DNA from: Balneicella halophila
GTDB lineage: Bacteria; Bacteroidota; Bacteroidia; Bacteroidales; Balneicellaceae
DNA length: 64,000 nucleotides
NCBI RefSeq assembly: GCF_003096835.1
Contig: NZ_QENZ01000004.1
Location: 62,001 to 126,000, forward strand
Reading direction: 5' to 3'
Under the pieces are notes generated by a model. It made no database searches, had not been told where the DNA came from, and worked only from the letters and a program-made list of their open reading frames with translations. Every line of letters starts with the position of its first letter. The first letter of the stretch is position 1. The position numbers and the translations under genes are program-made. Of this stretch, positions 1 to 64,000 are shown piece after piece.

Positions 1-1019
1 TGACCTGCACCTCTAATAAAATCTATTTGACCACCGACACCTGAGTAAAACTTCGTTCCAATAGAGTCGGCGGCTACTTGTCCGGTAAGGTCGATAGCCA
101 AAGCAGAATTGATAGCCGTAAGTTTATCATTTAAGCAAACAACATCTACGCTGTTCGTATGTTTTACGTCCATCATAGCTACCATTGGGTTATCATCGAT
201 AAAATCATACAATTTTTGTGAACCCATTAAAAATGATGCCACCATTTTACCTTTGTCTATCTGTTTGCGTTTACCATTCACCACACCTTTTTCAACCAAA
301 GGTAAGATACCGTCTGCAAACATTTCAGTATGTACTCCAAGATCTTTATGGTTTCCTAATTGTGCCAATACCGCATTAGGAATACCTCCGATTCCCATTT
401 GTAAGCAAGCTCCATCTTCGATCAGTTCTGCTACATTTTTACCAATCGTAATATCCGTATCAGTTAGCGGTGCCATGTCATGTGTGAATAGCGGACTGTC
501 ATCTTCAACAAAAATATCAATATCTCTAGCAGGAATCATAGCATCTCCCCAGGCGCGTGGAACGTTTGGGTTCACTGCCGCGATAACAGTATCAGCACTC
601 TCGATAGCTGCTAAAGTAGCATCTACAGAGGTTCCTAAAGAAACAAAGCCATGCTTATCAGGAGGTGAAACCATAATCATTGCAACATCAACTTTTAAAT
701 ATCCTTCTCGGATCAGTTTTTGAGTTTCACTAAGAAAAACGGGAATGTAGTCTGCATAGCCGGCTTGAGTTTGTTTACGCAAGTTAGCACCCACGAAAAA
801 TTGTTCCGATACAAAAATGCCTTCAAACTCAGGGTTTGCGAACTCTACTGTTTTTTCAATGTGAATGTGCTGTACTTTTACATTTTTGAATTCTTTACGT
901 CTTCCGCGTTCCTCCATCGCTTTTATAAGGATGTGAGGTGTAACAGCAACACTACTTAGGTGTACTCTATCTCCTGTTTTGATAACCTTTACGGCATCAC
1001 TAGCGCTTGTGAATTTCAT
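1..1019 (-). CDS. Acetyl-CoA hydrolase / 4-hydroxybutyrate CoA-transferase family protein (partial, C-terminus outside window)
   Basis: I translated the minus strand from the ATG at 1017-1019; it stays open to the window edge for 339 codons, where the family usually has about 430. The protein begins MKFTSASDAVKVIKTGD. Near residues 207-239 it has the class I CoA-transferase signature: GIGGIPNAV, then HTEMFADG, whose Glu (about residue 232) matches the acyl-accepting glutamate of 4-hydroxybutyrate CoA-transferase. Enzymes of this family move CoA between short-chain acids and acetate in the cytoplasm. The exact substrate (acetate, 4-hydroxybutyrate, propionate or butyrate) cannot be read from this fragment. 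The gene is transcribed away from the tRNA genes, and a TAnnTTTG element lies about 43 bases upstream of the start. Confidence 0.9.
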   Translation of the reverse strand, partial: MKFTSASDAVKVIKTGDRVHLSSVAVTPHILIKAMEERGRRKEFKNVKVQHIHIEKTVEFANPEFEGIFVSEQFFVGANLRKQTQAGYADYIPVFLSETQKLIREGYLKVDVAMIMVSPPDKHGFVSLGTSVDATLAAIESADTVIAAVNPNVPRAWGDAMIPARDIDIFVEDDSPLFTHDMAPLTDTDITIGKNVAELIEDGACLQMGIGGIPNAVLAQLGNHKDLGVHTEMFADGILPLVEKGVVNGKRKQIDKGKMVASFLMGSQKLYDFIDDNPMVAMMDVKHTNSVDVVCLNDKLTAINSALAIDLTGQVAADSIGTKFYSGVGGQIDFIRGAG

Positions 1020-1065
1020 ATTTATATAGATTTATTAAGCTAATGTTATACTTTTATATTCCCTA

Positions 1066-1073
1066 CAAAAATA
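1066..1073 (-). promoter_or_regulatory. Candidate Bacteroidetes -7 promoter element for the CoA-transferase gene
   Basis: Reads TATTTTTG on the minus strand, matching TAnnTTTG, about 43 bases before the start codon. I found no TTTG-type -33 box at the expected distance. Confidence 0.4.
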
Positions 1074-1194
1074 GTTGCAATAGTTTATGTAGATGTATAA
1101 AACAGATTGTTTTACAACACCTAAAAATAGGAGTCCTATATGTTAAGAAACAAGATAAAATTTTTTGCATTCTTTTTATTTTCAAAAATAATCG

Positions 1195-1202
1195 TATATT
1201 TG
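1195..1202 (+). promoter_or_regulatory. Candidate -7 promoter element for tRNA-Glu genes and rpsT
   Basis: Reads TATATTTG, matching TAnnTTTG, 18 bases before the first tRNA. The nearest TTTG (1164-1167) is 27 bases upstream, longer than the usual spacer, so the -33 box is uncertain. Confidence 0.5.
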
Positions 1203-1220
1203 CACTCGCAAAATAAGATT

Positions 1221-1292
1221 GCTCCGTTCGTCTAGGGGTTAGGACGCCAGATTTTCATTCTGGTAACACGGGTTCGATTCCCGTACGGAGTA
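1221..1292 (+). tRNA. tRNA-Glu (anticodon UUC), first copy
   Basis: The cloverleaf folds by eye. The acceptor arms GCTCCGT and ACGGAGT pair over 7 positions including a terminal G-U. The anticodon stem CCAGA/TCTGG holds the loop TTTTCAT with anticodon TTC at 1254-1256. The T-arm ACGGG-TTCGATT-CCCGT is perfect. CCA is not encoded. The second copy, 27 bases downstream, is identical in sequence. Confidence 0.95.
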
Positions 1293-1319
1293 CTAGATAG
1301 TTTTTGAGTGTTTAAAATT

Positions 1320-1391
1320 GCTCCGTTCGTCTAGGGGTTAGGACGCCAGATTTTCATTCTGGTAACACGGGTTCGATTCCCGTACGGAGTA
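1320..1391 (+). tRNA. tRNA-Glu (anticodon UUC), second identical copy
   Basis: All 72 bases are identical to the copy at 1221-1292, with the same UUC anticodon loop. It probably sits in the same transcript as the first copy and rpsT, which starts 40 bases later, since no terminator is visible between them. Confidence 0.95.
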
Positions 1392-1430
1392 CTAAATTAG
1401 AGAATTGAATTAGAGAATTGATAAGAAATT

Positions 1431-1688
1431 ATGGCAAATCATTTATCATCAAAGAAGCGCATTAGACAATCTGAAAAGAGAAGAGTGCACAATAGATATT
1501 ATTCAAGAACAACACGTAATGCTGTAAAAGCACTTCGTGAGTTGTCTGATAAGAAGGAGGCTGAAACTATGCTACCTACTGTGGCAGCTATGCTTGACAA
1601 GTTAGCAAAAAAGAATATTATTCATAAGAGTAAAGCAGCTAACTTAAAATCTAAATTGGCAAAGCACGTTAACCATTTGGAGGCTTAA
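1431..1688 (+). CDS. rpsT: 30S ribosomal protein S20
   Basis: The 85-residue, strongly basic protein starts [18 protein letters not shown], the S20 N-terminus that binds 16S rRNA in the body of the small subunit. Length matches the family (about 84-88). It follows two tRNA-Glu genes with no terminator between and ends before a clear hairpin terminator at 1728-1757. The start is the first in-frame ATG and lacks a strong Shine-Dalgarno sequence, as is usual in Bacteroidetes. Confidence 0.98.
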
Positions 1689-1727
1689 TTTTAGGCTGAC
1701 AAGTAGTTTTCAACTATATCTTACAGA

Positions 1728-1757
1728 AGAGTGTTCCTTTATCGGAACGCTCTTTTC
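1728..1757 (+). terminator. Rho-independent terminator after rpsT
   Basis: Inverted repeat AGAGTGTTCC / GGAACGCTCT: 10 pairs with one G-U, a 6-base loop, and a short T-rich tail. Confidence 0.8.
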
Positions 1758-1805
1758 TTGTTTCAATAAATCAAGCGAAATAGTTGTAATATAAAGTGAG
1801 TGATT

Positions 1806-2360
1806 TTAAGCATCAGCCCCTAGGCTGAACTTCTCAGGATGTTTTGCTGTAATGTCTCGGTATGTTGATTTTATATATCGTACGTCTTTTTCAATATTTC
1901 CTGTTGGGTAGAAAAGCTCACCCAATGATAATTCTTTTTTCTTATAATCTATACGTCCTAAATAAATGGGAACTTTAGCTTTTGCAGCGATGTAGTAGAA
2001 ACCTCTAGGCCATTTCTCTCGGCGACTTCGTGTCCCTTCTGGAGTAATGCAGAGATAAAAACGTTCATTATCATCAAATTCTCTTACGACGCGTTTTATC
2101 ATTTCAGCCGGTTCTGTCCGGTCGATAGGTAGCACGTTAAGAGCTCTAAAGATCAAATTCAAAGGGAAAAAGAATAGTTCTTTTTTCAAAAAAATATAGG
2201 TATCAATATGGTAGGCGAGAAAAGACAATTTGCCCCATACAAAATCCCAATTTGAGGTATGTGGAACTGACAGTATTACTGCCTTTTTTACTTCTGGCAT
2301 TTTTTTATCGAACTTCCAGCCGTTGAGCTTCAGAAACAGTTTTGCAATCCACGCAGTCAT
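1806..2360 (-). CDS. Lysophospholipid acyltransferase family protein (PlsC-like)
   Basis: With the start at 2360 the protein has 184 residues and carries the two family motifs: HTSNWD (HX4D, residues 34-39) and PEGTR (107-111), with LPIDR between. Such enzymes transfer an acyl chain to a lysophospholipid or related acceptor at the inner membrane; the acceptor here is unknown, and lipid or lipid A work are both possible. The reading frame extends upstream to 2432, but that stretch lies inside recJ. The chosen ATG overlaps the recJ stop as ATGA (translational coupling) and starts at the conserved region. It is the last gene of the lipA-lipB-recJ operon. Confidence 0.85.
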   Translation of the reverse strand: MTAWIAKLFLKLNGWKFDKKMPEVKKAVILSVPHTSNWDFVWGKLSFLAYHIDTYIFLKKELFFFPLNLIFRALNVLPIDRTEPAEMIKRVVREFDDNERFYLCITPEGTRSRREKWPRGFYYIAAKAKVPIYLGRIDYKKKELSLGELFYPTGNIEKDVRYIKSTYRDITAKHPEKFSLGADA

Positions 2361-4057
2361 ACTTTTATATCTTTTATGTGTAGTTGAATTTCTTTTCTTC
2401 CAGAGTAATTGTTCTCTTGTAACGTGTAACAAATATCGAAAGGATTTCCTTTGCTTATTGTTTCATACAAATCTCCCATAGAAAATGCGATTCCATTTTT
2501 AATATGAGAAAAATTGTCATAATCAGCTAGCGTAAGGCGAAGGTGTTTTTTGCCTTTTCCTACCCTGCGAGACATTCCATAATCCACTACGTTTTTAGTC
2601 ACAAAAACGGGTGACATATTATCCGGACCAAAGGGTTCAAATTGCTTAAGAATTTTATAAAATTGGGTAGTGATTTTTGACAAACTCAAGTCTGCATCAA
2701 TATATACCTTAGGTACCAATTCTTTCTGAGCTAAAGTTTCACTTACTATTTGCTCAAAACGTTCCGTGAATTCCTGAAGCTTACCCTTTTTTAATGTAAG
2801 TCCGGCTGCATACTTATGACCTCCAAAATTATCCAATAAATCTTCACATTGGGCGATAGCATCATAGAGATCGAAACCTTCGATCGAACGAGCAGATCCT
2901 GAGATTTTGTTATTCTCTTCTGTGAGGATTATTGTGGGTTTGTAAAATTTTTCCACGATACGTGAAGCAACTATACCAACTATCCCTTTACTCCAGCTGG
3001 GGTTGTAAAGCACCAACCCTTTTTTTGCTTTATTTTCTGATGCCTGAGTGATTGCTTGCTCTGTTATCGTTTGATCTAAATCTTTACGTTGATTATTGAG
3101 TTTTTGTATATCTTCAGCAATAGCATCTGCAAGAGTGCTGTCTTGGGTTATCAGTAGTTCCACTGAGGCATCAGCGGTTTTCATTCTTCCTGAAGCATTG
3201 ATTCTAGGACCAATTTTAAAAACCACGTCACTTAGTGTTACATTTCCCTTTATTCCACCTAATTCTTTCAGTTTTTGCAATCCTAAGCAGGGGTTTTCTT
3301 TTAATTGCTTCAATCCATAATATGCCAAGACTCTATTTTCGTCGGTTACAGATACAATGTCTGAGGCGATACTCACTGCAACAAGATCTAGCATAGTGAA
3401 AAGACGATCTTGTGGTATGTTTTGACTCTGACAAAAAGCTTGAAGGAACTTGAATCCCACACCGCAACCAGAAAGATGCTTAAAAGGATAGTTGCAATCT
3501 GTGCGTAGTGGGTCTAAAATAGCTACAGCTTCGGGCAGTTGCTCATCAGGCGTGTGGTGGTCACATATGATGAAGTCAACATTCAATTGTTTGGCTAACT
3601 GCATCCGCTCGACTGCTTTTATGCCACAATCAATCGCAATTACTAAGGAGTAGTCGTTTTCGGCAGCATAATTCACGCCATTTATTGAAATTCCATAACC
3701 CTCATTATACCTATCTGGAACATAAAAACCTAAATTATTGCTATAGTCAGATAAAAAGTTATAAAGTAATGCAACGGAAGTTGTGCCATCTACATCATAA
3801 TCACCATAGATAAGAATTTTTTCATTGTTTATAAGCGCTTTTTGTAAACGTTCTATAGCCTTATCCATATCTTTCATTAAAAATGGATCATGTAGTTCAT
3901 CAAGACTGGGACGGAAAAATCGTTTTGCCTTATCAAAATCATCAATGCCTCTGTCAACTAGGATTCTACACAATACTTCGTCTATCCCCAATAATTTTTG
4001 GAGTTCTTCAACTTTATCAACCTTAGTGCATTTATTTAAAATCCAAGTTTTATTCAT
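2357..4057 (-). CDS. recJ: Single-stranded-DNA-specific 5'-3' exonuclease RecJ
   Basis: A 566-residue DHH-superfamily nuclease of normal length. Motif I DYDVDGTTS is at residues 86-94, the DHH triad at 166-168, and the DHHA1-type GGHKYAAG at 412-419. The C-terminus continues as an OB-like region. RecJ degrades single-stranded DNA from 5' ends in recombination and mismatch repair and needs Mn or Mg bound by the Asp/His residues seen here. Its start overlaps the lipB stop by 8 bases and its stop overlaps the acyltransferase start, so the four genes are probably one transcript. I see no functional link between lipoate synthesis and RecJ. Confidence 0.97.
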   Translation of the reverse strand: MNKTWILNKCTKVDKVEELQKLLGIDEVLCRILVDRGIDDFDKAKRFFRPSLDELHDPFLMKDMDKAIERLQKALINNEKILIYGDYDVDGTTSVALLYNFLSDYSNNLGFYVPDRYNEGYGISINGVNYAAENDYSLVIAIDCGIKAVERMQLAKQLNVDFIICDHHTPDEQLPEAVAILDPLRTDCNYPFKHLSGCGVGFKFLQAFCQSQNIPQDRLFTMLDLVAVSIASDIVSVTDENRVLAYYGLKQLKENPCLGLQKLKELGGIKGNVTLSDVVFKIGPRINASGRMKTADASVELLITQDSTLADAIAEDIQKLNNQRKDLDQTITEQAITQASENKAKKGLVLYNPSWSKGIVGIVASRIVEKFYKPTIILTEENNKISGSARSIEGFDLYDAIAQCEDLLDNFGGHKYAAGLTLKKGKLQEFTERFEQIVSETLAQKELVPKVYIDADLSLSKITTQFYKILKQFEPFGPDNMSPVFVTKNVVDYGMSRRVGKGKKHLRLTLADYDNFSHIKNGIAFSMGDLYETISKGNPFDICYTLQENNYSGRKEIQLHIKDIKV

Positions 4058-4727
4058 ATTGCAATTGCATTTTAAATTGAGATGCTATGTGACTGAGTAG
4101 TTTTTGTTTTACTAGCTTAATATCAATATCTTTACCTAGTTCTTGAGCTAATGATGTAACACCTTTATCTTTAAATCCACAAGGGTTAATATAATCAAAA
4201 TATTTCAAATCTGTGTTTATATTGAATGCAAAGCCGTGCATGGTAATATGTCTGCTTACTTTCACACCCATCGCACAAATTTTCCTTTCCATTGGGGTGC
4301 CAACATCCAACCACACTCCTGTAGCATCGTTCAATCTTTCTGCTTTGATATCATAATTTTGCAATGTTTGTATGATGCTTTCTTCCAATCTGTGTATGTA
4401 TTCCTTCACACCGAATTTCCAAATCGCTAAGTTGATAATAGGATAACCAACTATTTGACCTGGTCCATGGTACGTGATATCTCCGCCTCTGTCAACCTTA
4501 TAGAAAGTTGCATCCTTAGCAGAAAGTTGGATATGATTCATTAACAGATTGTGCTCATCACCGCTTTTCCCTAAAGTATAAACATGTGGGTGCTCACAAA
4601 AAACAAGATAATTGCATGCTTTATCTTGTCTCTTTGCTTGGAGTACTTTATCGTAATACTGCTGTTGTTTTTTCCAACCTTCTTCGTAAGGGATTAGTCC
4701 CCAGTCTCTAAAGTGCACGTTTGGCAT
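4050..4727 (-). CDS. lipB: Octanoyltransferase LipB (lipoate biosynthesis)
   Basis: 225 residues. It carries the LipB signature RGGDITYHGPGQ (residues 80-91), the catalytic cysteine in NPCG (Cys183) and the partner lysine in CAMGVKVSRHIT (Lys156). It moves an octanoyl group from acyl carrier protein to lipoyl domains of 2-oxoacid dehydrogenase complexes or the glycine cleavage H protein. LipA then inserts sulfur, and its gene lies immediately upstream, overlapping by 20 bases. The pair implies de novo lipoylation. Confidence 0.97.
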   Translation of the reverse strand: MPNVHFRDWGLIPYEEGWKKQQQYYDKVLQAKRQDKACNYLVFCEHPHVYTLGKSGDEHNLLMNHIQLSAKDATFYKVDRGGDITYHGPGQIVGYPIINLAIWKFGVKEYIHRLEESIIQTLQNYDIKAERLNDATGVWLDVGTPMERKICAMGVKVSRHITMHGFAFNINTDLKYFDYINPCGFKDKGVTSLAQELGKDIDIKLVKQKLLSHIASQFKMQLQYE

Positions 4728-5607
4728 AGCTCAACTTTTTTTTGTTTACGTGTCTTTCTGCATGATAAGAAGAACGTACCAACGGACCGCTTTCTACAAT
4801 TGGAATTCCTAAGGATTGACCTATTTCTTTGTACTCGTCGAACTGTTCAGGAGTCACGTACTCAGATACGGGCAAGTGCTTTATTGTTGGCTGTAGGTAT
4901 TGACCAATAGTCAGCACTTCTACGTGAGCATCAACCAAGTCTTTCATCGTTTCAATGACTTCATCTCTTGTTTCGCCTAAGCCAAGCATAATCCCTGATT
5001 TGGCAACACATTCAGATTGAGAAATATGACGAAGCACCTTAAGACTAGTGTCATATTGAGCACGACTGCGTACCTGTCTCGTCAATCGACGAACAGTCTC
5101 CATGTTGTGCGATATGATTTCTGGTTTCTCTGCAATAACAACATCAACCAATTCCGTTCTCCCGTCAAAGTCTGGAATCAATACTTCTAATGTTGTATGA
5201 GGATTTGTTCGTTTAATTTCTTTGATAGTATCTGCCCAGAACGAGGCACCACCATCTTTTAAATCATCTCTGTCCACCGAAGTGACAACGGCATGTTTTA
5301 ATTGCATCAACTGAATGGAACGTGCTAGTCTTTTTGCTTCTTTAGCATCAGGCGGTAAGGGCCTCCCGGTAGGGACGTTACAAAATTTACAAGCTCTGGT
5401 ACAAATATTACCTAATATCATAAAGGTAGCTGTTCCATTTCCCCAGCATTCACCGGCATTTGGGCATTTCCCGCTGGAGCAAATTGTATGAAGCTTATGT
5501 TTGGTAACAATCTTATTTATATGTGCATAATCATCTCCTTTGGGGAGTTGTATTTTAAGCCAATCAGGCTTTTTGCGTGTGTTCATTTTTATTTTGTTAT
5601 TTATCAT
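4708..5607 (-). CDS. lipA: Lipoyl synthase LipA (radical SAM)
   Basis: 299 residues. The auxiliary cluster motif CSSGKCPNAGEC (Cys43, 48, 54) precedes the radical-SAM motif CTRACKFC (Cys69, 73, 76), and the C-terminus has the RSSYHAE serine motif that ligates the auxiliary cluster. The enzyme inserts two sulfur atoms into protein-bound octanoyl groups. A second in-frame ATG at 5586 gives MNTRKKPDW, more like the usual N-terminus, so the first 7 residues are uncertain. It heads the operon lipA-lipB-recJ-acyltransferase. A near-match to the -7 element (TATCTTTA, minus strand, 5666-5673) is the best promoter candidate I see. Confidence 0.97.
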   Translation of the reverse strand: MINNKIKMNTRKKPDWLKIQLPKGDDYAHINKIVTKHKLHTICSSGKCPNAGECWGNGTATFMILGNICTRACKFCNVPTGRPLPPDAKEAKRLARSIQLMQLKHAVVTSVDRDDLKDGGASFWADTIKEIKRTNPHTTLEVLIPDFDGRTELVDVVIAEKPEIISHNMETVRRLTRQVRSRAQYDTSLKVLRHISQSECVAKSGIMLGLGETRDEVIETMKDLVDAHVEVLTIGQYLQPTIKHLPVSEYVTPEQFDEYKEIGQSLGIPIVESGPLVRSSYHAERHVNKKKLSYAKRAL

Positions 5608-5792
5608 AATTCAAAAGCACTTTTATAAGTTTTGTGTAAATGAATTATGCTTTAATTTCAGTTCGTAAAGATACAAAAAATAGCGAATATCTCCATTTTT
5701 TAAACAAATGCACAAGTGCGTGTTTGTGTATTTATAACTTTTCCTACGGCTCTTTCTTATTTTAAAGTTTTATTTCTTTTATAGTTTTTACT

Positions 5793-5800
5793 TACATTTG
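5793..5800 (+). promoter_or_regulatory. Candidate -7 promoter element for DUF4954-glmS
   Basis: TACATTTG matches TAnnTTTG and lies 18 bases before the ATG at 5818, giving a leader of only about 10-15 bases. Confidence 0.5.
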
Positions 5801-5817
5801 TGTAAATTTTTTAATGA

Positions 5818-7818
5818 ATGAAGTATCAACAGCTTACAGAACAAGAGATTCTCAAATTAGAAAGCCAAGGTTGCTCAGCTGAAAATTGGGGAGATGTTCT
5901 AATTACCTCAAAGACTGCGTTAAACAATATACGTCATGTCCATTTCTCAGGGAAAAATAAAATAGGAGAAATCTCTGGAGAAAATCGCTCCTATGGTAAT
6001 GTGATTAGACCCAACGGTATTTCCTATGCTCATTTGCATAATTGTAAAATAGGCGACAGACCATTTATAAAAAATATAAAAAATTATATCGCTAATTATG
6101 TAGTCGGAGATGATGTTGTTATTGAGAATATCGATATCATGGCTACAGAGGGTGAAAGCTGTTTTGGGAATGGTGTAATTGTAGAATGCATAAATGAAGG
6201 TGGCGGGCGAGCATTTCCTATATTTGATTATTTGAGCGCACAGATGGCGTATATCTTAAGTATGTATCGACATCGTACACAAATGATTGAGTATTTAACG
6301 TCTATGATTAGTGCACATGCACATTCAATAAAATCAGACCAAGGAACTGTGGGTGATCATGTGGTAATATGTAATGTACGTAAGCTTAAAAATGTTTGTA
6401 TCGGAGAATATGCTCGTATTGATGGAGCTTCTAGCTTAGAGAATGGCAGTATTAATTCCTATAAGGAAGCACCAATATATATCGGGAATGAAGTGATGGC
6501 TAAAGATTTTATTATTTCTAGTGATTCTTTAGTTGATAATGCCACACTTATTTCAAAATGTTTCGTGGGACAGGGTTGTGTGTTAGACAAGCATTATTCA
6601 GCCGAAAATTCTGTATTTTTTGCTAATTCTCAAGGGTTTAATGGAGAGGCATCTGCTATATTTGCAGGACCATTTACAGTTACCCATCATAAATCAACTC
6701 TATTGATTGCAGGAATGTTCTCATTTATGAATGCAGGCAGTGGTTCCAACCAAAGCAACCATATGTATAAATTAGGTCCTATCCATCAGGGTATCTTAGA
6801 AAGAGGAGCTAAAACTACAAGTAACTCTTACCTCTTGTGGCCTGCAAAGGTAGGTGCTTTTACTTTGGTCATGGGGCGTCATTATCACAATACCGATTCG
6901 TCTGATTTACCATTTTCTTATCTCATAGAAAATAATGATGAAAGTGTATTAGCCCCTGGGGTCAATCTACGAAGTGTTGGAACTGTACGTGATGCACAGA
7001 AATGGCCAAAAAGAGATCGACGTCATGAAAATTATCGCAATGATTGTATTAACTTTAACCTGTTAAGCCCTTTTACCATAAATAAGATGTACGAGGGCTT
7101 GCAAATCCTTAAAGAACTAGAAAGAGTATCTGGTCACAACGTAGATGAATATACTTATCAAGGTTTAAAAATAAGGCGACCTGCTTTATTGAGAGGAATG
7201 GAACTTTACCGAGTTGGGATTTATAAATTTCTAGGGAACTCTTTAATTAGCAGAATATATCAAAAAGAGATCAATTCCACCAAAGATTTACAAAAGGTAT
7301 TAAAACCTGATGAACCTTTAGGAAAAGGTAAGTGGGTTGATGTAGGCGGATTAATTTGTCCTTTGGAAGTACTAGACCAACTATTGGATGATATAGAAAA
7401 TGATAAGATACCATGTTTGAACAGTCTACAAGAATATTTTGCAAATATCCATTCAAAATATTATGAAATGGAATGGACTTGGGTTGCAGATTTATTTGAA
7501 AAACTAGAAGGAAGAAAGGTTGAAAGTCTGACTCCCGAAGACTTTATAAAATTAGTAGAGTATTGGAAAGAATCAGTTGTGGGATTGGATAAGACGTTGT
7601 ACGATGACGCTAAAAAAGAGTTTTCTTTGTCCACTCAAGTTGGCTTTGGTGTGGATGGTGACGAGGAAGAGCGTCGTTTAGATTTTGAAAGTGTACGCGG
7701 AGATTTTGATACTAATAGCAATGTACAAGAGATATTAGAGCATATCAAAAGAAAGACACACTTAGGTAATAGAGTGATAGATCAAATGAAAGAATTGATA
7801 GAAAAAGAAAGTAAATAA
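5818..7818 (+). CDS. DUF4954 family protein (predicted left-handed beta-helix)
   Basis: 666 residues without signal peptide or membrane segment. I recognise the Bacteroidetes DUF4954 family from its N-terminus (EQEILKLESQGCSAENWGD). Residues about 55-300 are rich in short Val/Ile/Gly-containing turns like those of hexapeptide left-handed beta-helices (NYVVGDDVVIENIDI, VTHHKSTLL), the fold of many nucleotide-sugar acyl- and nucleotidyltransferases. The C-terminal 250 residues look alpha-helical and charged. No established function is known to me. It ends 5 bases before glmS, suggesting co-transcription and a possible role around UDP-GlcNAc metabolism; that link is inference from position. Confidence 0.8.
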   Translation: MKYQQLTEQEILKLESQGCSAENWGDVLITSKTALNNIRHVHFSGKNKIGEISGENRSYGNVIRPNGISYAHLHNCKIGDRPFIKNIKNYIANYVVGDDVVIENIDIMATEGESCFGNGVIVECINEGGGRAFPIFDYLSAQMAYILSMYRHRTQMIEYLTSMISAHAHSIKSDQGTVGDHVVICNVRKLKNVCIGEYARIDGASSLENGSINSYKEAPIYIGNEVMAKDFIISSDSLVDNATLISKCFVGQGCVLDKHYSAENSVFFANSQGFNGEASAIFAGPFTVTHHKSTLLIAGMFSFMNAGSGSNQSNHMYKLGPIHQGILERGAKTTSNSYLLWPAKVGAFTLVMGRHYHNTDSSDLPFSYLIENNDESVLAPGVNLRSVGTVRDAQKWPKRDRRHENYRNDCINFNLLSPFTINKMYEGLQILKELERVSGHNVDEYTYQGLKIRRPALLRGMELYRVGIYKFLGNSLISRIYQKEINSTKDLQKVLKPDEPLGKGKWVDVGGLICPLEVLDQLLDDIENDKIPCLNSLQEYFANIHSKYYEMEWTWVADLFEKLEGRKVESLTPEDFIKLVEYWKESVVGLDKTLYDDAKKEFSLSTQVGFGVDGDEEERRLDFESVRGDFDTNSNVQEILEHIKRKTHLGNRVIDQMKELIEKESK

Positions 7819-7823
7819 AAAAT

Positions 7824-9671
7824 ATGTGTGGGATTGTAGGATATATTGGTAATCGCAAAGCGTACCCAATTTTAATTGAAGGTTTACGCAGGTTGGAATA
7901 CCGAGGATACGACAGTGCGGGTATAGCTTTACTTGCTGATAATGAGCTTGAAGTTTATAAACAGGTAGGGAAAGTTGCTGATTTAGAAGTGGTTGTTCCT
8001 GATACTGAGCATCGTCAAACACTCGGTGTGGCTCATACACGCTGGGCAACTCATGGTGAAGCGACTACAGACAATGCACATCCTCATTATTCATTTTCAA
8101 AAGATATAGCAGTAGTTCATAATGGTATTATCGAAAATTATATGATGATTAAGCGTCGTCTGCTTGATGCTGGATATAAGTTCAGAAGCGAGACAGATAC
8201 GGAAGTTATTGTAAACCTCATCGAAAGTGAACGCAAACAAGGCAAGGTTTCTTTAGAATTGGCAGTGAATAAAGCTCTCCAACAAGTGCATGGTGCTTAT
8301 GCTTTAGCAGTATTGTCTAAATCTGAGCCTGAAAAGATGATTGTGGCACGCAAAGGCAGTCCGTTAGCTATTGGATTAGGAGTAGAGAACAAGGAATTTT
8401 TCGTGGCGTCTGATGCGATACCAATTGTTGAATACACTCAAGATTTAATTTACCTCAATGATAATGAAGTAGCTGTTTTAGAAAGAGGTAAAAAGGTTGA
8501 AGTTAAAGATATTTATGGGAAAGTTAAAAATTATAAGATAAAGCATATTGACTTGGATATGAATATGGTTACTAAAGGAGAATATGAACATTTTATGCTT
8601 AAGGAAATCTTTGAACAACCGAATACAATAGCCAATACTATATTCAGTCACTTGAGCGATAATGATGATAGAATTTATTTTGAAGGCTTAGAGGAGTTGA
8701 AAAAGCAACTAAGTAAAGCAAGGAGAATAATTATAGTTGCATGCGGAACTTCTTGGCACTCTGGACTTATTGGAGAATATTTAATAGAGGAACTGGCGAG
8801 AGTTCCGGTAGAAGTTGAATATGCCTCAGAATTTCGTTACCGTAATCCGATAGTTAGAGAAGATGACATTGTTTTAGCCATTTCTCAATCAGGAGAAACT
8901 GCAGATACTTTGGCAGCATTGCGTTATTCTAAAGAGCAAGGTGCAACTACGTTTGCAGTGTGCAATGTGTATGGATCATCTATGGCAAGAGAATGTGATT
9001 TTACAGCGTATACCTATGCGGGCGTAGAAATTGGTGTTGCTTCAACTAAGGCTTTCACTGCACAAGTGGCTGTTTTAACAATGCTTGCAATCGCAATGGG
9101 TGTGGAGAATAACATTTTAGATGATAATCGTGCTGTTGCACTCATAACCGAACTGCGTCATATTCCAGAATTAGTTGAAAAAACGCTACAAACCGATAAA
9201 GCTATTGAAAAGATTGCTAAAGAGTTTCTAGATGTCAATAGTTTCTTATATCTCGGTAGAGGAATCAATTTTCCTATTGCCCTGGAGGGAGCCTTGAAGT
9301 TAAAAGAGATATCCTACATTCACGCTGAGGGTTATCCTGCAGCAGAAATGAAACATGGACCTATAGCTATGATTGATGAGTCTTTGCCAACCTTGATTGT
9401 AGGTACTAATGAAGCCTTTTATGAAAAAATAGTTTCTAATGCCCAAGAGGTTAAGGCAAGAAAAGGAACAATTGTCGCTGTCGTAAACGAGGGTGATACC
9501 GAATTAGCAGCAATGGCTGATTATGTATTGACAGTACCGAAAGTTGATGAGTTGTTACAGCCGATATTGGTTGCCATTCCACTACATTTATTTTCTTATC
9601 ATATAGCTGTAATGAAGGGGTGTAATGTTGATCAGCCAAGAAATTTAGCTAAGTCAGTTACTGTAGAATAG
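7824..9671 (+). CDS. glmS: Glutamine--fructose-6-phosphate aminotransferase (isomerizing)
   Basis: 615 residues. The N-terminal glutaminase domain opens MCGIVGYIGN, so Cys2 becomes the N-terminal nucleophile. TRWATHGEAT and HNGIIENY follow, and then two SIS sugar-isomerase domains (ACGTSWHSG, ISQSGETADT, and the C-terminal lysine motif NLAKSVTVE). It makes glucosamine-6-phosphate, the committed step to UDP-GlcNAc for peptidoglycan, lipid A and the polysaccharide encoded nearby. It is the second gene after DUF4954. The 5-base gap before it leaves no room for a glmS ribozyme. Confidence 0.98.
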   Translation: MCGIVGYIGNRKAYPILIEGLRRLEYRGYDSAGIALLADNELEVYKQVGKVADLEVVVPDTEHRQTLGVAHTRWATHGEATTDNAHPHYSFSKDIAVVHNGIIENYMMIKRRLLDAGYKFRSETDTEVIVNLIESERKQGKVSLELAVNKALQQVHGAYALAVLSKSEPEKMIVARKGSPLAIGLGVENKEFFVASDAIPIVEYTQDLIYLNDNEVAVLERGKKVEVKDIYGKVKNYKIKHIDLDMNMVTKGEYEHFMLKEIFEQPNTIANTIFSHLSDNDDRIYFEGLEELKKQLSKARRIIIVACGTSWHSGLIGEYLIEELARVPVEVEYASEFRYRNPIVREDDIVLAISQSGETADTLAALRYSKEQGATTFAVCNVYGSSMARECDFTAYTYAGVEIGVASTKAFTAQVAVLTMLAIAMGVENNILDDNRAVALITELRHIPELVEKTLQTDKAIEKIAKEFLDVNSFLYLGRGINFPIALEGALKLKEISYIHAEGYPAAEMKHGPIAMIDESLPTLIVGTNEAFYEKIVSNAQEVKARKGTIVAVVNEGDTELAAMADYVLTVPKVDELLQPILVAIPLHLFSYHIAVMKGCNVDQPRNLAKSVTVE

Positions 9672-9676
9672 AGTTC

Positions 9677-10615
9677 TTAAATTGGCTGTATAAATAGCAA
9701 ACCTACATAGACAATGTAGAAGCTAAGCAATAGGAAACCTTCAAACCTATTGATATATGCTTTAGAGAGTGGAATGATAGTCAAAAAAAGCAAGACTGAG
9801 ATTCCTATCATAAAGAAAATATCAAAATTAAGAATACTGTCATTCACATTGATTGGTGTGACGATACTCGTTATCCCTAAAACACTAAGAATGTTGAAAA
9901 TGTTAGAACCTAAAATATTTCCCACAGAAATATCCATTTGCTTTTTGAAAGCAGCGATTATAGAAGTTGCTAACTCGGGTACAGAAGTTCCAAATGCTAA
10001 AACCGTCAAACCAATAACTCTTTCACTTACTCCAAAAGACAGTGCAATACTTTGAGCAGAAGAAACCAGTAGTTCTGCACCATAATACAAACCAAAAGTG
10101 GCTATCAAAACATATAATATTGCTCTCCAAATAGGGAGGGAGGCTTGTTCTATAATTTCATGAATGTTCTTTTTCTTTTTGGCTCTTAGGATTAGGAATG
10201 TAATATAGCCTACCAAAAGCACGACAAAAATAAACCCATCCCAGAGTGAGAGTTTTAAGTCTAAAGCCAGTATCCAGAGCAACAGTGAAACTCCCATCAT
10301 AAAAGGATAGTTAATCTTAGAAGATTCTGGAGATATAGGCATAGGAAGAATTAAGGTAGTGATGCCTAAAATCAATCCTATATTTGCAATATTTGAACCA
10401 ATAACATTTCCGACACTCAAGTCAGGACTTCCGTTTAGCGCAGCACCTAAGCTTACAAAGAGTTCTGGCGCTGAAGTTCCAATCGAGACAATTGTAAGTC
10501 CGACAACGAGCTTTGGTATTCTGAGATGATTTGCAATTTGAACGCCTCCCTTTACAAGTAAATTTCCAGAAAAAACAAGGATTGTGAGTCCTATAATGAG
10601 AAATAAGTAGTTCAT
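9677..10615 (-). CDS. Calcium/sodium antiporter family protein (YrbG-like)
   Basis: 312 residues, almost entirely hydrophobic, about 10 membrane segments. It contains the two inverted alpha repeats of the CaCA superfamily: GLTIVSIGTSAPEL with GNVIGSNIANIGLILG in the first half and GLTVLAFGTSVPEL with GNILGSNIFNILSVLG in the second. The acidic residues in these motifs bind the exchanged cations. Ion specificity (Ca2+, Na+, K+) cannot be decided by sight. The gene overlaps the tatA stop by one base (TAATG) and converges on glmS with only 5 bases between stops. Confidence 0.92.
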   Translation of the reverse strand: MNYLFLIIGLTILVFSGNLLVKGGVQIANHLRIPKLVVGLTIVSIGTSAPELFVSLGAALNGSPDLSVGNVIGSNIANIGLILGITTLILPMPISPESSKINYPFMMGVSLLLWILALDLKLSLWDGFIFVVLLVGYITFLILRAKKKKNIHEIIEQASLPIWRAILYVLIATFGLYYGAELLVSSAQSIALSFGVSERVIGLTVLAFGTSVPELATSIIAAFKKQMDISVGNILGSNIFNILSVLGITSIVTPINVNDSILNFDIFFMIGISVLLFLTIIPLSKAYINRFEGFLLLSFYIVYVGLLFIQPI

Positions 10616-10851
10616 TAAGATTCTTTTTCAGTTTTGTTAAGTTCGTCAGTGATGTTTTTACTCTCTTTTTCTACGGCATTTGCTTGGTTCTTAAACTCTT
10701 CCCTTAATTCGCTAGTTGTTCGTTTTATTTCACCCCAGCCTTTACCTAAGGTACGTGCAATCTCCGGCAATTGCTTAGAGCCAAAAAGCAAGAGCGCCAC
10801 AAGAAAGATGAGTAGAATTTCAAAACCTCCGATGCCAAATAAAAGTATCAT
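10615..10851 (-). CDS. tatA: Twin-arginine translocase subunit TatA/TatE family
   Basis: 78 residues with one N-terminal membrane helix (about residues 5-22), the hinge FGSKQLPEIAR, and then an amphipathic and charged tail, the classical TatA layout. TatA forms the pore for export of folded proteins together with TatC, which is not in this window. The alternative TatB assignment is less likely because the tail is short. It is translationally coupled (TAATG) to the downstream cation exchanger, and a TATCTTTG promoter element lies 34 bases upstream. Confidence 0.9.
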   Translation of the reverse strand: MILLFGIGGFEILLIFLVALLLFGSKQLPEIARTLGKGWGEIKRTTSELREEFKNQANAVEKESKNITDELNKTEKES

Positions 10852-10884
10852 TGTTATTGAATAAGTACTTACTAGTTAAAGTGC

Positions 10885-10892
10885 CAAAGATA
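10885..10892 (-). promoter_or_regulatory. Candidate -7 promoter element for tatA-antiporter operon
   Basis: Reads TATCTTTG on the minus strand, a TAnnTTTG match, about 34 bases upstream of the tatA start. Confidence 0.5.
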
Positions 10893-11012
10893 AGTGATAA
10901 TATTTAAACATATAAAATGAAAAACTAGACTTTAAATTTCATTTAAATAGTCAGATGCTATAATTTGTTTGTTTTTATGGTTATATTACGGTAATAACCA
11001 GATAACTTTTAG

Positions 11013-11020
11013 TACTTTTG
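11013..11020 (+). promoter_or_regulatory. Candidate -7 promoter element for lhgO and possibly the polysaccharide cluster
   Basis: TACTTTTG matches TAnnTTTG 30 bases before the lhgO start. An imperfect inverted repeat (GGTTAT at 10979-10984 against GTAATAACC at 10991-10999) covers the expected -33 region and could be an operator. No further promoter-sized gap occurs before wzz, so this may also drive the start of the polysaccharide genes. Confidence 0.45.
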
Positions 11021-11049
11021 ACAATTAATTTAGAATTTTAAGGATTATC

Positions 11050-12249
11050 ATGGAGCAATATGATATTATTGTTATTGGAGCAGGAATTGTAGGTTTAGCA
11101 ACAGCACTTCGTTTAAAAGAAAAGAATGAAGACTTAAACGTTCTGATTATTGAGAAAGAGAATGAAGTAGCCACTCACCAAACGGGGCATAACAGTGGTG
11201 TTATCCATTCCGGCATTTACTACAAGCCAGGAAGTTTAAAGGCAAAGAATTGTAAAGAAGGATACTCCCAGTTGATTGATTTTTGTGAAACTCATTCAAT
11301 TCCTTATGAGCTTTGTGGGAAAGTGATTGTAGCATCGGATGCTAGTGAAATTCCATCTTTAGAAAATATTTATAACAGAGGTTTAGAAAACGGACTAGAA
11401 GGACTTAAAGTTATTGATAGCGAAGAATTAAGTGAAATAGAACCTCACTGTAGCGGAGTAAAAGCCATTTTGGTACCACAAACAGGCATAATTGACTACA
11501 AAGTTGTTTGCGAAAAGTATCTAGAGCTTATTAAAGCTAAAGGAGGAAGTATTAAGTTTTCCGAAAAAGTTAATGGGGCTAAGGACGAAACTGACGGAAC
11601 GGTAGTCATTACGAATAAAGGGAGCTATAAAGCGAGAATATTAGTAAATTGTGCAGGACTTTATTCTGATAAGGTTGCAGAGATGGCAATGGGGAAATTA
11701 GGAATCAAAATATTGCCTTTCCGTGGAGAATATTATCATATCATACCCAATAAAAAACATTTGGTGAAGAATCTAATCTATCCGGTGCCTAATCCAAAGT
11801 TTCCATTTCTGGGCGTGCATTTTACTCGTATGATTGATGGTGGAGTTGAGGCAGGACCCAATGCCGTATTAGCTTATGCAAGAGAAGGCTATGACAATAA
11901 GACAATTAATTTTGAAGAATTTTTTGAAACATTAGGTTTCTCTGGGTTTCAAAAGGTGGCTAGGAAATATTGGAAAATGGGTGCATATGAGCTTTATCGT
12001 TCCTATTCTAAGCAGGCTTTCACTGAGGCATTGCAAAAATTAATTCCTGAAATTCAAAAAAAGGATTTGATAAAGGGAAATGCAGGAGTGCGTGCGCAAG
12101 CTTGTGATAAAGACGGCAATCTTATTGATGATTTTCTTATCTTTGAAGATACCCATACAGTAAATGTGTGTAATGCGCCATCACCTGCCGCAACATCATC
12201 ATTGAGTATTGGAAAGACGATTGCAGAAAGGGTTTTAGATAAATTTTAA
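11050..12249 (+). CDS. lhgO: L-2-hydroxyglutarate oxidase (FAD-dependent)
   Basis: 399 residues with an N-terminal FAD-binding motif GAGIVGLATALRL and the LhgO hallmark HQTGHNSGVIHSGIYY (about residues 40-56). LRSYSKQAF-like and C-terminal PSPAATSSLSIG segments also fit. Family members oxidise L-2-hydroxyglutarate, a side product of malate dehydrogenase, to 2-oxoglutarate, passing electrons to the membrane. Such repair enzymes have no known role in polysaccharides, yet wzz starts 8 bases after this stop, so the gene probably shares a transcript with the polysaccharide cluster. Confidence 0.88.
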   Translation: MEQYDIIVIGAGIVGLATALRLKEKNEDLNVLIIEKENEVATHQTGHNSGVIHSGIYYKPGSLKAKNCKEGYSQLIDFCETHSIPYELCGKVIVASDASEIPSLENIYNRGLENGLEGLKVIDSEELSEIEPHCSGVKAILVPQTGIIDYKVVCEKYLELIKAKGGSIKFSEKVNGAKDETDGTVVITNKGSYKARILVNCAGLYSDKVAEMAMGKLGIKILPFRGEYYHIIPNKKHLVKNLIYPVPNPKFPFLGVHFTRMIDGGVEAGPNAVLAYAREGYDNKTINFEEFFETLGFSGFQKVARKYWKMGAYELYRSYSKQAFTEALQKLIPEIQKKDLIKGNAGVRAQACDKDGNLIDDFLIFEDTHTVNVCNAPSPAATSSLSIGKTIAERVLDKF

Positions 12250-12257
12250 AAATAACA

Positions 12258-13349
12258 ATGGTCGAAGAACAACATCAAATAAGAGAAGAAGATGAGATTG
12301 ATTTAATAGCTTTAGTACAAACTTTTTGGGCAGGTCGTAGAACAATATTTAAGTTTGTTTTAATTTTTGGCTTAATAGGATTGTTTATTGCTATTTTTTC
12401 ACCGAAAGAATATACAGCGAGTACTGTGATGGTTCCCTCTTCCTCAAGTAAAGGAGCTGGAGGAAATCTGGGAGGTTTAGCGGCTATGGCCGGTTTTGAC
12501 TTAAATGTAGGAGGTTCTACTGAACTTATCCCCCCTTCTCTTTACCCTAAAATTATTCAAAGCATTCCATTTAAAAAAGAATTGATTAAAACACCTCTTA
12601 AGGTTTCTGATGTTGAAGAGCAAATAACTTTTTCAAAATACTATACGGAGATTCATAGTCCAGGAGCATTAGGTTGGCTTAAAAAATATACCATAGGTTT
12701 GCCAGGAGTGATAATCAATGGTATTAGAGGTGACAATAATTCAGCAGTTATAGAGCAAGATAGTGCAGGATTAATTTACTTGTCTCAAGAAGAACAATCA
12801 TTGCACAAAATCTTGAAAAATGCCGTAACTATAGAGGTCAATGATAAAGAAGGATTCGTCAAGTTAGAAGCCAGAATGCCTGAGGCTGTTCCTGCCGCAC
12901 AATTAGCAACAAGAGCACAACAGTTATTACAAAACTATATTATAGATTTTAAAAGTAAGAAAGCTATAGATGAGTTGAATTTTATTGAAAAAAGATATGA
13001 AGACAAGGAGAAAGAGTTTAGGAAAGCTGCATTAAACCTTGCTCGTTTTCAGGATCAAAATAAAAATGTTATTTCTGCACAGGCAGCCACAACAGAAAAA
13101 AGATTGCAATCAGACTATAACTTAGCGTATGGAGTTTATTCTGAGTTAGCCAAGCAAATAGAGCAACAAAAAATAAAGGTGAAGGAAAATACTCCTGTAT
13201 TTACGATTATAGAACCAGTAAGTGTGCCTGTTGAAAAATCTAAGCCAAGAAAATTGTTAATATTAGCGATATGGTTGTTTCTAGGGATTGTTGTTGGCAT
13301 AGGTCTAGTGGTTGGGAAAAGCTTTTATTCGAAACTAGAGAAGAGATGA
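12258..13349 (+). CDS. Wzz/FepE-type polysaccharide chain-length regulator
   Basis: 363 residues with the Wzz topology: a short cytoplasmic N-terminus (DEIDLIALVQTFWAGRR), a first membrane helix at about residues 35-52, and a long periplasmic region with helical segments. A proline-rich EPVSVPVEKSKPRK precedes a second membrane helix near the C-terminus. No Walker motifs or tyrosine-rich tail are present, so it is not a fused co-polymerase kinase. Wzz proteins set the modal length of Wzy-made polymers. It opens the polysaccharide cluster 8 bases after lhgO. Confidence 0.88.
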   Translation: MVEEQHQIREEDEIDLIALVQTFWAGRRTIFKFVLIFGLIGLFIAIFSPKEYTASTVMVPSSSSKGAGGNLGGLAAMAGFDLNVGGSTELIPPSLYPKIIQSIPFKKELIKTPLKVSDVEEQITFSKYYTEIHSPGALGWLKKYTIGLPGVIINGIRGDNNSAVIEQDSAGLIYLSQEEQSLHKILKNAVTIEVNDKEGFVKLEARMPEAVPAAQLATRAQQLLQNYIIDFKSKKAIDELNFIEKRYEDKEKEFRKAALNLARFQDQNKNVISAQAATTEKRLQSDYNLAYGVYSELAKQIEQQKIKVKENTPVFTIIEPVSVPVEKSKPRKLLILAIWLFLGIVVGIGLVVGKSFYSKLEKR

Positions 13350-13377
13350 AAGTTAATCAATTTGATAGAAAAGAATT

Positions 13378-14553
13378 ATGAATAAGAATATAACAATTGT
13401 AGGCGTAGGTTATGTTGGATTATCAAATGGTCTGTTGTTAGCACAGCATAATAATGTTATTGCATTGGATGTTGATGGTAGTAGAGTCAAAAGGTTAAAT
13501 CAACGAGTTTCTCCTATTGCTCACGATACAGAAATACAAGAGTATATTAAAAAGCCAGAGTTAAACTTTGTGGCTACATTAGATAAAGAAAAAGCTTATA
13601 AGAATGCAGATTTTGTGATTATTTCGACACCAACAGATTATGATATTAAAACAAATTATTTTAATACGAGTTCGGTGGAGTCTGTAATAAAAGATATTAA
13701 GGACTATAATCCTAACTGCGTTATGGTTATAAAATCTACAGTTCCTGTAGGTTTTACTCAAAAAATAAAGAAAAAATTAGGAATTGATAATGTTGTTTTT
13801 TCTCCTGAATTTTTGCGTGAAGGTAAAGCGTTGTATGATAATTTATACCCTTCTAGAATTATTGTTGGGGAGCAAAGTGACCGGGCGAAAGAATTTGCTA
13901 ATTTACTTGTGGAAGGTGCAATAAAAGAAAACATTGATGTATTATTGACTGATTCCACAGAAGCAGAAGCTATAAAACTATTTTCAAATACATACTTGGC
14001 AATGCGAGTGGCATACTTTAACGAATTGGATTCATATGCAATGAATTTTGGGTTAAATACGAAACAAATCATTGAGGGGGTTTGCTTAGACCCCAGAATA
14101 GGTAATTATTATAATAATCCTTCTTTTGGGTACGGGGGATATTGTTTACCTAAAGATACTAAACAATTAAGAGCGAATTTTGAAAGTGTACCTAATAATT
14201 TAATTAATGCAATTGTAGATGCAAATAGAACGAGAAAGGATGTGATTGCTAATGATATTTTAGATAAAAAGCCTATTACAGTTGGTGTTTATCGTTTGGT
14301 GATGAAATCAGGTTCAGATAATTTTCGTTCATCTTCTATTCAAGGTATTATGAAGCGAATCAAAGCAAAAGGGATAGAAGTTGTTGTCTATGAACCAGAG
14401 CTAAAAGATGAAAGTTTTTTTAATTCAAAAAATATACGAAATGTAGAAGACTTTAAGCAATTGTGTGATGTTATTATTACCAATCGTAATACAGATGAGT
14501 TAGCCGATGTACAAGAGAAAATTTACACAAGAGATGTGTTTGGAGACAATTAG
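13378..14553 (+). CDS. ugd: UDP-glucose 6-dehydrogenase, short (E. coli Ugd-like) type
   Basis: 391 residues, close to the about 388 of enterobacterial Ugd. The NAD motif is [10 protein letters not shown] (residues 9-18), followed by [28 protein letters not shown], and the catalytic Cys256 in [10 protein letters not shown]. It would oxidise UDP-glucose to UDP-glucuronate in two NAD-dependent steps. A related sugar (UDP-ManNAc or GDP-mannose) is possible, but the SPEFLREG and YPSRIIVGE features favour UDP-glucose. A second, clearly different Ugd of 442 residues ends the cluster at 29470-30798, so one of the two may be redundant or have another substrate. Confidence 0.85.
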
Positions 14554-14555
14554 TT

Positions 14556-15830
14556 GTGATAAAAAATTTAGGTTGGATATTCCTTGAAAAGGTCGGGGTT
14601 GTATTGTTTTCTTTTATCAGTTCAGTATTGGTTGCAAGAAATTTTTCGGTTGCAGAATTTGGAGCCTATTCTTTTGCGTTGTCTCTATTAGCTGTTTTTA
14701 ATGTGTTTAGTCACATGGGACTCCCCGCTGTATCTGTAAGAGAGTTGTCTGTGTCAAAAAACAAAAACTACTCTCTTAGTTTGATTTTTAGTTTGAAGAT
14801 TATAGGCTGTGTTTTAGGTTTTGTCTTTTTTAATTTGTATGCCTATATGTTTATAAAAGAGGGAGTTGTTAGGTTGATGTGTTTTATTTTATCTCTATCT
14901 ATTTTGTTTAAAGTATCAGAGGTTATTCAGTATTATTTTGAATCATTGAATGAAAATAGAATTAATGCACAGGTTAAATTAACATCTTCATTAATAGGAT
15001 CTTCATCTCGTATACTTCTTGCATTATCTAGCCTTCGTTTTTATTTTGTCAGTTTTTCATACGTGTTGCTTAACTTATCAATGTTTATATTGTTTTTTTC
15101 TCGCTTTATTCCAAAAGTTGAAATAAAGAAGATTCTTAAATTACCTACTTTTAGGGATTTAGTTAACCTTTTTAAAGATTGTTTTTTAGTTTTTGCAGGA
15201 ACTATTTTTGCTGTTTTATATTTGAAGATAGACCAAGTAATGTTAGAGAGTATGATTAATAAAGAAGCGGTTGGTATTTATGCTATATCTAGTAATTTAA
15301 CAGAATATTGGTATTTCTTTCCAGATGCTTTGTTGGTTGTTTTAATGCCAAAATTAGTAAAAACTTTTGCTGTAAATAAAAAGAATTACTATTCTTACAT
15401 GAGAGGAATAACTACATTTCTGTTTTGGAGTGCATTTATTGTTGCTATTTGTGTTAATATTTTTTCAAGAGATTTGATAGAGTTTATTTATGGTAAGAAA
15501 TATATATTTTCATCAGAGATTCTCAATATTCATATATGGGCTGCTTTATTTATATTTATGAGAGTTCCTTTTAGTAAACATATTGTGATTTTGAAAATGA
15601 CAAAATTTTCTCTAATAACACAAGGAGTAGGATGTATAGTTAATGTTTTGTTAAATTATTTTTTAATTGGTAGTATGGGAGTAAAAGGTGCTGCTGTAGC
15701 TACCTTTTTTTCTTACTTTATAGCAGGTTTTATGTTGTTAGTTATATTTAAAGAAACAAGATCTTTCTTTTATGTAATGTTGAGTTCATATAATTTTAGG
15801 AATTTATATTATTTTAAAAAAATATTGTAA
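14556..15830 (+). CDS. Wzx-type polysaccharide flippase (MATE/MOP superfamily)
   Basis: 424 residues and about 12 hydrophobic helices. It opens NLGWIFLEKVGVVLFSFISS and has the ARNFSVAEFGAYSFALSL segment typical of polysaccharide-biosynthesis flippases. It should flip undecaprenyl-linked repeat units across the inner membrane. The start is a GTG at 14556, two bases after the preceding stop; no ATG fits the conserved N-terminus. The stop overlaps the next ATG (TAATG). The gene is strikingly AT-rich compared with rmlA or glmS. Confidence 0.88.
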   Translation: MIKNLGWIFLEKVGVVLFSFISSVLVARNFSVAEFGAYSFALSLLAVFNVFSHMGLPAVSVRELSVSKNKNYSLSLIFSLKIIGCVLGFVFFNLYAYMFIKEGVVRLMCFILSLSILFKVSEVIQYYFESLNENRINAQVKLTSSLIGSSSRILLALSSLRFYFVSFSYVLLNLSMFILFFSRFIPKVEIKKILKLPTFRDLVNLFKDCFLVFAGTIFAVLYLKIDQVMLESMINKEAVGIYAISSNLTEYWYFFPDALLVVLMPKLVKTFAVNKKNYYSYMRGITTFLFWSAFIVAICVNIFSRDLIEFIYGKKYIFSSEILNIHIWAALFIFMRVPFSKHIVILKMTKFSLITQGVGCIVNVLLNYFLIGSMGVKGAAVATFFSYFIAGFMLLVIFKETRSFFYVMLSSYNFRNLYYFKKIL

Positions 15831-16870
15831 TGTTTATATACAAATATATTAGTAGAGATACAAAAGAGTTTGTGAAAAGAAAACTTAATAGCTTGAGTAT
15901 ATTTAAGTATAGAATAGTTTCTTTTTCTCCTATATTAGCAAAGGTGTACTACTTTTTTAATAGTAAAATAAGTTCAGAATTATATAATGTAACTAATGGA
16001 ATTTACTTAAATAAAGTATCAAATTTTAATCAAGGGCGTTTTAGACGAAATATTCATCGTATAGAAAAAGGTTTGATAATGCGACCACGAAGGGAGACTT
16101 TTGCGTTAGGCTATATGAATACTGTTTTAGATGATTATAAGTATATTGTTAAAAAGTTTAATAATGAAGAGGTAAAGTGGTCAACTTCTGTTTTAGATGA
16201 ATTTTTTAGAGTGTGTTCCGGAAAAGAAATAGATAAATTAAAATCTAAGTATCTTACCGTAAGGTTAAAAGATGCCACAGAAGATATGTGGGTAAATTGT
16301 AAGAATCCTTATCTTTACAAAGATAAAGATATTTCTGTTAGTCCACAAGAACTGTTAGAATTATGTCAAGTGCGCTCTTCGGTTCGGTGGTATATAAATA
16401 AAGTAGTAGAGAAACAGGATATAGAAGATGCGATAGAAGTTGCTAAGACAGCACCAAGTGCTTGTAATAGACAGCCTTTTCGCTTTATAAGTACTAATAA
16501 TAGAGACTTAATTTTACGAGTAGGAGGGTTAGCGCCAGGTACTAGTGGTTTTTTGGAAAATATCCCGAATTTAATTTGTGTTGTAGGTGATTTAAAAAAT
16601 TATGAGTTTGAAAAAGATAGACATATAATTTACATTGATTCTTCTTTAGCTGTAATGCAGATGTTATTATTTTTTCAAACTAAAGGTATATCTTCTTGTA
16701 TCTTAAATTGGCCTGAGGAATATAAAAGAGATAAGGCGATTTCTAAGCTTTTAAATTTGGAAAAAAGTGAAAGAGTTGTACTTTTAGTTGCTTTTGGTTA
16801 TGCTGATAAGACTGGAAGTATTCCATTTTCTGCTAAAAAAGGAAATAACGAAATGTTAGAAATAATATGA
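15830..16870 (+). CDS. Nitroreductase-family protein of polysaccharide clusters
   Basis: 346 residues. The C-terminal half (about 180-340) is a nitroreductase/FMN fold: VRSSVRWY, then TAPSACNRQPFRF, GGLAPGTSGF, and a VLLVAFGYAD ending. The N-terminal 180 residues contain NIHRIEKGLIMRPRRETFA, which I have seen only in nitroreductase-like proteins of exopolysaccharide loci. It is translationally coupled on both sides: TAATG with the flippase and ATGA with the pyruvyl transferase gene. The close pairing with a pyruvyl transferase suggests a step in sugar modification, but the substrate and even the redox reaction are unknown. It is unlikely to be a detoxifying nitroreductase. Confidence 0.75.
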   Translation: MFIYKYISRDTKEFVKRKLNSLSIFKYRIVSFSPILAKVYYFFNSKISSELYNVTNGIYLNKVSNFNQGRFRRNIHRIEKGLIMRPRRETFALGYMNTVLDDYKYIVKKFNNEEVKWSTSVLDEFFRVCSGKEIDKLKSKYLTVRLKDATEDMWVNCKNPYLYKDKDISVSPQELLELCQVRSSVRWYINKVVEKQDIEDAIEVAKTAPSACNRQPFRFISTNNRDLILRVGGLAPGTSGFLENIPNLICVVGDLKNYEFEKDRHIIYIDSSLAVMQMLLFFQTKGISSCILNWPEEYKRDKAISKLLNLEKSERVVLLVAFGYADKTGSIPFSAKKGNNEMLEII

Positions 16871-17976
16871 TAGTAGAAATAAAAAATGCAGGCTTTGAGA
16901 ATAAAGGAGCAGAATTAATGCTTAGGACTATTATGCAAGTAATGGGAGATGAGCATACTTATGTTATGGAGTTTAATTTAAACTCTGCTCCTTATGAAAA
17001 AAGGGCTAGGCTTGGAATTTATCAGAAATCAGGAATAGTGAAGTTCGGTGTCCAATTTGATTGGTTTTTAGGATTATTGCCCCAAAAACTATTGAATATG
17101 TTGGGAATTATTCTAAATAAGGATATAGATGTTGTTTTTGATGCTTCTGGATTTGCTTATGGAACTCCATGGAATGATGACAATATAAAGAAGATATTAA
17201 CTGTTTCGAATAATACTAAGAGATATGATCAGAAACTAATATTTTTACCTCAAGCTTTTGGTAAGTTTGAAGGACGTCAGAGTCGCGAAAAAATGAAAAA
17301 GGTTTTTGAAAATGCTACTTTGATTTTTGCGAGAGATGAAATATCTTTAAAAAATATAGAGAATATAGCTCCTAAGGATAAGCTTTATTTGGCAAAAGAT
17401 TTTACTAATCTGCTAAAGGTAGAAAAGAATATAGAGGAAGTCAAGAATGCCGTAGTGGTTATACCTAATTGTAGAATGTTGGATAAGTCGGATGGAGATT
17501 TATACTTAAAATTGCTAGATAGGGTTATAGAGATTTTATCCGAAAAAGAGGAAAAAATTATACTCTTAAATCATGAAGGGAAAGGAGACTTGGCTTTATG
17601 TGAACAGTTATCAAAAAAATGGGGCAACTTAAAGATTATAAGAGGAGGAGATACTTTGTTTATAAAAAGCGCGATAGGAAGTAGTAAGGGGGTTATTTCA
17701 AGTCGTTTTCATGGTATTGTTAGTGGCTTATCACAAGGAGTGGTAACCATAGGAACTAGTTGGTCTCATAAGTATAAAGCCTTGTATCATGATTATAATT
17801 TTAATGATGGTTTGATTGATGACTTGGATATCAATGATGATGTTTTAATTGAAAAGTTGAGTTTTATACTTGATAATGAAAAAAGAAAAAAGATAGTTGG
17901 TAAACTTACTATGAAATCTAATGAATTGAATGACGAGAGTATGTCAATTTGGGAATTAATAAAAAGTATGTTATAA
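16867..17976 (+). CDS. Polysaccharide pyruvyl transferase family protein
   Basis: 369 residues without signal peptide. N-terminal IKNAGFENKGAELMLRTIM and C-terminal SSRFHGIVSGLSQGV are the family landmarks. CsaB/WcaK-type enzymes add ketal-linked pyruvate from phosphoenolpyruvate to a sugar of the repeat unit, giving the polymer negative charge. The gene overlaps the nitroreductase-like gene by 4 bases and is followed with no gap by a glycosyltransferase, so it is firmly part of the polysaccharide operon. Confidence 0.85.
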   Translation: MIVEIKNAGFENKGAELMLRTIMQVMGDEHTYVMEFNLNSAPYEKRARLGIYQKSGIVKFGVQFDWFLGLLPQKLLNMLGIILNKDIDVVFDASGFAYGTPWNDDNIKKILTVSNNTKRYDQKLIFLPQAFGKFEGRQSREKMKKVFENATLIFARDEISLKNIENIAPKDKLYLAKDFTNLLKVEKNIEEVKNAVVVIPNCRMLDKSDGDLYLKLLDRVIEILSEKEEKIILLNHEGKGDLALCEQLSKKWGNLKIIRGGDTLFIKSAIGSSKGVISSRFHGIVSGLSQGVVTIGTSWSHKYKALYHDYNFNDGLIDDLDINDDVLIEKLSFILDNEKRKKIVGKLTMKSNELNDESMSIWELIKSML

Positions 17977-18834
17977 ATGGATCAGCCTAAAGTAACAGTC
18001 TATATTCCAACCTATAATCGTAAAGGATTACTTGAAAGAGCAATTAATTCTGTCATTGGTCAAGACTATTCTAATATTGAGATTATTGTTGTTGATGATA
18101 ATTCTACAGATGGAACAGAGAGTTTTTTAGAAGAGAAATCAAAGGAAGTGGCTAACTTAAAATTTTTTGTAAAAAAACAAAATTCAGGCGCTTGTGCATC
18201 TAGAAATATAGCAATAGAAAATGCTACCGGTGATTTTATTACAGGATTAGATGATGATGATTATTTTTTACCCAATAGGATAAGTGATTTTGTTCATTTT
18301 TGGACTGAAAAAGAAAAAGAAACAGTCTTTTTATATAGTTCATATACTCTAAAAATAGGGGAATCTCATTTTACGAAAAGAGGTTTACGAAAAAAAAAGA
18401 TGGATTTTGATAGCCTTCTAAAGGTAAATGATGTTGGTAGTCAGGTGTTTATTGAAACTGAGGTGCTGAGAGAGAGAGGTTTTGATGAAAGATTACCAAT
18501 GTGGCAAGATTTTAAATGTTGGTTAGATATTTTGTCCGGGGGAGGTATAGCACAAGGAATCAATAACTATAGTTATGTTGTAGATATATCCCATGCACAC
18601 GAAAGAATATCTATGAAAAGGAAAGATAAATTGCTCATTGCTGAAGATATAATTAAAAGTAGTTTCCAGCTAGACAAGTATCAACGTTTATATTTGGAAA
18701 ATCATAAATGTAATTATGGAGTAGGATATAAAATGAATTTTAAAGAAGTTTTGTCCGTTTTGTTTAGGTTAGATTTTGATTTTTTCTTTAAATTTCGTTT
18801 TATAAAACAATATATAAAGACATTGAATAATTAG
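17977..18834 (+). CDS. Family 2 glycosyltransferase
   Basis: 285 residues. The GT-A nucleotide-binding half is clear: VTVYIPTYNRKGLLERAINS, then EIIVVDDNSTDGT, NSGACASRNIAI and the metal-binding DDDD in GLDDDDYF. It would transfer one sugar from a nucleotide donor onto the lipid-linked repeat unit on the cytoplasmic face. Donor and acceptor cannot be predicted. The ATG directly follows the stop of the pyruvyl transferase. Confidence 0.88.
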   Translation: MDQPKVTVYIPTYNRKGLLERAINSVIGQDYSNIEIIVVDDNSTDGTESFLEEKSKEVANLKFFVKKQNSGACASRNIAIENATGDFITGLDDDDYFLPNRISDFVHFWTEKEKETVFLYSSYTLKIGESHFTKRGLRKKKMDFDSLLKVNDVGSQVFIETEVLRERGFDERLPMWQDFKCWLDILSGGGIAQGINNYSYVVDISHAHERISMKRKDKLLIAEDIIKSSFQLDKYQRLYLENHKCNYGVGYKMNFKEVLSVLFRLDFDFFFKFRFIKQYIKTLNN

Positions 18835-18868
18835 TTGTTGTTTTTATTACTCAACATTGCTAGAGTTT

Positions 18869-19930
18869 ATGGAGTGGCTAAATGGCTGGTATATAGGTTT
18901 ATATTTCACTTTAATATTCTTTATCTTTCTGTCTATAGGTTTGAAGAATAGGAAGATTTTGGGAATATTTATTTGTATATTAATTCTATTTTCAGGTTTT
19001 AGGTATGGTGCGGGTATTGATTTTTTCATTTATGAGCATTTAGTCTTAGAAGGGATGGATTATGAGTTACAACGTATTGAACCGTTAAGTAGGCTTTTAA
19101 TGGTTGTGTCTAAGTATTTTGATGTTTCTTTTTTGTTTTTTTTATCTACGTCTTTTCTTTACATGTATTCAATTGTAATTGGGTTGAAGAGATTTGATTC
19201 ATATAGTGCATTTACTATATATATGTTTACATTGTTTACTTTGTCTTTTCTTAGCTCTTTTGGTTTTGTCAGACAATTCGTTGCTACAGGTATTTTATTT
19301 GTTGCCTTTTCTTATTTGTTTAGAGGGAAATCTAAAAGATTTATTCTTGTTTCTTTATTAGCAACTCTGTTTCATTATTCATCAATTGTATACGTTCTAT
19401 TTTATTTTATACGTTACTTTATACAGAGAAATTTTAAATTTTGGGTGTATGTTTTATTAATAATTGCGGGGTTGCTTTCTACGGAATTAATTTCTTTTTT
19501 AATTATCAAAATAGGATTTTATGCACATTATTTTCTATTCTACAGCGATGGAGAGGTTGCAGGTGTAAAAATATATTATAGTTTACTATTAGTTTCTCTT
19601 TCTATTCTTTTTGTTGAAACATTTTTTGTGAATAAGAAAAAAATAAATACACTATTATCTTATTCTAAGAATATGGTTTTTATTTCTCTTTTTATGTATA
19701 GTGCATTGTTGCCTTTTGGTGAAAAGTTTGTGAGAATAAGTTATTATCTCATTCCATTTTATTATGTTTGGGCTTATCAAATTTATAAGGGAATTTCATC
19801 TAAAGAAGTAAAGATAATATATTTGTTGTTTATAGTATTGATTTGTTCTTTCTATTATTTCTCGACATTGTATTTTGCTCAGTTTTCATCAAGGGGTGAT
19901 TTTCTGAATAATTTTAGATTAAATTTTTAG
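18869..19930 (+). CDS. EpsG-family polysaccharide polymerase (Wzy role)
   Basis: 353 residues with about 10 membrane helices. It carries the EpsG landmarks FRYGAGIDFFIYE near residue 50, GFVRQFVATG, and LLATLFHYSSIVYV. It is the only polytopic protein in the cluster other than the flippase and the dehydratase, so it is the likely Wzy polymerase that joins repeat units in the periplasm. A frame-open TTG lies 12 bases upstream (18857), but the ATG at 18869 is preferred. Very AT-rich coding sequence, as usual for Wzy genes. Confidence 0.82.
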   Translation: MEWLNGWYIGLYFTLIFFIFLSIGLKNRKILGIFICILILFSGFRYGAGIDFFIYEHLVLEGMDYELQRIEPLSRLLMVVSKYFDVSFLFFLSTSFLYMYSIVIGLKRFDSYSAFTIYMFTLFTLSFLSSFGFVRQFVATGILFVAFSYLFRGKSKRFILVSLLATLFHYSSIVYVLFYFIRYFIQRNFKFWVYVLLIIAGLLSTELISFLIIKIGFYAHYFLFYSDGEVAGVKIYYSLLLVSLSILFVETFFVNKKKINTLLSYSKNMVFISLFMYSALLPFGEKFVRISYYLIPFYYVWAYQIYKGISSKEVKIIYLLFIVLICSFYYFSTLYFAQFSSRGDFLNNFRLNF

Positions 19931-19932
19931 AT

Positions 19933-20736
19933 ATGTATATTGAATTCCTAATATCAACAATGAATAGAAAAGATTTCTCTTTTATTCATGAGATGTTTAA
20001 GAATGTACAAGCAGAAGATTTTGCAGTACTTGTTATTAATCAATGTACTAATATAGCATTAGAAGAAGTTAAAGATTGCGATTTTAGAAATACAAGAGTT
20101 ATATCTGTATTAGATAAAGGTTTGTCTAAAAGTAGAAACTTGGCGTTGAAAAATGCGATGGGTGAAATTTGTGTCTTAACTGATGACGATGTTGTGTATG
20201 AAACGAATGTTATTAAGAGTATAACAAAAGGTTTTGAAAAAGAAATTGATGTTTTAACATTTCAAGCCTCTTATGTAAACGGGAAACCTTTTAAGAAGTA
20301 TAGTGAGGTTGGTTTTTATCATAACTTTCGTTCAATAATGAAAATATCTTCCATTGAATGTGCATTTAGGTTAGATTTTTTAAGGAAGACAGGAGTAAAA
20401 TTTGATGAGTTATTTGGACTTGGCACTAATTTTCAAGCTTGTGAAGAAAATATATTTTTTTTAGACTTATTAAATCAGAAGGCTAGGATGCTTTATGAGC
20501 CATTAAAGCTAGTCGTTCACCCATATGAAGAGACAGGGGGAGTGCTAAATGAAAAAGGTGTATATACAAGAGGTGCTGTTTTTTATAGAATGTTTGGACT
20601 CTCAGGACTTATTATAGCTTGGCTTTTTGTTCTTAAAAAAAAGGAAGTAATAAAAAAAGAAAAAATATCATTATTTTATTCTTTCAGGTTAATATGGAAA
20701 GGATTTTGGGATTATAGCAAAATAGAGAAAAAATAA
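19933..20736 (+). CDS. Glycosyltransferase family 2-like protein
   Basis: 267 residues. The start MYIEFLISTMNRKDF is a diverged GT-A opening, followed by LDKGLSKSRNLALKNA and the acidic LTDDDVV at the metal site. EENIFFLDLL and a hydrophobic helix (about 218-235) follow. It resembles the branch of GT2 enzymes that begin with STMNR or STYNR and act on surface polysaccharides. Donor unknown. It begins 2 bases after the polymerase stop. Confidence 0.75.
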   Translation: MYIEFLISTMNRKDFSFIHEMFKNVQAEDFAVLVINQCTNIALEEVKDCDFRNTRVISVLDKGLSKSRNLALKNAMGEICVLTDDDVVYETNVIKSITKGFEKEIDVLTFQASYVNGKPFKKYSEVGFYHNFRSIMKISSIECAFRLDFLRKTGVKFDELFGLGTNFQACEENIFFLDLLNQKARMLYEPLKLVVHPYEETGGVLNEKGVYTRGAVFYRMFGLSGLIIAWLFVLKKKEVIKKEKISLFYSFRLIWKGFWDYSKIEKK

Positions 20737-20790
20737 ATAGTTTCTGTTAGTAAATAGAGTTTTGTAGGTTGTTTTTTTATTGAATGTAAA

Positions 20791-21549
20791 ATGAAAGAAA
20801 ATAGTAAAGTGTCAATTATAACACCATCGTATAATTCTGAGATGTATATATCAGAAACTATTGAGGCTATTATCAATCAAACATATCGAAATTGGGAACT
20901 TCTGATTACAGATGATTGCTCTAGTGATAACACCAAAGAAATTGTACGGAATTATCAAGAGAACGATAGCAGAATAAAGTTTTTCCAGTTAAAAAAAAAT
21001 TTAGGTGCAGGAATTGCTCGAAATAATTCTATTGAGAAAGCAAGGGGAAGATATATTGCTTTTTGTGATAGTGATGATGTTTGGAAACCTGATAAGTTAA
21101 CCAAACAAATAGAATTTATGGAGAGAAATGCTTTAGCTTTTACCTATGGTGCTTATCAGAAAATGAATAAAGAAGGTAAAAAAGGAGCAATATTTTACCC
21201 TCCTGAATGTATTTCTTTTAAAGATTTGTTAAAAACATGTTCTATTGGTTGTCTCACTGCAGTTTATGATATTGATAAATTAGGAAAGATGTTTATGCCT
21301 TCAATAAGGAAAAGACAAGATTATGCACTATGGCTTGAAATACATAAAAAAATAAAATGCTCTAAAGGAATTGTTGATGAGCCACTAGCATTTTATCGAG
21401 TTCGATCAAACTCAATTTCTAGTAACAAATTAAAAGCCGCACAATACTATTTTAGAGTATTAAAAGAATATGGAGATGTTAATTTTGTACAAAGTTTTTA
21501 TTATTTCTTTTATTATATAATTAAAGGAACTCTAAAATATTTTAAATAA
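20791..21549 (+). CDS. Family 2 glycosyltransferase (TuaG-like)
   Basis: 252 residues with a textbook GT2 domain: VSIITPSYNSEMYISETIEA, LITDDCSSDNT, NLGAGIARNNSIE, and the metal-binding DSDD in AFCDSDDVWKPDK. RQDYALWLEI and PLAFYRVRSNSIS are the C-terminal landmarks of the TuaG-like group. It likely adds an early sugar of the repeat unit. It is preceded by 54 and followed by 74 non-coding bases, the loosest spacing in the cluster. Confidence 0.88.
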   Translation: MKENSKVSIITPSYNSEMYISETIEAIINQTYRNWELLITDDCSSDNTKEIVRNYQENDSRIKFFQLKKNLGAGIARNNSIEKARGRYIAFCDSDDVWKPDKLTKQIEFMERNALAFTYGAYQKMNKEGKKGAIFYPPECISFKDLLKTCSIGCLTAVYDIDKLGKMFMPSIRKRQDYALWLEIHKKIKCSKGIVDEPLAFYRVRSNSISSNKLKAAQYYFRVLKEYGDVNFVQSFYYFFYYIIKGTLKYFK

Positions 21550-21623
21550 AAAAGATATGTGCAAATAATAAAAGAACAAGAGTATAAAATGGAAATAATT
21601 TTAATTTTTTTAGAAAATAGATA

Positions 21624-22565
21624 ATGAAAATCCTCATCACAGGCATACAAGGTTTTGTAGGCTCTAACTTTACTCGAGATTGGAGGGAACAACATACATT
21701 ATATGGCTTAGATATAAATCAAAAGTCTAAAGACGGAGTGTCTCAAATCTTTTCATGGGATGATTTGAAAGACATTCCGAAGGTAGATTCGATTGTGCAT
21801 CTCGCAGGTAAAGCACACGATACTAAGAATAAGAGTTTAGCACAAGATTATTTTGATATAAATACAGAATTAACAAAGAAAATCTTTGATTATTTCTTGC
21901 AGTCAGACAGTAAAAAATTCATTTTTTTTAGTTCAGTAAAGGCTGTGGCTGATAGCGTTAATGGAGAGGTGCTGACAGAAGAAGTTATTCCTAATCCTGT
22001 AGGACCTTATGGAGAATCAAAGGTTAAGGCAGAAGAATACATTTTAGAAAAGCTTTCTATTGATGAAAAATCAGGAAAGCAAGTTTATATTATGCGCCCT
22101 TGTATGATTTACGGTGAAGGGAATAAAGGAAATTTAAACTTGCTGTATAAAGTAGTAAATAAAGGTGTTCCCTGGCCATTGGGAGCTTATGAAAATAAAC
22201 GCTCTTTTTGTAGTATTGAGAATATCTCGTATGTTGTGGGTGAGTTTGTCAAAAGAGAAGGTCTTAAAAGTGGTATCTATAATGTATGTGATGATGAGAC
22301 TCTTTCCACGAATGAACTTATTGAGCTTATAGCACAATCATTAGATAAATCTGCTCATATTTTGAGATTGCCTAAGTTTTCTATCAATGCATTGGCAACA
22401 ATAGGAAGTATATTACATTTGCCGTTAACAAAAGATAGATTACACAAATTAACAGAAAACTATATAGTCTCCAATAAAAAGGTGAAGCGGGAGTTGGGTA
22501 TTGTAGAAATGCCTATAAGAGCACAAGAGGGATTTGCCAAAACATTTGAAAGTTTTAATAAGTAG
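21624..22565 (+). CDS. NAD-dependent epimerase/dehydratase (partner of the initiating sugar transferase)
   Basis: 313 residues of the extended SDR type. The NAD motif GIQGFVGSNF is near residues 7-16, the serine in FFSSVKAVAD, and the YGESK catalytic Tyr-Lys pair follows. It resembles the epimerase that in many Bacteroidetes clusters directly precedes a short initiating sugar transferase. That context suggests it prepares the first sugar, for example a UDP-GlcNAc-derived amino sugar, but the product is not certain. Its gene is 5 bases from the transferase. Confidence 0.82.
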   Translation: MKILITGIQGFVGSNFTRDWREQHTLYGLDINQKSKDGVSQIFSWDDLKDIPKVDSIVHLAGKAHDTKNKSLAQDYFDINTELTKKIFDYFLQSDSKKFIFFSSVKAVADSVNGEVLTEEVIPNPVGPYGESKVKAEEYILEKLSIDEKSGKQVYIMRPCMIYGEGNKGNLNLLYKVVNKGVPWPLGAYENKRSFCSIENISYVVGEFVKREGLKSGIYNVCDDETLSTNELIELIAQSLDKSAHILRLPKFSINALATIGSILHLPLTKDRLHKLTENYIVSNKKVKRELGIVEMPIRAQEGFAKTFESFNK

Positions 22566-22570
22566 AGATT

Positions 22571-23122
22571 ATGATACGTACTTTTGATTTTATATTTTCA
22601 TTCTTTGGGTTATTGTTTTTATCTCTACTTTTATTGATTCTATTTATCTTAGGTTTATTTGATACAGGCTCACCAATTTTTGTACAGGAACGTATGGGAA
22701 AGTATAAAAAGGCATTTAAATTAATAAAATTTAGAACGATGAGTATTGATACTCAATCTGTAGCATCTCATCTAGCCAGCAAGTCATCGATTACAAAATT
22801 TGGAGCATTTTTACGAAGAACGAAATTAGATGAATTACCCCAATTGGTTAATGTGCTGAAGGGTGATATGAGTTTAGTGGGACCCAGACCAAATCTCTAC
22901 AATCAATTAGAATTAATTGAAGAAAGGGATAAAAGAGGGGTATATACTGTTTTGCCTGGTATAACAGGCTTATCCCAAATTAATGAAATTGATATGTCAA
23001 CACCTAAAAAGTTGGCTATCACGGATGCAAAAATGATAGAGCGATATAGTGTTAAAGATTATTTTAAATACATTTTTGCTACTGTTACTGGAAGGGGACA
23101 AGGTGATCGTGTTAAATATTAA
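22571..23122 (+). CDS. Initiating undecaprenyl-phosphate sugar-1-phosphate transferase (PglC-like, short form)
   Basis: 183 residues with one N-terminal re-entrant membrane helix (about 8-30) followed by the conserved FVQERMGKY, LIKFRTM, RRTKLDELPQL and GDMSLVGPRP motifs of monotopic phosphoglycosyl transferases; the Asp-Glu in LDELPQ is the catalytic pair. It attaches the first sugar-1-phosphate to undecaprenyl phosphate at the inner membrane. The length is that of the minimal PglC form rather than the long WbaP/WcaJ form. Confidence 0.92.
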   Translation: MIRTFDFIFSFFGLLFLSLLLLILFILGLFDTGSPIFVQERMGKYKKAFKLIKFRTMSIDTQSVASHLASKSSITKFGAFLRRTKLDELPQLVNVLKGDMSLVGPRPNLYNQLELIEERDKRGVYTVLPGITGLSQINEIDMSTPKKLAITDAKMIERYSVKDYFKYIFATVTGRGQGDRVKY

Positions 23123-23218
23123 TTAGATTATTCCTACATTTACAAGAAAATTGTTAAAAAGGCACAAAGTTTGTTAACGTTAAGGTAATATTGTTTTCTC
23201 ACTGATTTTTAATAGCCA

Positions 23219-25114
23219 ATGGACTTGCATTTATTTAAAGGTGTAATAAGCCGAAACGTTCCACGCTGGATAGTGTTGTTAATAGATACGCATATATCTG
23301 TTAATGCATTTGTTTTTGCTTATTTCATTAGGAATAACCTCTCATTAGACTTCGATTTTACGAAGATGATGAAGCAGGTTCCTATCATAGCTATTATTTC
23401 TATTATCGCATTTCTAATAGTAAAGCTCCATAAAGGGATCGTTAGGCACGTTGGTACAAAAGATGTTGAGAATGTTCTCAAATCATCTTTATTAATTACA
23501 TTTATTCTTCTTATAATTACTTATATCAGCAGATATATTGTTCACATCGATGTCCTTAATCTCAGTTTATCTATTTTGTTAATTCATTTTTTATTAAATG
23601 TTGTTTTTCTTTCTTTTGCTAGATACATCTTTAAATACATTTATCATAAAATGACAGGAACCTTAGGAACATCACACAATGTGATGATTTACGGAGCTGG
23701 TGATGCGGGGATTTTAACCTCATCAGTTTTTAAAGATGGAAAGGAGGGAGACAGTAAAGTGATAGGTTTTATTGATGATGATAACAGAAAGGTAGGCAAT
23801 AAAATCAACGGAGTTCCAATATATCCCACAAGTTCTTTGACTAAAGACTTTGTACGGTGCAAGAATTTGAAAGAGATAATCATATCTGTACAGAAAATTT
23901 CTTCTGAAAGAATGCTAGAAATAACAGATAAATGTTCTGAGTTAGGTATAAAGGTGAAAATTGTACCGCCAATTGAACATTGGATGAATGGTGTGTTAGA
24001 GGCAAAGCAAATTAAACAAATAAATATAGAAGATTTATTAGGACGTGAAGCCATTCAAATCGAAAATCCTACATTAGAAAAAGAATTCAGGAATAAAACC
24101 ATTTTAATTACTGGAGCTGCAGGCTCTATTGGAAGTGAAATAGCGAAGCAAATCTCTCGTTACGAATACAAAAAAATCGTTTTATTAGATATGGGAGAGT
24201 CAGCTTTGTTTAATCTGCAACAATATTTTGCAGGTAAAGGGCTTAGAGATATTGAATGTATAGTGAGCGATACGAGAAATGCGAAGAGAATGGATTTGTT
24301 ATACTCAAGATTTCCCCCTGATATTGTTTTCCATGCATCAGCTTATAAGCATGTCCCTTTCATGGAAGAAAACCCATATGAAGCCGTAAAAACGAATGTT
24401 TGTGGAACTCAAATAATGGCTGATTTAGCCATAAAATATGGGGTAGGAAAATTTGTGATGGTTTCTACTGATAAGGCTGTAAACCCAACTAATGTAATGG
24501 GCGCAACTAAGCGACTTGCAGAATTATATGTCAGTGCACTTAAGGATGAAAGCAAAACAAAATTTATAACGACCCGGTTTGGAAATGTTTTGGGTTCTAA
24601 TGGTTCTGTAATTCCTACGTTCAAGGCACAAATAAAAGAAGGAGGGCCTCTTACTGTTACTCATAAAGATATTACTCGTTTTTTTATGACCATACCAGAA
24701 GCTTGTCGTTTGGTGTTAGAAGCAGGCGCTATGGGGCATGGAGGCGAAATTTTTGTTTTTGATATGGGGAAGTCTGTCAAGATATTTGATCTTGCAGTGA
24801 AAATGATTAAATTATCTGGCTTAAGGTATCCAGAAGATATTGACATAAAAATTATTGGGTTACGCCCTGGAGAGAAAATTTATGAAGAGGTGTTATCTAA
24901 TGAGGAAAATACATTGCCAACATACCATGATAGAATTAAGATTGCAAAAATTCGTGAAGTGGATCACCAACAAACACAAAGAGATATAAGAAAGCTATGT
25001 AATATCAACAATGGTATGGACAGAATGGAAATTGTGGGTGAGATGAAAAAGATTTTGCCTGAATTTATCTCAAATAATTCCGAATTCAGTATCTTAGACA
25101 AAAAAGAAGTATAG
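23219..25114 (+). CDS. Membrane nucleoside-diphosphate-sugar 4,6-dehydratase (CapD/PglF/WbpM-like)
   Basis: 631 residues: four hydrophobic segments within the first 135 residues, a first Rossmann domain (IYGAGDAG, 158-164), and a second catalytic SDR domain ([10 protein letters not shown], 298-307) with [13 protein letters not shown] and [17 protein letters not shown] (416-432). As in WbpM/PglF, Met replaces the usual catalytic Tyr and the Thr-Asp-Lys triad acts instead. The family converts UDP-GlcNAc to a 4-keto-6-deoxy sugar. A gap of 96 bases before the gene holds a perfect palindrome TTAACGTTAA at 23174-23183 but no convincing promoter. Confidence 0.92.
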
Positions 25115-25118
25115 CTTA

Positions 25119-25988
25119 ATGAAAGGAATTGTTCTTGCTGGTGGATCCGGCACACGTTTGTATCCCTTAACCGCAGGAGTCTCAAAACAATTATTGCCTA
25201 TTTATGATAAACCGATGATTTATTATCCGATTTCGGTACTCATGATGGCAGGTATTAGAGAAATATTAATTATTTCGACTTCACAAGATTTACCTCTTTT
25301 TCAAAGAATGTTAGGAACAGGAACTCAGTTAGGACTTGAATTTAGCTATGCAGAACAACCTAAACCAGAGGGGATAGCACAAGCATTTATTATTGGAGAA
25401 GATTTTATAGGAAGTGATGATGTGTGTTTAGTTTTGGGTGATAATATTTTCTATGGTTATGGACTTACAGAATTATTGCTTTCGGCAGAGGAAACAGTGA
25501 AGGAAGAAAGCAAAGGAGTAATATTTGGCTATAATGTAAGTAATCCCTCGCGCTACGGTGTCGCTGGTTTTGATGAGCACGGCAACGTAACCTCAATAGA
25601 AGAAAAGCCAAAGAATCCAAAATCGAACTTTGCTGTTGTAGGTTTGTATTTTTATCCTAATAATGTGGTAGAGATTGCAAAAAAGATAAAACCCTCCTCA
25701 CGTGGCGAGTTGGAAATCACGACCGTAAATCAAGAATTTTTGCATAATGAGCAATTAAAGGTAGAGTTAATGGGAAGAGGATTTGCATGGTTAGATACAG
25801 GGACACATGAGTCTTTATTGGAAGCAGGACAGTTTGTTGAGACCATTGAAAAGCGTACAGGTTTAAAGATAGGTTGCATTGAGGAAATAGCTTATAAAAA
25901 AGATTATATTGATGTTAAGAAACTTAAGGAATTAGCAAAACCTATCTCACATAGCGATTATGGTCGTTATCTTTTATCGATAATTTAA
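25119..25988 (+). CDS. rmlA: Glucose-1-phosphate thymidylyltransferase
   Basis: 289 residues of normal length. It starts with the nucleotidyltransferase signature [16 protein letters not shown], then [24 protein letters not shown] and [10 protein letters not shown]. It makes dTDP-glucose, the first step of dTDP-L-rhamnose synthesis. The complete set rmlA-C-D-B follows in order with short gaps, so the polysaccharide or another envelope glycan very likely contains rhamnose or another dTDP-6-deoxysugar. Confidence 0.97.
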
Positions 25989-26021
25989 TATTATTTCTTC
26001 TAAATTGACTATTTTTACTCT

Positions 26022-26564
26022 ATGAAAATAGTAAACACAAGTATTGAAGGCGTTAAAATATTTATCCCCACTGTTTTTACAGATAATAGAGGATATTTTG
26101 CAGAGACTTTCCGTGAAGAAATTATTCACAAAGAAACAAATACTACTTTTATTCAAGAAAATGAATCTTTCTCCAAAAAAGGAGTACTCAGGGGTTTGCA
26201 TTATCAGCAGGAACCTTATGCTCAAGCGAAACTGGTACGTTGTGTTTTAGGAGAGGTCTATGATGTAGCTGTTGATTTACGAAAAAGTTCTCTGACTTTT
26301 GGAAAATATATTGCCGAGAAGTTATCAGGAGAGAATAAAAAACAATTATTTATCCCAAGAGGATTTGCTCATGGATTCGTTGTGTTAAGTGATTGGGCAA
26401 TTGTGGTATATAAAGTTGATAATTATTACCATAAAGAATCTGAAGTAACGATTTGCTACAATGATGATAATCTAAATATCGATTGGGGTTTGTCCGATGA
26501 GGATTTCATATTATCAGAAAAGGATAAGAATGGTATTTCTATTGATAAAGTTCCCTTGTTTTAA
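26022..26564 (+). CDS. rmlC: dTDP-4-dehydrorhamnose 3,5-epimerase
   Basis: 180 residues with the cupin landmarks FTDNRGYFAETF, GVLRGLHYQQEP (catalytic His), GEVYDVAVDLRK and FIPRGFAHGFVVLSD. It epimerises C3 and C5 of dTDP-4-keto-6-deoxyglucose. Third enzyme of the dTDP-rhamnose pathway, 33 bases after rmlA. Confidence 0.97.
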   Translation: MKIVNTSIEGVKIFIPTVFTDNRGYFAETFREEIIHKETNTTFIQENESFSKKGVLRGLHYQQEPYAQAKLVRCVLGEVYDVAVDLRKSSLTFGKYIAEKLSGENKKQLFIPRGFAHGFVVLSDWAIVVYKVDNYYHKESEVTICYNDDNLNIDWGLSDEDFILSEKDKNGISIDKVPLF

Positions 26565-26576
26565 TCAAATGCAGTA

Positions 26577-27434
26577 ATGAAGAAAGTTGTTGTTACGGGA
26601 GCTGATGGACAATTAGGAAATAGTCTTCAGAAACTTTCAGAGGATTATAAGAATCTAAATTTTCGGTTTCTAAATAGAAAGACTCTTGACATTACAAGTA
26701 AAGCTAATGTCGATAGTTATATAGCTGGGCAGTTGCCAGATCTTATTGTGAATACTGCTGCTTATACGCAAGTAGATATAGCTGAGAAGGAAAAGGCCGA
26801 TGCCTACGATGTCAATGTAATTGGCGTAGAGAATTTGCTTAGCGTTTGCGAGAAATACTCAATACGGTTTATTCAGCTAAGTACAGACTATGTTTTTGAC
26901 GGGAAGGAGAAAACACCGAAAAAAGAAGATGACAAATGCACTCCTGTGAATTTTTATGGAAAGACAAAGTATGAAGCAGAGCAACTTGTTGTTCAGTCTA
27001 AAGTCTCGAGTGTTATCTTGCGAACATCATGGCTGTTTTCTGAATTTGGAAATAATTTTGTGAAGACGATTTTGCGCTTAGTCTTAGAGAAAGACCAACT
27101 GAAGGTCGTTGATGACCAATGGGGAAGTCCAACCTACACGGATGATTTAGCAAGATGTATTTTATGGTTTCTTGAAAACTTTCCTCAAAAAAATGAAATT
27201 TATCATTTTGCGAATCAAGGGTGCTGTAGTTGGTATGAATTTGCTCAAAGGATAGTAAATTTGAGCAATTCGCATTGTGAGTTACAGCCTATTCCAACAA
27301 CAGAATATCCCACTTTGGCGAAGCGACCTAAATATTCAGTGCTTGATACTCATAAAATTCAAGAAACAAGAGGAATTATTATCAGGAATTGGCAGGACTC
27401 TTTGGAAGAATGTATGAAAAATATGAACAAATGA
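26577..27434 (+). CDS. rmlD: dTDP-4-dehydrorhamnose reductase
   Basis: 285 residues: GADGQLGNSL at the N-terminus binds NADPH. NTAAYTQVDIAEKE, STDYVFDG and the YGKTKYEAE Tyr-Lys pair identify RmlD, which completes dTDP-L-rhamnose. The stop overlaps the rmlB start as ATGA. Confidence 0.97.
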   Translation: MKKVVVTGADGQLGNSLQKLSEDYKNLNFRFLNRKTLDITSKANVDSYIAGQLPDLIVNTAAYTQVDIAEKEKADAYDVNVIGVENLLSVCEKYSIRFIQLSTDYVFDGKEKTPKKEDDKCTPVNFYGKTKYEAEQLVVQSKVSSVILRTSWLFSEFGNNFVKTILRLVLEKDQLKVVDDQWGSPTYTDDLARCILWFLENFPQKNEIYHFANQGCCSWYEFAQRIVNLSNSHCELQPIPTTEYPTLAKRPKYSVLDTHKIQETRGIIIRNWQDSLEECMKNMNK

Positions 27435-28453
27435 AAGCAATTTTAGTAACAGGAGGTGCCGGATTTATAGGGAGTAATTTTATTCCTTATTTTCTTCAAA
27501 AATATCCGAATTACCATATTGTAAATTTAGATAAACTGACTTATGCAGGAGACTTGAAAAACCTTGCAGAAGTAGAAAACAACGCTAATTATACCTTCAT
27601 ACAAGGAGATATTTGCAACAGAGAATTAGTACTTCGAATTTTTACAGAATTTGATATACGTGGTGTAATCCACTTTGCAGCAGAATCTCATGTTGATAAT
27701 TCTATAGAGGGGCCAGAAGTATTTATTCAAACAAATATCAATGGAACGTTTACTTTGCTTGATGTTGCTAAAAACCATTGGATGTTAAAACCCTTTGTAT
27801 TTAAAGAAGGTTACGAAACTTGCAGATTTCATCATATTTCTACTGATGAAGTCTATGGAAGTTTAGGAGATGATGGCTTGTTCACAGAAACGACACCTTA
27901 TGCACCTAATTCTCCGTACAGTGCAGCTAAAGCGTCGTCAGATTTTTTGGTAAGAGCCTACTTTCATACGTATGGAATGAACGTAACCACTTCAAATTGT
28001 TCTAATAATTACGGGCCTAAACAGCACCAAGAAAAGCTCATCCCTGTAATTATTCGAAAAGCGATAGAGGGAGAACCCATCCCTATCTACGGCAACGGTC
28101 AAAATATTAGAGATTGGTTGTATGTTTTAGATCATTGCAAAGGAATAGATCTCGTCTTTCATAAAGGAAAATCTGGCGAAACCTATAATATTGGAGGCAA
28201 GAATGAGCGCACGAACTTGTCCATAGTAAAATACATTTGCCAGCTCCTTGATGAGAAATATCCGAAAGAGAACGGAGACTCTTATGCACAGCAAATTACG
28301 TTTGTAGAAGACAGAGCAGGACACGATTGGCGTTACGCTATTGATGCTACAAAAATTGAAGAAGAATTAGGCTGGAAGGCAGAAGAGAATTTTGAAACAG
28401 GAATAGAAAAAACACTTCATTGGTATTTGAAAAAGTATGTTGTGAAACAGTAG
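27431..28453 (+). CDS. rmlB: dTDP-glucose 4,6-dehydratase
   Basis: 340 residues when started at the ATG overlapping the rmlD stop (MKAILVTGGAGFIGSNF); the open frame extends 42 bases further upstream inside rmlD, which I do not accept. HHISTDEVYGSLG and SPYSAAKASSDFLVRAY hold the catalytic Thr-Asp-Glu and Tyr-Lys. It makes dTDP-4-keto-6-deoxyglucose from dTDP-glucose. Confidence 0.97.
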   Translation: MKAILVTGGAGFIGSNFIPYFLQKYPNYHIVNLDKLTYAGDLKNLAEVENNANYTFIQGDICNRELVLRIFTEFDIRGVIHFAAESHVDNSIEGPEVFIQTNINGTFTLLDVAKNHWMLKPFVFKEGYETCRFHHISTDEVYGSLGDDGLFTETTPYAPNSPYSAAKASSDFLVRAYFHTYGMNVTTSNCSNNYGPKQHQEKLIPVIIRKAIEGEPIPIYGNGQNIRDWLYVLDHCKGIDLVFHKGKSGETYNIGGKNERTNLSIVKYICQLLDEKYPKENGDSYAQQITFVEDRAGHDWRYAIDATKIEEELGWKAEENFETGIEKTLHWYLKKYVVKQ

Positions 28454-28469
28454 AAAAGAGCTACTTTTG
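28440..28469 (+). promoter_or_regulatory. Candidate internal promoter before the epimerase-ugd pair
   Basis: TTG (28440-28442), 19 bases, then TACTTTTG (28462-28469): the best spaced match in the window to the Bacteroidetes consensus TTTG-N19-TAnnTTTG. It lies 26 bases before the epimerase ATG and could transcribe the last two nucleotide-sugar genes, and perhaps alr, separately from the rest of the cluster. Confidence 0.5.
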
Positions 28470-28495
28470 CAAGAGCTTTTAAAAAAAGATATAGA

Positions 28496-29464
28496 ATGCA
28501 AGAAGAAGTATATATATTAACGGGATGTGCAGGATTTATTGGTTCGCATTTGACGGAAGCTTTGTTAGCACAAAACAATAAGGTCGTTGGTATTGATAAC
28601 TTTTGCGACTTTTATTCTCCAAATATTAAAAGAAAGAATATTGCAGAGAGTATTAAGAATGAAAATTTCATCTTAGCGGAGGAAGATATTAGAGATGTCA
28701 CTGCTTTAAGAAATGTATTTCAACAGCATAAAGTCAAAGGAGTCATTCATCTTGCCGCTATGGCAGGTGTGCGTCCTTCCATTGCAAAACCAAGTTTGTA
28801 TAACGAAGTTAACATCTCGGGAACGATGAATATTTTAGAGTTGATGAAAGAATTCGGAGTGAAGAAGTTTATTTTTGCTTCATCTTCTTCTGTTTATGGC
28901 AATAACAAAAAAGTTCCTTTTGCTGAAACAGATAATGTAGATAAAGCGATTTCTCCCTATGCTGCCACAAAAAAGGCAGGAGAAGTAATAGCTCACACTT
29001 ATCATCATTTGTATAATATTGATATGGCTTTACTTCGGTTTTTTACGGTCTATGGCGAGCGACAACGTCCCGATTTGGCAATTCATAAGTTTACGAAAAT
29101 GATTGCTAACGGAGAATCAATACCTTTCTATGGTGATGGTTCCACTTGCAGAGATTACACATATATTGACGATATCGTAGATGGCATTTTAAAGGCTTTA
29201 ACTCATATTGAGAGGAACAAGGATGTTTATGAGATACTGAACCTTGGAGAGAGTGAGACGATTTCTTTGCAAGAAATGGTAGCAACTATTGAAAAGGCTC
29301 TCAATAAAAAAGCAAAAATAAATAAATTGCCTATGCAACCCGGTGATGTTTGTCAGACTTATGCTGATATTTCGAAGGCAAAAGAATTAATAGGTTATAG
29401 TCCGAAGACAGATTTCAAGGAAGGAATAGAAAAATTTGTAGATTGGTTTAAAAATAGAGAATAA
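28496..29464 (+). CDS. UDP-glucuronate 4-epimerase-like SDR
   Basis: 322 residues. NAD motif GCAGFIGSHL, FASSSSVYG, the YAATKKAGE Tyr-Lys pair, and FTVYGERQRPD plus MQPGDVCQTYADISKA, the last two typical of UDP-glucuronate 4-epimerases. It would make UDP-galacturonate. The adjacent downstream UDP-glucose dehydrogenase (5 bases away) supplies exactly the needed substrate, which supports this call over a GDP-mannose dehydratase or UDP-galactose epimerase. Confidence 0.85.
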   Translation: MQEEVYILTGCAGFIGSHLTEALLAQNNKVVGIDNFCDFYSPNIKRKNIAESIKNENFILAEEDIRDVTALRNVFQQHKVKGVIHLAAMAGVRPSIAKPSLYNEVNISGTMNILELMKEFGVKKFIFASSSSVYGNNKKVPFAETDNVDKAISPYAATKKAGEVIAHTYHHLYNIDMALLRFFTVYGERQRPDLAIHKFTKMIANGESIPFYGDGSTCRDYTYIDDIVDGILKALTHIERNKDVYEILNLGESETISLQEMVATIEKALNKKAKINKLPMQPGDVCQTYADISKAKELIGYSPKTDFKEGIEKFVDWFKNRE

Positions 29465-29469
29465 TAAAG

Positions 29470-30798
29470 ATGAGAATTGCAGTTGTAGGTACAGGATATG
29501 TAGGTTTAGTTACAGGTACATGTTTAGCAAACGTAGGAGTTACAGTTACTTGCGTAGATATTGATAAAGAGAAGATTCAAAAATTAAATGAAGGTATTAT
29601 TCCTATTTATGAGCCAGGTTTAGAAGAGCTGGTGAGAAAGAATACCTCACAAAACAGGCTGTCCTTCACAACAAGCTTAAAGGATAGTTTAAAAGGTGCA
29701 GATGCAGTATTTATTGCAGTTGGTACACCTCCTAACGAGGATGGCAGTGCGGATTTACAATACGTTCTCGCTGTAGCAGAAGAAATAGGGAAGAGCATAA
29801 ATGATTATATCGTCATTGTCACAAAATCCACTGTGCCTATCGGTACATCGAAGAAAGTGAGTGAAGTCGTTCAAAAAAGTTTGAATAGTAGAGATGTAAA
29901 GGTTGATTTTGATGTTGCCTCCAATCCAGAATTTCTTAGAGAAGGTAATGCCGTCCAAGATTTTTTACAACCCGAGAGAGTCATTGTCGGAACAGATAGC
30001 GAACGTGCTAAGAAAGTGTTGAAACGTCTGTATCGTCCATTTATTGAGTCTAACCATCCCGTGCTTTTTATGGATATTTTCTCTGCAGAAATGACTAAAT
30101 ATGCAGCCAACGCCATGTTGGCTACACGTATATCTTTTATGAATGAAATTGCCAATCTTTGTGAGGAAGTGGGCGCCAATGTGGATAATGTGCGTAAAGG
30201 TATTGGTTCGGACTCCAGAATAGGAAGTAAATTTCTATTTCCGGGAGCAGGGTATGGTGGATCGTGTTTTCCCAAGGATGTCAAGGCATTGGTAAGGACA
30301 GCCGATGAATTTGGGATCTCTTTGGAAGTTTTGAAAGCGGTTGAAGATGTAAACTATAAACAAAAGCAAGTTTTATTTTATAAGATTAAAGAACATTTTA
30401 ATGGAAATTTAGAAGGTATAAAAATTGCTTTGTGGGGTTTAGCATTCAAAGCAAATACGGACGATATGCGTGAGGCATCATCCTTAGTTTTAATTGATTT
30501 GCTGACCAAAGCTGGTGCTGAAGTTGTAGTTTATGACCCAGTTGCTATGGATGAATGCAGAAAGAGAATTGGAAATAAAGTGGACTATGCAAAAGGGCAA
30601 TACGAAGCTTTGGAAGGTGCTGATGCTCTTGTGGTTATTACGGAATGGGATGAATTTAGAGTCCCGAAATTTACGTATATTGAAAAGCGATTGAAGAACA
30701 AACTTATCTTTGATGGTCGCAATTTATATGAACCTGCTATTATGAATGAGTTTGGGTACACTTATTATAGTATAGGAAGAAAAGAGGTGAAAGCTTAG
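29470..30798 (+). CDS. UDP-glucose 6-dehydrogenase, long (TuaD-like) type
   Basis: 442 residues. NAD motif GTGYVGLVTG (residues 7-16), IYEPGLEELV, SNPEFLREGNAVQDFL, and the catalytic Cys266 in GYGGSCFPKD. C-terminal GRNLYEP is also diagnostic. It oxidises UDP-glucose to UDP-glucuronate. It differs clearly from the 391-residue Ugd at 13378 in length, in the catalytic context (GGSCF against GGYCL) and at the N-terminus, so it is not a recent duplicate. Paired with the epimerase just upstream. Confidence 0.93.
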   Translation: MRIAVVGTGYVGLVTGTCLANVGVTVTCVDIDKEKIQKLNEGIIPIYEPGLEELVRKNTSQNRLSFTTSLKDSLKGADAVFIAVGTPPNEDGSADLQYVLAVAEEIGKSINDYIVIVTKSTVPIGTSKKVSEVVQKSLNSRDVKVDFDVASNPEFLREGNAVQDFLQPERVIVGTDSERAKKVLKRLYRPFIESNHPVLFMDIFSAEMTKYAANAMLATRISFMNEIANLCEEVGANVDNVRKGIGSDSRIGSKFLFPGAGYGGSCFPKDVKALVRTADEFGISLEVLKAVEDVNYKQKQVLFYKIKEHFNGNLEGIKIALWGLAFKANTDDMREASSLVLIDLLTKAGAEVVVYDPVAMDECRKRIGNKVDYAKGQYEALEGADALVVITEWDEFRVPKFTYIEKRLKNKLIFDGRNLYEPAIMNEFGYTYYSIGRKEVKA

Positions 30799-30808
30799 AG
30801 AATTTCTT

Positions 30809-31819
30809 ATGGGATACATTACAATAGACACCAATGCCTTAAAACATAATTTCAAGTATTTTTCTCGACTCTCTGGTGGACAGGATAAAGTGATTGTTGG
30901 CTTAAAAGACAATGCCTATGGGCATGGTATTGAGTTGGTTGGTAAAGTATTAAGTGAAGCTGGTGCTAAATCCTGTTTTGTACGTTGTTTAGCAGAAGCG
31001 AATAAAGTGTCGGACTGGTATCAAAACATTTTAATTCTTGTAGAGAAACCCAATGTCCCATTACCAGAAAAAATTCATACTGCAATAAATTCATTTGAAG
31101 CATTATTTCAAATTCCTGAAGGCAATGCGATAGAGTTATCCATTGATACAGGAATGCACAGAGATGGAATTATGCCGGGGGAGTTAGAAGAAGCTTTAGC
31201 GATCATTTCAAAGAGAAAATTAAAGCTAAAGGGAATCCTTACGCACTTTGCCACAGCTGATGAAGATAAAACCAAAATGCTTTTACAGCAACAAGTTTTT
31301 GAAGATACACTTAAAGAGGCTCGCAAGCTATGGAATGAACCTTACCGAGTGCACTGTGCCAATACAGCTGCAACTTCTATAGTAGATTCAAAGATGTATG
31401 ATGCGAACAGAATAGGACTTGGACTCTATGGATATAGCGAGTACCCAGGAGAGCAACAAAATTTATTGCCGGTAATGGCTTTGTATGCTCGTAGGATTGC
31501 CACACGTACCATAAGCGGAGGTGAAAGTATTGGCTATGGCAGTAAAGCCTATATCGTTCCCAGAGATAATTTTATCGTTTCAAACTATGACATTGGTTAT
31601 GGAGATGGATTTTTGCGTCTGAATGAACGTAAGCATGCAACCATTGCAGATGGTCGTCCTATTTTGGGGCGTGTCTCAATGGACAGTCTTTCCGTTGAGG
31701 GTGATGATGATACTATCTGTATTTTTAGTAATGCAAGACAATTAGCTAAGGTGCATGATACCATAGTCTATGAAATCCTTACTTCACTTAATGCCGAGAT
31801 AGAACGGATATTGATATAG
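30809..31819 (+). CDS. alr: Alanine racemase (stand-alone, Campylobacter-like type)
   Basis: 336 residues, shorter than the usual about 370. The PLP lysine is Lys33 in GLKDNAYGHG, the opposite catalytic base is Tyr264 in DIGYGDGF, and GRVSMDS (288-294) matches the GRVCMDQ region, so it should be active in making D-alanine. The KDNAYGHG variant, where most Alr have KANAYGHG, and the short form resemble the racemases I recall from Campylobacter. Many Bacteroidetes carry Alr fused to MurF; this one is free-standing. It follows the polysaccharide genes by 10 bases and precedes the peptidoglycan-related run. Confidence 0.85.
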   Translation: MGYITIDTNALKHNFKYFSRLSGGQDKVIVGLKDNAYGHGIELVGKVLSEAGAKSCFVRCLAEANKVSDWYQNILILVEKPNVPLPEKIHTAINSFEALFQIPEGNAIELSIDTGMHRDGIMPGELEEALAIISKRKLKLKGILTHFATADEDKTKMLLQQQVFEDTLKEARKLWNEPYRVHCANTAATSIVDSKMYDANRIGLGLYGYSEYPGEQQNLLPVMALYARRIATRTISGGESIGYGSKAYIVPRDNFIVSNYDIGYGDGFLRLNERKHATIADGRPILGRVSMDSLSVEGDDDTICIFSNARQLAKVHDTIVYEILTSLNAEIERILI

Positions 31820-31861
31820 CAAACCTTTGCTTATTTCTCTTTTTTGTTATCTTTACAGGTT

Positions 31862-32725
31862 ATGAAGAAAATATTATTCTGCGTAACTATAGCTACTCTT
31901 TTTATTTGTTCATGCCAAGGAAATACAAAAAAGACTCAAGCAGATTTTGAACAATCGGAACATAAGGTCATGCCACATTGGTATGCTAAAGATAGCCTGT
32001 TTTTTAGCAAATTAGAGCCTGCCGAGGATGTTATAGAATGTGCAAAATCATTTATTGACGTTCCCTACAAAGCATCCACCTTGGAAGTTGGAGATGATTT
32101 TTATCCTGTTATTAACTTTGAAGCTTTTGACTGCACAACTTTTGTAGAAAATGTACTCGTTTTAGCTTCGCTTGACAGCTTAACTGAAGATTCTTTTGTT
32201 CAAAAATTAACGGAATTTCGTTATCGATCAGGAAAACCACTCGGTTATTCGTCTCGGTTGCATTATTTTTCGGAATGGGTGCAAGTAAATCAAGACAAAG
32301 GTTTGATTGAAGATATCACTCAAAAATTAGGTGGAGTTAGCGTAACTAAGCCAATAGATTTTATGTCAACACACCGGCAGTCTTACCCAGCTTTACTAAA
32401 AGATGATAAGAATTATAATAAGATACTAGAAATAGAAAAGAATCTTAGTAAGCAAACATATTATGTTGTGCCGAAAACCACACTTGATATGCATATTGAT
32501 GCAATAAAGGATGGTGATGTTATTGCATTGGCAACAACTATAAAGGGGTTGGATTATGTCCATTTAGGATTTGCAATTTGGGTAGATAATCGCTTGCATT
32601 TGTTACATGCATCAAGCAAAGCTCAAAAAGTAGTTATTTCTGAAAAGGATTTAGTAGATTATGTAACTCATCGTTCCAATATTTCTGGTGTCACAGTATT
32701 AAGATTAAGAAAAGATGATGAATAA
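31862..32725 (+). CDS. DUF1460 lipoprotein, amidase-like (NlpC/P60-type fold)
   Basis: 287 residues from the ATG at 31862; the 18-base upstream extension in frame spoils the signal peptide. MKKILFCVTIATLFICSC is a lipoprotein signal with the lipid-accepting Cys18. Catalytic Cys91 sits in FDCTTFVENVL and His234 in YVHLGFAIW, the cysteine-peptidase pair of DUF1460 proteins, some of which are structurally related to N-acetylmuramoyl-L-alanine amidases or endopeptidases. A role in periplasmic cleavage of peptidoglycan peptides is likely but not proven. It overlaps the next gene by 8-11 bases. Confidence 0.82.
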   Translation: MKKILFCVTIATLFICSCQGNTKKTQADFEQSEHKVMPHWYAKDSLFFSKLEPAEDVIECAKSFIDVPYKASTLEVGDDFYPVINFEAFDCTTFVENVLVLASLDSLTEDSFVQKLTEFRYRSGKPLGYSSRLHYFSEWVQVNQDKGLIEDITQKLGGVSVTKPIDFMSTHRQSYPALLKDDKNYNKILEIEKNLSKQTYYVVPKTTLDMHIDAIKDGDVIALATTIKGLDYVHLGFAIWVDNRLHLLHASSKAQKVVISEKDLVDYVTHRSNISGVTVLRLRKDDE

Positions 32726-33647
32726 AGATATTAATGAATTGTTTGATTCGCAGTTGGAAGACTGGTCATTAGCAAAACAAAATTATGCAACCTTGAAAAA
32801 GGTTACACTCAAAGAGATACAAGTTGATGGGGCTACATTAACATTGCAATTTAATCCAGCTCGTATTATCTCCTCTTCGGCAAAAGTGGATAAGAAAACA
32901 CTGGCTGAACGTCCTTGTTTCCTTTGCCACAAAAATTTGCCAGAAAAACAACGAGGCATTGATCTTTCGGAAAATTTTGCTCTGTTGGTCAATCCATTTC
33001 CGATATTACGCAAACATTTTACGATTGTAAATCGAAAACATATTCCACAGCGGTTGCTCCCTTTTATTGAAGATATGTTGAAGATATCCACTCAATTATC
33101 TAAAGAATATACTGTTTTTTATAATGGTCCAAAGTGTGGAGCTTCTGCCCCAGATCATATGCATTTTCAAGCCGGACTTTCAGAACAATTTCCTATCTGG
33201 AGTATATTGGAGAGAGTACAGGCTGAAGTAGTGTATCAAAAAGAATTTATAAAACTTGAGGCTTTTGAGGGTTATGTAAACGCTTTCATCCTTAAAGGAA
33301 CAGCTAAAAAGCAACTAATTAATTTACTAATCAATATTTTAAATGCTTTTTCAGATTTTCAGACCGACGAAGATGAGCCAATGCTCAACGTATTAGCAAA
33401 ATATGATGGGGAATGGCAAATAATACTCTTTCCAAGGGAAAAACACCGACCAAGTCAGTACTTTGAGGAGGGAGATAAACAAGTATTGTTAAGTCCGGCA
33501 TCGGTTGATTTTGGGGGATTGCTTGCAGTACCTCGAAAGGAAGATTTTAAGAAAATAAATGAGTCATTGTTGAGTGATATATTTGAACAATTGACTTTGA
33601 ATACGGAAGACTTTAAAAAATTAAAAGAAGAACTGAGAACCTTATGA
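32715..33647 (+). CDS. DUF4922 protein, HIT-like nucleotidyltransferase/phosphorylase
   Basis: 310 residues, cytoplasmic. CFLCHKNLP (Cys68, Cys71), NPFPILRKHFTIVNRKHIPQ, and GASAPDHMHFQ (142-152) resemble galactose-1-phosphate uridylyltransferase, Ap4A phosphorylase and GDP-L-galactose phosphorylase, where the HxHFQ histidine is the nucleotidyl acceptor. I recognise the Bacteroidetes family DUF4922 but know of no proven substrate. Two adjacent ATGs (32715, 32718) are possible. It is coupled to the DUF1460 gene upstream and by ATGA to the SpoIID gene downstream, so a sugar-phosphate from peptidoglycan is a reasonable guess. Confidence 0.75.
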   Translation: MMNKDINELFDSQLEDWSLAKQNYATLKKVTLKEIQVDGATLTLQFNPARIISSSAKVDKKTLAERPCFLCHKNLPEKQRGIDLSENFALLVNPFPILRKHFTIVNRKHIPQRLLPFIEDMLKISTQLSKEYTVFYNGPKCGASAPDHMHFQAGLSEQFPIWSILERVQAEVVYQKEFIKLEAFEGYVNAFILKGTAKKQLINLLINILNAFSDFQTDEDEPMLNVLAKYDGEWQIILFPREKHRPSQYFEEGDKQVLLSPASVDFGGLLAVPRKEDFKKINESLLSDIFEQLTLNTEDFKKLKEELRTL

Positions 33648-34960
33648 TTGTAAAAAAAGTACCAAGAATAAGTGTAGGAATTGTTACTGCACCCGAAATT
33701 CGTTTTCATTTACACGGGGATTACACCTTTGATCAAAATAATTATCAAAATGCAGAAGGGATTGTAAAATTAAATAACGATCATTTGCAACTAGAAATAG
33801 GTGATAATTCATACAATACTCCTGAAGATTTATCTTTTATTGCACAAAGCGACGATGCCTATATCGAAATTTTTGATGTAGTTATTGGTGTTGACTTTCA
33901 TTGGGAACGAAAGGAGAATCAGAAGTTTAAAGGTGATTTAAAGTTGATCAAAGAAGGTGGTTTTTGTACAGCTATCAATATTGTATCTCTAGAAGATTAT
34001 CTCGAAAGTGTTATTTCATCTGAGATGAGTGCAACTGCTTCTGAAGCACTACTCAAAGCACATGCAGTGATATCTCGAAGTTGGTTGTTAGCACAAGTTA
34101 TGAAACAGAAAGATTTGGATGAATCCTATCAATCTACCTATGAAACTGATGAGGAATTGATTAAATGGTATGACAGAGAAGACCATAAAAATTTTGACGT
34201 ATGTGCAGATGATCATTGCCAACGGTATCAAGGAATAACACGTGTGGGTACAAAAGAGGCTGTAAAAGCTGTGCAAGCTACTCGCGGTCAGGTGCTTTGG
34301 TATGATGATGAGGTGTGCGATGCACGATTCTCTAAATGTTGCGGAGGGGTAGTGGAGAGTTTTGAAGAGGTTTGGGAACCAGAGCCCAAGGACTATTTAG
34401 TGCCATTGTTTGATGCTGAAGATGAGTCATTAGACGGAATGGATTTAACGGAAGAAAAACAAGCTATAAACTTTATTAAGGGTGCTCCAGACGCATTCTG
34501 TAACACTAAAAATCCTAAGATTCTAGCTGAGGTGTTGAATGATTATGATCAAGAAACCCAAAACTTTTATCGTTGGGAAGTGCGATATACTCAAGCAGAA
34601 TTATCAGAATTAATAAAAAAACGCTCAGGTATAGATTATGGTAAAATTTTAGAGTTGATTCCGGTAGAACGGAGTTACTCAGGCAGATTGAAAAAACTGA
34701 AGATTGTAGGTGAAAATCACATTAAAATTATCGGCAAGGAATTGGAAATCCGTAAAACATTATCCGACTCCCATTTGTTTAGTTCTGCTTTAGTCATAGA
34801 ACGAGACGGAACTGATTTTATTCTTTACGGAGCAGGATGGGGTCATGGTGTTGGATTATGTCAAATAGGAGCTGCAGTGATGGGGGCGAAAGGTTATAAT
34901 TATACTGAAATACTAAAACATTATTTCAAAAATATTGAAATAAAGAATCTATATTATTAA
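33644..34960 (+). CDS. SpoIID/LytB domain protein without signal peptide
   Basis: 438 residues. The SpoIID core is intact: LEDYLESVISSEM (Glu127 is the expected catalytic acid), EALLKAHAVISRSWLL, ARFSKCCGGVVESFEEVW, and the C-terminal GAGWGHGVGLCQIGA. SpoIID proteins are lytic transglycosylases that cut glycan strands lacking peptide stems. This one begins MIVKKVPRISVGIV with no hydrophobic signal, so it appears cytoplasmic, which is odd for a murein hydrolase unless it acts on imported fragments. Residues about 165-205 and 230-330 are insertions relative to the core. Coupled to DUF4922 (ATGA) and 4 bases before the permease. Confidence 0.88.
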   Translation: MIVKKVPRISVGIVTAPEIRFHLHGDYTFDQNNYQNAEGIVKLNNDHLQLEIGDNSYNTPEDLSFIAQSDDAYIEIFDVVIGVDFHWERKENQKFKGDLKLIKEGGFCTAINIVSLEDYLESVISSEMSATASEALLKAHAVISRSWLLAQVMKQKDLDESYQSTYETDEELIKWYDREDHKNFDVCADDHCQRYQGITRVGTKEAVKAVQATRGQVLWYDDEVCDARFSKCCGGVVESFEEVWEPEPKDYLVPLFDAEDESLDGMDLTEEKQAINFIKGAPDAFCNTKNPKILAEVLNDYDQETQNFYRWEVRYTQAELSELIKKRSGIDYGKILELIPVERSYSGRLKKLKIVGENHIKIIGKELEIRKTLSDSHLFSSALVIERDGTDFILYGAGWGHGVGLCQIGAAVMGAKGYNYTEILKHYFKNIEIKNLYY

Positions 34961-34964
34961 AGTA

Positions 34965-36845
34965 ATGAGCATGAAGCAACAAACTAAAACATCAAAAAAT
35001 CCATGGGTATGGATACCAACACTTTATTTTGCTGAGGGTATTCCCTATGTGATTGTGATGACCGTATCGGTGATTATGTATAAACGTTTTGGGCTTTCTA
35101 ATACAGATATTGCGCTGTACACCAGTTGGTTGTACTTGCCGTGGGTTATAAAGCCATTTTGGAGTCCTTTTGTTGATATTTTAAAAACAAAACGGTGGTG
35201 GATTGTCCTCATGCAATTATTTATTGGAGCGGGTTTGGCAGGGATTGCACTTACTTTGCCAACTCCTTTTTATTTTAAAGCTTCATTAGCATTTTTTTGG
35301 TTGTTGGCGTTTAGTTCTGCTACCCATGATATAGCTGCAGATGGTTTCTATATGTTGGCTTTGGATGATTCTCAGCAGTCTTTCTTTGTAGGTATCCGCA
35401 GCACTTTTTACCGCTTGGCAATGATTACCGGTCAAGGCTTGTTAATCATTTTAGCTGGTGCTTTAGAAATCATGACTGGTTCTGACCCTATGTATGTCAA
35501 TGTTACAACCTCACCGACAGAGCAGGTAGATTATAATTTCGAGAACATTCCTGAGGATTTATCGAATATTGATGAGCTCACATTTGTTGTCTATCCGAAA
35601 AATGTAACGATTAATACGAATAAAATCTCTACAGACTCCTTAAGTTCTTTAAAAGAATTTGCAAGAGAACATAATACTAAAAACGGATTTATTGCACTAT
35701 CTGAGACTGAAAAGCTTAAAAAAAATAGATTGGATGGGGGAGAAACGTGGTGGTCTCACAATATATCAACTCCGTTGGCTAATGCCATTGTAAAGAATTT
35801 TGGAGTGAAAAAAGAGGTTATAACCAAGACAACTGATGATAAGGTCGGGAATGCGAAATTAGTAGCTGTTAGATTAAATAAACAACCTGAAGAAGATAAA
35901 GAAATTGTATTGAATACTGGTTTTGCTAAAGGAGATAAAAGTATATCTATTGGATCAGGTGAAAGGTTGGTGTTTAATAGTATGAATTGGAATGTGCCAG
36001 CTTATATTTTAGTTCAGTTAGACCCAAAGCTGGAAGGTGTAACCTCGGCTTCATTTAAAGGAATATCAGGAAATATCCCCTTAGCTTGGAGTATCACGTT
36101 TTTCATTATGGCTGGTTTTTTTATCTTGATATTTGTTTACCATCGATTCGTATTGCCTCGTCCAGCAAGTGATCATGGAAGCGCAGCTAACTCACCAAGT
36201 GATATTTTACATGAATTTGGAATTACATTTGTTTCATTCTTTAAAAAGAGAGGAATTTTTATAGCCATACTTTTTATGCTGTTATATAGACTTGGAGAAG
36301 CGCTATTGGTAAAGCTGTCTTCACCATTTCTATTGGATATTAAAGAGTTTGGAGGTTTAGGATTAACTACAGGAGAGGTTGGGTTTGTGTATGGAACAGT
36401 AGGAGTTATTTCGTTGACTGTAGGAGGGATTTTAGGTGGTATAGCCGTAAATAAAAAGGGACTGAAATATTGGTTATGGCCAATGGTGCTTGCTATTACC
36501 TTACCAAACTTAGCTTATCTTTATCTATCTACTTATATGCCCGAAAGTATGATTCTAATTAATACAGCTGTAGCCCTTGAGCAATTTGGTTACGGATTTG
36601 GTTTTACGGCATATATGATGTATATGATTTATTTTTCTGAAGGGAAGCACAAAACGGCTCACTATGCTATATGTACAGGATTTATGGCACTAGGAATGAT
36701 GTTGCCTGGTATGGTTGCAGGATGGATTCAGGAATTAATAGGCTATCAGCATTTCTTTATTTTAGTCATACTTTGTGCTATTCCGACCTTTCTAGTTATA
36801 CCATTTTTAAAGGTTGATCCTGATTTTGGAAAAAAGGATAAATAA
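34965..36845 (+). CDS. AmpG-like muropeptide permease (MFS) with a large inserted domain
   Basis: 626 residues; typical AmpG-like MFS proteins have about 420-500. The N-terminal half matches the family (YFAEGIPYVIVM, ALYTSWLYLPWVIKPFWSP, SSATHDIAADGF). The inserted stretch at residues about 172-372 is hydrophilic, beta-rich in appearance (FVVYPKNVTIN, NTGFAKGDKSISIGSGERL) and probably lies on the periplasmic side. The C-terminal helices then resume. AmpG imports anhydro-muropeptides for recycling, which fits the neighbours. A second ATG two codons downstream (34971) is equally possible. The gene ends at a strong bidirectional terminator. Confidence 0.82.
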   Translation: MSMKQQTKTSKNPWVWIPTLYFAEGIPYVIVMTVSVIMYKRFGLSNTDIALYTSWLYLPWVIKPFWSPFVDILKTKRWWIVLMQLFIGAGLAGIALTLPTPFYFKASLAFFWLLAFSSATHDIAADGFYMLALDDSQQSFFVGIRSTFYRLAMITGQGLLIILAGALEIMTGSDPMYVNVTTSPTEQVDYNFENIPEDLSNIDELTFVVYPKNVTINTNKISTDSLSSLKEFAREHNTKNGFIALSETEKLKKNRLDGGETWWSHNISTPLANAIVKNFGVKKEVITKTTDDKVGNAKLVAVRLNKQPEEDKEIVLNTGFAKGDKSISIGSGERLVFNSMNWNVPAYILVQLDPKLEGVTSASFKGISGNIPLAWSITFFIMAGFFILIFVYHRFVLPRPASDHGSAANSPSDILHEFGITFVSFFKKRGIFIAILFMLLYRLGEALLVKLSSPFLLDIKEFGGLGLTTGEVGFVYGTVGVISLTVGGILGGIAVNKKGLKYWLWPMVLAITLPNLAYLYLSTYMPESMILINTAVALEQFGYGFGFTAYMMYMIYFSEGKHKTAHYAICTGFMALGMMLPGMVAGWIQELIGYQHFFILVILCAIPTFLVIPFLKVDPDFGKKDK

Positions 36846-36846
36846 A

Positions 36847-36875
36847 AAAAGAGACTACAGGAAGTAGTCTCTTTT
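36847..36875. terminator. Bidirectional terminator between the AmpG-like permease and the XRE regulator
   Basis: GAGACTAC (36851-36858), loop AGGAA, GTAGTCTC (36864-36871), extended by AAAA/TTTT to 12 perfect pairs. It follows the permease stop at once and serves both converging genes. Confidence 0.88.
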
Positions 36876-36898
36876 AGCAAAATAAAGAAAACGGTTGC

Positions 36899-37096
36899 TT
36901 AATCTTCTAGGTCTAAGTAATCGAATAATTTTACCTTCATTTTATCTGTAAGTGGTCTTCGACCATTTAAGATATATGATAGGTAAACATCGGTAATACC
37001 TATAGTTCTTGCAACTTTTTTCTTTTTGTCATCAAGAATTTTTAACTTCTCAACAATTCTTTCTAGATCTCTCTGCTGCTGTTCGTTGTTAACCAT
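36899..37096 (-). CDS. Small XRE-family helix-turn-helix protein
   Basis: 65 residues, essentially one DNA-binding domain. KKKVARTIGITDVYLSYILN followed by GRRPLTDKMKVKLFDYL is a Cro/CI-type HTH with the recognition helix around DVYLSYILNGRR. The N-terminal 25 residues are charged and helical (EQQQRDLERIVEKLKIL), perhaps for dimerisation. Orphan gene with its own promoter element 47 bases upstream, converging on the permease. Target genes are unknown; no prophage or toxin gene is next to it. Confidence 0.72.
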   Translation of the reverse strand: MVNNEQQQRDLERIVEKLKILDDKKKKVARTIGITDVYLSYILNGRRPLTDKMKVKLFDYLDLED

Positions 37097-37142
37097 TTTT
37101 AATATCCTCTCTTTTTGTTTTTTATATTAAGCTAATAGAAGA

Positions 37143-37174
37143 CAAATGTAATTATTATATTTAAAACAACGCAA
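37143..37174 (-). promoter_or_regulatory. Candidate promoter of the XRE regulator
   Basis: Minus strand: TTG (37172-37174), 21 bases, then TACATTTG (37143-37150), close to TTTG-N19-TAnnTTTG. It lies 47 bases before the start codon. Confidence 0.5.
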
Positions 37175-37273
37175 TAAAAAGAGTGAAAAAAACTTAAAAG
37201 TATGCAATCGTGTGCATGTGTTTCTTAGATAAAATACCACAAACTCTTTTATAGCAATATGTTATCGTAGATT

Positions 37274-38461
37274 TTACTCTCTAATGGCTTTTATCCCAGG
37301 TAAGTCTTTTCCTTCAATATATTCTAATAAAGCTCCACCACCTGTAGATACATAAGAAACATCATTTGCTAAATTATACTTATTTATAGCAGCAACAGAA
37401 TCTCCTCCCCCGATTAAGGAAAAAGCTCCTTTTTCTGTTGCCTCAACGATAGCTTCAGCAATAGCTTTGGTGCCATTCTCGAAAGATTCCATTTCAAAAA
37501 CACCAACTGGACCGTTCCATAATATGGTTTTAGAATTGGCAACCACCTCTTTGAACTTAGCAGTGCTTTCCGGTCCGATATCAAGACCTTGCCAGCCATC
37601 AAGTATGTTATTTACATCTACAACCTTAGTGTTAGCATTATTTGAGAAATCATCTGCGATAACACTATCAGTGGCGAGATAGATTGTTGTCCCTTTTTCT
37701 TTCGCTTGCTTTATAAGATCGTTAGCTAAATCAAGATATTCATCTTCATGGATAGAATCTCCAATATTGCCACCATTAGCTTTTACAAAAGTATACGTCA
37801 TTCCTCCACCAATGATAAGATTATCAACTTTGCCTAAAAGATTTTTGATAATCGTAATCTTTGATGAAACTTTTGAGCCACCCATAATAGCGGTAAAAGG
37901 TGATTTAGCGTCATTGATTACTTTATCTACGCTTTTAAGTTCATCTTCGATAACGTAGCCAAACATTTTATCATTTGGGAAATATTGTGCAATGACGGCT
38001 GTTGATGCGTGAGCTCTATGTGCTGTTCCAAAGGCATCATTTACATAGACGTCAGCCAATGAAGCTAATTGCTTAGCAAAATCTTCGTCTCCTTTCTTTT
38101 CCTCATCATGAAAGCGTAAGTTTTCTAGAAGTAATACCTCTCCCGGTTTTAGACTCTTCGTTTTTGCTTTTGCTTTTTCCCCAACGCAATCTTCTGCAAA
38201 CTGCACTTCTTTGCCTATTAACTCAGACAGCCTTGGAAGGATGTGTTTTAGTGAATATTTATCTTCTGCACCTTTAGGTCGACCTAAATGAGACATTAAG
38301 ATAACAGCTCCTGAGTCTTTTAATATTTTTTTAATTGTTGGGATAGCTGCACGGATGCGAGTATCATCAGTAATTTTAAAATTGTCATCTAATGGAACAT
38401 TAAAGTCCACACGTACAATCGCTTTCTTTCCTGAAAAATCATATTTATCAATGCTTTGCAT
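37274..38461 (-). CDS. pgk: Phosphoglycerate kinase
   Basis: 395 residues, normal bacterial length. RVDFNVPLD at residues 18-26, [47 protein letters not shown] and GGGDSVAA are all in order. It makes ATP from 1,3-bisphosphoglycerate in glycolysis. It stands alone on the minus strand with a TATCTTTG element 43 bases upstream and is divergent from holB. Confidence 0.98.
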
Positions 38462-38503
38462 AACTTGTTATTTTTAGTGAAAAATAATTCTATAGTCTTA
38501 TTA

Positions 38504-38511
38504 CAAAGATA
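38504..38511 (-). promoter_or_regulatory. Candidate -7 promoter element for pgk
   Basis: Reads TATCTTTG on the minus strand, a TAnnTTTG match 43 bases upstream of the pgk start. Confidence 0.5.
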
Positions 38512-38564
38512 TAAATCCTGCTTGACAATCTCTGAGAAATTAGTAAGAATTGCTCGCTTTTTCC

Positions 38565-38572
38565 TATTTTTG
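38565..38572 (+). promoter_or_regulatory. Candidate -7 promoter element for the DNA polymerase delta' gene
   Basis: TATTTTTG, a TAnnTTTG match, 22 bases before the ATG at 38594. It also argues against the longer frame opening at 38456, which would place this element inside the coding region. Confidence 0.45.
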
Positions 38573-38593
38573 AAAGATAATAAGAAAGACATT

Positions 38594-39715
38594 ATGACAT
38601 TTGCAAAAGTAGTAGGTCAAGAGAAACTGAAATCTCAATTGTTAGATGAGATTCAGCATGGAAGATTGAGCCATGCAAGGCTATTTTCTGGAAAAGAAGG
38701 CGTCGGAAAAATGGCTCTTGCGCTTGCTGTAGCACAGTACATAAATTGTGAGTCACCAACTACAAATGATGCTTGTGGCAGTTGCCCTTCTTGTATTAAA
38801 TACCAGAAACTCATTCATCCTGATTTGCATTTTGTTTTTCCGATAGTAAAAGTTGGTAATAAAACTCCTGTTTGTGATGATTTTATAGAACCATGGCGAG
38901 AATTTGTTTTAGAAAATCGCTATGTAAGTCTTAATAATTGGTATAAACAGATAGGTTTAGAGAACAAGCAGGGGGTTATTTATGAAAAAGAAAGCAATGA
39001 GATTCTTCGAAAATTAAGTCATAAATCCTATGAAGGAAAATATAAAATAGTTATTATATGGCAAGCTGAAAAGATGAATCATAGCTGTGCAAATAAGTTG
39101 CTGAAGATAATTGAAGAGCCACCTAAAGGCACAATTTTCTTTTTGCTTACAGAAAGCCCAGAAGATATTTTACCAACCGTTTATTCAAGATGTCAGAACT
39201 TAAATATATCACCGATAAGCAATGATAAACTTACAGAGTATTTAACTGGTAGAGGAGTAGAGAAAAGTATAATAGATGAAATACTCCCATTAGCAGATGG
39301 GAGTTTGACCAATGCTCTCCGGTTAGTCGAAGAGAGAGATGAATTGCAATTTAATTTTGAAGAGTTTAAAAATATCATGCGCTTAACCTATGCCGTAAAT
39401 GTTCCTGGGATCTATGAGTGGACAGAAAGGATGGCAAAACTTGGACGAGAAAAACAAAAGCAATTTTTAGATTACTGTAGTAGGTTGATTCGTGAAAATT
39501 TTATGTACAATCTAAGGATCCAGAACCTGTATAAAATTACTCCTAAGGAAGAACAGTTTTCTACTAAGTTTGCCCCTTTTATCAATGCTAAAAATGTGGA
39601 AGCGCTTTACGAGGATTTCTCCAAAGCTTATTCAGATATTAGTGCTAATGGTAACCCCAAAATTGTTTTTATGGACTTGGGAATACAGGTTACTAGAAGG
39701 TTGAAAACAAAATAA
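38594..39715 (+). CDS. holB: DNA polymerase III subunit delta' (clamp loader)
   Basis: 373 residues from MTFAKVVGQEKLKSQL; a longer frame to 38456 is non-coding in character and overlaps pgk. The AAA+ module has Walker A SGKEGVGKMA (32-41; Met in place of the usual Thr, as in many delta' proteins, which need not hydrolyse ATP), a four-cysteine zinc module (Cys52, 61, 64, 67) and SRC in VYSRCQNL. It belongs to the clamp loader that places the sliding clamp on DNA; the delta subunit gene lies at 45574. Confidence 0.93.
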   Translation: MTFAKVVGQEKLKSQLLDEIQHGRLSHARLFSGKEGVGKMALALAVAQYINCESPTTNDACGSCPSCIKYQKLIHPDLHFVFPIVKVGNKTPVCDDFIEPWREFVLENRYVSLNNWYKQIGLENKQGVIYEKESNEILRKLSHKSYEGKYKIVIIWQAEKMNHSCANKLLKIIEEPPKGTIFFLLTESPEDILPTVYSRCQNLNISPISNDKLTEYLTGRGVEKSIIDEILPLADGSLTNALRLVEERDELQFNFEEFKNIMRLTYAVNVPGIYEWTERMAKLGREKQKQFLDYCSRLIRENFMYNLRIQNLYKITPKEEQFSTKFAPFINAKNVEALYEDFSKAYSDISANGNPKIVFMDLGIQVTRRLKTK

Positions 39716-39726
39716 GCACACAACTC

Positions 39727-40713
39727 ATGGATACATCTCAACGATTTTTAAAGAATACCAGTCTAATTAAATACAATTTTAACGAATTTGGCAGGACAGA
39801 ATTTTCGAGTATTGAATCGATAAATTTGGGTGAACAAGGCGATAGTGTGCTATGGCTAAATACTTATGGACTAGACTTTGATGAAGAAATTAAACGAGTA
39901 GGACAAAGGAATAATATTGATGATTTTATTCTTAGGATGACTTTAGATGATGAACATCGTAATAAAATGATTGAGCTTAATGACAGTATGTTTTTAGCTC
40001 TCAAAATTATGAACTTTAAAAGAGATGACTTTGAGTCGGAACAGATGCTATTCATCGTCAAAGGACATTTTATATGGAGTTTACAAGAATACGTAGGTGA
40101 TTATTTTGAAAATATCCGCGAACGTATAAAAAACAAACAAGGGATTGCAAGAAAGAAAAAAGCAAACTATTTATTGTTTCTAATTATTGAGGCTATTATT
40201 GATAATTATGCGGAGTCATACAATTATTTAAGTGAAAATAGCAAACAAATACGAAGTATCAACAATATTACTCCTTCTCAAGATTTTGTGATAGCTACAG
40301 AAACCAGTAAACAAAAGCTATTTGTTTTGAAAAAAGCCATAAGTAGTTTGAAAGAAGCTATTATGAAAATTGAAAAAGCCACTATTGTTCAAGACGAATC
40401 CCATTTCTTTACAGAGCTGAAGGAGCAAGCATCATCTATGATGGATACTATAGATTTTGATGTACAACAGTTGGAAAGCAATCTCAATTTAGTCTTTAAT
40501 ATGCATAGTGATAGGCTCAATCAAGTAATGAAGACATTGACGATATTTTCCGTCTTGTTTATCCCAATTACCTTCATTGCAAGTATTTATGGGATGAACT
40601 TTAAGTATATGCCAGAACTGGAAACTCATTATGGATATTTTGTCGTATTGGGAGTAATGTTTTTGATTGCAGCAGTATTGTTTTGGTATTTTAAGAAAAA
40701 GAAGTGGTTTTAG
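39727..40713 (+). CDS. corA: Magnesium/cobalt transporter CorA
   Basis: 328 residues: a soluble, mostly helical N-terminal funnel domain, then two C-terminal membrane helices. The signature YGMNF (GMN at about 289-291) ends the first helix and the tail is basic (FKKKKWF). CorA forms a pentameric Mg2+ channel in the inner membrane. It starts 11 bases after holB. Confidence 0.95.
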   Translation: MDTSQRFLKNTSLIKYNFNEFGRTEFSSIESINLGEQGDSVLWLNTYGLDFDEEIKRVGQRNNIDDFILRMTLDDEHRNKMIELNDSMFLALKIMNFKRDDFESEQMLFIVKGHFIWSLQEYVGDYFENIRERIKNKQGIARKKKANYLLFLIIEAIIDNYAESYNYLSENSKQIRSINNITPSQDFVIATETSKQKLFVLKKAISSLKEAIMKIEKATIVQDESHFFTELKEQASSMMDTIDFDVQQLESNLNLVFNMHSDRLNQVMKTLTIFSVLFIPITFIASIYGMNFKYMPELETHYGYFVVLGVMFLIAAVLFWYFKKKKWF

Positions 40714-40738
40714 TACAGCTCAAAATTGTTTAAAGTAG

Positions 40739-40746
40739 TATCTTTG
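40739..40746 (+). promoter_or_regulatory. Candidate -7 promoter element for the nusB operon
   Basis: TATCTTTG, a TAnnTTTG match 36 bases upstream of nusB. Confidence 0.5.
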
Positions 40747-40781
40747 CAGTATATTTTAATATTTAAAAAGTTCTTTGACTA

Positions 40782-41717
40782 ATGATAAATAGACATCTGC
40801 TACGCATAAAAGTTTTACAGATAACTTATGCTTACTTCACTAAGGAAAATAACATCGACCTAGCATTGAAGGAGTTAGATAAAAGTATAAAGCAAACTAA
40901 AGAACTCTATGTAAAGTTGCTTCTGTTGCCAATTGAATTGCGAGATATTGCAGAACAGAAGTTAGAGAACAAACAGCATACTCATACAAATAGGGAAGAC
41001 GATACATCTATAGAGAAATTCGTAAATAATAGCTTTTTAAAATTTCTACAAGATTCTAAGTCACTACACACGTATTGTAAAAATGAAAAAATCACTTGGG
41101 CAGGACAAGAAGATATACTTATAAATTTGTACAATCAACTACTGAAAATGCCGTTTTTTCAAGATTATTTAAATGCCTCCGAGCAGTCAGAAGCCAAGGA
41201 TCAACGGCTTATCTTTACGATGTTTTCTAAATTTTTTGCCAAGAAAGTAAATCTTGAAGACATCATAGAGGAACAAAATCTCTATTGGAATGATGACCTT
41301 TGGGTAGTGCTTCCTCTGCTAGAACAAGCTATAAAAAAGGCAGACATTACTAAAAATGAATTCTTTATTCCTGATTTATACAAAAATGCTGATGATGAAG
41401 CTTTTGCGAAGAATCTATTCTTGAAAACGGTTCGATTGCAGGATGAAGCCAAAATCTTAATAGAAAAAATAGCCTCAAATTGGGAGTATGAGCGTATTGC
41501 TTTGATAGACAAGATCCTTTTAAGTATGGGAATGACTGAATTGTTGCACTTTGAAACAATACCAGTAAAAGTTACTTTGAATGAGTATGTAGAAATTTCA
41601 AAATATTATAGTACTGAAAATAGTAGTATCTTTATCAACGGTATTTTAGATAAAATAGCCAAAGAAAAAGATGCTGCCTCTTTAAAAAAGGGAGCTGGTT
41701 TAATAGGAAATAATTAA
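40782..41717 (+). CDS. nusB: Transcription antitermination protein NusB (long Bacteroidetes form)
   Basis: 311 residues, about twice the length of E. coli NusB. It opens MINRHLLRIKVLQITYAYF, and the C-terminal part carries the NusB core (WEYERIALIDKILLSMGMTELLHF, then VKVTLNEYVEISKYYS and INGILDKIA). The extra N-terminal helical half is usual in Bacteroidetes. NusB with S10 binds boxA RNA in rRNA antitermination. First gene of nusB-yajC. Confidence 0.92.
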   Translation: MINRHLLRIKVLQITYAYFTKENNIDLALKELDKSIKQTKELYVKLLLLPIELRDIAEQKLENKQHTHTNREDDTSIEKFVNNSFLKFLQDSKSLHTYCKNEKITWAGQEDILINLYNQLLKMPFFQDYLNASEQSEAKDQRLIFTMFSKFFAKKVNLEDIIEEQNLYWNDDLWVVLPLLEQAIKKADITKNEFFIPDLYKNADDEAFAKNLFLKTVRLQDEAKILIEKIASNWEYERIALIDKILLSMGMTELLHFETIPVKVTLNEYVEISKYYSTENSSIFINGILDKIAKEKDAASLKKGAGLIGNN

Positions 41718-41731
41718 AAAAACAAACAATT

Positions 41732-42025
41732 ATGATTGCATTACAAGCAGGAGGTGGAATGGGAAATATGTTTTTCCTTATAGCGATGTTAGCCGTATTT
41801 ATATTTTTCATCATTCTGCCACAGTTTAAAAGACAGAAAGAATTGAAAAAATTTAGAAGTCAATTGAAAAAAGGCGACCATGTAGTAACTACCGGTGGTA
41901 TATTAGGTAGAGTTACTGATATTCAGGATGATGCAGTGACTATCGTTACTGATGAAAAGACAAAATTGCGAGTTGCTAAATTATCATTAGTAAAAGACGT
42001 GAATAGCGTAGCACAAGTTCGTTAA
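41732..42025 (+). CDS. yajC: Preprotein translocase accessory subunit YajC
   Basis: 97 residues: one membrane helix (about 10-30), then FFIILPQFKRQKELKKFRSQLKKGDHVVTTGG in two parts typical of YajC. It associates with SecDF at the inner membrane and assists Sec translocation. It starts 14 bases after nusB and is followed by a hairpin terminator. Confidence 0.95.
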   Translation: MIALQAGGGMGNMFFLIAMLAVFIFFIILPQFKRQKELKKFRSQLKKGDHVVTTGGILGRVTDIQDDAVTIVTDEKTKLRVAKLSLVKDVNSVAQVR

Positions 42026-42045
42026 TAACGAAAATATAACAACAT

Positions 42046-42081
42046 TGCACTGTGGTATTAACTATGGTGCAGTTGTTTTTT
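42046..42081 (+). terminator. Rho-independent terminator after yajC
   Basis: Stem TGCACTGTGG / CTATGGTGCA: 10 pairs including three G-U, 6-base loop, followed by GTTGTTTTTT. It lies just before ybbR, so ybbR-coaE may be partly separated from nusB-yajC. Confidence 0.65.
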
Positions 42082-42088
42082 ATATTCA

Positions 42089-43087
42089 ATGGATTTTAAG
42101 GAAGTTTGGAATAGAATTAAGGAACGTGGCATAGAGCTATCACAGAATAAAAACGTACTATTGTATTTGTTCTTTGTGGGAGTAGCTACCATTTTTTGGT
42201 TTTTACATTCTTTAGGGAAAGAATATACTGCCAATGTACACGTAGATGTGAAATACCATAATTTCCCTTTAGATACAGAACCACAAGAGAAAACGACGAA
42301 AGATCTTACGCTAAACGTTAGTGGTTATGGTTTCTCATTAATGCGGATGCAATTGAAATCCATCTTTTATGATTACAAAGTAGATGTGAGCAGTCTGAGA
42401 AAGCGCAGAACAAACAACAAAGAAAATCTCAGCTACGAGCTGAGCATTTCAGCAATTCGAAATCAATTTGAGGAGCAATTAGGTTCTGGAATTATCATCA
42501 ACAGTGTATACCCAGAAGATGTTGATTTTGAAATAGTACCTATGGGACTAAAGAAAGTGCCGATAACATCCGCAGTGAAAATAGAGATGAAATCTGGCTA
42601 TATGTTATCTGATGAAGGATTTGTGAATCCAGATAGCGTTGAGGTACGTGCTCCCATAGCATTGTTAGATACACTTAAGACCATTTATACAGAATCTCTT
42701 CTTATTGATAAATTATCTTCATCATTTAAGAAAAAAGTAAAGCTAGTATCTCCAAATCCTGAGGTCGAGTTAATGACTGAACATACTACCGTTCAGTATG
42801 AAATTAATGAATATATTGATGAAGAGATAATAATTCCTGTAAAAGCAATAAACTTTCCTAAAAATGTAAATGTAGTCATTCAGCCAAATGAGGTGAAGCT
42901 CAAGTACAGAACTTATGAGAAAGCAAAACAAAACATTCAAGAAGATGACTTCTTGTTGGTTGTTGATTACAATACAATAAATGATTTGGCAACGAAAATA
43001 GAGGTTCAAGCTATTCATTTACCCGAAGGAATAACAAAAGTCTATATGAGCCCGCGTTATGTAAATTATACCATCACTTACGAATAA
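42089..43087 (+). CDS. YbbR-like domain protein
   Basis: 332 residues with one N-terminal membrane helix (about 24-42, LLYLFFVGVATIFWFLHSL) and an extracytoplasmic part with repeated YbbR-type beta modules (VPITSAVKIEMKSGYML, SVEVRAPIALLDTL, VKLKYRTYEK). In Firmicutes YbbR (CdaR) controls the c-di-AMP cyclase CdaA; here the cyclase gene is not adjacent. Followed by coaE after 2 bases. Confidence 0.82.
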   Translation: MDFKEVWNRIKERGIELSQNKNVLLYLFFVGVATIFWFLHSLGKEYTANVHVDVKYHNFPLDTEPQEKTTKDLTLNVSGYGFSLMRMQLKSIFYDYKVDVSSLRKRRTNNKENLSYELSISAIRNQFEEQLGSGIIINSVYPEDVDFEIVPMGLKKVPITSAVKIEMKSGYMLSDEGFVNPDSVEVRAPIALLDTLKTIYTESLLIDKLSSSFKKKVKLVSPNPEVELMTEHTTVQYEINEYIDEEIIIPVKAINFPKNVNVVIQPNEVKLKYRTYEKAKQNIQEDDFLLVVDYNTINDLATKIEVQAIHLPEGITKVYMSPRYVNYTITYE

Positions 43088-43089
43088 TA

Positions 43090-43674
43090 ATGTTAAAGAT
43101 AGGACTTACAGGCGGTATTGGTAGTGGTAAAACTACGGCAGCTAGGGTGTTTGAAATGCTTGGTGCACCTATCTATTTTGCAGATGCACGAGCAAAAGAA
43201 TTAATGCATACGGATGAGTTATTACGTAAGAAAATTCAAGAAACTTTTGGAGATCAGATCTATAAAGCTCAACAACTAGACAGAAAAGCGCTTGCAAAAA
43301 TAGTTTTTAACGACGAAAAAGCTCTTGAAAAAGTGAACGGACTGGTACATCCCGTTGTTAGAAAAGATTTTCATAATTGGGCACAGCAACAAGATGCTCC
43401 TTATGTAATAGAAGAGTCAGCTATTTTGTTTGAAACAGGGCTTTATATTGATTTTGATTATCTGGTAAGTGTTATTAGTCCAATGGAAGAACGCATTGCT
43501 AGGTTGCAAGAGAGAGATAATACTACAGTCGAGAAAATTGAGGCACGTATGAAAGCCCAAGTCAATGACGAAATACGAAAAGAAAAATCTGACTATATAT
43601 TGAAAAATGGTAAAGATGATTTACTTTTGCCCCAAATTATAGCCTTAGACAAGGTTTTTAAAGAGAAAGTATAA
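43090..43674 (+). CDS. coaE: Dephospho-CoA kinase
   Basis: 194 residues. P-loop GLTGGIGSGKTTA (residues 5-17), ADARAKELMH, ESAILFETGL and RLQERDNTT match CoaE, which phosphorylates dephospho-CoA in the last step of CoA synthesis. It lies 2 bases after ybbR. Confidence 0.97.
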   Translation: MLKIGLTGGIGSGKTTAARVFEMLGAPIYFADARAKELMHTDELLRKKIQETFGDQIYKAQQLDRKALAKIVFNDEKALEKVNGLVHPVVRKDFHNWAQQQDAPYVIEESAILFETGLYIDFDYLVSVISPMEERIARLQERDNTTVEKIEARMKAQVNDEIRKEKSDYILKNGKDDLLLPQIIALDKVFKEKV

Positions 43675-43691
43675 CTATTTATTAAAGAAAT

Positions 43692-44114
43692 ATGTTGAAA
43701 GATATTATAGCCATTTCTGGCAAACCGGGATTGTACAAACTAGTTTCATCAGCAAGTAATTCAATTATTGTGGAAGCATTAGAAGGAGGAAAACGCTTTC
43801 CTGTATTTGGAGCTTCACAAGTGAGTGCTCTGCAAGATATTGCTATTTATACCAATACTACAGAGGTACAACTTAGCGAGGTGATGCAATCTATTTATGA
43901 AAAGTTGAATGGGGGAAAATGTACGATTGTAAAAAGTAAGCCTAAAGAATTGAGTGAGTTTTTCGAAGAAGTCCTTCCTGATTATGACCAGGATCGCGTT
44001 TATGCTTCAGATATGAAAAAAATCTATGGTTGGTATAATATTTTACTGGAACATGATTATTTACCTCTAGAAACAGAGGAGAAAAAAGCGGAAGACGAAG
44101 CAGTAGATAAATAA
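43692..44114 (+). CDS. DUF5606 family protein
   Basis: 140 residues, soluble. It opens MLKDIIAISGKPGLYKLVS and continues with ISGK-like small domain features, then EFFEEVLPDYDQDRVYASDMKKIYGWYN, which I recognise as the Bacteroidetes family DUF5606. The function is unknown to me. The conserved place after coaE is shared with other Bacteroidetes as far as I recall. A perfect 9-bp hairpin follows. Confidence 0.8.
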   Translation: MLKDIIAISGKPGLYKLVSSASNSIIVEALEGGKRFPVFGASQVSALQDIAIYTNTTEVQLSEVMQSIYEKLNGGKCTIVKSKPKELSEFFEEVLPDYDQDRVYASDMKKIYGWYNILLEHDYLPLETEEKKAEDEAVDK

Positions 44115-44119
44115 GAAAA

Positions 44120-44150
44120 GCAGTCTATGAATATAGACTGCCCTCTCTTT
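44120..44150 (+). terminator. Hairpin terminator after the DUF5606 gene
   Basis: GCAGTCTAT (44120-44128), loop GAAT, ATAGACTGC (44133-44141), 9 perfect pairs, followed by a pyrimidine-rich tail ending in TTT. Confidence 0.7.
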
Positions 44151-44250
44151 ATTAATTAAAACTACTATGAAAAAATTTGCTTAACTACTTTCAATGGTAC
44201 AAATATATACCCACATTATGTTAAGTTGATAAAAAAGCTGTTAATTAAGG

Positions 44251-44709
44251 TTAATGAGCTTTCAGGAAACTAAATTCAGGTATGTTTTTTATGAAATCAT
44301 AACTTTTCTTTTCGTAATCTATTTTACAACAGAAATGTTGTAATCCGTTACTCACCACTAAATACGGAACTTTTAGCTTCATATTATAGCGAGCAATTTG
44401 GTCAAAGGCGCTTTGTGAGAGTTTAATGCTTGGGGCTTTGCACTCTACAATCAGAAGTGGTTTGCCATTGTTGTCAAAAGCGACGATATCACTACGTTGT
44501 TTGAGTAATTTCGTATTCACACTAATTTCTACAGCAAGAAGCGAGGCAGGAATTTCTTTTTCTTGAATCAAATAATGAACCCAATGTTGACGTACCCACT
44601 CCTCAGGTTGCAAAACGATAAACTTCTTCCTAATAATATCAAAAATCTTGATAATATTGTCCTCTTTTTTTAGTCGAAACGGATAGGTAGGAAGTTGTAA
44701 TGGTGTCAT
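44251..44709 (-). CDS. Type I restriction HsdR N-terminal-like nuclease domain protein (orphan)
   Basis: 152 residues. RSDIVAF, then PLLIVECKAP, form a PD-(D/E)XK core (Asp in SDIV, Glu-Cys-Lys), and QHWVHYLIQEKEIP with LAVEISVN precede it, as in HsdR N-terminal domains. No HsdM, HsdS or helicase is near, so it is a stand-alone protein rather than a restriction system. In Bacteroidetes similar short proteins sit beside holA. Its minus orientation makes it convergent with DUF5606 and divergent from the AMP nucleosidase gene. Confidence 0.8.
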   Translation of the reverse strand: MTPLQLPTYPFRLKKEDNIIKIFDIIRKKFIVLQPEEWVRQHWVHYLIQEKEIPASLLAVEISVNTKLLKQRSDIVAFDNNGKPLLIVECKAPSIKLSQSAFDQIARYNMKLKVPYLVVSNGLQHFCCKIDYEKKSYDFIKNIPEFSFLKAH

Positions 44710-44796
44710 ATTTTATACTAAAAGAGGGATATAATCTTTAGTTTTCTGTATTTTTACAGTTCATTCATTTAAAGTTTGGGTAAAGTACTATTTTTT

Positions 44797-45570
44797 ATGT
44801 GGAAAACAAAACGTGATATTGTAGAGGATTGGTTGCCGAGATATACGGGTAGAGATTTAGATGATTTTGAAGATTATATTTTACTGACCAATTTTGAGAA
44901 TTATGTGCATCTGTTCGCAGAATGGTATGATGTTCCCGTGGTTGGTGATGATAGGGCGATGCAGAGTGCTAAGGCTGAAGGTATAATGATTATCAATTTC
45001 GGAATGGGGAGTCCTAATGCTGCAACTGTGATGGATTTACTAAGTGCAGTTACTCCCAAAGCCGTCTTATTTCTTGGGAAATGCGGTGGATTGAAAGAAC
45101 ATAATATGTTGGGAGATTATATCTTACCGATTGCAGCTATTCGTAGTGAAGGAACCTCCCATGATTATCTGCCCGCTGAAGTACCTGCGCTACCGTCGTT
45201 TAATCTACAAAGAAAAGTAGCAGAAGTCATTGATTTACATGAAAAACAGTACTGGACAGGCACTGTATTTACCACCAACAAACGAGTGTGGGAATATGAT
45301 GAACGATTCAAAAAATACTTAGGAAAGACACATGCCATGGCAATTGATATGGAAACAGCAACGCTATTTACAGTTGGTTTTGTTAATGATATTCCCTGTG
45401 GAGCGGTGCTGTTAGTTTCTGACAAACCCATGATTTCTGAAGGTGTAAAAACAGCTAAAAGCGACACAGAAGTCACTAGTAAGTATGTTGCGAATCACAT
45501 CAAAATAGGCATAGAAACTTTACAGAATATTAAGAGCAGTAATTATGCAGTACGTCATTTACGATTTTAA
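44797..45570 (+). CDS. amn: AMP nucleosidase
   Basis: 257 residues from the ATG at 44797 (MWKTKRDIVEDWLPRYTG). A TTG start at 44776 would add 7 hydrophobic residues and is less like the family. NFGMGSPNAATVMDLLSAV, FLGKCGGLKEH, AIRSEGTSHDY, AIDMETATLFTVGF and LLVSDKP are typical of nucleoside phosphorylase-fold AMP nucleosidases. The enzyme splits AMP to adenine and ribose-5-phosphate, adjusting the adenylate pool. Followed after 3 bases by holA. Confidence 0.9.
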   Translation: MWKTKRDIVEDWLPRYTGRDLDDFEDYILLTNFENYVHLFAEWYDVPVVGDDRAMQSAKAEGIMIINFGMGSPNAATVMDLLSAVTPKAVLFLGKCGGLKEHNMLGDYILPIAAIRSEGTSHDYLPAEVPALPSFNLQRKVAEVIDLHEKQYWTGTVFTTNKRVWEYDERFKKYLGKTHAMAIDMETATLFTVGFVNDIPCGAVLLVSDKPMISEGVKTAKSDTEVTSKYVANHIKIGIETLQNIKSSNYAVRHLRF

Positions 45571-45573
45571 ATT

Positions 45574-46578
45574 ATGACTTTCGATCAAATATATAATGAT
45601 ATAAAACAAGGAAATTATCGACCCATTTATTTTCTTATGGGCAATGAGGGTTATTATATTGACAAGATATCTGATGCAATAGAACATGGAGTTCTTAGTG
45701 AGGAAGAGAAGGCATTTAATCAAACGGTACTCTATGGGAAAGATGTTGAGATAGGCGAAGTTATTACTGTAGCCAAACGTTATCCGATGATGGCCCCCTA
45801 TCAAGTATTGATTGTGAAGGAGGCACAAGAGATTAGAAATATTGAAGAATTAGCGCTCTATGCTGACAATCCTCTGGAAACAACAATTCTAGTAATATGT
45901 TACAGAGGAAAAACAATCGATAAACGAAAATCCTTAGCGAAAAAACTAAGTAAATCTCATATATTATTTGAGTCTAAACGACTGTATGATAATAAAGTGT
46001 TTCCTTGGGTTGTTGCTAGACTAAAAGAAGATGGGTACAGCATTAATCCAAAGGCTGGTCATCTTTTAGTAGAATATTTGGGCTCGGATTTAGCAAAAGT
46101 TAATAATGAACTTCAGAAATTACAGTTAGTACTTCCCAAAGGTACTGAGATAACTGCTTCCCATATTGAAGAAAACATAGGAATCTCTAAAGACTTCAAT
46201 AACTTTGAGTTGCAGAATGCAGTTGGGAAAAGAGATATCACTAAAGCCATTCGAATTGCTCGCTATTTTGATGCAAACCCTAAAGACAATCCTTTTGTAG
46301 TTACGGTCTCTGTACTATATAGTTTTTTTGCTAAGATTTTCCTGTATCAACATATTTCAAAAGGGAAAGGAGAATCTGCAATAGCCAAAGCATTAGGTGT
46401 TCATCCATATTTCCTAAAAGATTATATAGCTGCAAGTAAGAATTTTTCAAAAAAGCAAGTGGCTGATACTATTACTTTATTGAGAGAGTATGATTTGAAG
46501 TCAAAAGGTGTTGATAACACCTCCACTTCAAACGGAGAACTCTTACAAGAACTTATATTTAAGATTTTATTTACCTAA
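45574..46578 (+). CDS. holA: DNA polymerase III subunit delta
   Basis: 334 residues. PIYFLMGNEGYYIDKISDAIE opens the protein, and YPMMAPYQVLIVKEAQEI, YLGSDLAKVNNELQKL and FELQNAVGKRDITKA follow, the order of the delta subunit. It opens the sliding clamp in the clamp loader with delta' (holB, 38594). The ORF ends shortly before the HAD phosphatase gene. Confidence 0.93.
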   Translation: MTFDQIYNDIKQGNYRPIYFLMGNEGYYIDKISDAIEHGVLSEEEKAFNQTVLYGKDVEIGEVITVAKRYPMMAPYQVLIVKEAQEIRNIEELALYADNPLETTILVICYRGKTIDKRKSLAKKLSKSHILFESKRLYDNKVFPWVVARLKEDGYSINPKAGHLLVEYLGSDLAKVNNELQKLQLVLPKGTEITASHIEENIGISKDFNNFELQNAVGKRDITKAIRIARYFDANPKDNPFVVTVSVLYSFFAKIFLYQHISKGKGESAIAKALGVHPYFLKDYIAASKNFSKKQVADTITLLREYDLKSKGVDNTSTSNGELLQELIFKILFT

Positions 46579-46591
46579 TTCGTTCCCGTCT

Positions 46592-47089
46592 ATGAGAAAA
46601 GCTGTGTTTTTAGATAGAGATGGCACATTGAATTCAGACGAGGGACATTATTATATCTATCGTGCGGAGGATTTTGTCTTAAACGAAGGAGTGATAGCAG
46701 GATTAAAAATTCTGAAGAAGCACCACTATCTTTTAATCGTTGTAACCAACCAAGGAGGTGTGGCTAAAGGTATTTATTCGGAAGCGGATGTAGAAAAAGT
46801 TCATGAGGAGATGAAAAGACAACTAAAATTAGGGGGAATCAGTATTGACGGGATTTATTATTGCCCACATCATGATACAGTTCAATCATGCGATTGTAGA
46901 AAACCCTCCCCATATATGATAAATCAGGCTATTACAGATTTTGATCTGGACGCGAAGCAATGCTTTATGATAGGTGATAGTGATAGAGATATTGAGGCTG
47001 CAAAAAGAGCAGGTATTAGAGCCTTTAAAATAAAAAAGAATAATTCAATAGTTGAAATTTGCAAAAAGATAGTAGAAGATGAAGATTAA
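46592..47089 (+). CDS. gmhB: HAD-family heptose bisphosphate phosphatase (GmhB-like)
   Basis: 165 residues from MRKAVFLDRDGTLN; a longer frame begins inside holA and is not accepted. HAD motif I is DRDGT (8-12), the zinc-binding CPHHDT...CDCRKP loop typical of GmhB is present, and motif IV reads IGDSDRDIEAAKRAG. GmhB dephosphorylates D-glycero-D-manno-heptose bisphosphate for LPS core synthesis; related histidinol phosphatases share the fold, so the substrate is not certain. No other heptose gene is in the window. Confidence 0.82.
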   Translation: MRKAVFLDRDGTLNSDEGHYYIYRAEDFVLNEGVIAGLKILKKHHYLLIVVTNQGGVAKGIYSEADVEKVHEEMKRQLKLGGISIDGIYYCPHHDTVQSCDCRKPSPYMINQAITDFDLDAKQCFMIGDSDRDIEAAKRAGIRAFKIKKNNSIVEICKKIVEDED

Positions 47090-47930
47090 ACCTCAATATT
47101 GTCTGAATGGTGAATATTTTTATTGTGATGATAAGCAAATAGACATTACGAACCGTGCTTTTCGTTTTGGAGATGCAATTTTTGAAAGTATTTTTATTAC
47201 CTCAAAAGTTGCACCTTTATTGGATAAACACTTTGCCAGATTACAGCAGGCGGTAAAATATTGGCAAATGGAGTTACCAAAGGAATTTACTCAACGCAGA
47301 CTTGCTAAACAAATAGAACGATTGTGCAACAAAAATAGACTCTTTCAAGGTGCTCGTGCACGCTTAACAGTTTTTCGAAGTGGAAAAGGACTATATACAC
47401 CAGAAAGTAATCTTGCATCGTATCTTTTAGAAGTAGATTATTTCCCCGTACAAGAATTTGTTTTGAATGAGGACGGATGGAAGATAGATGTTTATACTGA
47501 TGAGATAAAATATCCTGCCAAAGCAGGAAGATATAAAACGGCACAGTCTATTCTTTCGGTAAAAGGGAGTATTTACAAACAAAATAATAACTTAGACGAG
47601 GTACTTTTTTTATCACCAAACCAAGATGTTGTGGAAGCAACGGCCTATAATATCTTTGCACTAAAGGGAAGTATATTACTAACTCCAGATTTGACCAGTG
47701 GCTGTGTGGCTGGAATCATGCGAGATACTGTAATAAGTGAAGTTGGCGAGTTAGGATTGCGTGTAGAGGAAGTTTCTTTTCCCTTGGATATTCTTGAAGA
47801 AGCTGAAGAAGTTTTCTTGACAAACGCAGTAGTCGGCATTCGTAGGGTGCTAGCATTTAGAGAAAAACGCTATATGAGTATACAAACAAAGAAAATTGTT
47901 GCTTTATTGAATGAAAAATTAATATCATGA
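47079..47930 (+). CDS. Class IV aminotransferase (BCAT / aminodeoxychorismate lyase superfamily)
   Basis: 283 residues. ITNRAFRFGDAIFESIFI near the start, the PLP lysine Lys153 in GRYKTAQSILS, EATAYNIFA and TSGCVAGIMRD are the class IV landmarks. It may be aminodeoxychorismate lyase or a D-/branched-chain amino acid transaminase; I cannot choose. It overlaps the previous gene by 11 bases and the next by 4 (ATGA). Confidence 0.8.
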   Translation: MKIKPQYCLNGEYFYCDDKQIDITNRAFRFGDAIFESIFITSKVAPLLDKHFARLQQAVKYWQMELPKEFTQRRLAKQIERLCNKNRLFQGARARLTVFRSGKGLYTPESNLASYLLEVDYFPVQEFVLNEDGWKIDVYTDEIKYPAKAGRYKTAQSILSVKGSIYKQNNNLDEVLFLSPNQDVVEATAYNIFALKGSILLTPDLTSGCVAGIMRDTVISEVGELGLRVEEVSFPLDILEEAEEVFLTNAVVGIRRVLAFREKRYMSIQTKKIVALLNEKLIS

Positions 47931-48703
47931 AAAGCTTAATGGAAATAGCCATAGAAACGGCAATAGTGGCAGGCAAGCGAATTTTGGAAATCTATAAAGA
48001 AGATGATTTTCAAACGGAACTTAAAGAGGATGATACGCCGATAACTAGAGCTGATAAGGCCGCACACGAAATCATTACTACGGAATTAGCAAAAACAGCT
48101 ATTCCTGTAATTAGTGAAGAGGGAAAGATTAAAGATTATTCTGAGAGAAAAGAATGGCAACAGTTTTGGTTAGTTGATCCGCTAGATGGTACAAAAGAGT
48201 TTGTGAAAAAGAACGGAGAGTTTACCGTCAATATTGCTTTGATTGAAAATAATAAACCCACGATTGGAGTTATTTATGTACCTGTTACGGGAGAATTATA
48301 TTATGGAGAAGTTGGGGAAAAAGCAATAAAGACACAGCATAAAGGAACTGCCGAAGAAATAAAACTTCAACTTCCTTTGATAAAAAACAGAAACGATAAG
48401 TGCATTGTTGTCGGTTCAAGATCTTTTAAAGATGCAACTACGGAGCAATATATCAAAGAAATTCCACAAGAAGTAGAGATAGTTTCCCGAGGCAGTTCTT
48501 TAAAATTATGTATGATTGCTGAGGGCACTGCAGATATTTATCCTCGTTTTGTGCATTTGAAAGAATGGGATATTGCTGCAGGCGTAGCTATTGTTTTAGC
48601 ATCAGGGGGGAAGGTCACCAATGCTGAGACTGAGACTAAGCAAGAAATCAACTTTAATTCTGAGACTCTTGAAGCTCCTTTTTTTATAGCTAAAGCTAAG
48701 TAG
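47927..48703 (+). CDS. cysQ: 3'(2'),5'-bisphosphate nucleotidase CysQ
   Basis: 258 residues of the inositol monophosphatase superfamily. Metal ligands are in VISEEG (Glu64/65), DPLDGTKEF (Asp84, Asp87) and EWDIAAG. It hydrolyses 3'-phosphoadenosine 5'-phosphate to AMP and phosphate, removing a toxic by-product of sulfate activation. Sulfate-assimilation genes are not in the window. Confidence 0.92.
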   Translation: MKSLMEIAIETAIVAGKRILEIYKEDDFQTELKEDDTPITRADKAAHEIITTELAKTAIPVISEEGKIKDYSERKEWQQFWLVDPLDGTKEFVKKNGEFTVNIALIENNKPTIGVIYVPVTGELYYGEVGEKAIKTQHKGTAEEIKLQLPLIKNRNDKCIVVGSRSFKDATTEQYIKEIPQEVEIVSRGSSLKLCMIAEGTADIYPRFVHLKEWDIAAGVAIVLASGGKVTNAETETKQEINFNSETLEAPFFIAKAK

Positions 48704-48710
48704 CCGAAAT

Positions 48711-49730
48711 ATGAAAAATACATTTGAAAATATTCTTAAAGAATTTTTTGCTAATCCACTTGTTAGCAGTGTGAGTGAATATGGCAATGGACATATCAAT
48801 GATAGCTATAAAATTTATTTTGAAAATGGAGATTGTTATTTGATGCAAAGAATAAATCATAAGGTTTTTACTAACGTAGAAGGTATGATGGATAATATTC
48901 AAAAAGCCACAGCTCATATAGCATCTAAGGGAAAGCCTACATTGAATTTTCTGAAAACTCTTAAAGGAAAATACTTCACAAAAACAGCTGATGGCACTTA
49001 TTGGCGATTGATGCACTTTGAGAAAGGGACAAAATCATACGAAACAACATTGTCTCATGAAATAGCAGAAGCAACAGGTCGTGCTATTGCAGATTTCCAA
49101 ATAGATCTTTCTGATTTAGATCCTAAAGATTTTATTGAGGTAATTCCTGAGTTTCATAATCTGGATGCACGTATAGTTCAGCTTGAAGAGGCTATTGGTG
49201 ATAATAAAGCAAAACGTTTACATACAGTTGAGAATTTGGTTGCATATAGTAAGAGTTTACAGCATGATTTCTTGAGATTTTATGATGAAGACGATATTCC
49301 TATAAGAATTACTCATAATGATACCAAGTTGAACAATATTTTATTTACTGAGGATGACAGTCCTTATTGTTTAGTAGATTTAGATACAGTAATGCCTGGG
49401 TATATCCATTATGATTTCGGTGATGTGGTTCGAACAATGTGCAATACAGCTGTTGATGATGAGAAGGATTTAGATAAGGTACAGTTTAATTATAAACTTT
49501 ATCAATCTTACAAAAAAGGCTATTTGTCTATCGCAAAACAGTTTCTAACTGAGAAGGAAATTAAGTGGTTAGACGTTTCTGGGAAATTAATGACGTATAT
49601 AATGGCTATTCGTTTCTTAGCTGACTATTTAAATGGTGATGAATACTATAAAATAAACTATCCGATGCACAACTATGACCGAGCACACTGTCAGTTTAAG
49701 CTATTAAAGGAAATGTATCAATATATCTAA
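48711..49730 (+). CDS. Phosphotransferase, N-acetylhexosamine 1-kinase-like
   Basis: 339 residues with an aminoglycoside-phosphotransferase fold. EYGNGHINDSYKI, LMQRINHKVF, the catalytic ITHNDTKLNNILF (His202, Asp204) and the metal-binding CLVDLDTVMPG are close to the bifidobacterial NahK pattern. It probably phosphorylates a hexosamine or related sugar at C1, but the substrate is unproven and some such proteins are annotated as mucin desulfatase. Together with cysQ it ends the plus-strand operon, converging on the TPR gene with 2 bases between. Confidence 0.8.
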   Translation: MKNTFENILKEFFANPLVSSVSEYGNGHINDSYKIYFENGDCYLMQRINHKVFTNVEGMMDNIQKATAHIASKGKPTLNFLKTLKGKYFTKTADGTYWRLMHFEKGTKSYETTLSHEIAEATGRAIADFQIDLSDLDPKDFIEVIPEFHNLDARIVQLEEAIGDNKAKRLHTVENLVAYSKSLQHDFLRFYDEDDIPIRITHNDTKLNNILFTEDDSPYCLVDLDTVMPGYIHYDFGDVVRTMCNTAVDDEKDLDKVQFNYKLYQSYKKGYLSIAKQFLTEKEIKWLDVSGKLMTYIMAIRFLADYLNGDEYYKINYPMHNYDRAHCQFKLLKEMYQYI

Positions 49731-49732
49731 AT

Positions 49733-50140
49733 TTATTCCAACTCGAAGTGTTCTTGTAGGAACTCCAGATATTTAGATTCTTCGTCATTAAATATCTCAA
49801 AGCCTTCAGTTATATAGGCTTTAAGAAGATATTCTAAAGCTTTATCATGTTTTTCAATTTCGAAATAGAGTTGACCAAGTCGTAAAAGTATAAAAGGGTT
49901 GTCACTATCGTTTACTTCTGGCTTTAAGAAGAAGTCTAAGGCTTTATTATAATTTCCCAGAAAGAAATAAGCATCGCCAATTGAGATTTCTAGCCATGTT
50001 TTGTTATCATTGAAATTTTCTGATGAAGGGATAATCTTTAATGCCTGTTCCCAATAGTTTATAGCCTCAATGTATTGTTGCTTTTTAATATAAGTTTCAC
50101 CTTTTTCTGTGAGTTCTTCTATTTGTTTGAGTGTTGACAT
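49733..50140 (-). CDS. Tetratricopeptide repeat protein
   Basis: 135 residues from MSTLKQIEELTEKG; the longer frame to 50230 lies inside the M16 peptidase gene and is rejected. It holds about three TPR units (YIEAINYWEQALKI, NYNKALDFFLKPE, KHDKALEYLLKAY). No signal peptide. A cytoplasmic scaffold is likely; partner unknown. Starts 4 bases after the M16 peptidase stop. Confidence 0.82.
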   Translation of the reverse strand: MSTLKQIEELTEKGETYIKKQQYIEAINYWEQALKIIPSSENFNDNKTWLEISIGDAYFFLGNYNKALDFFLKPEVNDSDNPFILLRLGQLYFEIEKHDKALEYLLKAYITEGFEIFNDEESKYLEFLQEHFELE

Positions 50141-50144
50141 TTGG

Positions 50145-51374
50145 TTATTTGTAGAGGAGAACAGAAAGTTTATCTGGTGACAGCGTTTCATTTGCAACTT
50201 CAAGAACGTGCGAAGATGTAATTCGCTCAATTTTACGGTATATCTCTTTCATGGTAGTTACTTTGTTATATACCAGTAAGCTTTTGCCAATGCTGAACAT
50301 TTGTGCTTCTTCTCCGGCAGCACTTATCATTGTTTGTCCAATGAGCTGTTGCTGCACTTTTTTCAAGGCCGCAGGAGTTAACCTTTTTGTACATAATGCT
50401 TTTAGCTCTCTATTTATTAGGTTGATGCATTTTGTGTAATTTCCATTGTCTGTACCAAAATAAATCCCAAAGATTCCCATGTCTGAATAGGGGGTATAGC
50501 TGGCTTCTGTATGGTAAGCGTATCCATATTTTTCACGCAAAACCATATTGAGTTTTGAGTTCATTGCAGGTCCTCCAAGAAAATTGCAGACTAAGCTAAA
50601 AGGAAGTCGTTTTTTCTCTTTCAAATTATACGCCAATCCTCCAACGACGCAATGTGTTTGATAGGTGTTTCTGTTTACAAAATCCTTTTTAGGTAACTTC
50701 TCTGTTAGTATTATAGGGACACGTTTGTAATTTGAAGAATGATTCCAGTCTCCAAAATATTTCTCAGCCCATTTACAAAGTTTCTGAAATGGAATATTAC
50801 CGACAGAGCTTATCACCATTTCCTTAGGTGTGTAATTACGATGTACAAATCTTTTAATATCTTCTTGTGTAGTATCTCTTACGCTTTCAGGACTTCCTAA
50901 GGTGTTTCTACCCAGCGAGTTGCTCCCTATAATAAATTCTTCAAAATCATCGAAGATAAGTTCAGATGGAGTATCTAGATAAGAGTTTATCTCATCAATA
51001 ATAATTTCACGTTCTTTATTAATTTCAGGGACTGGAAAAACGGAGCGAAGTAATACATCGCTGAAAAGCTCTATAGTACGTTCATAATATTCGGTAAGAA
51101 AAGTTGCATGTACACAAGTTTCTTCTTTAGTAGTGTAAGCATTTAACTCTCCACCCACACTTTCAAGTCGATTAATGATATGTCTTGCTCTACGGTTTGT
51201 TGTTCCTTTGAACATCATGTGCTCAGTAAAGTGGGCAACTCCCCATTCATTATTCATCTCATCTCTCGCCCCGGCATTTATAAATACACCACAATAAGCA
51301 ACAGCACTTTTGCTCTCTAAGTGAGCAATGCGTAGCCCATTTTTCAATCGATGTATTTGTACTTCTTCTTCCAT
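50145..51374 (-). CDS. M16-family zinc metallopeptidase
   Basis: 409 residues. The zinc motif is the inverted HXXEH: HFTEH at residues 48-52, with the third ligand Glu about 75 residues later in a TEYYERTIELF-type helix. It corresponds to a single processing-peptidase-like chain (PqqL/YmxG-type) without signal peptide. Substrate unknown. Promoter element TACCTTTG is at 51395-51402. Followed by the TPR gene. Confidence 0.93.
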   Translation of the reverse strand: MEEEVQIHRLKNGLRIAHLESKSAVAYCGVFINAGARDEMNNEWGVAHFTEHMMFKGTTNRRARHIINRLESVGGELNAYTTKEETCVHATFLTEYYERTIELFSDVLLRSVFPVPEINKEREIIIDEINSYLDTPSELIFDDFEEFIIGSNSLGRNTLGSPESVRDTTQEDIKRFVHRNYTPKEMVISSVGNIPFQKLCKWAEKYFGDWNHSSNYKRVPIILTEKLPKKDFVNRNTYQTHCVVGGLAYNLKEKKRLPFSLVCNFLGGPAMNSKLNMVLREKYGYAYHTEASYTPYSDMGIFGIYFGTDNGNYTKCINLINRELKALCTKRLTPAALKKVQQQLIGQTMISAAGEEAQMFSIGKSLLVYNKVTTMKEIYRKIERITSSHVLEVANETLSPDKLSVLLYK

Positions 51375-51394
51375 TTCTCGTTTTTAAGAACTGA

Positions 51395-51402
51395 CAAAGG
51401 TA
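51395..51402 (-). promoter_or_regulatory. Candidate -7 promoter element for the M16 peptidase
   Basis: Reads TACCTTTG on the minus strand, 21 bases before the start. The same octamer occurs on the plus strand 30 bases away for the divergent dus gene. Confidence 0.55.
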
Positions 51403-51431
51403 CAAAATTCAATGAACTCCTACATTTTTTT

Positions 51432-51439
51432 TACCTTTG
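51432..51439 (+). promoter_or_regulatory. Candidate -7 promoter element for the dus gene
   Basis: TACCTTTG, 5 bases before the dus ATG, implying a leaderless or nearly leaderless transcript. Confidence 0.5.
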
Positions 51440-51443
51440 CAAC

Positions 51444-52424
51444 ATGAAAATAGGAAATTTAGACTTGGGAGAATGCCCTGTACTCTTAGCACCTATGGAG
51501 GATGTCTCAACTCGACCATTCCGCTTGTTGTGCAGGCATTTTGGAGCAGATTTACTTTATACAGAGTTTGTATCATCTGATGCTTTGGTACGGTCGGTAG
51601 AGAAAACTTTCAAAAAAATGGAGGTTTTAGATGAAGAGCGGCCTATCGCGATACAGATTTATGGAAAAGATATTGATGCAATGGTAGGAGCAGCTAAAAT
51701 TGCTGAAGAAGCTAATCCTAATTTTATAGATATAAATTTTGGTTGTCCTGTAAAAAAAATTGCAACCAAAGGTGCGGGCTCAGGCATGTTGAAAGATATA
51801 CCCGCAATGTTGAAAATGACGGAAGCTATTGTTAAGGCAGTAGATCTACCAGTCACGGTGAAAACTCGTATTGGCTGGGATGAAGATAGTCGGGATATTG
51901 TGACGATAGCTGAGCAATTGCAAGATGTAGGGATTCAGGCACTTACGATTCATGGACGTACTCGTTGTCAAATGTATAAAGGAGAGGCCGATTGGGAGTA
52001 TATCGGAGCAGTAAAGAATAATCCACGAATGCATATTCCTATTATTGGTAATGGAGACATTACAAATCATATTGTCGCTAAAGAACGTTTTGATACCTAC
52101 GGTGTTGATGCCATTATGGTGGGAAGAGGAGCAATTGGAAAACCTTGGATTTTTAGAGATATTAAGAATTATCTAAAAGATGGCAGTGAGCCAGAACCCG
52201 TTAGTTTTGATGAACAACTGAATATTCTTAGGATGCAAGTAAAGTCTGCAATGAAGTGGCTGGATGAAAAGAGAGGTATCTTACATATGCGTCGTCACAT
52301 GGCAGCTATGTTCAAGGGATTGCCTCATTTTAGAGACCTTAGAATCATGATGTTGCAAGCCGATACAATGGAGGAACTAGAAGATGTCTGGCAACAAATG
52401 AGTGAAAAGTACGGGAATAATTAA
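51444..52424 (+). CDS. dusB: tRNA-dihydrouridine synthase (DusB-like)
   Basis: 326 residues from MKIGNLDLGECPVLLAPMED; a frame extension to 51351 has no coding features and crosses the divergent promoters. PMEDVSTRPF, NFGCPVKKIATKGAGSG (catalytic Cys101), HGRTRCQMYKGEADW and GNGDI are Dus hallmarks. It reduces uridines in tRNA D-loops with FMN and NADPH. Its leader is almost absent (promoter element 5 bases upstream). Confidence 0.95.
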   Translation: MKIGNLDLGECPVLLAPMEDVSTRPFRLLCRHFGADLLYTEFVSSDALVRSVEKTFKKMEVLDEERPIAIQIYGKDIDAMVGAAKIAEEANPNFIDINFGCPVKKIATKGAGSGMLKDIPAMLKMTEAIVKAVDLPVTVKTRIGWDEDSRDIVTIAEQLQDVGIQALTIHGRTRCQMYKGEADWEYIGAVKNNPRMHIPIIGNGDITNHIVAKERFDTYGVDAIMVGRGAIGKPWIFRDIKNYLKDGSEPEPVSFDEQLNILRMQVKSAMKWLDEKRGILHMRRHMAAMFKGLPHFRDLRIMMLQADTMEELEDVWQQMSEKYGNN

Positions 52425-52470
52425 ATAGTCTCATTAAATTTAGTTAGCTTTAGAGCATACTTTACAGTTA

Positions 52471-54528
52471 ATGCTTTATCGATTTCTCCAATCTAACCCA
52501 GGGATTCGATTAATTTTACCGCTTATTTTAGGAATTCTCCTGGGTAATTATGTTAGTATCCAAAGCAGTTATTTGCTTTTATTACTAGGCTGTGTCTTTT
52601 TATTGAATTTTATTTTTATCAAACTCCCTTCTTTAAAGAGCAGAGGAAGTGGAAAGTTAATTTTTTTATTTCTAGTAATTTTAGGCATTTTTTTAGTTCA
52701 CCATAGTGAAGAAAGTTATGCACCTCCCAAAAATCTAAAAACACATTATATTAAAGCAATAATACTAGATGGTGCTAAAGAATCAAAATTTAATCTTTCA
52801 TTTCCCATTCGAGTTTTTATGCTGGAAAATGGAGATGAGATTCAATCTACAAATTTTAAGAGTATTGTCTATCTTCCGAAAGATAGCGTAGTGAGATCAT
52901 GGAACTATGGAGATACAATTATTGGTGAGCTTAATTTCTCTTTGCTGCATGATAATTCTAATCCTTATGCTTTTAATTACGCAAATTTTTTACAACGACG
53001 ACAAATCTATTGTACTGCAAGGGGGAAATTCGAAAATATAAAGTGGAATCCTATAGTTAGATTTTCTATTTACAGATTTGCAAGAGAGGTACAAGAGCAT
53101 CTCAGTGGTATATTAGAAAAGTATATTCCAGATGTAGAAGCAAGTGGATTTTTGCAAGCGATGACTTTAGGAAATAAATCTGAACTAAATACTGAGGTTC
53201 AAAGTAATTTTTCGACTTCTGGAGTCATTCATGTTTTGGCGGTTTCGGGACTGCATGTAGGAATCCTATTTTTATTGATAAATATAGTTTTGCGTCCATT
53301 GAGAGGAAGTAAACGAGGAAGAATATTCTTAGTCTGCACTGGGGTGACTACAATATGGGCATTTGCCTTTGTTTCTGGTTTATCTGTATCGGTGATTCGG
53401 GCTGCTACTATGTTTAGTATGATGCAATTTGCTTTACTAAGTTTGAGACCTTATCGTATTTATAATACTATCGCAATCTCTGCATTTCTTTTATTACTTT
53501 ACAATCCCTTTTATATTTACGAAGTTGGTTTTCAATTATCATATTTTGCAGTGCTTGCTATCGTTACTTTTATGCCTCTTTGGGAAAAGAAGATTCAAAG
53601 AAAAAACAGATGGTTTGATAAGTTCAGACAACTGATATTTGTTTCCCTGGCAGCTCAGCTTGGTGTTGCTCCTCTAATTTTATATTATTTTCATCAATTA
53701 CCAACGTATTTTTTGTTAGGGAATTTAATTGTTTTGACTCTTGCACCATTTATGTTAGGAGGGAGTCTGTTAGTAATATTACTTTCAGCATTGCCTTGGC
53801 TTGCAGGCTTCTTTGGGCAAATAGTCTCTTGGTTTACTGAAATTTGTCTTTGGATTGTAAGCAGTATTGCAAAGTTACCCTATGCAACATGGATTGACTA
53901 TTCACTAGATTTCTATCAATTATTCATTATCTACAGCATTTTACTACTTTCAATCTTTTACTCTATTAAAAAAAAGGGTTTCTACTTTTTCCTGATGTTA
54001 GGAATGGTTCTCACACTCATATCTTATACTTCAATAAGAAGTTTTCAAGAGGTTAATCAAGAGATTCTCGTTGTCCATCAAGTTAACAATAGCAGTTGCT
54101 ATAGCCTACTGAAAGGTCAGAATGCAATACTATATTCTTCTAAAAATCTAACTGATAATACGATGGAGTTCGTAGTAAAACCTTTATGGGATGCAAGAGG
54201 CATTAAGAGTTCTTCAAAGGTGTTGTTATCCAAAAAAGCAACTGAGGAAAGTTCTCGTACAAAGTACAAACATTTTTTAATTAAAAGAAAGCACATTGTT
54301 CTTTGTCCATTCCAGTTGCCAAGTCTGGAGAAAGCGTTTGATATTGATATTATTGTCTTTGGAAAATATAGTGAATGGGAGAGTGCATTGAGGAATTATA
54401 ATCCGAGATTAATTATTTTAGATAGTTCTTTTTCCAATAGACAAAGCCAAAAACTCATAAAGGAGCTCTCGGCTTTATCCTATTCAGTATATGATGTTAA
54501 TTCAAAAGGTGCTTTTGTCTTAGATTAA
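52471..54528 (+). CDS. comEC: ComEC/Rec2 competence protein, lacking an intact metallo-beta-lactamase domain
   Basis: 685 residues: an N-terminal membrane and OB-like region, then the Competence domain with GVIHVLAVSGLHVGILF around residue 255 and SGLSVSVIRAATMF. The C-terminal about 170 residues resemble a remnant of the lactamase domain (HQVNNSSCYSLL, VYDVNSKGAFVLD) but have no HxHxDH zinc motif. ComEC forms the inner-membrane channel for single-stranded DNA uptake; no other competence gene is in the window. The stop overlaps the end of the opposing aminopeptidase gene by 4 bases. Confidence 0.88.
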   Translation: MLYRFLQSNPGIRLILPLILGILLGNYVSIQSSYLLLLLGCVFLLNFIFIKLPSLKSRGSGKLIFLFLVILGIFLVHHSEESYAPPKNLKTHYIKAIILDGAKESKFNLSFPIRVFMLENGDEIQSTNFKSIVYLPKDSVVRSWNYGDTIIGELNFSLLHDNSNPYAFNYANFLQRRQIYCTARGKFENIKWNPIVRFSIYRFAREVQEHLSGILEKYIPDVEASGFLQAMTLGNKSELNTEVQSNFSTSGVIHVLAVSGLHVGILFLLINIVLRPLRGSKRGRIFLVCTGVTTIWAFAFVSGLSVSVIRAATMFSMMQFALLSLRPYRIYNTIAISAFLLLLYNPFYIYEVGFQLSYFAVLAIVTFMPLWEKKIQRKNRWFDKFRQLIFVSLAAQLGVAPLILYYFHQLPTYFLLGNLIVLTLAPFMLGGSLLVILLSALPWLAGFFGQIVSWFTEICLWIVSSIAKLPYATWIDYSLDFYQLFIIYSILLLSIFYSIKKKGFYFFLMLGMVLTLISYTSIRSFQEVNQEILVVHQVNNSSCYSLLKGQNAILYSSKNLTDNTMEFVVKPLWDARGIKSSSKVLLSKKATEESSRTKYKHFLIKRKHIVLCPFQLPSLEKAFDIDIIVFGKYSEWESALRNYNPRLIILDSSFSNRQSQKLIKELSALSYSVYDVNSKGAFVLD

Positions 54529-55916
54529 CGACCACTTTTTATGCAATCTTGTACTTCATCAATGGTAATAGGTATTCTCTTGTCACCTAAAATTTCACAA
54601 CCCTTTTTCGTGATGAGTAGATCATCTTCTAAACGAACACCTCCAAAATCTAAATAATCATTAAGCTTGTCATAATTTATAAAGTCTGTGAACTTGTTTT
54701 CGGACTTCCAAAGATTTATCAAATCAGGAATAAAATAGATGCCGGGTTCATTAGTGATAACGAAATCCTCTTCTAGTTTTCTGCCTAATCGCAAGTAGGC
54801 CAAACCAAATTGCTCACTTCGCTTAACTTTATCGTTGTAACCTACATAATCTTCACCATAGTCTTCCATGTCATGTACATCCATACCCATCATATGTCCT
54901 AGTCCATGAGGCATAAATAGGGCATGAGCTCCAACTTTTACAGCATTCTCAACATCACCTTTCATGATGCCTAAGTCCTTTAACCCCTCAGCCATTATTT
55001 TACACGCAATTAAGTGTAGTTTTTTATAGGTTTCTCCAGGTCTTGCTAAATCTTTGATAGTGTTATTTACTTTTAAAACAATGGAATAAATTTCCTTCTG
55101 TTTAGTTGTAAATTCTCCACCTACGGGTGATGTACGAGTACAATCCGAAGCATAACCTGTAAGCCCTTCAGCTCCACAATCAGTGAGCATCAACCGACCT
55201 TTAGTAAGAATTCCATCATGAGAATGATTATGTAAAGTTTGTCCGTTTTGGCTCAATATGATAGGGAAAGATATACCGGCACCTTGTGAGAGAGCGACAC
55301 CTTCGATAGCTCCAGCGATTTCTCTTTCGCTTACTCCAGGATGACACATCCGCATTGCAGTTGTATGCATATCATACGCTATATTGCAAGCTTTTCTTAT
55401 TTCCTCTATTTCAATGGCTTCTTTTTTAGAGCGCATGTCAACCAAAGCTTTTATTAGTTTTTCAGAGGCTTTACTTTGAACGTAAGTATATTTTATACCT
55501 AATAAATTGCTTATTCTTAAAATATTATTGGCTCGATATGGAGGGAGATAATGAATCTCTCTATCAATATTTTGTGATAGAAATGAATCTAATTTTTTTA
55601 ATGGCATAGTTTCATTGACACCTACCTGAGCAGCTATATCTTTAACCTTAGGTTGTGTACCCATCCAAATAATATCGTCAATTTCAAAATCATTGGCAAA
55701 AATATATTCTTTACCATTATCAATGTCAATAACGGCAGCAAACCCCGGACTATTAATTCCGAATAAATATCGGAAAGTACTGTCTTGCCTGTAGCGATAG
55801 GTATTAGCCGTAGCATTCATTGGTGATTCGTCATTGCCCAAGAATAACATTAGTCCTTTTTTTACTGCTGTTGCCAGTTTTTGTCTTCTATTTTTGTAAA
55901 CTTTTGTATCAAACAT
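54525..55916 (-). CDS. Xaa-Pro aminopeptidase (M24B)
   Basis: 463 residues: an aminopeptidase P N-terminal domain (FLGNDESPMNATANTY, FRYLFGINSPG), then the pita-bread catalytic domain with the metal ligands in LTDCGAEGL, ASDCTRTSP, PHGLGHMMGMDVHD, TNEPGIYF and GGVRLEDD. It removes N-terminal residues before proline in the cytoplasm. Preceded after 14 bases by the TetR-like gene. Confidence 0.95.
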   Translation of the reverse strand: MFDTKVYKNRRQKLATAVKKGLMLFLGNDESPMNATANTYRYRQDSTFRYLFGINSPGFAAVIDIDNGKEYIFANDFEIDDIIWMGTQPKVKDIAAQVGVNETMPLKKLDSFLSQNIDREIHYLPPYRANNILRISNLLGIKYTYVQSKASEKLIKALVDMRSKKEAIEIEEIRKACNIAYDMHTTAMRMCHPGVSEREIAGAIEGVALSQGAGISFPIILSQNGQTLHNHSHDGILTKGRLMLTDCGAEGLTGYASDCTRTSPVGGEFTTKQKEIYSIVLKVNNTIKDLARPGETYKKLHLIACKIMAEGLKDLGIMKGDVENAVKVGAHALFMPHGLGHMMGMDVHDMEDYGEDYVGYNDKVKRSEQFGLAYLRLGRKLEEDFVITNEPGIYFIPDLINLWKSENKFTDFINYDKLNDYLDFGGVRLEDDLLITKKGCEILGDKRIPITIDEVQDCIKSGR

Positions 55917-55930
55917 ATTGTCATTATTTT

Positions 55931-56557
55931 TTAGTGTCCAAAATTAAGTACGGTGTATAATTGTTTACGTTGTTTATAGTATTGCAAACCATCTTCATTT
56001 GCGTTAGTGCGTATAAATTGGTCTATAAGTCTAGAGAAAACAGTAGAAAATGTAAATTCAGACGCAGGATAAATTTCAGGATCATGAATTTCATTTAATT
56101 TACTGATGTAAAGACGAGCCATCATTTCTACACTTATATCTTTCTTGTATATTTTTTGAGCGATGCCTTTTTCAATATTCTTTTTTACTTTATCATATAT
56201 GTATGCCAGCCTCTCTTGGATATGTTTTTCATAGATAGTAGGGAATTGCTTTTTCAACCCTAAAGTCGTGCCTGGGCTTAAATAATGAAATCTTTTATTG
56301 ATTTCTTGTCCTACAATCAGCAGAATATCTATCGCATTCATATTCTCAAAGTCAGTGTCTTTAAATATTTGCTCGAATGAAGCTCGTTCATAAGCTAAAA
56401 GTTGCTCTACCAAATTACTGAGCGAACCATACTTTAAAAGCACATTAGTCGCATCTATGCCATTTTTCTCAGCATCTTCAATAGAACTGTTTTTCAGTCC
56501 GTATTTATATATAAAGAGACGAATTTTCTTTAATTCTTCTTCATTCTCAAAATCCAT
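55931..56557 (-). CDS. TetR-family-like protein with degenerate DNA-binding region
   Basis: 208 residues. The C-terminal about 130 residues follow a TetR ligand domain common in Bacteroidetes (INKRFHYLSPGTTLGLKKQ, KNIEKGIAQKIYKKDISVEM, FSRLIDQFIRT). The N-terminus has the TetR helix spacing (SSIEDAEKNGIDATNVLLKY, then GSLSNLVEQLL), but the canonical ITVRDIA-AGVSKGTLYHYF-type pattern is blurred: no clear glycine turn and no Y-x-YF recognition end. It may be a diverged regulator or a former regulator. It lies between rnr and the aminopeptidase gene. Confidence 0.6.
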   Translation of the reverse strand: MDFENEEELKKIRLFIYKYGLKNSSIEDAEKNGIDATNVLLKYGSLSNLVEQLLAYERASFEQIFKDTDFENMNAIDILLIVGQEINKRFHYLSPGTTLGLKKQFPTIYEKHIQERLAYIYDKVKKNIEKGIAQKIYKKDISVEMMARLYISKLNEIHDPEIYPASEFTFSTVFSRLIDQFIRTNANEDGLQYYKQRKQLYTVLNFGH

Positions 56558-56598
56558 AAGCTGTATCTAAAAACAATCTTTTAAAATTACAAAAAAAA

Positions 56599-58713
56599 TC
56601 AAGATACTAATTCAAAATCTAACTGTTTTGCAGCTAAGTCTGCCTGGGCAACTTGTACTTTTATTTGATCGCCAAGCTGAAACTTTTTATGATGGTATTT
56701 CCCCCTGATGCAATAATTATCTTCATCAAAGATATATTGGTCACCTTCGAGAGTACGTAAAGGTATCATTCCCTCACATTTATTTTCATTGAGTTCGACA
56801 TAAATTCCCCAGTTAGTCACACCGGATATCGTTCCCTCAAAAACTTCACCTAATTTATCTTGCATGAATTCTACCTGCTTGTATTTTATAGAATCACGTT
56901 CTGCATTAGCGGCAAGTTTCTCTCGGTTTGAACTGTGTTCACATTTTTCTTCATAAACCTCTTCGTCTGCTGAAGGTTTTCCATCGAAATAATCTTGTAG
57001 TAATCGATGAACCATCACATCTGGATATCGGCGTATAGGTGAGGTGAAGTGTGTGTAATAATCAAAATTCAATCCATAATGTCCAATGTTCTCAGTAGAG
57101 TAAATGGCTTTAGACATAGAGCGGATTGCCAAAGTTTCAATAAGGTTTTGTTCCTTTCTACCTTCTACTTTCTTCAGAATATCATTTAATGATTTTGTTA
57201 TGTTCTGTTTCTGGGGATCAGGAACTCTGTATCCAAATTTAGCTACAAATGTAGTGAAACTCCGTATTTTTTCAGGATCTGGGTTGTCATGGATACGGTA
57301 AACGAATGTCTTTGGTTTCTCTTTCTTTCCTATCGATCTTGCAACATATTTATTAGCTAAGAGCATAAATTCCTCAATGAGTTTATTGGCATCTTTGGAT
57401 TCTTTGAAAAATACACTCAGAGGTTTACCATTTTCATCCAAAATGAACTTCACTTCACTTCGATGAAAGTCAATACTTCCCTTAGTAAAACGTTCTTTTC
57501 TGATTAATTTTGCTAACTTGTCAAGTGTTAAAATTTCTTCAGAATAATCACCATTTCCAGTTTCTATTACTTGTTGTACTTCCTCATATGCAAATCGGCG
57601 ATCAGAATTTATTATCGTACGTCCTATCCAACTTTTATGTACTTTAGCATTATCATCCATCTCGAAAACTACTGAAAACGTAAGCTTATCTTCATTCGGA
57701 CGTAGAGAGCAAAGGTTATTAGACAAGACCTCTGGTAGCATCGGTACTACACGGTCAACTAGATATACTGAAGTAGCTCGCTTGTAAGCTTCCTTGTCAA
57801 GTATAGAACCAGGCTTTACATAGTGTGAAACATCTGCAATGTGAACTCCAACTTCCCAATTTCCATTTTCTAGCTTTCGTAATGACAGGGCATCATCAAA
57901 GTCTTTTGCGGTGGCAGGATCAATGGTGAATGTAGTAACATTTCGAAAATCCTTACGTCTTTTTATCTCGCTTTGAGTAATTTCTGTTGGCAACTCTACA
58001 GCAGCCCGTTCTACTTTGCTTGGAAATTTTGAGGGCAGTCCGTATTCAGCCAAAATAGCATGCATCTCAGTGTCATTTTCGCCTGGAGCTCCAAGTACTT
58101 CCACGATTTTCCCCATTGGGTTTTTAGCTTTTGCTGGGAAGTCTGTAATCTCAGCAATGGCTATTTTACCATCTTTTGCACCTTTTAGTAACGCTATAGG
58201 AACAAAGATATCATAAGGCATGTTTTTATCTTTTGGCATTAAAAAGGCAAAGTCTTTCAGCACCTCCAACGTACCTACAAATCGTATCTTTTTACGTTCT
58301 AAAATTTCTACAATTTCACCCTCAGGTTTTCTTTTCTTTCGTGGCGGGAATAAATATACCTTTACTCGATCACCAGGCAATGCTTTGAAAGTATTTTGAG
58401 CCGCAACAAAGATGTCTTGGTCTTTATCTTCTACCATTACATACGCATTGCCACTTGCCGTCATATCTACAATTCCTTCAGCATAGCTGCGTGATACCTT
58501 TAATCGAAATTTTCCCCTGTCACTCTGTGTTAATACTCCATCATCAACAAGGCTTTCAAGCATTTTTATAAGTCTTTGGCGCTCTGGGAAAGTTTTGAAT
58601 TTTAGTTGACGGGCTATTTGTTTATAATTAAAATTTTTATTTGGATAATTTTTGAAAATACCCAATACTGTAGTTTCTAGCATTTCTGCTGTTAACTTTT
58701 TATTTCGTGTCAT
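56599..58713 (-). CDS. rnr: Ribonuclease R
   Basis: 704 residues from the ATG at 58713 (MTRNKKLTAEMLETTVL); the frame extends 45 bases further into thyA, which I reject. An N-terminal winged-helix (NYKQIARQLKF), cold-shock-type domains, the RNB catalytic domain (FTIDPATAKDFDDAL, with the acidic residues) and a C-terminal S1 domain (GEVFEGTISGVTNWGIYVEL) are in the usual order. It degrades structured RNA 3'-5'. Confidence 0.95.
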   Translation of the reverse strand: MTRNKKLTAEMLETTVLGIFKNYPNKNFNYKQIARQLKFKTFPERQRLIKMLESLVDDGVLTQSDRGKFRLKVSRSYAEGIVDMTASGNAYVMVEDKDQDIFVAAQNTFKALPGDRVKVYLFPPRKKRKPEGEIVEILERKKIRFVGTLEVLKDFAFLMPKDKNMPYDIFVPIALLKGAKDGKIAIAEITDFPAKAKNPMGKIVEVLGAPGENDTEMHAILAEYGLPSKFPSKVERAAVELPTEITQSEIKRRKDFRNVTTFTIDPATAKDFDDALSLRKLENGNWEVGVHIADVSHYVKPGSILDKEAYKRATSVYLVDRVVPMLPEVLSNNLCSLRPNEDKLTFSVVFEMDDNAKVHKSWIGRTIINSDRRFAYEEVQQVIETGNGDYSEEILTLDKLAKLIRKERFTKGSIDFHRSEVKFILDENGKPLSVFFKESKDANKLIEEFMLLANKYVARSIGKKEKPKTFVYRIHDNPDPEKIRSFTTFVAKFGYRVPDPQKQNITKSLNDILKKVEGRKEQNLIETLAIRSMSKAIYSTENIGHYGLNFDYYTHFTSPIRRYPDVMVHRLLQDYFDGKPSADEEVYEEKCEHSSNREKLAANAERDSIKYKQVEFMQDKLGEVFEGTISGVTNWGIYVELNENKCEGMIPLRTLEGDQYIFDEDNYCIRGKYHHKKFQLGDQIKVQVAQADLAAKQLDFELVS

Positions 58714-58747
58714 ATTATTGTATTTTTTTAATTGTTTTGCACAATTA

Positions 58748-59542
58748 TTATACCGCAACCTTACCTTTTATATGAGGGTAGGGGTTGTAATCTGTCAATG
58801 TAAAGTCTTCAAATTTAAAATCGAAAATGCTATTTATTTCTGGATTGATTAGCATCTTTGGAAGCGCTCTGGGAGTACGAGTTAGTTGCAGTTTTACTTG
58901 CTCCAAATGGTTTTTGTAAATATGAGCATCACCAAAGGTATGTACAAAGTCACCAGGTGCTAAATCACACACTTGTGCCATCATCATAGTAAGTAGTGCA
59001 TAGGATGCTATATTAAAAGGGACACCAAGAAAAATATCAGCGCTGCGTTGATATAATTGGCATGATAACTTACCATTAGTAACATATAACTGAAACAGCG
59101 TGTGGCAAGGCGGTAGTGCCATAGTTTCAATATCAGCAGGATTCCATGCTGTCACGATATGGCGCCTTGATTCAGGATTATTCTTGATGCTATCTACAAC
59201 TTGCGTTATTTGATCAATTGATTCATAGGTTCCTTTAGGCCATGAACGCCATTGGTAACCATACACTTTACCAAGGTCTGCATTTTCATCAGCCCATTCA
59301 TCCCAAATCCGAACACCATTATCTTTAAGGTATTTTATGTTTGTATCACCGGTAAGAAACCACAATAGTTCGTGAATAATGGACTTTAAATGTAGTTTTT
59401 TTGTGGTAAGCAATGGAAATCCCTCACTTAAGTCAAAACGCATTTGATGACCAAAAATACTGAGCGTGCCCGTACCTGTTCGGTCATCACGTGCAGTACC
59501 TTCCTCGAGTACTCTTTGTAGCAATTGGTGATATTGTCGCAT
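58748..59542 (-). CDS. thyA: Thymidylate synthase
   Basis: 264 residues, exactly the E. coli length. [36 protein letters not shown] in two parts, the catalytic Cys146 in [13 protein letters not shown] and [18 protein letters not shown] are all present. It makes dTMP from dUMP with methylene-tetrahydrofolate. Upstream neighbour is the CNNM protein after 5 bases. Confidence 0.99.
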
Positions 59543-59547
59543 GGTAT

Positions 59548-60846
59548 TTATTCGTTATTTTTTTGATCCTTTATGGATAATTGTACTTTTTCAATCCGTG
59601 TATTGGTCACTTCTAATATTTTGAACGAAAAGTATTCATTGATATGGATTTCTTCATTAATCTTAGGAATATCTTCTTTAATATGAAGAATCAGTCCTGC
59701 AATTGTTTCATAATCATCTTCATTGGGAAGATACAGATTGTATTTATCATTCAAATAATCAATCTCTTGTCGTCCTGAGAAAATATATTCCGTGTCACTG
59801 ATTTTCTTTTCAATCAAGTCGTTTTTATCATGCTCATCTTCTATCTCGCCAAAAATCTCTTCCATAATATCTTCAAGGGTAACGATACCCTCAGTCCCTC
59901 CAAATTCATCTACGACTACAGCAATACCTTTGTTTTCTTCATTGAGTCGCCGTAACACTTTTTGGGCAGGCATCGATTCAGGCACTATGGGGACATCGCT
60001 GACCATAGCTTTAATCGATTTTGGATTTCGAAACAAAACAGAAGAATGAACGTAACCAATGATATTATCGATACTTTCTTTGAAGACTATGACCCGAGCA
60101 TAACCGGTTTCTATAAAAAGTTGTTTTACAGTCTCGACATCTTCTGATAGTTCAACTGCAGCAATCTCAGTACGAGGTATCAAACATTCTTTAATCTTTA
60201 TTTCTGAGAAATCTAAGGCATTTTTAAAGATTTTAATGTCTTGGCTCTCGATTGAGTGCTCATCTTCTTGATTATCTTCAGCCACTTCCTCTTCAATAAG
60301 CGTATCTAAATCTATTTTTCCAAAAACAAATTCAGTCTTGTAGTTGTCCGATTTATCACCTAGAATATATCGACTAACAAAAAAAGAAAAGAACATCGTT
60401 AATTTGGCAAGAGGATAAAGGATGATATATATAATAATACCAGGAATGGCAAGTATCGACAGCATCTTGTTAGGGCTTATACTAAATAAAATTTTAGGTA
60501 AAAATTCTGCTGTAAGTATGATGATGAATGCTAAAGCTATAATTTGAATAACAAGTACCCAATGCGGAAAATTACGGATAAAGTTGTCAGAAAAAACTTG
60601 ATCCACCATAAACTGGGAAGAATAAATACCATAGACAATAAGTGCAAAGATATTTCCCATTACCATAGTGGTAATATACTGCGTTGGATTTCTATAAAAT
60701 AAATGTAATATTCGAGCTGTTAGAGTTTCTTGCTTGATAATTAATTCTAATTTCAGCTTATTAGACGAGACAAAAGCTACCTCCATTCCGGAGAAAAAAG
60801 CGGATAGCAGAATGCTACAAATAATAATAGAAATTGTAGTTACCAT
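59548..60846 (-). CDS. CNNM/CorC-family membrane protein (DUF21-CBS-CorC_HlyC)
   Basis: 432 residues: a DUF21 membrane domain with about four helices ([19 protein letters not shown] at the start), a pair of CBS domains ([32 protein letters not shown]), and a C-terminal CorC_HlyC domain. It is probably an Mg2+ or Na+-linked cation transporter. In gliding Bacteroidetes the related protein is GldE, but here it is not next to ssb or gldD. Followed by thyA and preceded by lptC. Confidence 0.9.
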
Positions 60847-60868
60847 ATACGAACAAAGATAGTAATTT

Positions 60869-61519
60869 TTATCGTGTCTCTGGTTGCTTTTTATTCAGCT
60901 TATCAGAAGTGATACTATCTTGGTTTTTGCGAAGTTCAATGTTTTCATAGTTCACCTCGCCTTGTGTAATATTATAGAAAACGGGGTTATTAAAGGCTAA
61001 GTCAGACTGAAAACCTTCGGCTACAGCATCTCTTATTTGATTAAGTTTGTTGATAACAATTTTAGCATCTGAGTGTACAAGATTTTTTTGTTGTTCAATA
61101 AAAACGTAGTCAGTCACTGCCATTGTGCTATCTTGTTTACGCTCAATAGTTACATTACCCCAAAGCTCATAATATTGCTCTGGCTCTATTACATAGGCAG
61201 AGTCTGCCGTTAATTCAAAGTTGGTGTTTGAAATGGAGTCGTATTGCCAAACATGTATACCATCTGGACAAATGTAAATGTAAGGATTATCGTCTTTATA
61301 TTGTTCAATTGTTTTAGGAATGTAGGCTTTGAACGTCACTATTCCATTTCTGGATTGTTTGATTTCGATGTTTTTACCAACGATTTCTGGTTTAGTCGAT
61401 TCATTCAGTTCTTCCCAATCCTTGATAGTGTTTTTGTTAGTACAAGAATAAAAAAACACTGCCCCAACTAATATCAGGGCAATGTCTCTTAAAATTATAT
61501 TCTGTGATGTGAAAATCAC
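60869..61519 (-). CDS. lptC: LPS export protein LptC (lipoprotein form)
   Basis: 216 residues. ALILVGAVFFYSC is a lipoprotein signal with Cys at about residue 26. NGIVTFKAYIPKT, YICPDGIHVWQYDS, LTADSAYVIEPEQYYELWGNV and FNNPVF match the LptC beta-jellyroll family of Bacteroidetes. LptC takes lipopolysaccharide from LptB2FG towards LptA. It follows a TPR protein and precedes the CNNM protein. Confidence 0.85.
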   Translation of the reverse strand: MIFTSQNIILRDIALILVGAVFFYSCTNKNTIKDWEELNESTKPEIVGKNIEIKQSRNGIVTFKAYIPKTIEQYKDDNPYIYICPDGIHVWQYDSISNTNFELTADSAYVIEPEQYYELWGNVTIERKQDSTMAVTDYVFIEQQKNLVHSDAKIVINKLNQIRDAVAEGFQSDLAFNNPVFYNITQGEVNYENIELRKNQDSITSDKLNKKQPETR

Positions 61520-61540
61520 TTGCTATATTTTTTAATAATC

Positions 61541-62866
61541 TTATTTACAACGTACTGTAGTTGTACCACCAATCCATCCGCCTACACTTACAGATTGTCC
61601 TTTTTTAATAGAGTGGAAGAATAACTCGTCACAAGGAGGGAAGTACCCGCTACATCTATTGATGAAAGCTTGTGCTTCGCTAGCAGTTTCGGGGTCATTC
61701 TTGGCTTGTGCTGCTTTATCGACTGCAGCCCATACTGCTTTAGATCTTGTAATTAAATCACCTTTTGAAGAACCTAAGTATGCTTTTGCAATAATCAATT
61801 TTGGCTTACCCCAGTCTGGTCTAATTTCTAGAGCTTTGTTTGCTTCTGTACGTACAGTGCTGTAACGACTCTCTGCTAAGGCGATATTTGCTAACATGTA
61901 ATGAATGTCTGCCTTACGTAGCTGGTCTGTTTCCATGTTACTTGCTTCTTGAATATACTTCTTAGCTTGAGTCATGTCTTTTGCTTTAAGGTAACGAATA
62001 CCTAATGAAAGAGCTGCCTCTGATGTAGGTGCAATTTTGTATAAACTTTCTGCGATATCAGCATACAATTGTGAGTCAGTACACTCAAAACGGTTTAGGA
62101 TACGAACGATTGATAATAACTCTTCTTTGTTATTTTTGTTCTCTTCATATTTTGATGCAAAGATGTTCTGTAATGTATTACAATCTGCAGCTTCTGAAAG
62201 AATAAAATATTGCTGAACATTATTCAACGCTTTAGCTGTCCTCTTCAATACTTTAGGATTTTTTTCAACATCATAAATGTTGTTAATCAATGTATTGAAT
62301 TTGATGAAGTTGTTAACTACTTCGTCTTTACCAATTTTCCCATTTTTATATAAATCTGTTGTCGCAGCCATAGCTCTGTCTATAACGGTAGCTTCAGACT
62401 CAACACCAGCTTGCTCAATAGATTGCATCATATAATCGTATGCTTTCTTTACATCCTCAATGTCATTCTTTCTATAATTGTATAGATCATAACCTTTTCT
62501 TCCTAATAAATAGGCTTCATTATAATGTTTGTAATGTGCCCAATATTTAGCACGTTGATCCCATAGTTGCATTAATTCATCAATGTACTTAGTATCTTTT
62601 GTTGATTTGTACATTTCTTTTAGAATTTTATTTCCGTCACTGTAAGGGGTTAATTGAAACTTTGGTGCGTTTTCAATAACGTATTTCCAGTGTGGATATG
62701 CATCCTTATAATTCTTGTTTTTAAACATTTCTTGATACATAGATGCTTCCATCAATGTTTTTACACTGTCTGTTCCAAACTTTGATTGTGTGTCTTTGCA
62801 TTGTAATTGCCCCATAGCGAAGAAGGCTATAGTTAGCATAATTACTGTTGTTACTACTTTTTTCAT
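61541..62866 (-). CDS. Exported tetratricopeptide repeat protein
   Basis: 441 residues with a Sec signal peptide (MKKVVTTVIMLTIAFFAMGQ) and helical repeats (EAYLLGRKGYDLYNYR, LGIRYLKAKDMTQAKKYIQ, YMLANIALAESRYSTVR). The tail has a few cysteines (CSGYFPPCDELF) and ends TTTVRCK. It probably sits in the periplasm or is attached to the outer membrane. Function unknown; the neighbouring outer-membrane barrel and LptC suggest envelope work. Confidence 0.82.
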   Translation of the reverse strand: MKKVVTTVIMLTIAFFAMGQLQCKDTQSKFGTDSVKTLMEASMYQEMFKNKNYKDAYPHWKYVIENAPKFQLTPYSDGNKILKEMYKSTKDTKYIDELMQLWDQRAKYWAHYKHYNEAYLLGRKGYDLYNYRKNDIEDVKKAYDYMMQSIEQAGVESEATVIDRAMAATTDLYKNGKIGKDEVVNNFIKFNTLINNIYDVEKNPKVLKRTAKALNNVQQYFILSEAADCNTLQNIFASKYEENKNNKEELLSIVRILNRFECTDSQLYADIAESLYKIAPTSEAALSLGIRYLKAKDMTQAKKYIQEASNMETDQLRKADIHYMLANIALAESRYSTVRTEANKALEIRPDWGKPKLIIAKAYLGSSKGDLITRSKAVWAAVDKAAQAKNDPETASEAQAFINRCSGYFPPCDELFFHSIKKGQSVSVGGWIGGTTTVRCK

Positions 62867-62900
62867 CTTATTTTGCTGTTTTTAAAATTTTCATCTTTTT

Positions 62901-64000
62901 TTATTCGTAGAGAACTTTTTGGAACCAAGCTTCAAACAATGTGAAACTTACACTTATTCTTGCAAATTTTTCTTTTACTAAATTATTATCTGTTGTTCCT
63001 CTTGTTCCTAATTCTAAAGCAAGGTTCATGTAAGAACTTCTTACTGGTATTCCTAAACCTGCTGTTACTCCATAGTCTCTGAGTTGTGTTCCGTTTATCT
63101 CCAAGTTAGAGTTTTCATAATAGAGACCCGCTCTATAGCTTATTCTATCAAAGAACTTTCTTCCTGAGAATTTATTGGGTGTATATTCCATCCCTAATGC
63201 TAATCTATAGCTGTCATTCATCTTTGTTGACACCACTGTATTCTGTGTGTTGAGTGTTGCTACGTCTCCCCAAGCTTGGTAGTGCGCATCGGCAGCAACT
63301 GTCAATTTTGAAGTGTTAAGTGCAATCCCTATGCCAAACCTGTTGGGTAATTCAACAGTGTTTTTGTCAGTTTCCTTGTAAGATATTGTGTCAGAGGTGT
63401 ATGCATTATGTTGTCTGTATAAAAAAGCTTTGTAATCTCCTGTTAAATCCGTTTTATTTCCAAATGTTGCTCCTAAATTAAGAGTTTTATCTTCTTTGAT
63501 TTCTAGCTGATATTGAACTCCTATATCTACATTAATATTTGAAACGGTCAGTTCTTCTTCACTATTAAAGGGTAAACCTTGACTACCTCCTTCAAATCTC
63601 AAAGCTTTAGTTGTGGATATTTTTCCCCAGTTGTAATTCGTATTTATACCAATGGACAAATTACGAGATAGTTTGAAAGCATTAGTGATATACACCTTAT
63701 TAATACCTCCTGATCCGGTATATTTAGTATTGTAATTTCCTGTGTTTTCGTTTTCAAAGTCAAAATTAAGATCGTAACCTACATTCGTAACTTTTCTAAC
63801 GCCTGCAGAAACACCCCACCATTTTTTTAGTGAGAAACCAAGGGCAAAGTATTCAAGATTCAGCTGTTTTTCATTTTGCTTGGCTTCATTACTTTCTAAT
63901 TGAGTAAAACCACCAGTAGTACCTAAATCAAAAAGAAAAGTAGTACTGTCTAGAGTTGTATAGCTGGCAGGATTAAGTGTATTTAGAAAAAAACCATCTC
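62901..64000 (-). CDS. Outer-membrane beta-barrel protein, FadL/PorV-like (partial, N-terminus outside window)
   Basis: I translated the minus strand to the window edge: the frame stays open from 64000 to the stop at 62901, about 366 residues, with no true start, so the in-frame GTG at 63695 is internal. The upstream part reads GFFLNTLNPASYTTLDSSTF, an NPA-type motif like that of FadL/PorV barrels. Alternating beta strands (SIGINTNYNWG, LTVAADAHYQAWG, YRLALGMEYTP, RISVSFTLFEAWFQ) fill the rest, and the C-terminus ends near an aromatic residue. The exact family and substrate are uncertain. Confidence 0.75.
   Translation of the reverse strand, partial: DGFFLNTLNPASYTTLDSTTFLFDLGTTGGFTQLESNEAKQNEKQLNLEYFALGFSLKKWWGVSAGVRKVTNVGYDLNFDFENENTGNYNTKYTGSGGINKVYITNAFKLSRNLSIGINTNYNWGKISTTKALRFEGGSQGLPFNSEEELTVSNINVDIGVQYQLEIKEDKTLNLGATFGNKTDLTGDYKAFLYRQHNAYTSDTISYKETDKNTVELPNRFGIGIALNTSKLTVAADAHYQAWGDVATLNTQNTVVSTKMNDSYRLALGMEYTPNKFSGRKFFDRISYRAGLYYENSNLEINGTQLRDYGVTAGLGIPVRSSYMNLALELGTRGTTDNNLVKEKFARISVSFTLFEAWFQKVLYE

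Follow-up and report, generated by a model that had tools for sequence, protein, structure and literature searches.

Two overlapping genes in a polysaccharide cluster of Balneicella halophila probably encode two enzymes that function as one module to form O-lactyl [O-(1-carboxyethyl)] ethers on a cell-surface polysaccharide. The first gene product, NR, is a nitroreductase-fold FMN protein that we propose to be an enolpyruvyl-ether reductase, and the second, PT, is a pyruvyl transferase of the PF04230 family, proposed to act as a PEP-dependent enolpyruvyl transferase. According to the initial annotation, the pair may carry out a sugar modification or redox step not described before. That idea is supported by the near-absolute co-occurrence of NR and PT and by the conservation of the FMN-site residues, and the evidence narrows it to O-lactyl ether formation via enolpyruvyl-ether reduction.

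Gene organization of the locus

The window, which is the whole stretch of 64,000 nucleotides analyzed, carries NR and PT in a Bacteroidales polysaccharide cluster, and all of the genes described here lie on its + strand. A Wzx-type flippase gene (14556..15830; PF01943, 62.3 bits) is followed by NR (15830..16870), PT (16867..17976), and a family-2 glycosyltransferase gene (17977..18834; PF00535) that abuts PT. The ORF coordinates confirmed both of the overlaps that had been described for these genes: the ATG of NR uses the A of the flippase stop codon TAA (15828-15830), giving TAATG, and the start of PT lies within the stop of NR, giving ATGA. The whole B. halophila genome contains no PF04230 gene other than this PT. 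In addition, a UDP-glucose 6-dehydrogenase gene (13378..14553; PRK15057, 671.7 bits) and the dTDP-L-rhamnose genes rmlA, rmlC, rmlD, and rmlB (25119..28453) are present in the window.

Domain structure and FMN site of NR

NR belongs to the nitroreductase superfamily (PF00881 profile, 69.6 bits against a curated cut-off of 23.5), and its best score against the characterised NCBIfam equivalogs, such as malonic semialdehyde reductase and F420 ligase, was 20.2 bits, with a cut-off of 152. The extra N-terminal region that had been noted in NR is present, with a length of about 170 residues rather than 180, as the catalytic domain starts from around residue 174. The AlphaFold2 model (pLDDT 90.3, pTM 0.86) has a helical N-terminal half. 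In Foldseek searches with this model, FMN nitroreductases matched the C-terminal half only, among them 8cqt (probability 1.00, TM 0.83 by target length), whereas no solved relative of the N-terminal ~170 residues was detected. Thus, NR has the fold and the FMN-site motifs in common with members of the nitroreductase superfamily, including 8cqt (BT_1316), NfsB, iodotyrosine deiodinase, and BluB, but differs from them in about 170 additional helical residues with the HxxEKG motif.

Two signatures of the nitroreductase FMN site were found in NR. The first, RSSVR (residues 182-186; 16373..16387), aligns with the same motif in the FMN protein 8cqt, and the second is PSACNRQPF (residues 209-217; 16454..16480). 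In 61 sequences of the family, R182, R186, A211, C212, N213, and R214 are invariant and S184 is nearly so; the FMN-site motifs RxSxR and PSxxNxQP are invariant or nearly so in this set. For the N-terminal half, the HRIEKGL motif (residues 76-82; 16055..16075) is located in helix 68-83 of the model, and its H76, E79, K80, and G81 are invariant in both NR sub-clades.

The HxxEKGL region, which the initial annotation associated only with polysaccharide loci, is not strictly confined to pyruvyl-transferase clusters. Among the rare exceptions, two family members (L066 and L069) are in a T2SS-like cluster, and the sole PT of the genome lies 15-18 kb downstream of NR; another, on a Ruegeria plasmid (L147), is located beside an ATP-grasp gene and has no adjacent PT.

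PEP-binding residues of PT

PT scored 90.2 bits against PF04230 (curated cut-off 25.3) and 70.6 bits against the CsaB equivalog TIGR03609, which is far below the cut-off of 213.1. The PEP-binding positions of CsaB are taken from studies of its mutants (PMC10435577), and their equivalents in PT were set by motif position and not by a solved structure. On this basis, Arg156 (17332..17334) corresponds to CsaB R148, R280 and H282 of the SRFHG motif (17701..17715) correspond to R306 and H308, and Lys302 (17770..17772) corresponds to K328; each of these residues is found in 88/88 NR-linked PTs. PT thus shares the family and four PEP-binding positions with CsaB and other PF04230 ketal pyruvyltransferases, but it lies on a separate branch of the tree that is tied to NR, and the proposed outcome, once its product has been reduced, is an ether in place of a ketal.

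Linkage of NR and PT across genomes

NR-family members were found by an alignment-based scan of contigs, and a single-protein query gave none. Among 395 Enterobacterales genomes, an unbiased sample, PT was present in the cluster in 22/22 of those bearing NR, and the co-occurrence is thus beyond chance. PT was immediately downstream on the same strand in 18 of these genomes, and just upstream in 2; in the other 2 it lay on the opposite strand at a distance of about 6 kb (the count draws on loci L070, L078, and L087). In a set of 90 loci, most of which were picked by pattern, a clear PT was found in the stretch covered in 87, directly downstream of NR in about 63 of these, with a start/stop overlap in 29. 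Of the remaining three loci, L066 and L069 have their PT further downstream, as described above, and L143 is a short contig; six apparent PT-less exceptions (L097, L116, L122, L130, L132, and L137) were rejected as artefacts of ORF pruning. As a baseline, about 6 of the approximately 150 flippase-family matches listed for 61 Bacteroidota genomes were near any PF04230 gene.

The two families are also matched by sub-clade. In the fetched loci, clade-1 NR occurred with clade-1 PT (14/14) and clade-2 NR with clade-2 PT (5/5). The NR-linked PTs group together in the PF04230 tree (5 label changes versus 28 when shuffled), and PTs without NR that these genomes also encode are placed away from the main NR-linked cluster. 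These results indicate that the pairing of NR and PT is not due to chance.

In 39 of the 90 loci, NR is directly preceded by a flippase gene, and the E. coli plasmid p30COLEC-2 has the same order as the window: flippase, NR, PT, and glycosyltransferase. DNA searches found no HRIEKGL gene on E. coli chromosomes; in that species, the gene was seen on plasmids only. UDP-glucose dehydrogenase, considered as a general partner of NR, was ruled out, as it is present in 16 of the 90 loci.

Other flavoproteins in the position of NR

For the E. coli O124/O164 cluster, the gene order is wzx, FrhB, PT, and glycosyltransferase, with FrhB where NR would be located; a nitroreductase was ruled out there. The order wzx, flavoprotein, PT, glycosyltransferase is thus common to O124/O164 and the window, whereas O124/O164 differs in its flavoprotein, a member of the coenzyme F420 hydrogenase beta-subunit family, and in its PT, which is on another branch. 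E. coli O124 corresponds to S. dysenteriae 3. The O124/O164 cluster is linked to a sugar with an O-lactyl group; 4-O-[(R)-1-carboxyethyl]-Glc is a component of an O antigen of Shigella dysenteriae (PMC10609480).

At three loci of other genomes, two of them cyanobacterial and one from Bacteroidales, MurB paralogues were found beside PTs; where checked, they are distinct from the canonical MurB, and they keep the catalytic Ser motif GSxF. In 50 Bacteroidales stretches with a PT, the adjacent flavoprotein was FrhB in 17, NR in 7, and MurB-like in 2, and two kinds were never seen together; about half of the stretches showed no such neighbour, in some cases only because little flank was covered. 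In addition, FrhB and PT are fused in one locus (L298). These results indicate that NR, FrhB-type, and MurB-type flavoproteins interchange beside PT. The likeness of NR to MurB is functional only, since NR has the nitroreductase fold and neither the fold nor the sequence of MurB.

Lactyl ethers in Klebsiella capsules

Many bacteria, including Klebsiella, Shigella, and Proteus, carry lactyl ethers in their capsules and O antigens, and serotypes are defined by them. Among 79 Klebsiella K-antigens, O-lac is present in exactly K22 and K37 (GlcpA-Olac) and K66 (Glcp-Olac) (PMC6856556, Table 1). According to a survey of the loci (PMC4616057), PT genes in non-pyruvylated types occur only in K8, K22, K37, and K66, and exactly three such flavoprotein genes are counted over all 79 loci, two nitroreductases and one coenzyme F420 hydrogenase. 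The sources conflict on K8, which is non-pyruvylated in PMC4616057 and has Galp-pyr in PMC6856556. The K22 and K37 loci are identical except for one frameshift, and K22 contains 4-O-[(S)-1-carboxyethyl]-GlcA (PMC3857182).

The gene counts in the survey, combined with the structure tables, suggest that the two annotated nitroreductases and the F420-hydrogenase-like gene belong to K22, K37, and K66. These types would therefore resemble the window in having a PT without pyruvate, an O-lactyl capsule, and such flavoprotein genes in the same survey, but the genes are assigned to the loci by counts and not by sequence. A lactyl ether together with a PT and a flavoprotein fits K22, K37, and K66 by these counts, and O124 by cluster content. 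In the literature searched for nitroreductase or F420 hydrogenase together with pyruvyl transferase and lactyl ethers, only PMC4616057 was found, and it does not draw that link; no description of the enzymes of lactyl-ether synthesis in surface glycans was found.

Proposed mechanism and alternatives

In the proposed mechanism, PT would bind PEP and transfer the enolpyruvyl moiety to a hydroxyl group on a sugar of the repeat unit, which is probably carried on undecaprenyl diphosphate in the cytoplasm. NR would then use its FMN, with electrons probably supplied by NAD(P)H, to reduce the enolpyruvyl ether to a stable lactyl ether, in place of closure to a cyclic pyruvate ketal, and the flippase encoded just upstream of NR would export the modified unit. 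GlcA, derived from the product of the UDP-glucose 6-dehydrogenase, is a possible lactyl acceptor by analogy with K22 and K37, and rhamnose from the rml genes is another candidate.

These steps resemble the synthesis of UDP-N-acetylmuramic acid by MurA and MurB, in which a PEP-derived enolpyruvyl group on a sugar hydroxyl is reduced to a lactyl ether by a flavoprotein, and in a few genomes MurB paralogues stand in the NR position beside PT. In contrast, PT is a PF04230 protein outside the MurA (EPSP-synthase) family, and the counterpart of MurB is NR, an FMN protein of nitroreductase fold; the pair would have its role in the assembly of a polysaccharide, where the substrate is probably a lipid-linked glycan and not UDP-GlcNAc.

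PT may instead make an ordinary pyruvate ketal, with NR acting separately, e.g., in the reduction of a precursor of the same glycan such as a keto-sugar nucleotide. PF04230 enzymes of known function do form ketals, and the cluster has further sugar-modifying enzymes. However, NR is paired specifically with PT and not with an enzyme of sugar-nucleotide metabolism, in five phyla and with matched sub-clades; beside PT, the place of NR can be taken by FrhB and MurB-type proteins; and the Klebsiella PT types concerned lack pyruvate. We therefore regard this explanation as unlikely.

It is very unlikely that closure of the cyclic ketal by PT comes first and is followed by its reductive opening to the lactyl ether by NR, even though the genes and the end product would be identical to those of enolpyruvyl reduction, since MurB-type enzymes, which stand in as partners, act on enolpyruvyl ethers, and to our knowledge no flavoenzyme opens an unactivated ketal. 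A role of NR as a redox sensor or protective partner that has no catalytic function in the glycan would agree with the lack of a known substrate and the uncharacterised N-terminal half, but is highly improbable given the invariance of the FMN-site residues and HxxEKG across distant bacteria and the three unrelated flavoprotein types in the same position. Some nitroreductase-fold enzymes oxidise or desaturate cyclodipeptides, and oxidising members (9exv and albonoursin synthase, 8uc3) are among the structure matches, but it is barely plausible that NR is an oxidase or desaturase and that the acid substituent is unsaturated or oxidised in some other way, as the group present in K22, K37, and K66 is lactyl, to which enolpyruvyl is converted by reduction, and MurB, which can replace NR, is itself a reductase.

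Implications for the PF04230 family

Beyond the proposed enolpyruvyl-reduction module itself, it is an evenly balanced proposition that a large part of PF04230 consists of enolpyruvyl transferases rather than ketal formers, and that each of them has as its partner one of three unrelated, interchangeable flavoprotein reductases (HxxEKG nitroreductase, FrhB-type, or MurB-type), the reductase deciding whether an O-lactyl ether is formed; the reductase fold may also set the configuration, (S) for the nitroreductase, as in K22, and (R) for FrhB, as in O124. If the proposed lactyl-ether module is right, it would account for a capsule modification for which we found no described enzymes, and the annotation "pyruvyl transferase" together with "nitroreductase" or "coenzyme F420 hydrogenase" would predict a specific chemical group from the sequence, while many automatic predictions of "pyruvylated" would be wrong. 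The chemistry of MurA and MurB would then have been rebuilt in nature at least twice from other folds.

Linkage of the nitroreductase-like and pyruvyl transferase genes

The 2.09 Mb genome carrying the window is one of the Bacteroidota, a phylum represented by name in the search by Rhodothermia and Bacteroidia, and its relatives point to the order Bacteroidales. It contains a Wzx/Wzy-type polysaccharide cluster at 11–29 kb of the window, with genes for Wzz, UDP-glucose dehydrogenase, a flippase, the nitroreductase-like protein (NR), the PF04230 pyruvyl transferase (PT), four glycosyltransferase or EpsG-type proteins, a sugar epimerase, an initiating sugar transferase, a 4,6-dehydratase, and rmlACDB. 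The window's open reading frames place the flippase (14556–15830), NR (15830–16870, forward strand), and PT (16867–17976, forward strand) where the initial annotation had them, with the same TAATG and ATGA overlaps. At the cluster start, the Wzz-like gene is immediately preceded by a gene for a PRK11728-type FAD enzyme (L-2-hydroxyglutarate-oxidase-like; 11050–12249, 559 bits).

PT was present in 87 of the 90 NR loci compared, most of them picked by pattern and with near-copies among them, mostly as the next gene and frequently with the same ATGA overlap. These loci span five phyla (Pseudomonadota, Bacteroidota, Bacillota, Cyanobacteriota, and Planctomycetota). Because of the way they were picked, Enterobacterales genomes were drawn evenly: NR occurred in 22 of 395, and PT lay within the cluster in 22/22, bearing out the co-occurrence beyond chance on which the initial reading of the pair depended. 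As a baseline, a PF04230 gene was found near ~6 of roughly 150 listed flippase genes in 61 Bacteroidota genomes.

The sub-clades of the two proteins also matched in the fetched loci (clade-1 NR with clade-1 PT, 14/14; clade-2 NR with clade-2 PT, 5/5). A tree of 98 PTs grouped the NR-linked PTs together and placed the NR-less PTs of the same genomes mostly elsewhere. Only one NR-less row, L190 at the edge of a contig, fell inside the main NR-linked cluster; NR-linked and NR-less rows are mixed in the small clade-2 group.

Several other arrangements were observed. In two Pseudoalteromonas (L066:9980-11017 and L069:9992-11029), the HRIEKGL protein lies between secretin-like and pseudopilin/GspE-like genes, a setting that recalls nfnB of Shewanella vesiculosa HM13, which lies in a T2SS-like vesicle-cargo (P49) cluster (PMC6971210); each genome's only PT is found 15–18 kb further downstream. 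A Ruegeria sp. B32 plasmid has two inverted copies of a protein with the family motif HxxEKG (L147:8001-9131 and 4303-5433), with no PT nearby; the adjoining PylC-like ATP-grasp and HAD genes are a different partner for the family. A short relative (248 aa; L301:2901-3644, genome G020) without the motif is likewise coupled to a PF04230 gene.

Conserved sites of the two proteins

The C-terminal half of NR is a nitroreductase domain (PF00881, 69.6 bits), and, in keeping with its initial description as a flavin enzyme, the FMN-site residues R182, S184, R186, and P209–N213 are invariant or nearly so among 61 relatives. The same holds for R73, H76, R77, E79, K80, and G81 around HRIEKGL (residues 76–82); sub-clade 2 has HSVEKGL, HVVEKGL, HIIEKGL, and similar, keeping H, E, K, and G. 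In a confident AlphaFold2 model (pLDDT 90.3, pTM 0.86), residues 1–170 are wholly helical, with HRIEKGL within helix 68–83. PDB matches by Foldseek (8cqt and others) cover the nitroreductase half only, in agreement with the sequence profile, and no characterised nitroreductase subfamily claimed NR in an NCBIfam profile search.

PT scores 90.2 bits against PF04230 and only 70.6 bits against the CsaB profile (cut-off 213.1). CsaB binds PEP through R148, R306, H308, and K328, as judged by mutation or docking (PMC10435577); by motif correspondence, their counterparts are R156, R280, H282, and K302 of PT. Because these are kept in 88/88 NR-linked PTs, PT can be expected to use PEP.

Other flavoproteins in the place of NR

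NR-less clade-2 PTs often have another flavoprotein adjacent; one genome (G079) has two such PTs, each followed by a coenzyme F420 hydrogenase beta-subunit-type (FrhB) protein. Among 50 Bacteroidales PT stretches, a few of them overlapping, the gene adjacent to PT encoded FrhB in 17, NR in 7, and a MurB-like protein in 2 (one locus), and no stretch had two of these kinds together beside PT. In a Bacteroidales genome (G1210; L298:1279-3909), an FrhB-type flavoprotein and a PF04230 domain are fused in one 876-residue open frame.

The known reaction of MurB is the reduction of an enolpyruvyl ether, which yields a lactyl ether. Two cyanobacteria, one of them Leptolyngbya PCC 7375, have a MurB paralogue beside PT and a canonical MurB elsewhere in the genome; the Bacteroidales MurB-like gene reaches 125.7 bits with PRK13905, whose cut-off is 259, and the GSxF serine motif of MurB is kept in all three PT-adjacent proteins. 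In Stutzerimonas xanthomarina (G462; L208:5548-8455), a clade-2 PT adjoins a thiamine-diphosphate enzyme whose best match, below cut-off, is MenD; this pair may add a different acid.

Correspondence with known glycans

In Table 1 of PMC6856556, O-lactyl is limited to the Klebsiella K-antigen types K22, K37, and K66. PMC4616057 gives PT genes in four types without pyruvate (K8, K22, K37, and K66) and, over all Klebsiella loci, two nitroreductases and one coenzyme F420 hydrogenase; these counts fit a placement of the nitroreductases in K22 and K37 and of the FrhB in K66. The K22 and K37 loci are one frameshift apart and otherwise identical, and K22 contains 4-O-[(S)-1-carboxyethyl]-D-glucuronic acid (PMC3857182).

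The order of the E. coli O124/O164 cluster is wzx, FrhB, PT, GT2, and GT32. We take S. dysenteriae 3 to be identical with O124. For Shigella dysenteriae, 4-O-[(R)-1-carboxyethyl]-glucose has been reported (PMC10609480). In strain TUM18780, the PT of this cluster (L227:9148-10283) may be broken, because it is annotated in two pieces. On an E. coli plasmid, wzx is accompanied by NR, PT, and a glycosyltransferase gene. IS-riddled polysaccharide-cluster pieces with NR-PT and a truncated FrhB-PT occur on small E. coli plasmids (L146, NZ_CP070932.1; L228), such pieces being found in 3 of 5426 E. coli genomes, on plasmids only.

A putative route to lactyl ethers

Taken as a pair, NR and PT probably make a lactyl ether. 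PT would transfer enolpyruvyl from PEP to a sugar hydroxyl, giving sugar-O-C(=CH2)COOH and Pi. Ketals form when an adjacent hydroxyl adds after this transfer; in the proposed route, NAD(P)H-reduced NR would instead give a hydride to the enol ether, yielding sugar-O-CH(CH3)COOH. The acceptor sugar may be GlcA or rhamnose, and the substrate would be lipid-linked, by analogy with the acceptor of the CsaB assay (PMC10435577).

NR and PT belong to neither the MurA nor the MurB family, and would resemble them in their way of working. A literature search, which covered few subscription papers and may have missed an earlier proposal, found no paper linking genes of the NR/PT type to lactyl ethers.
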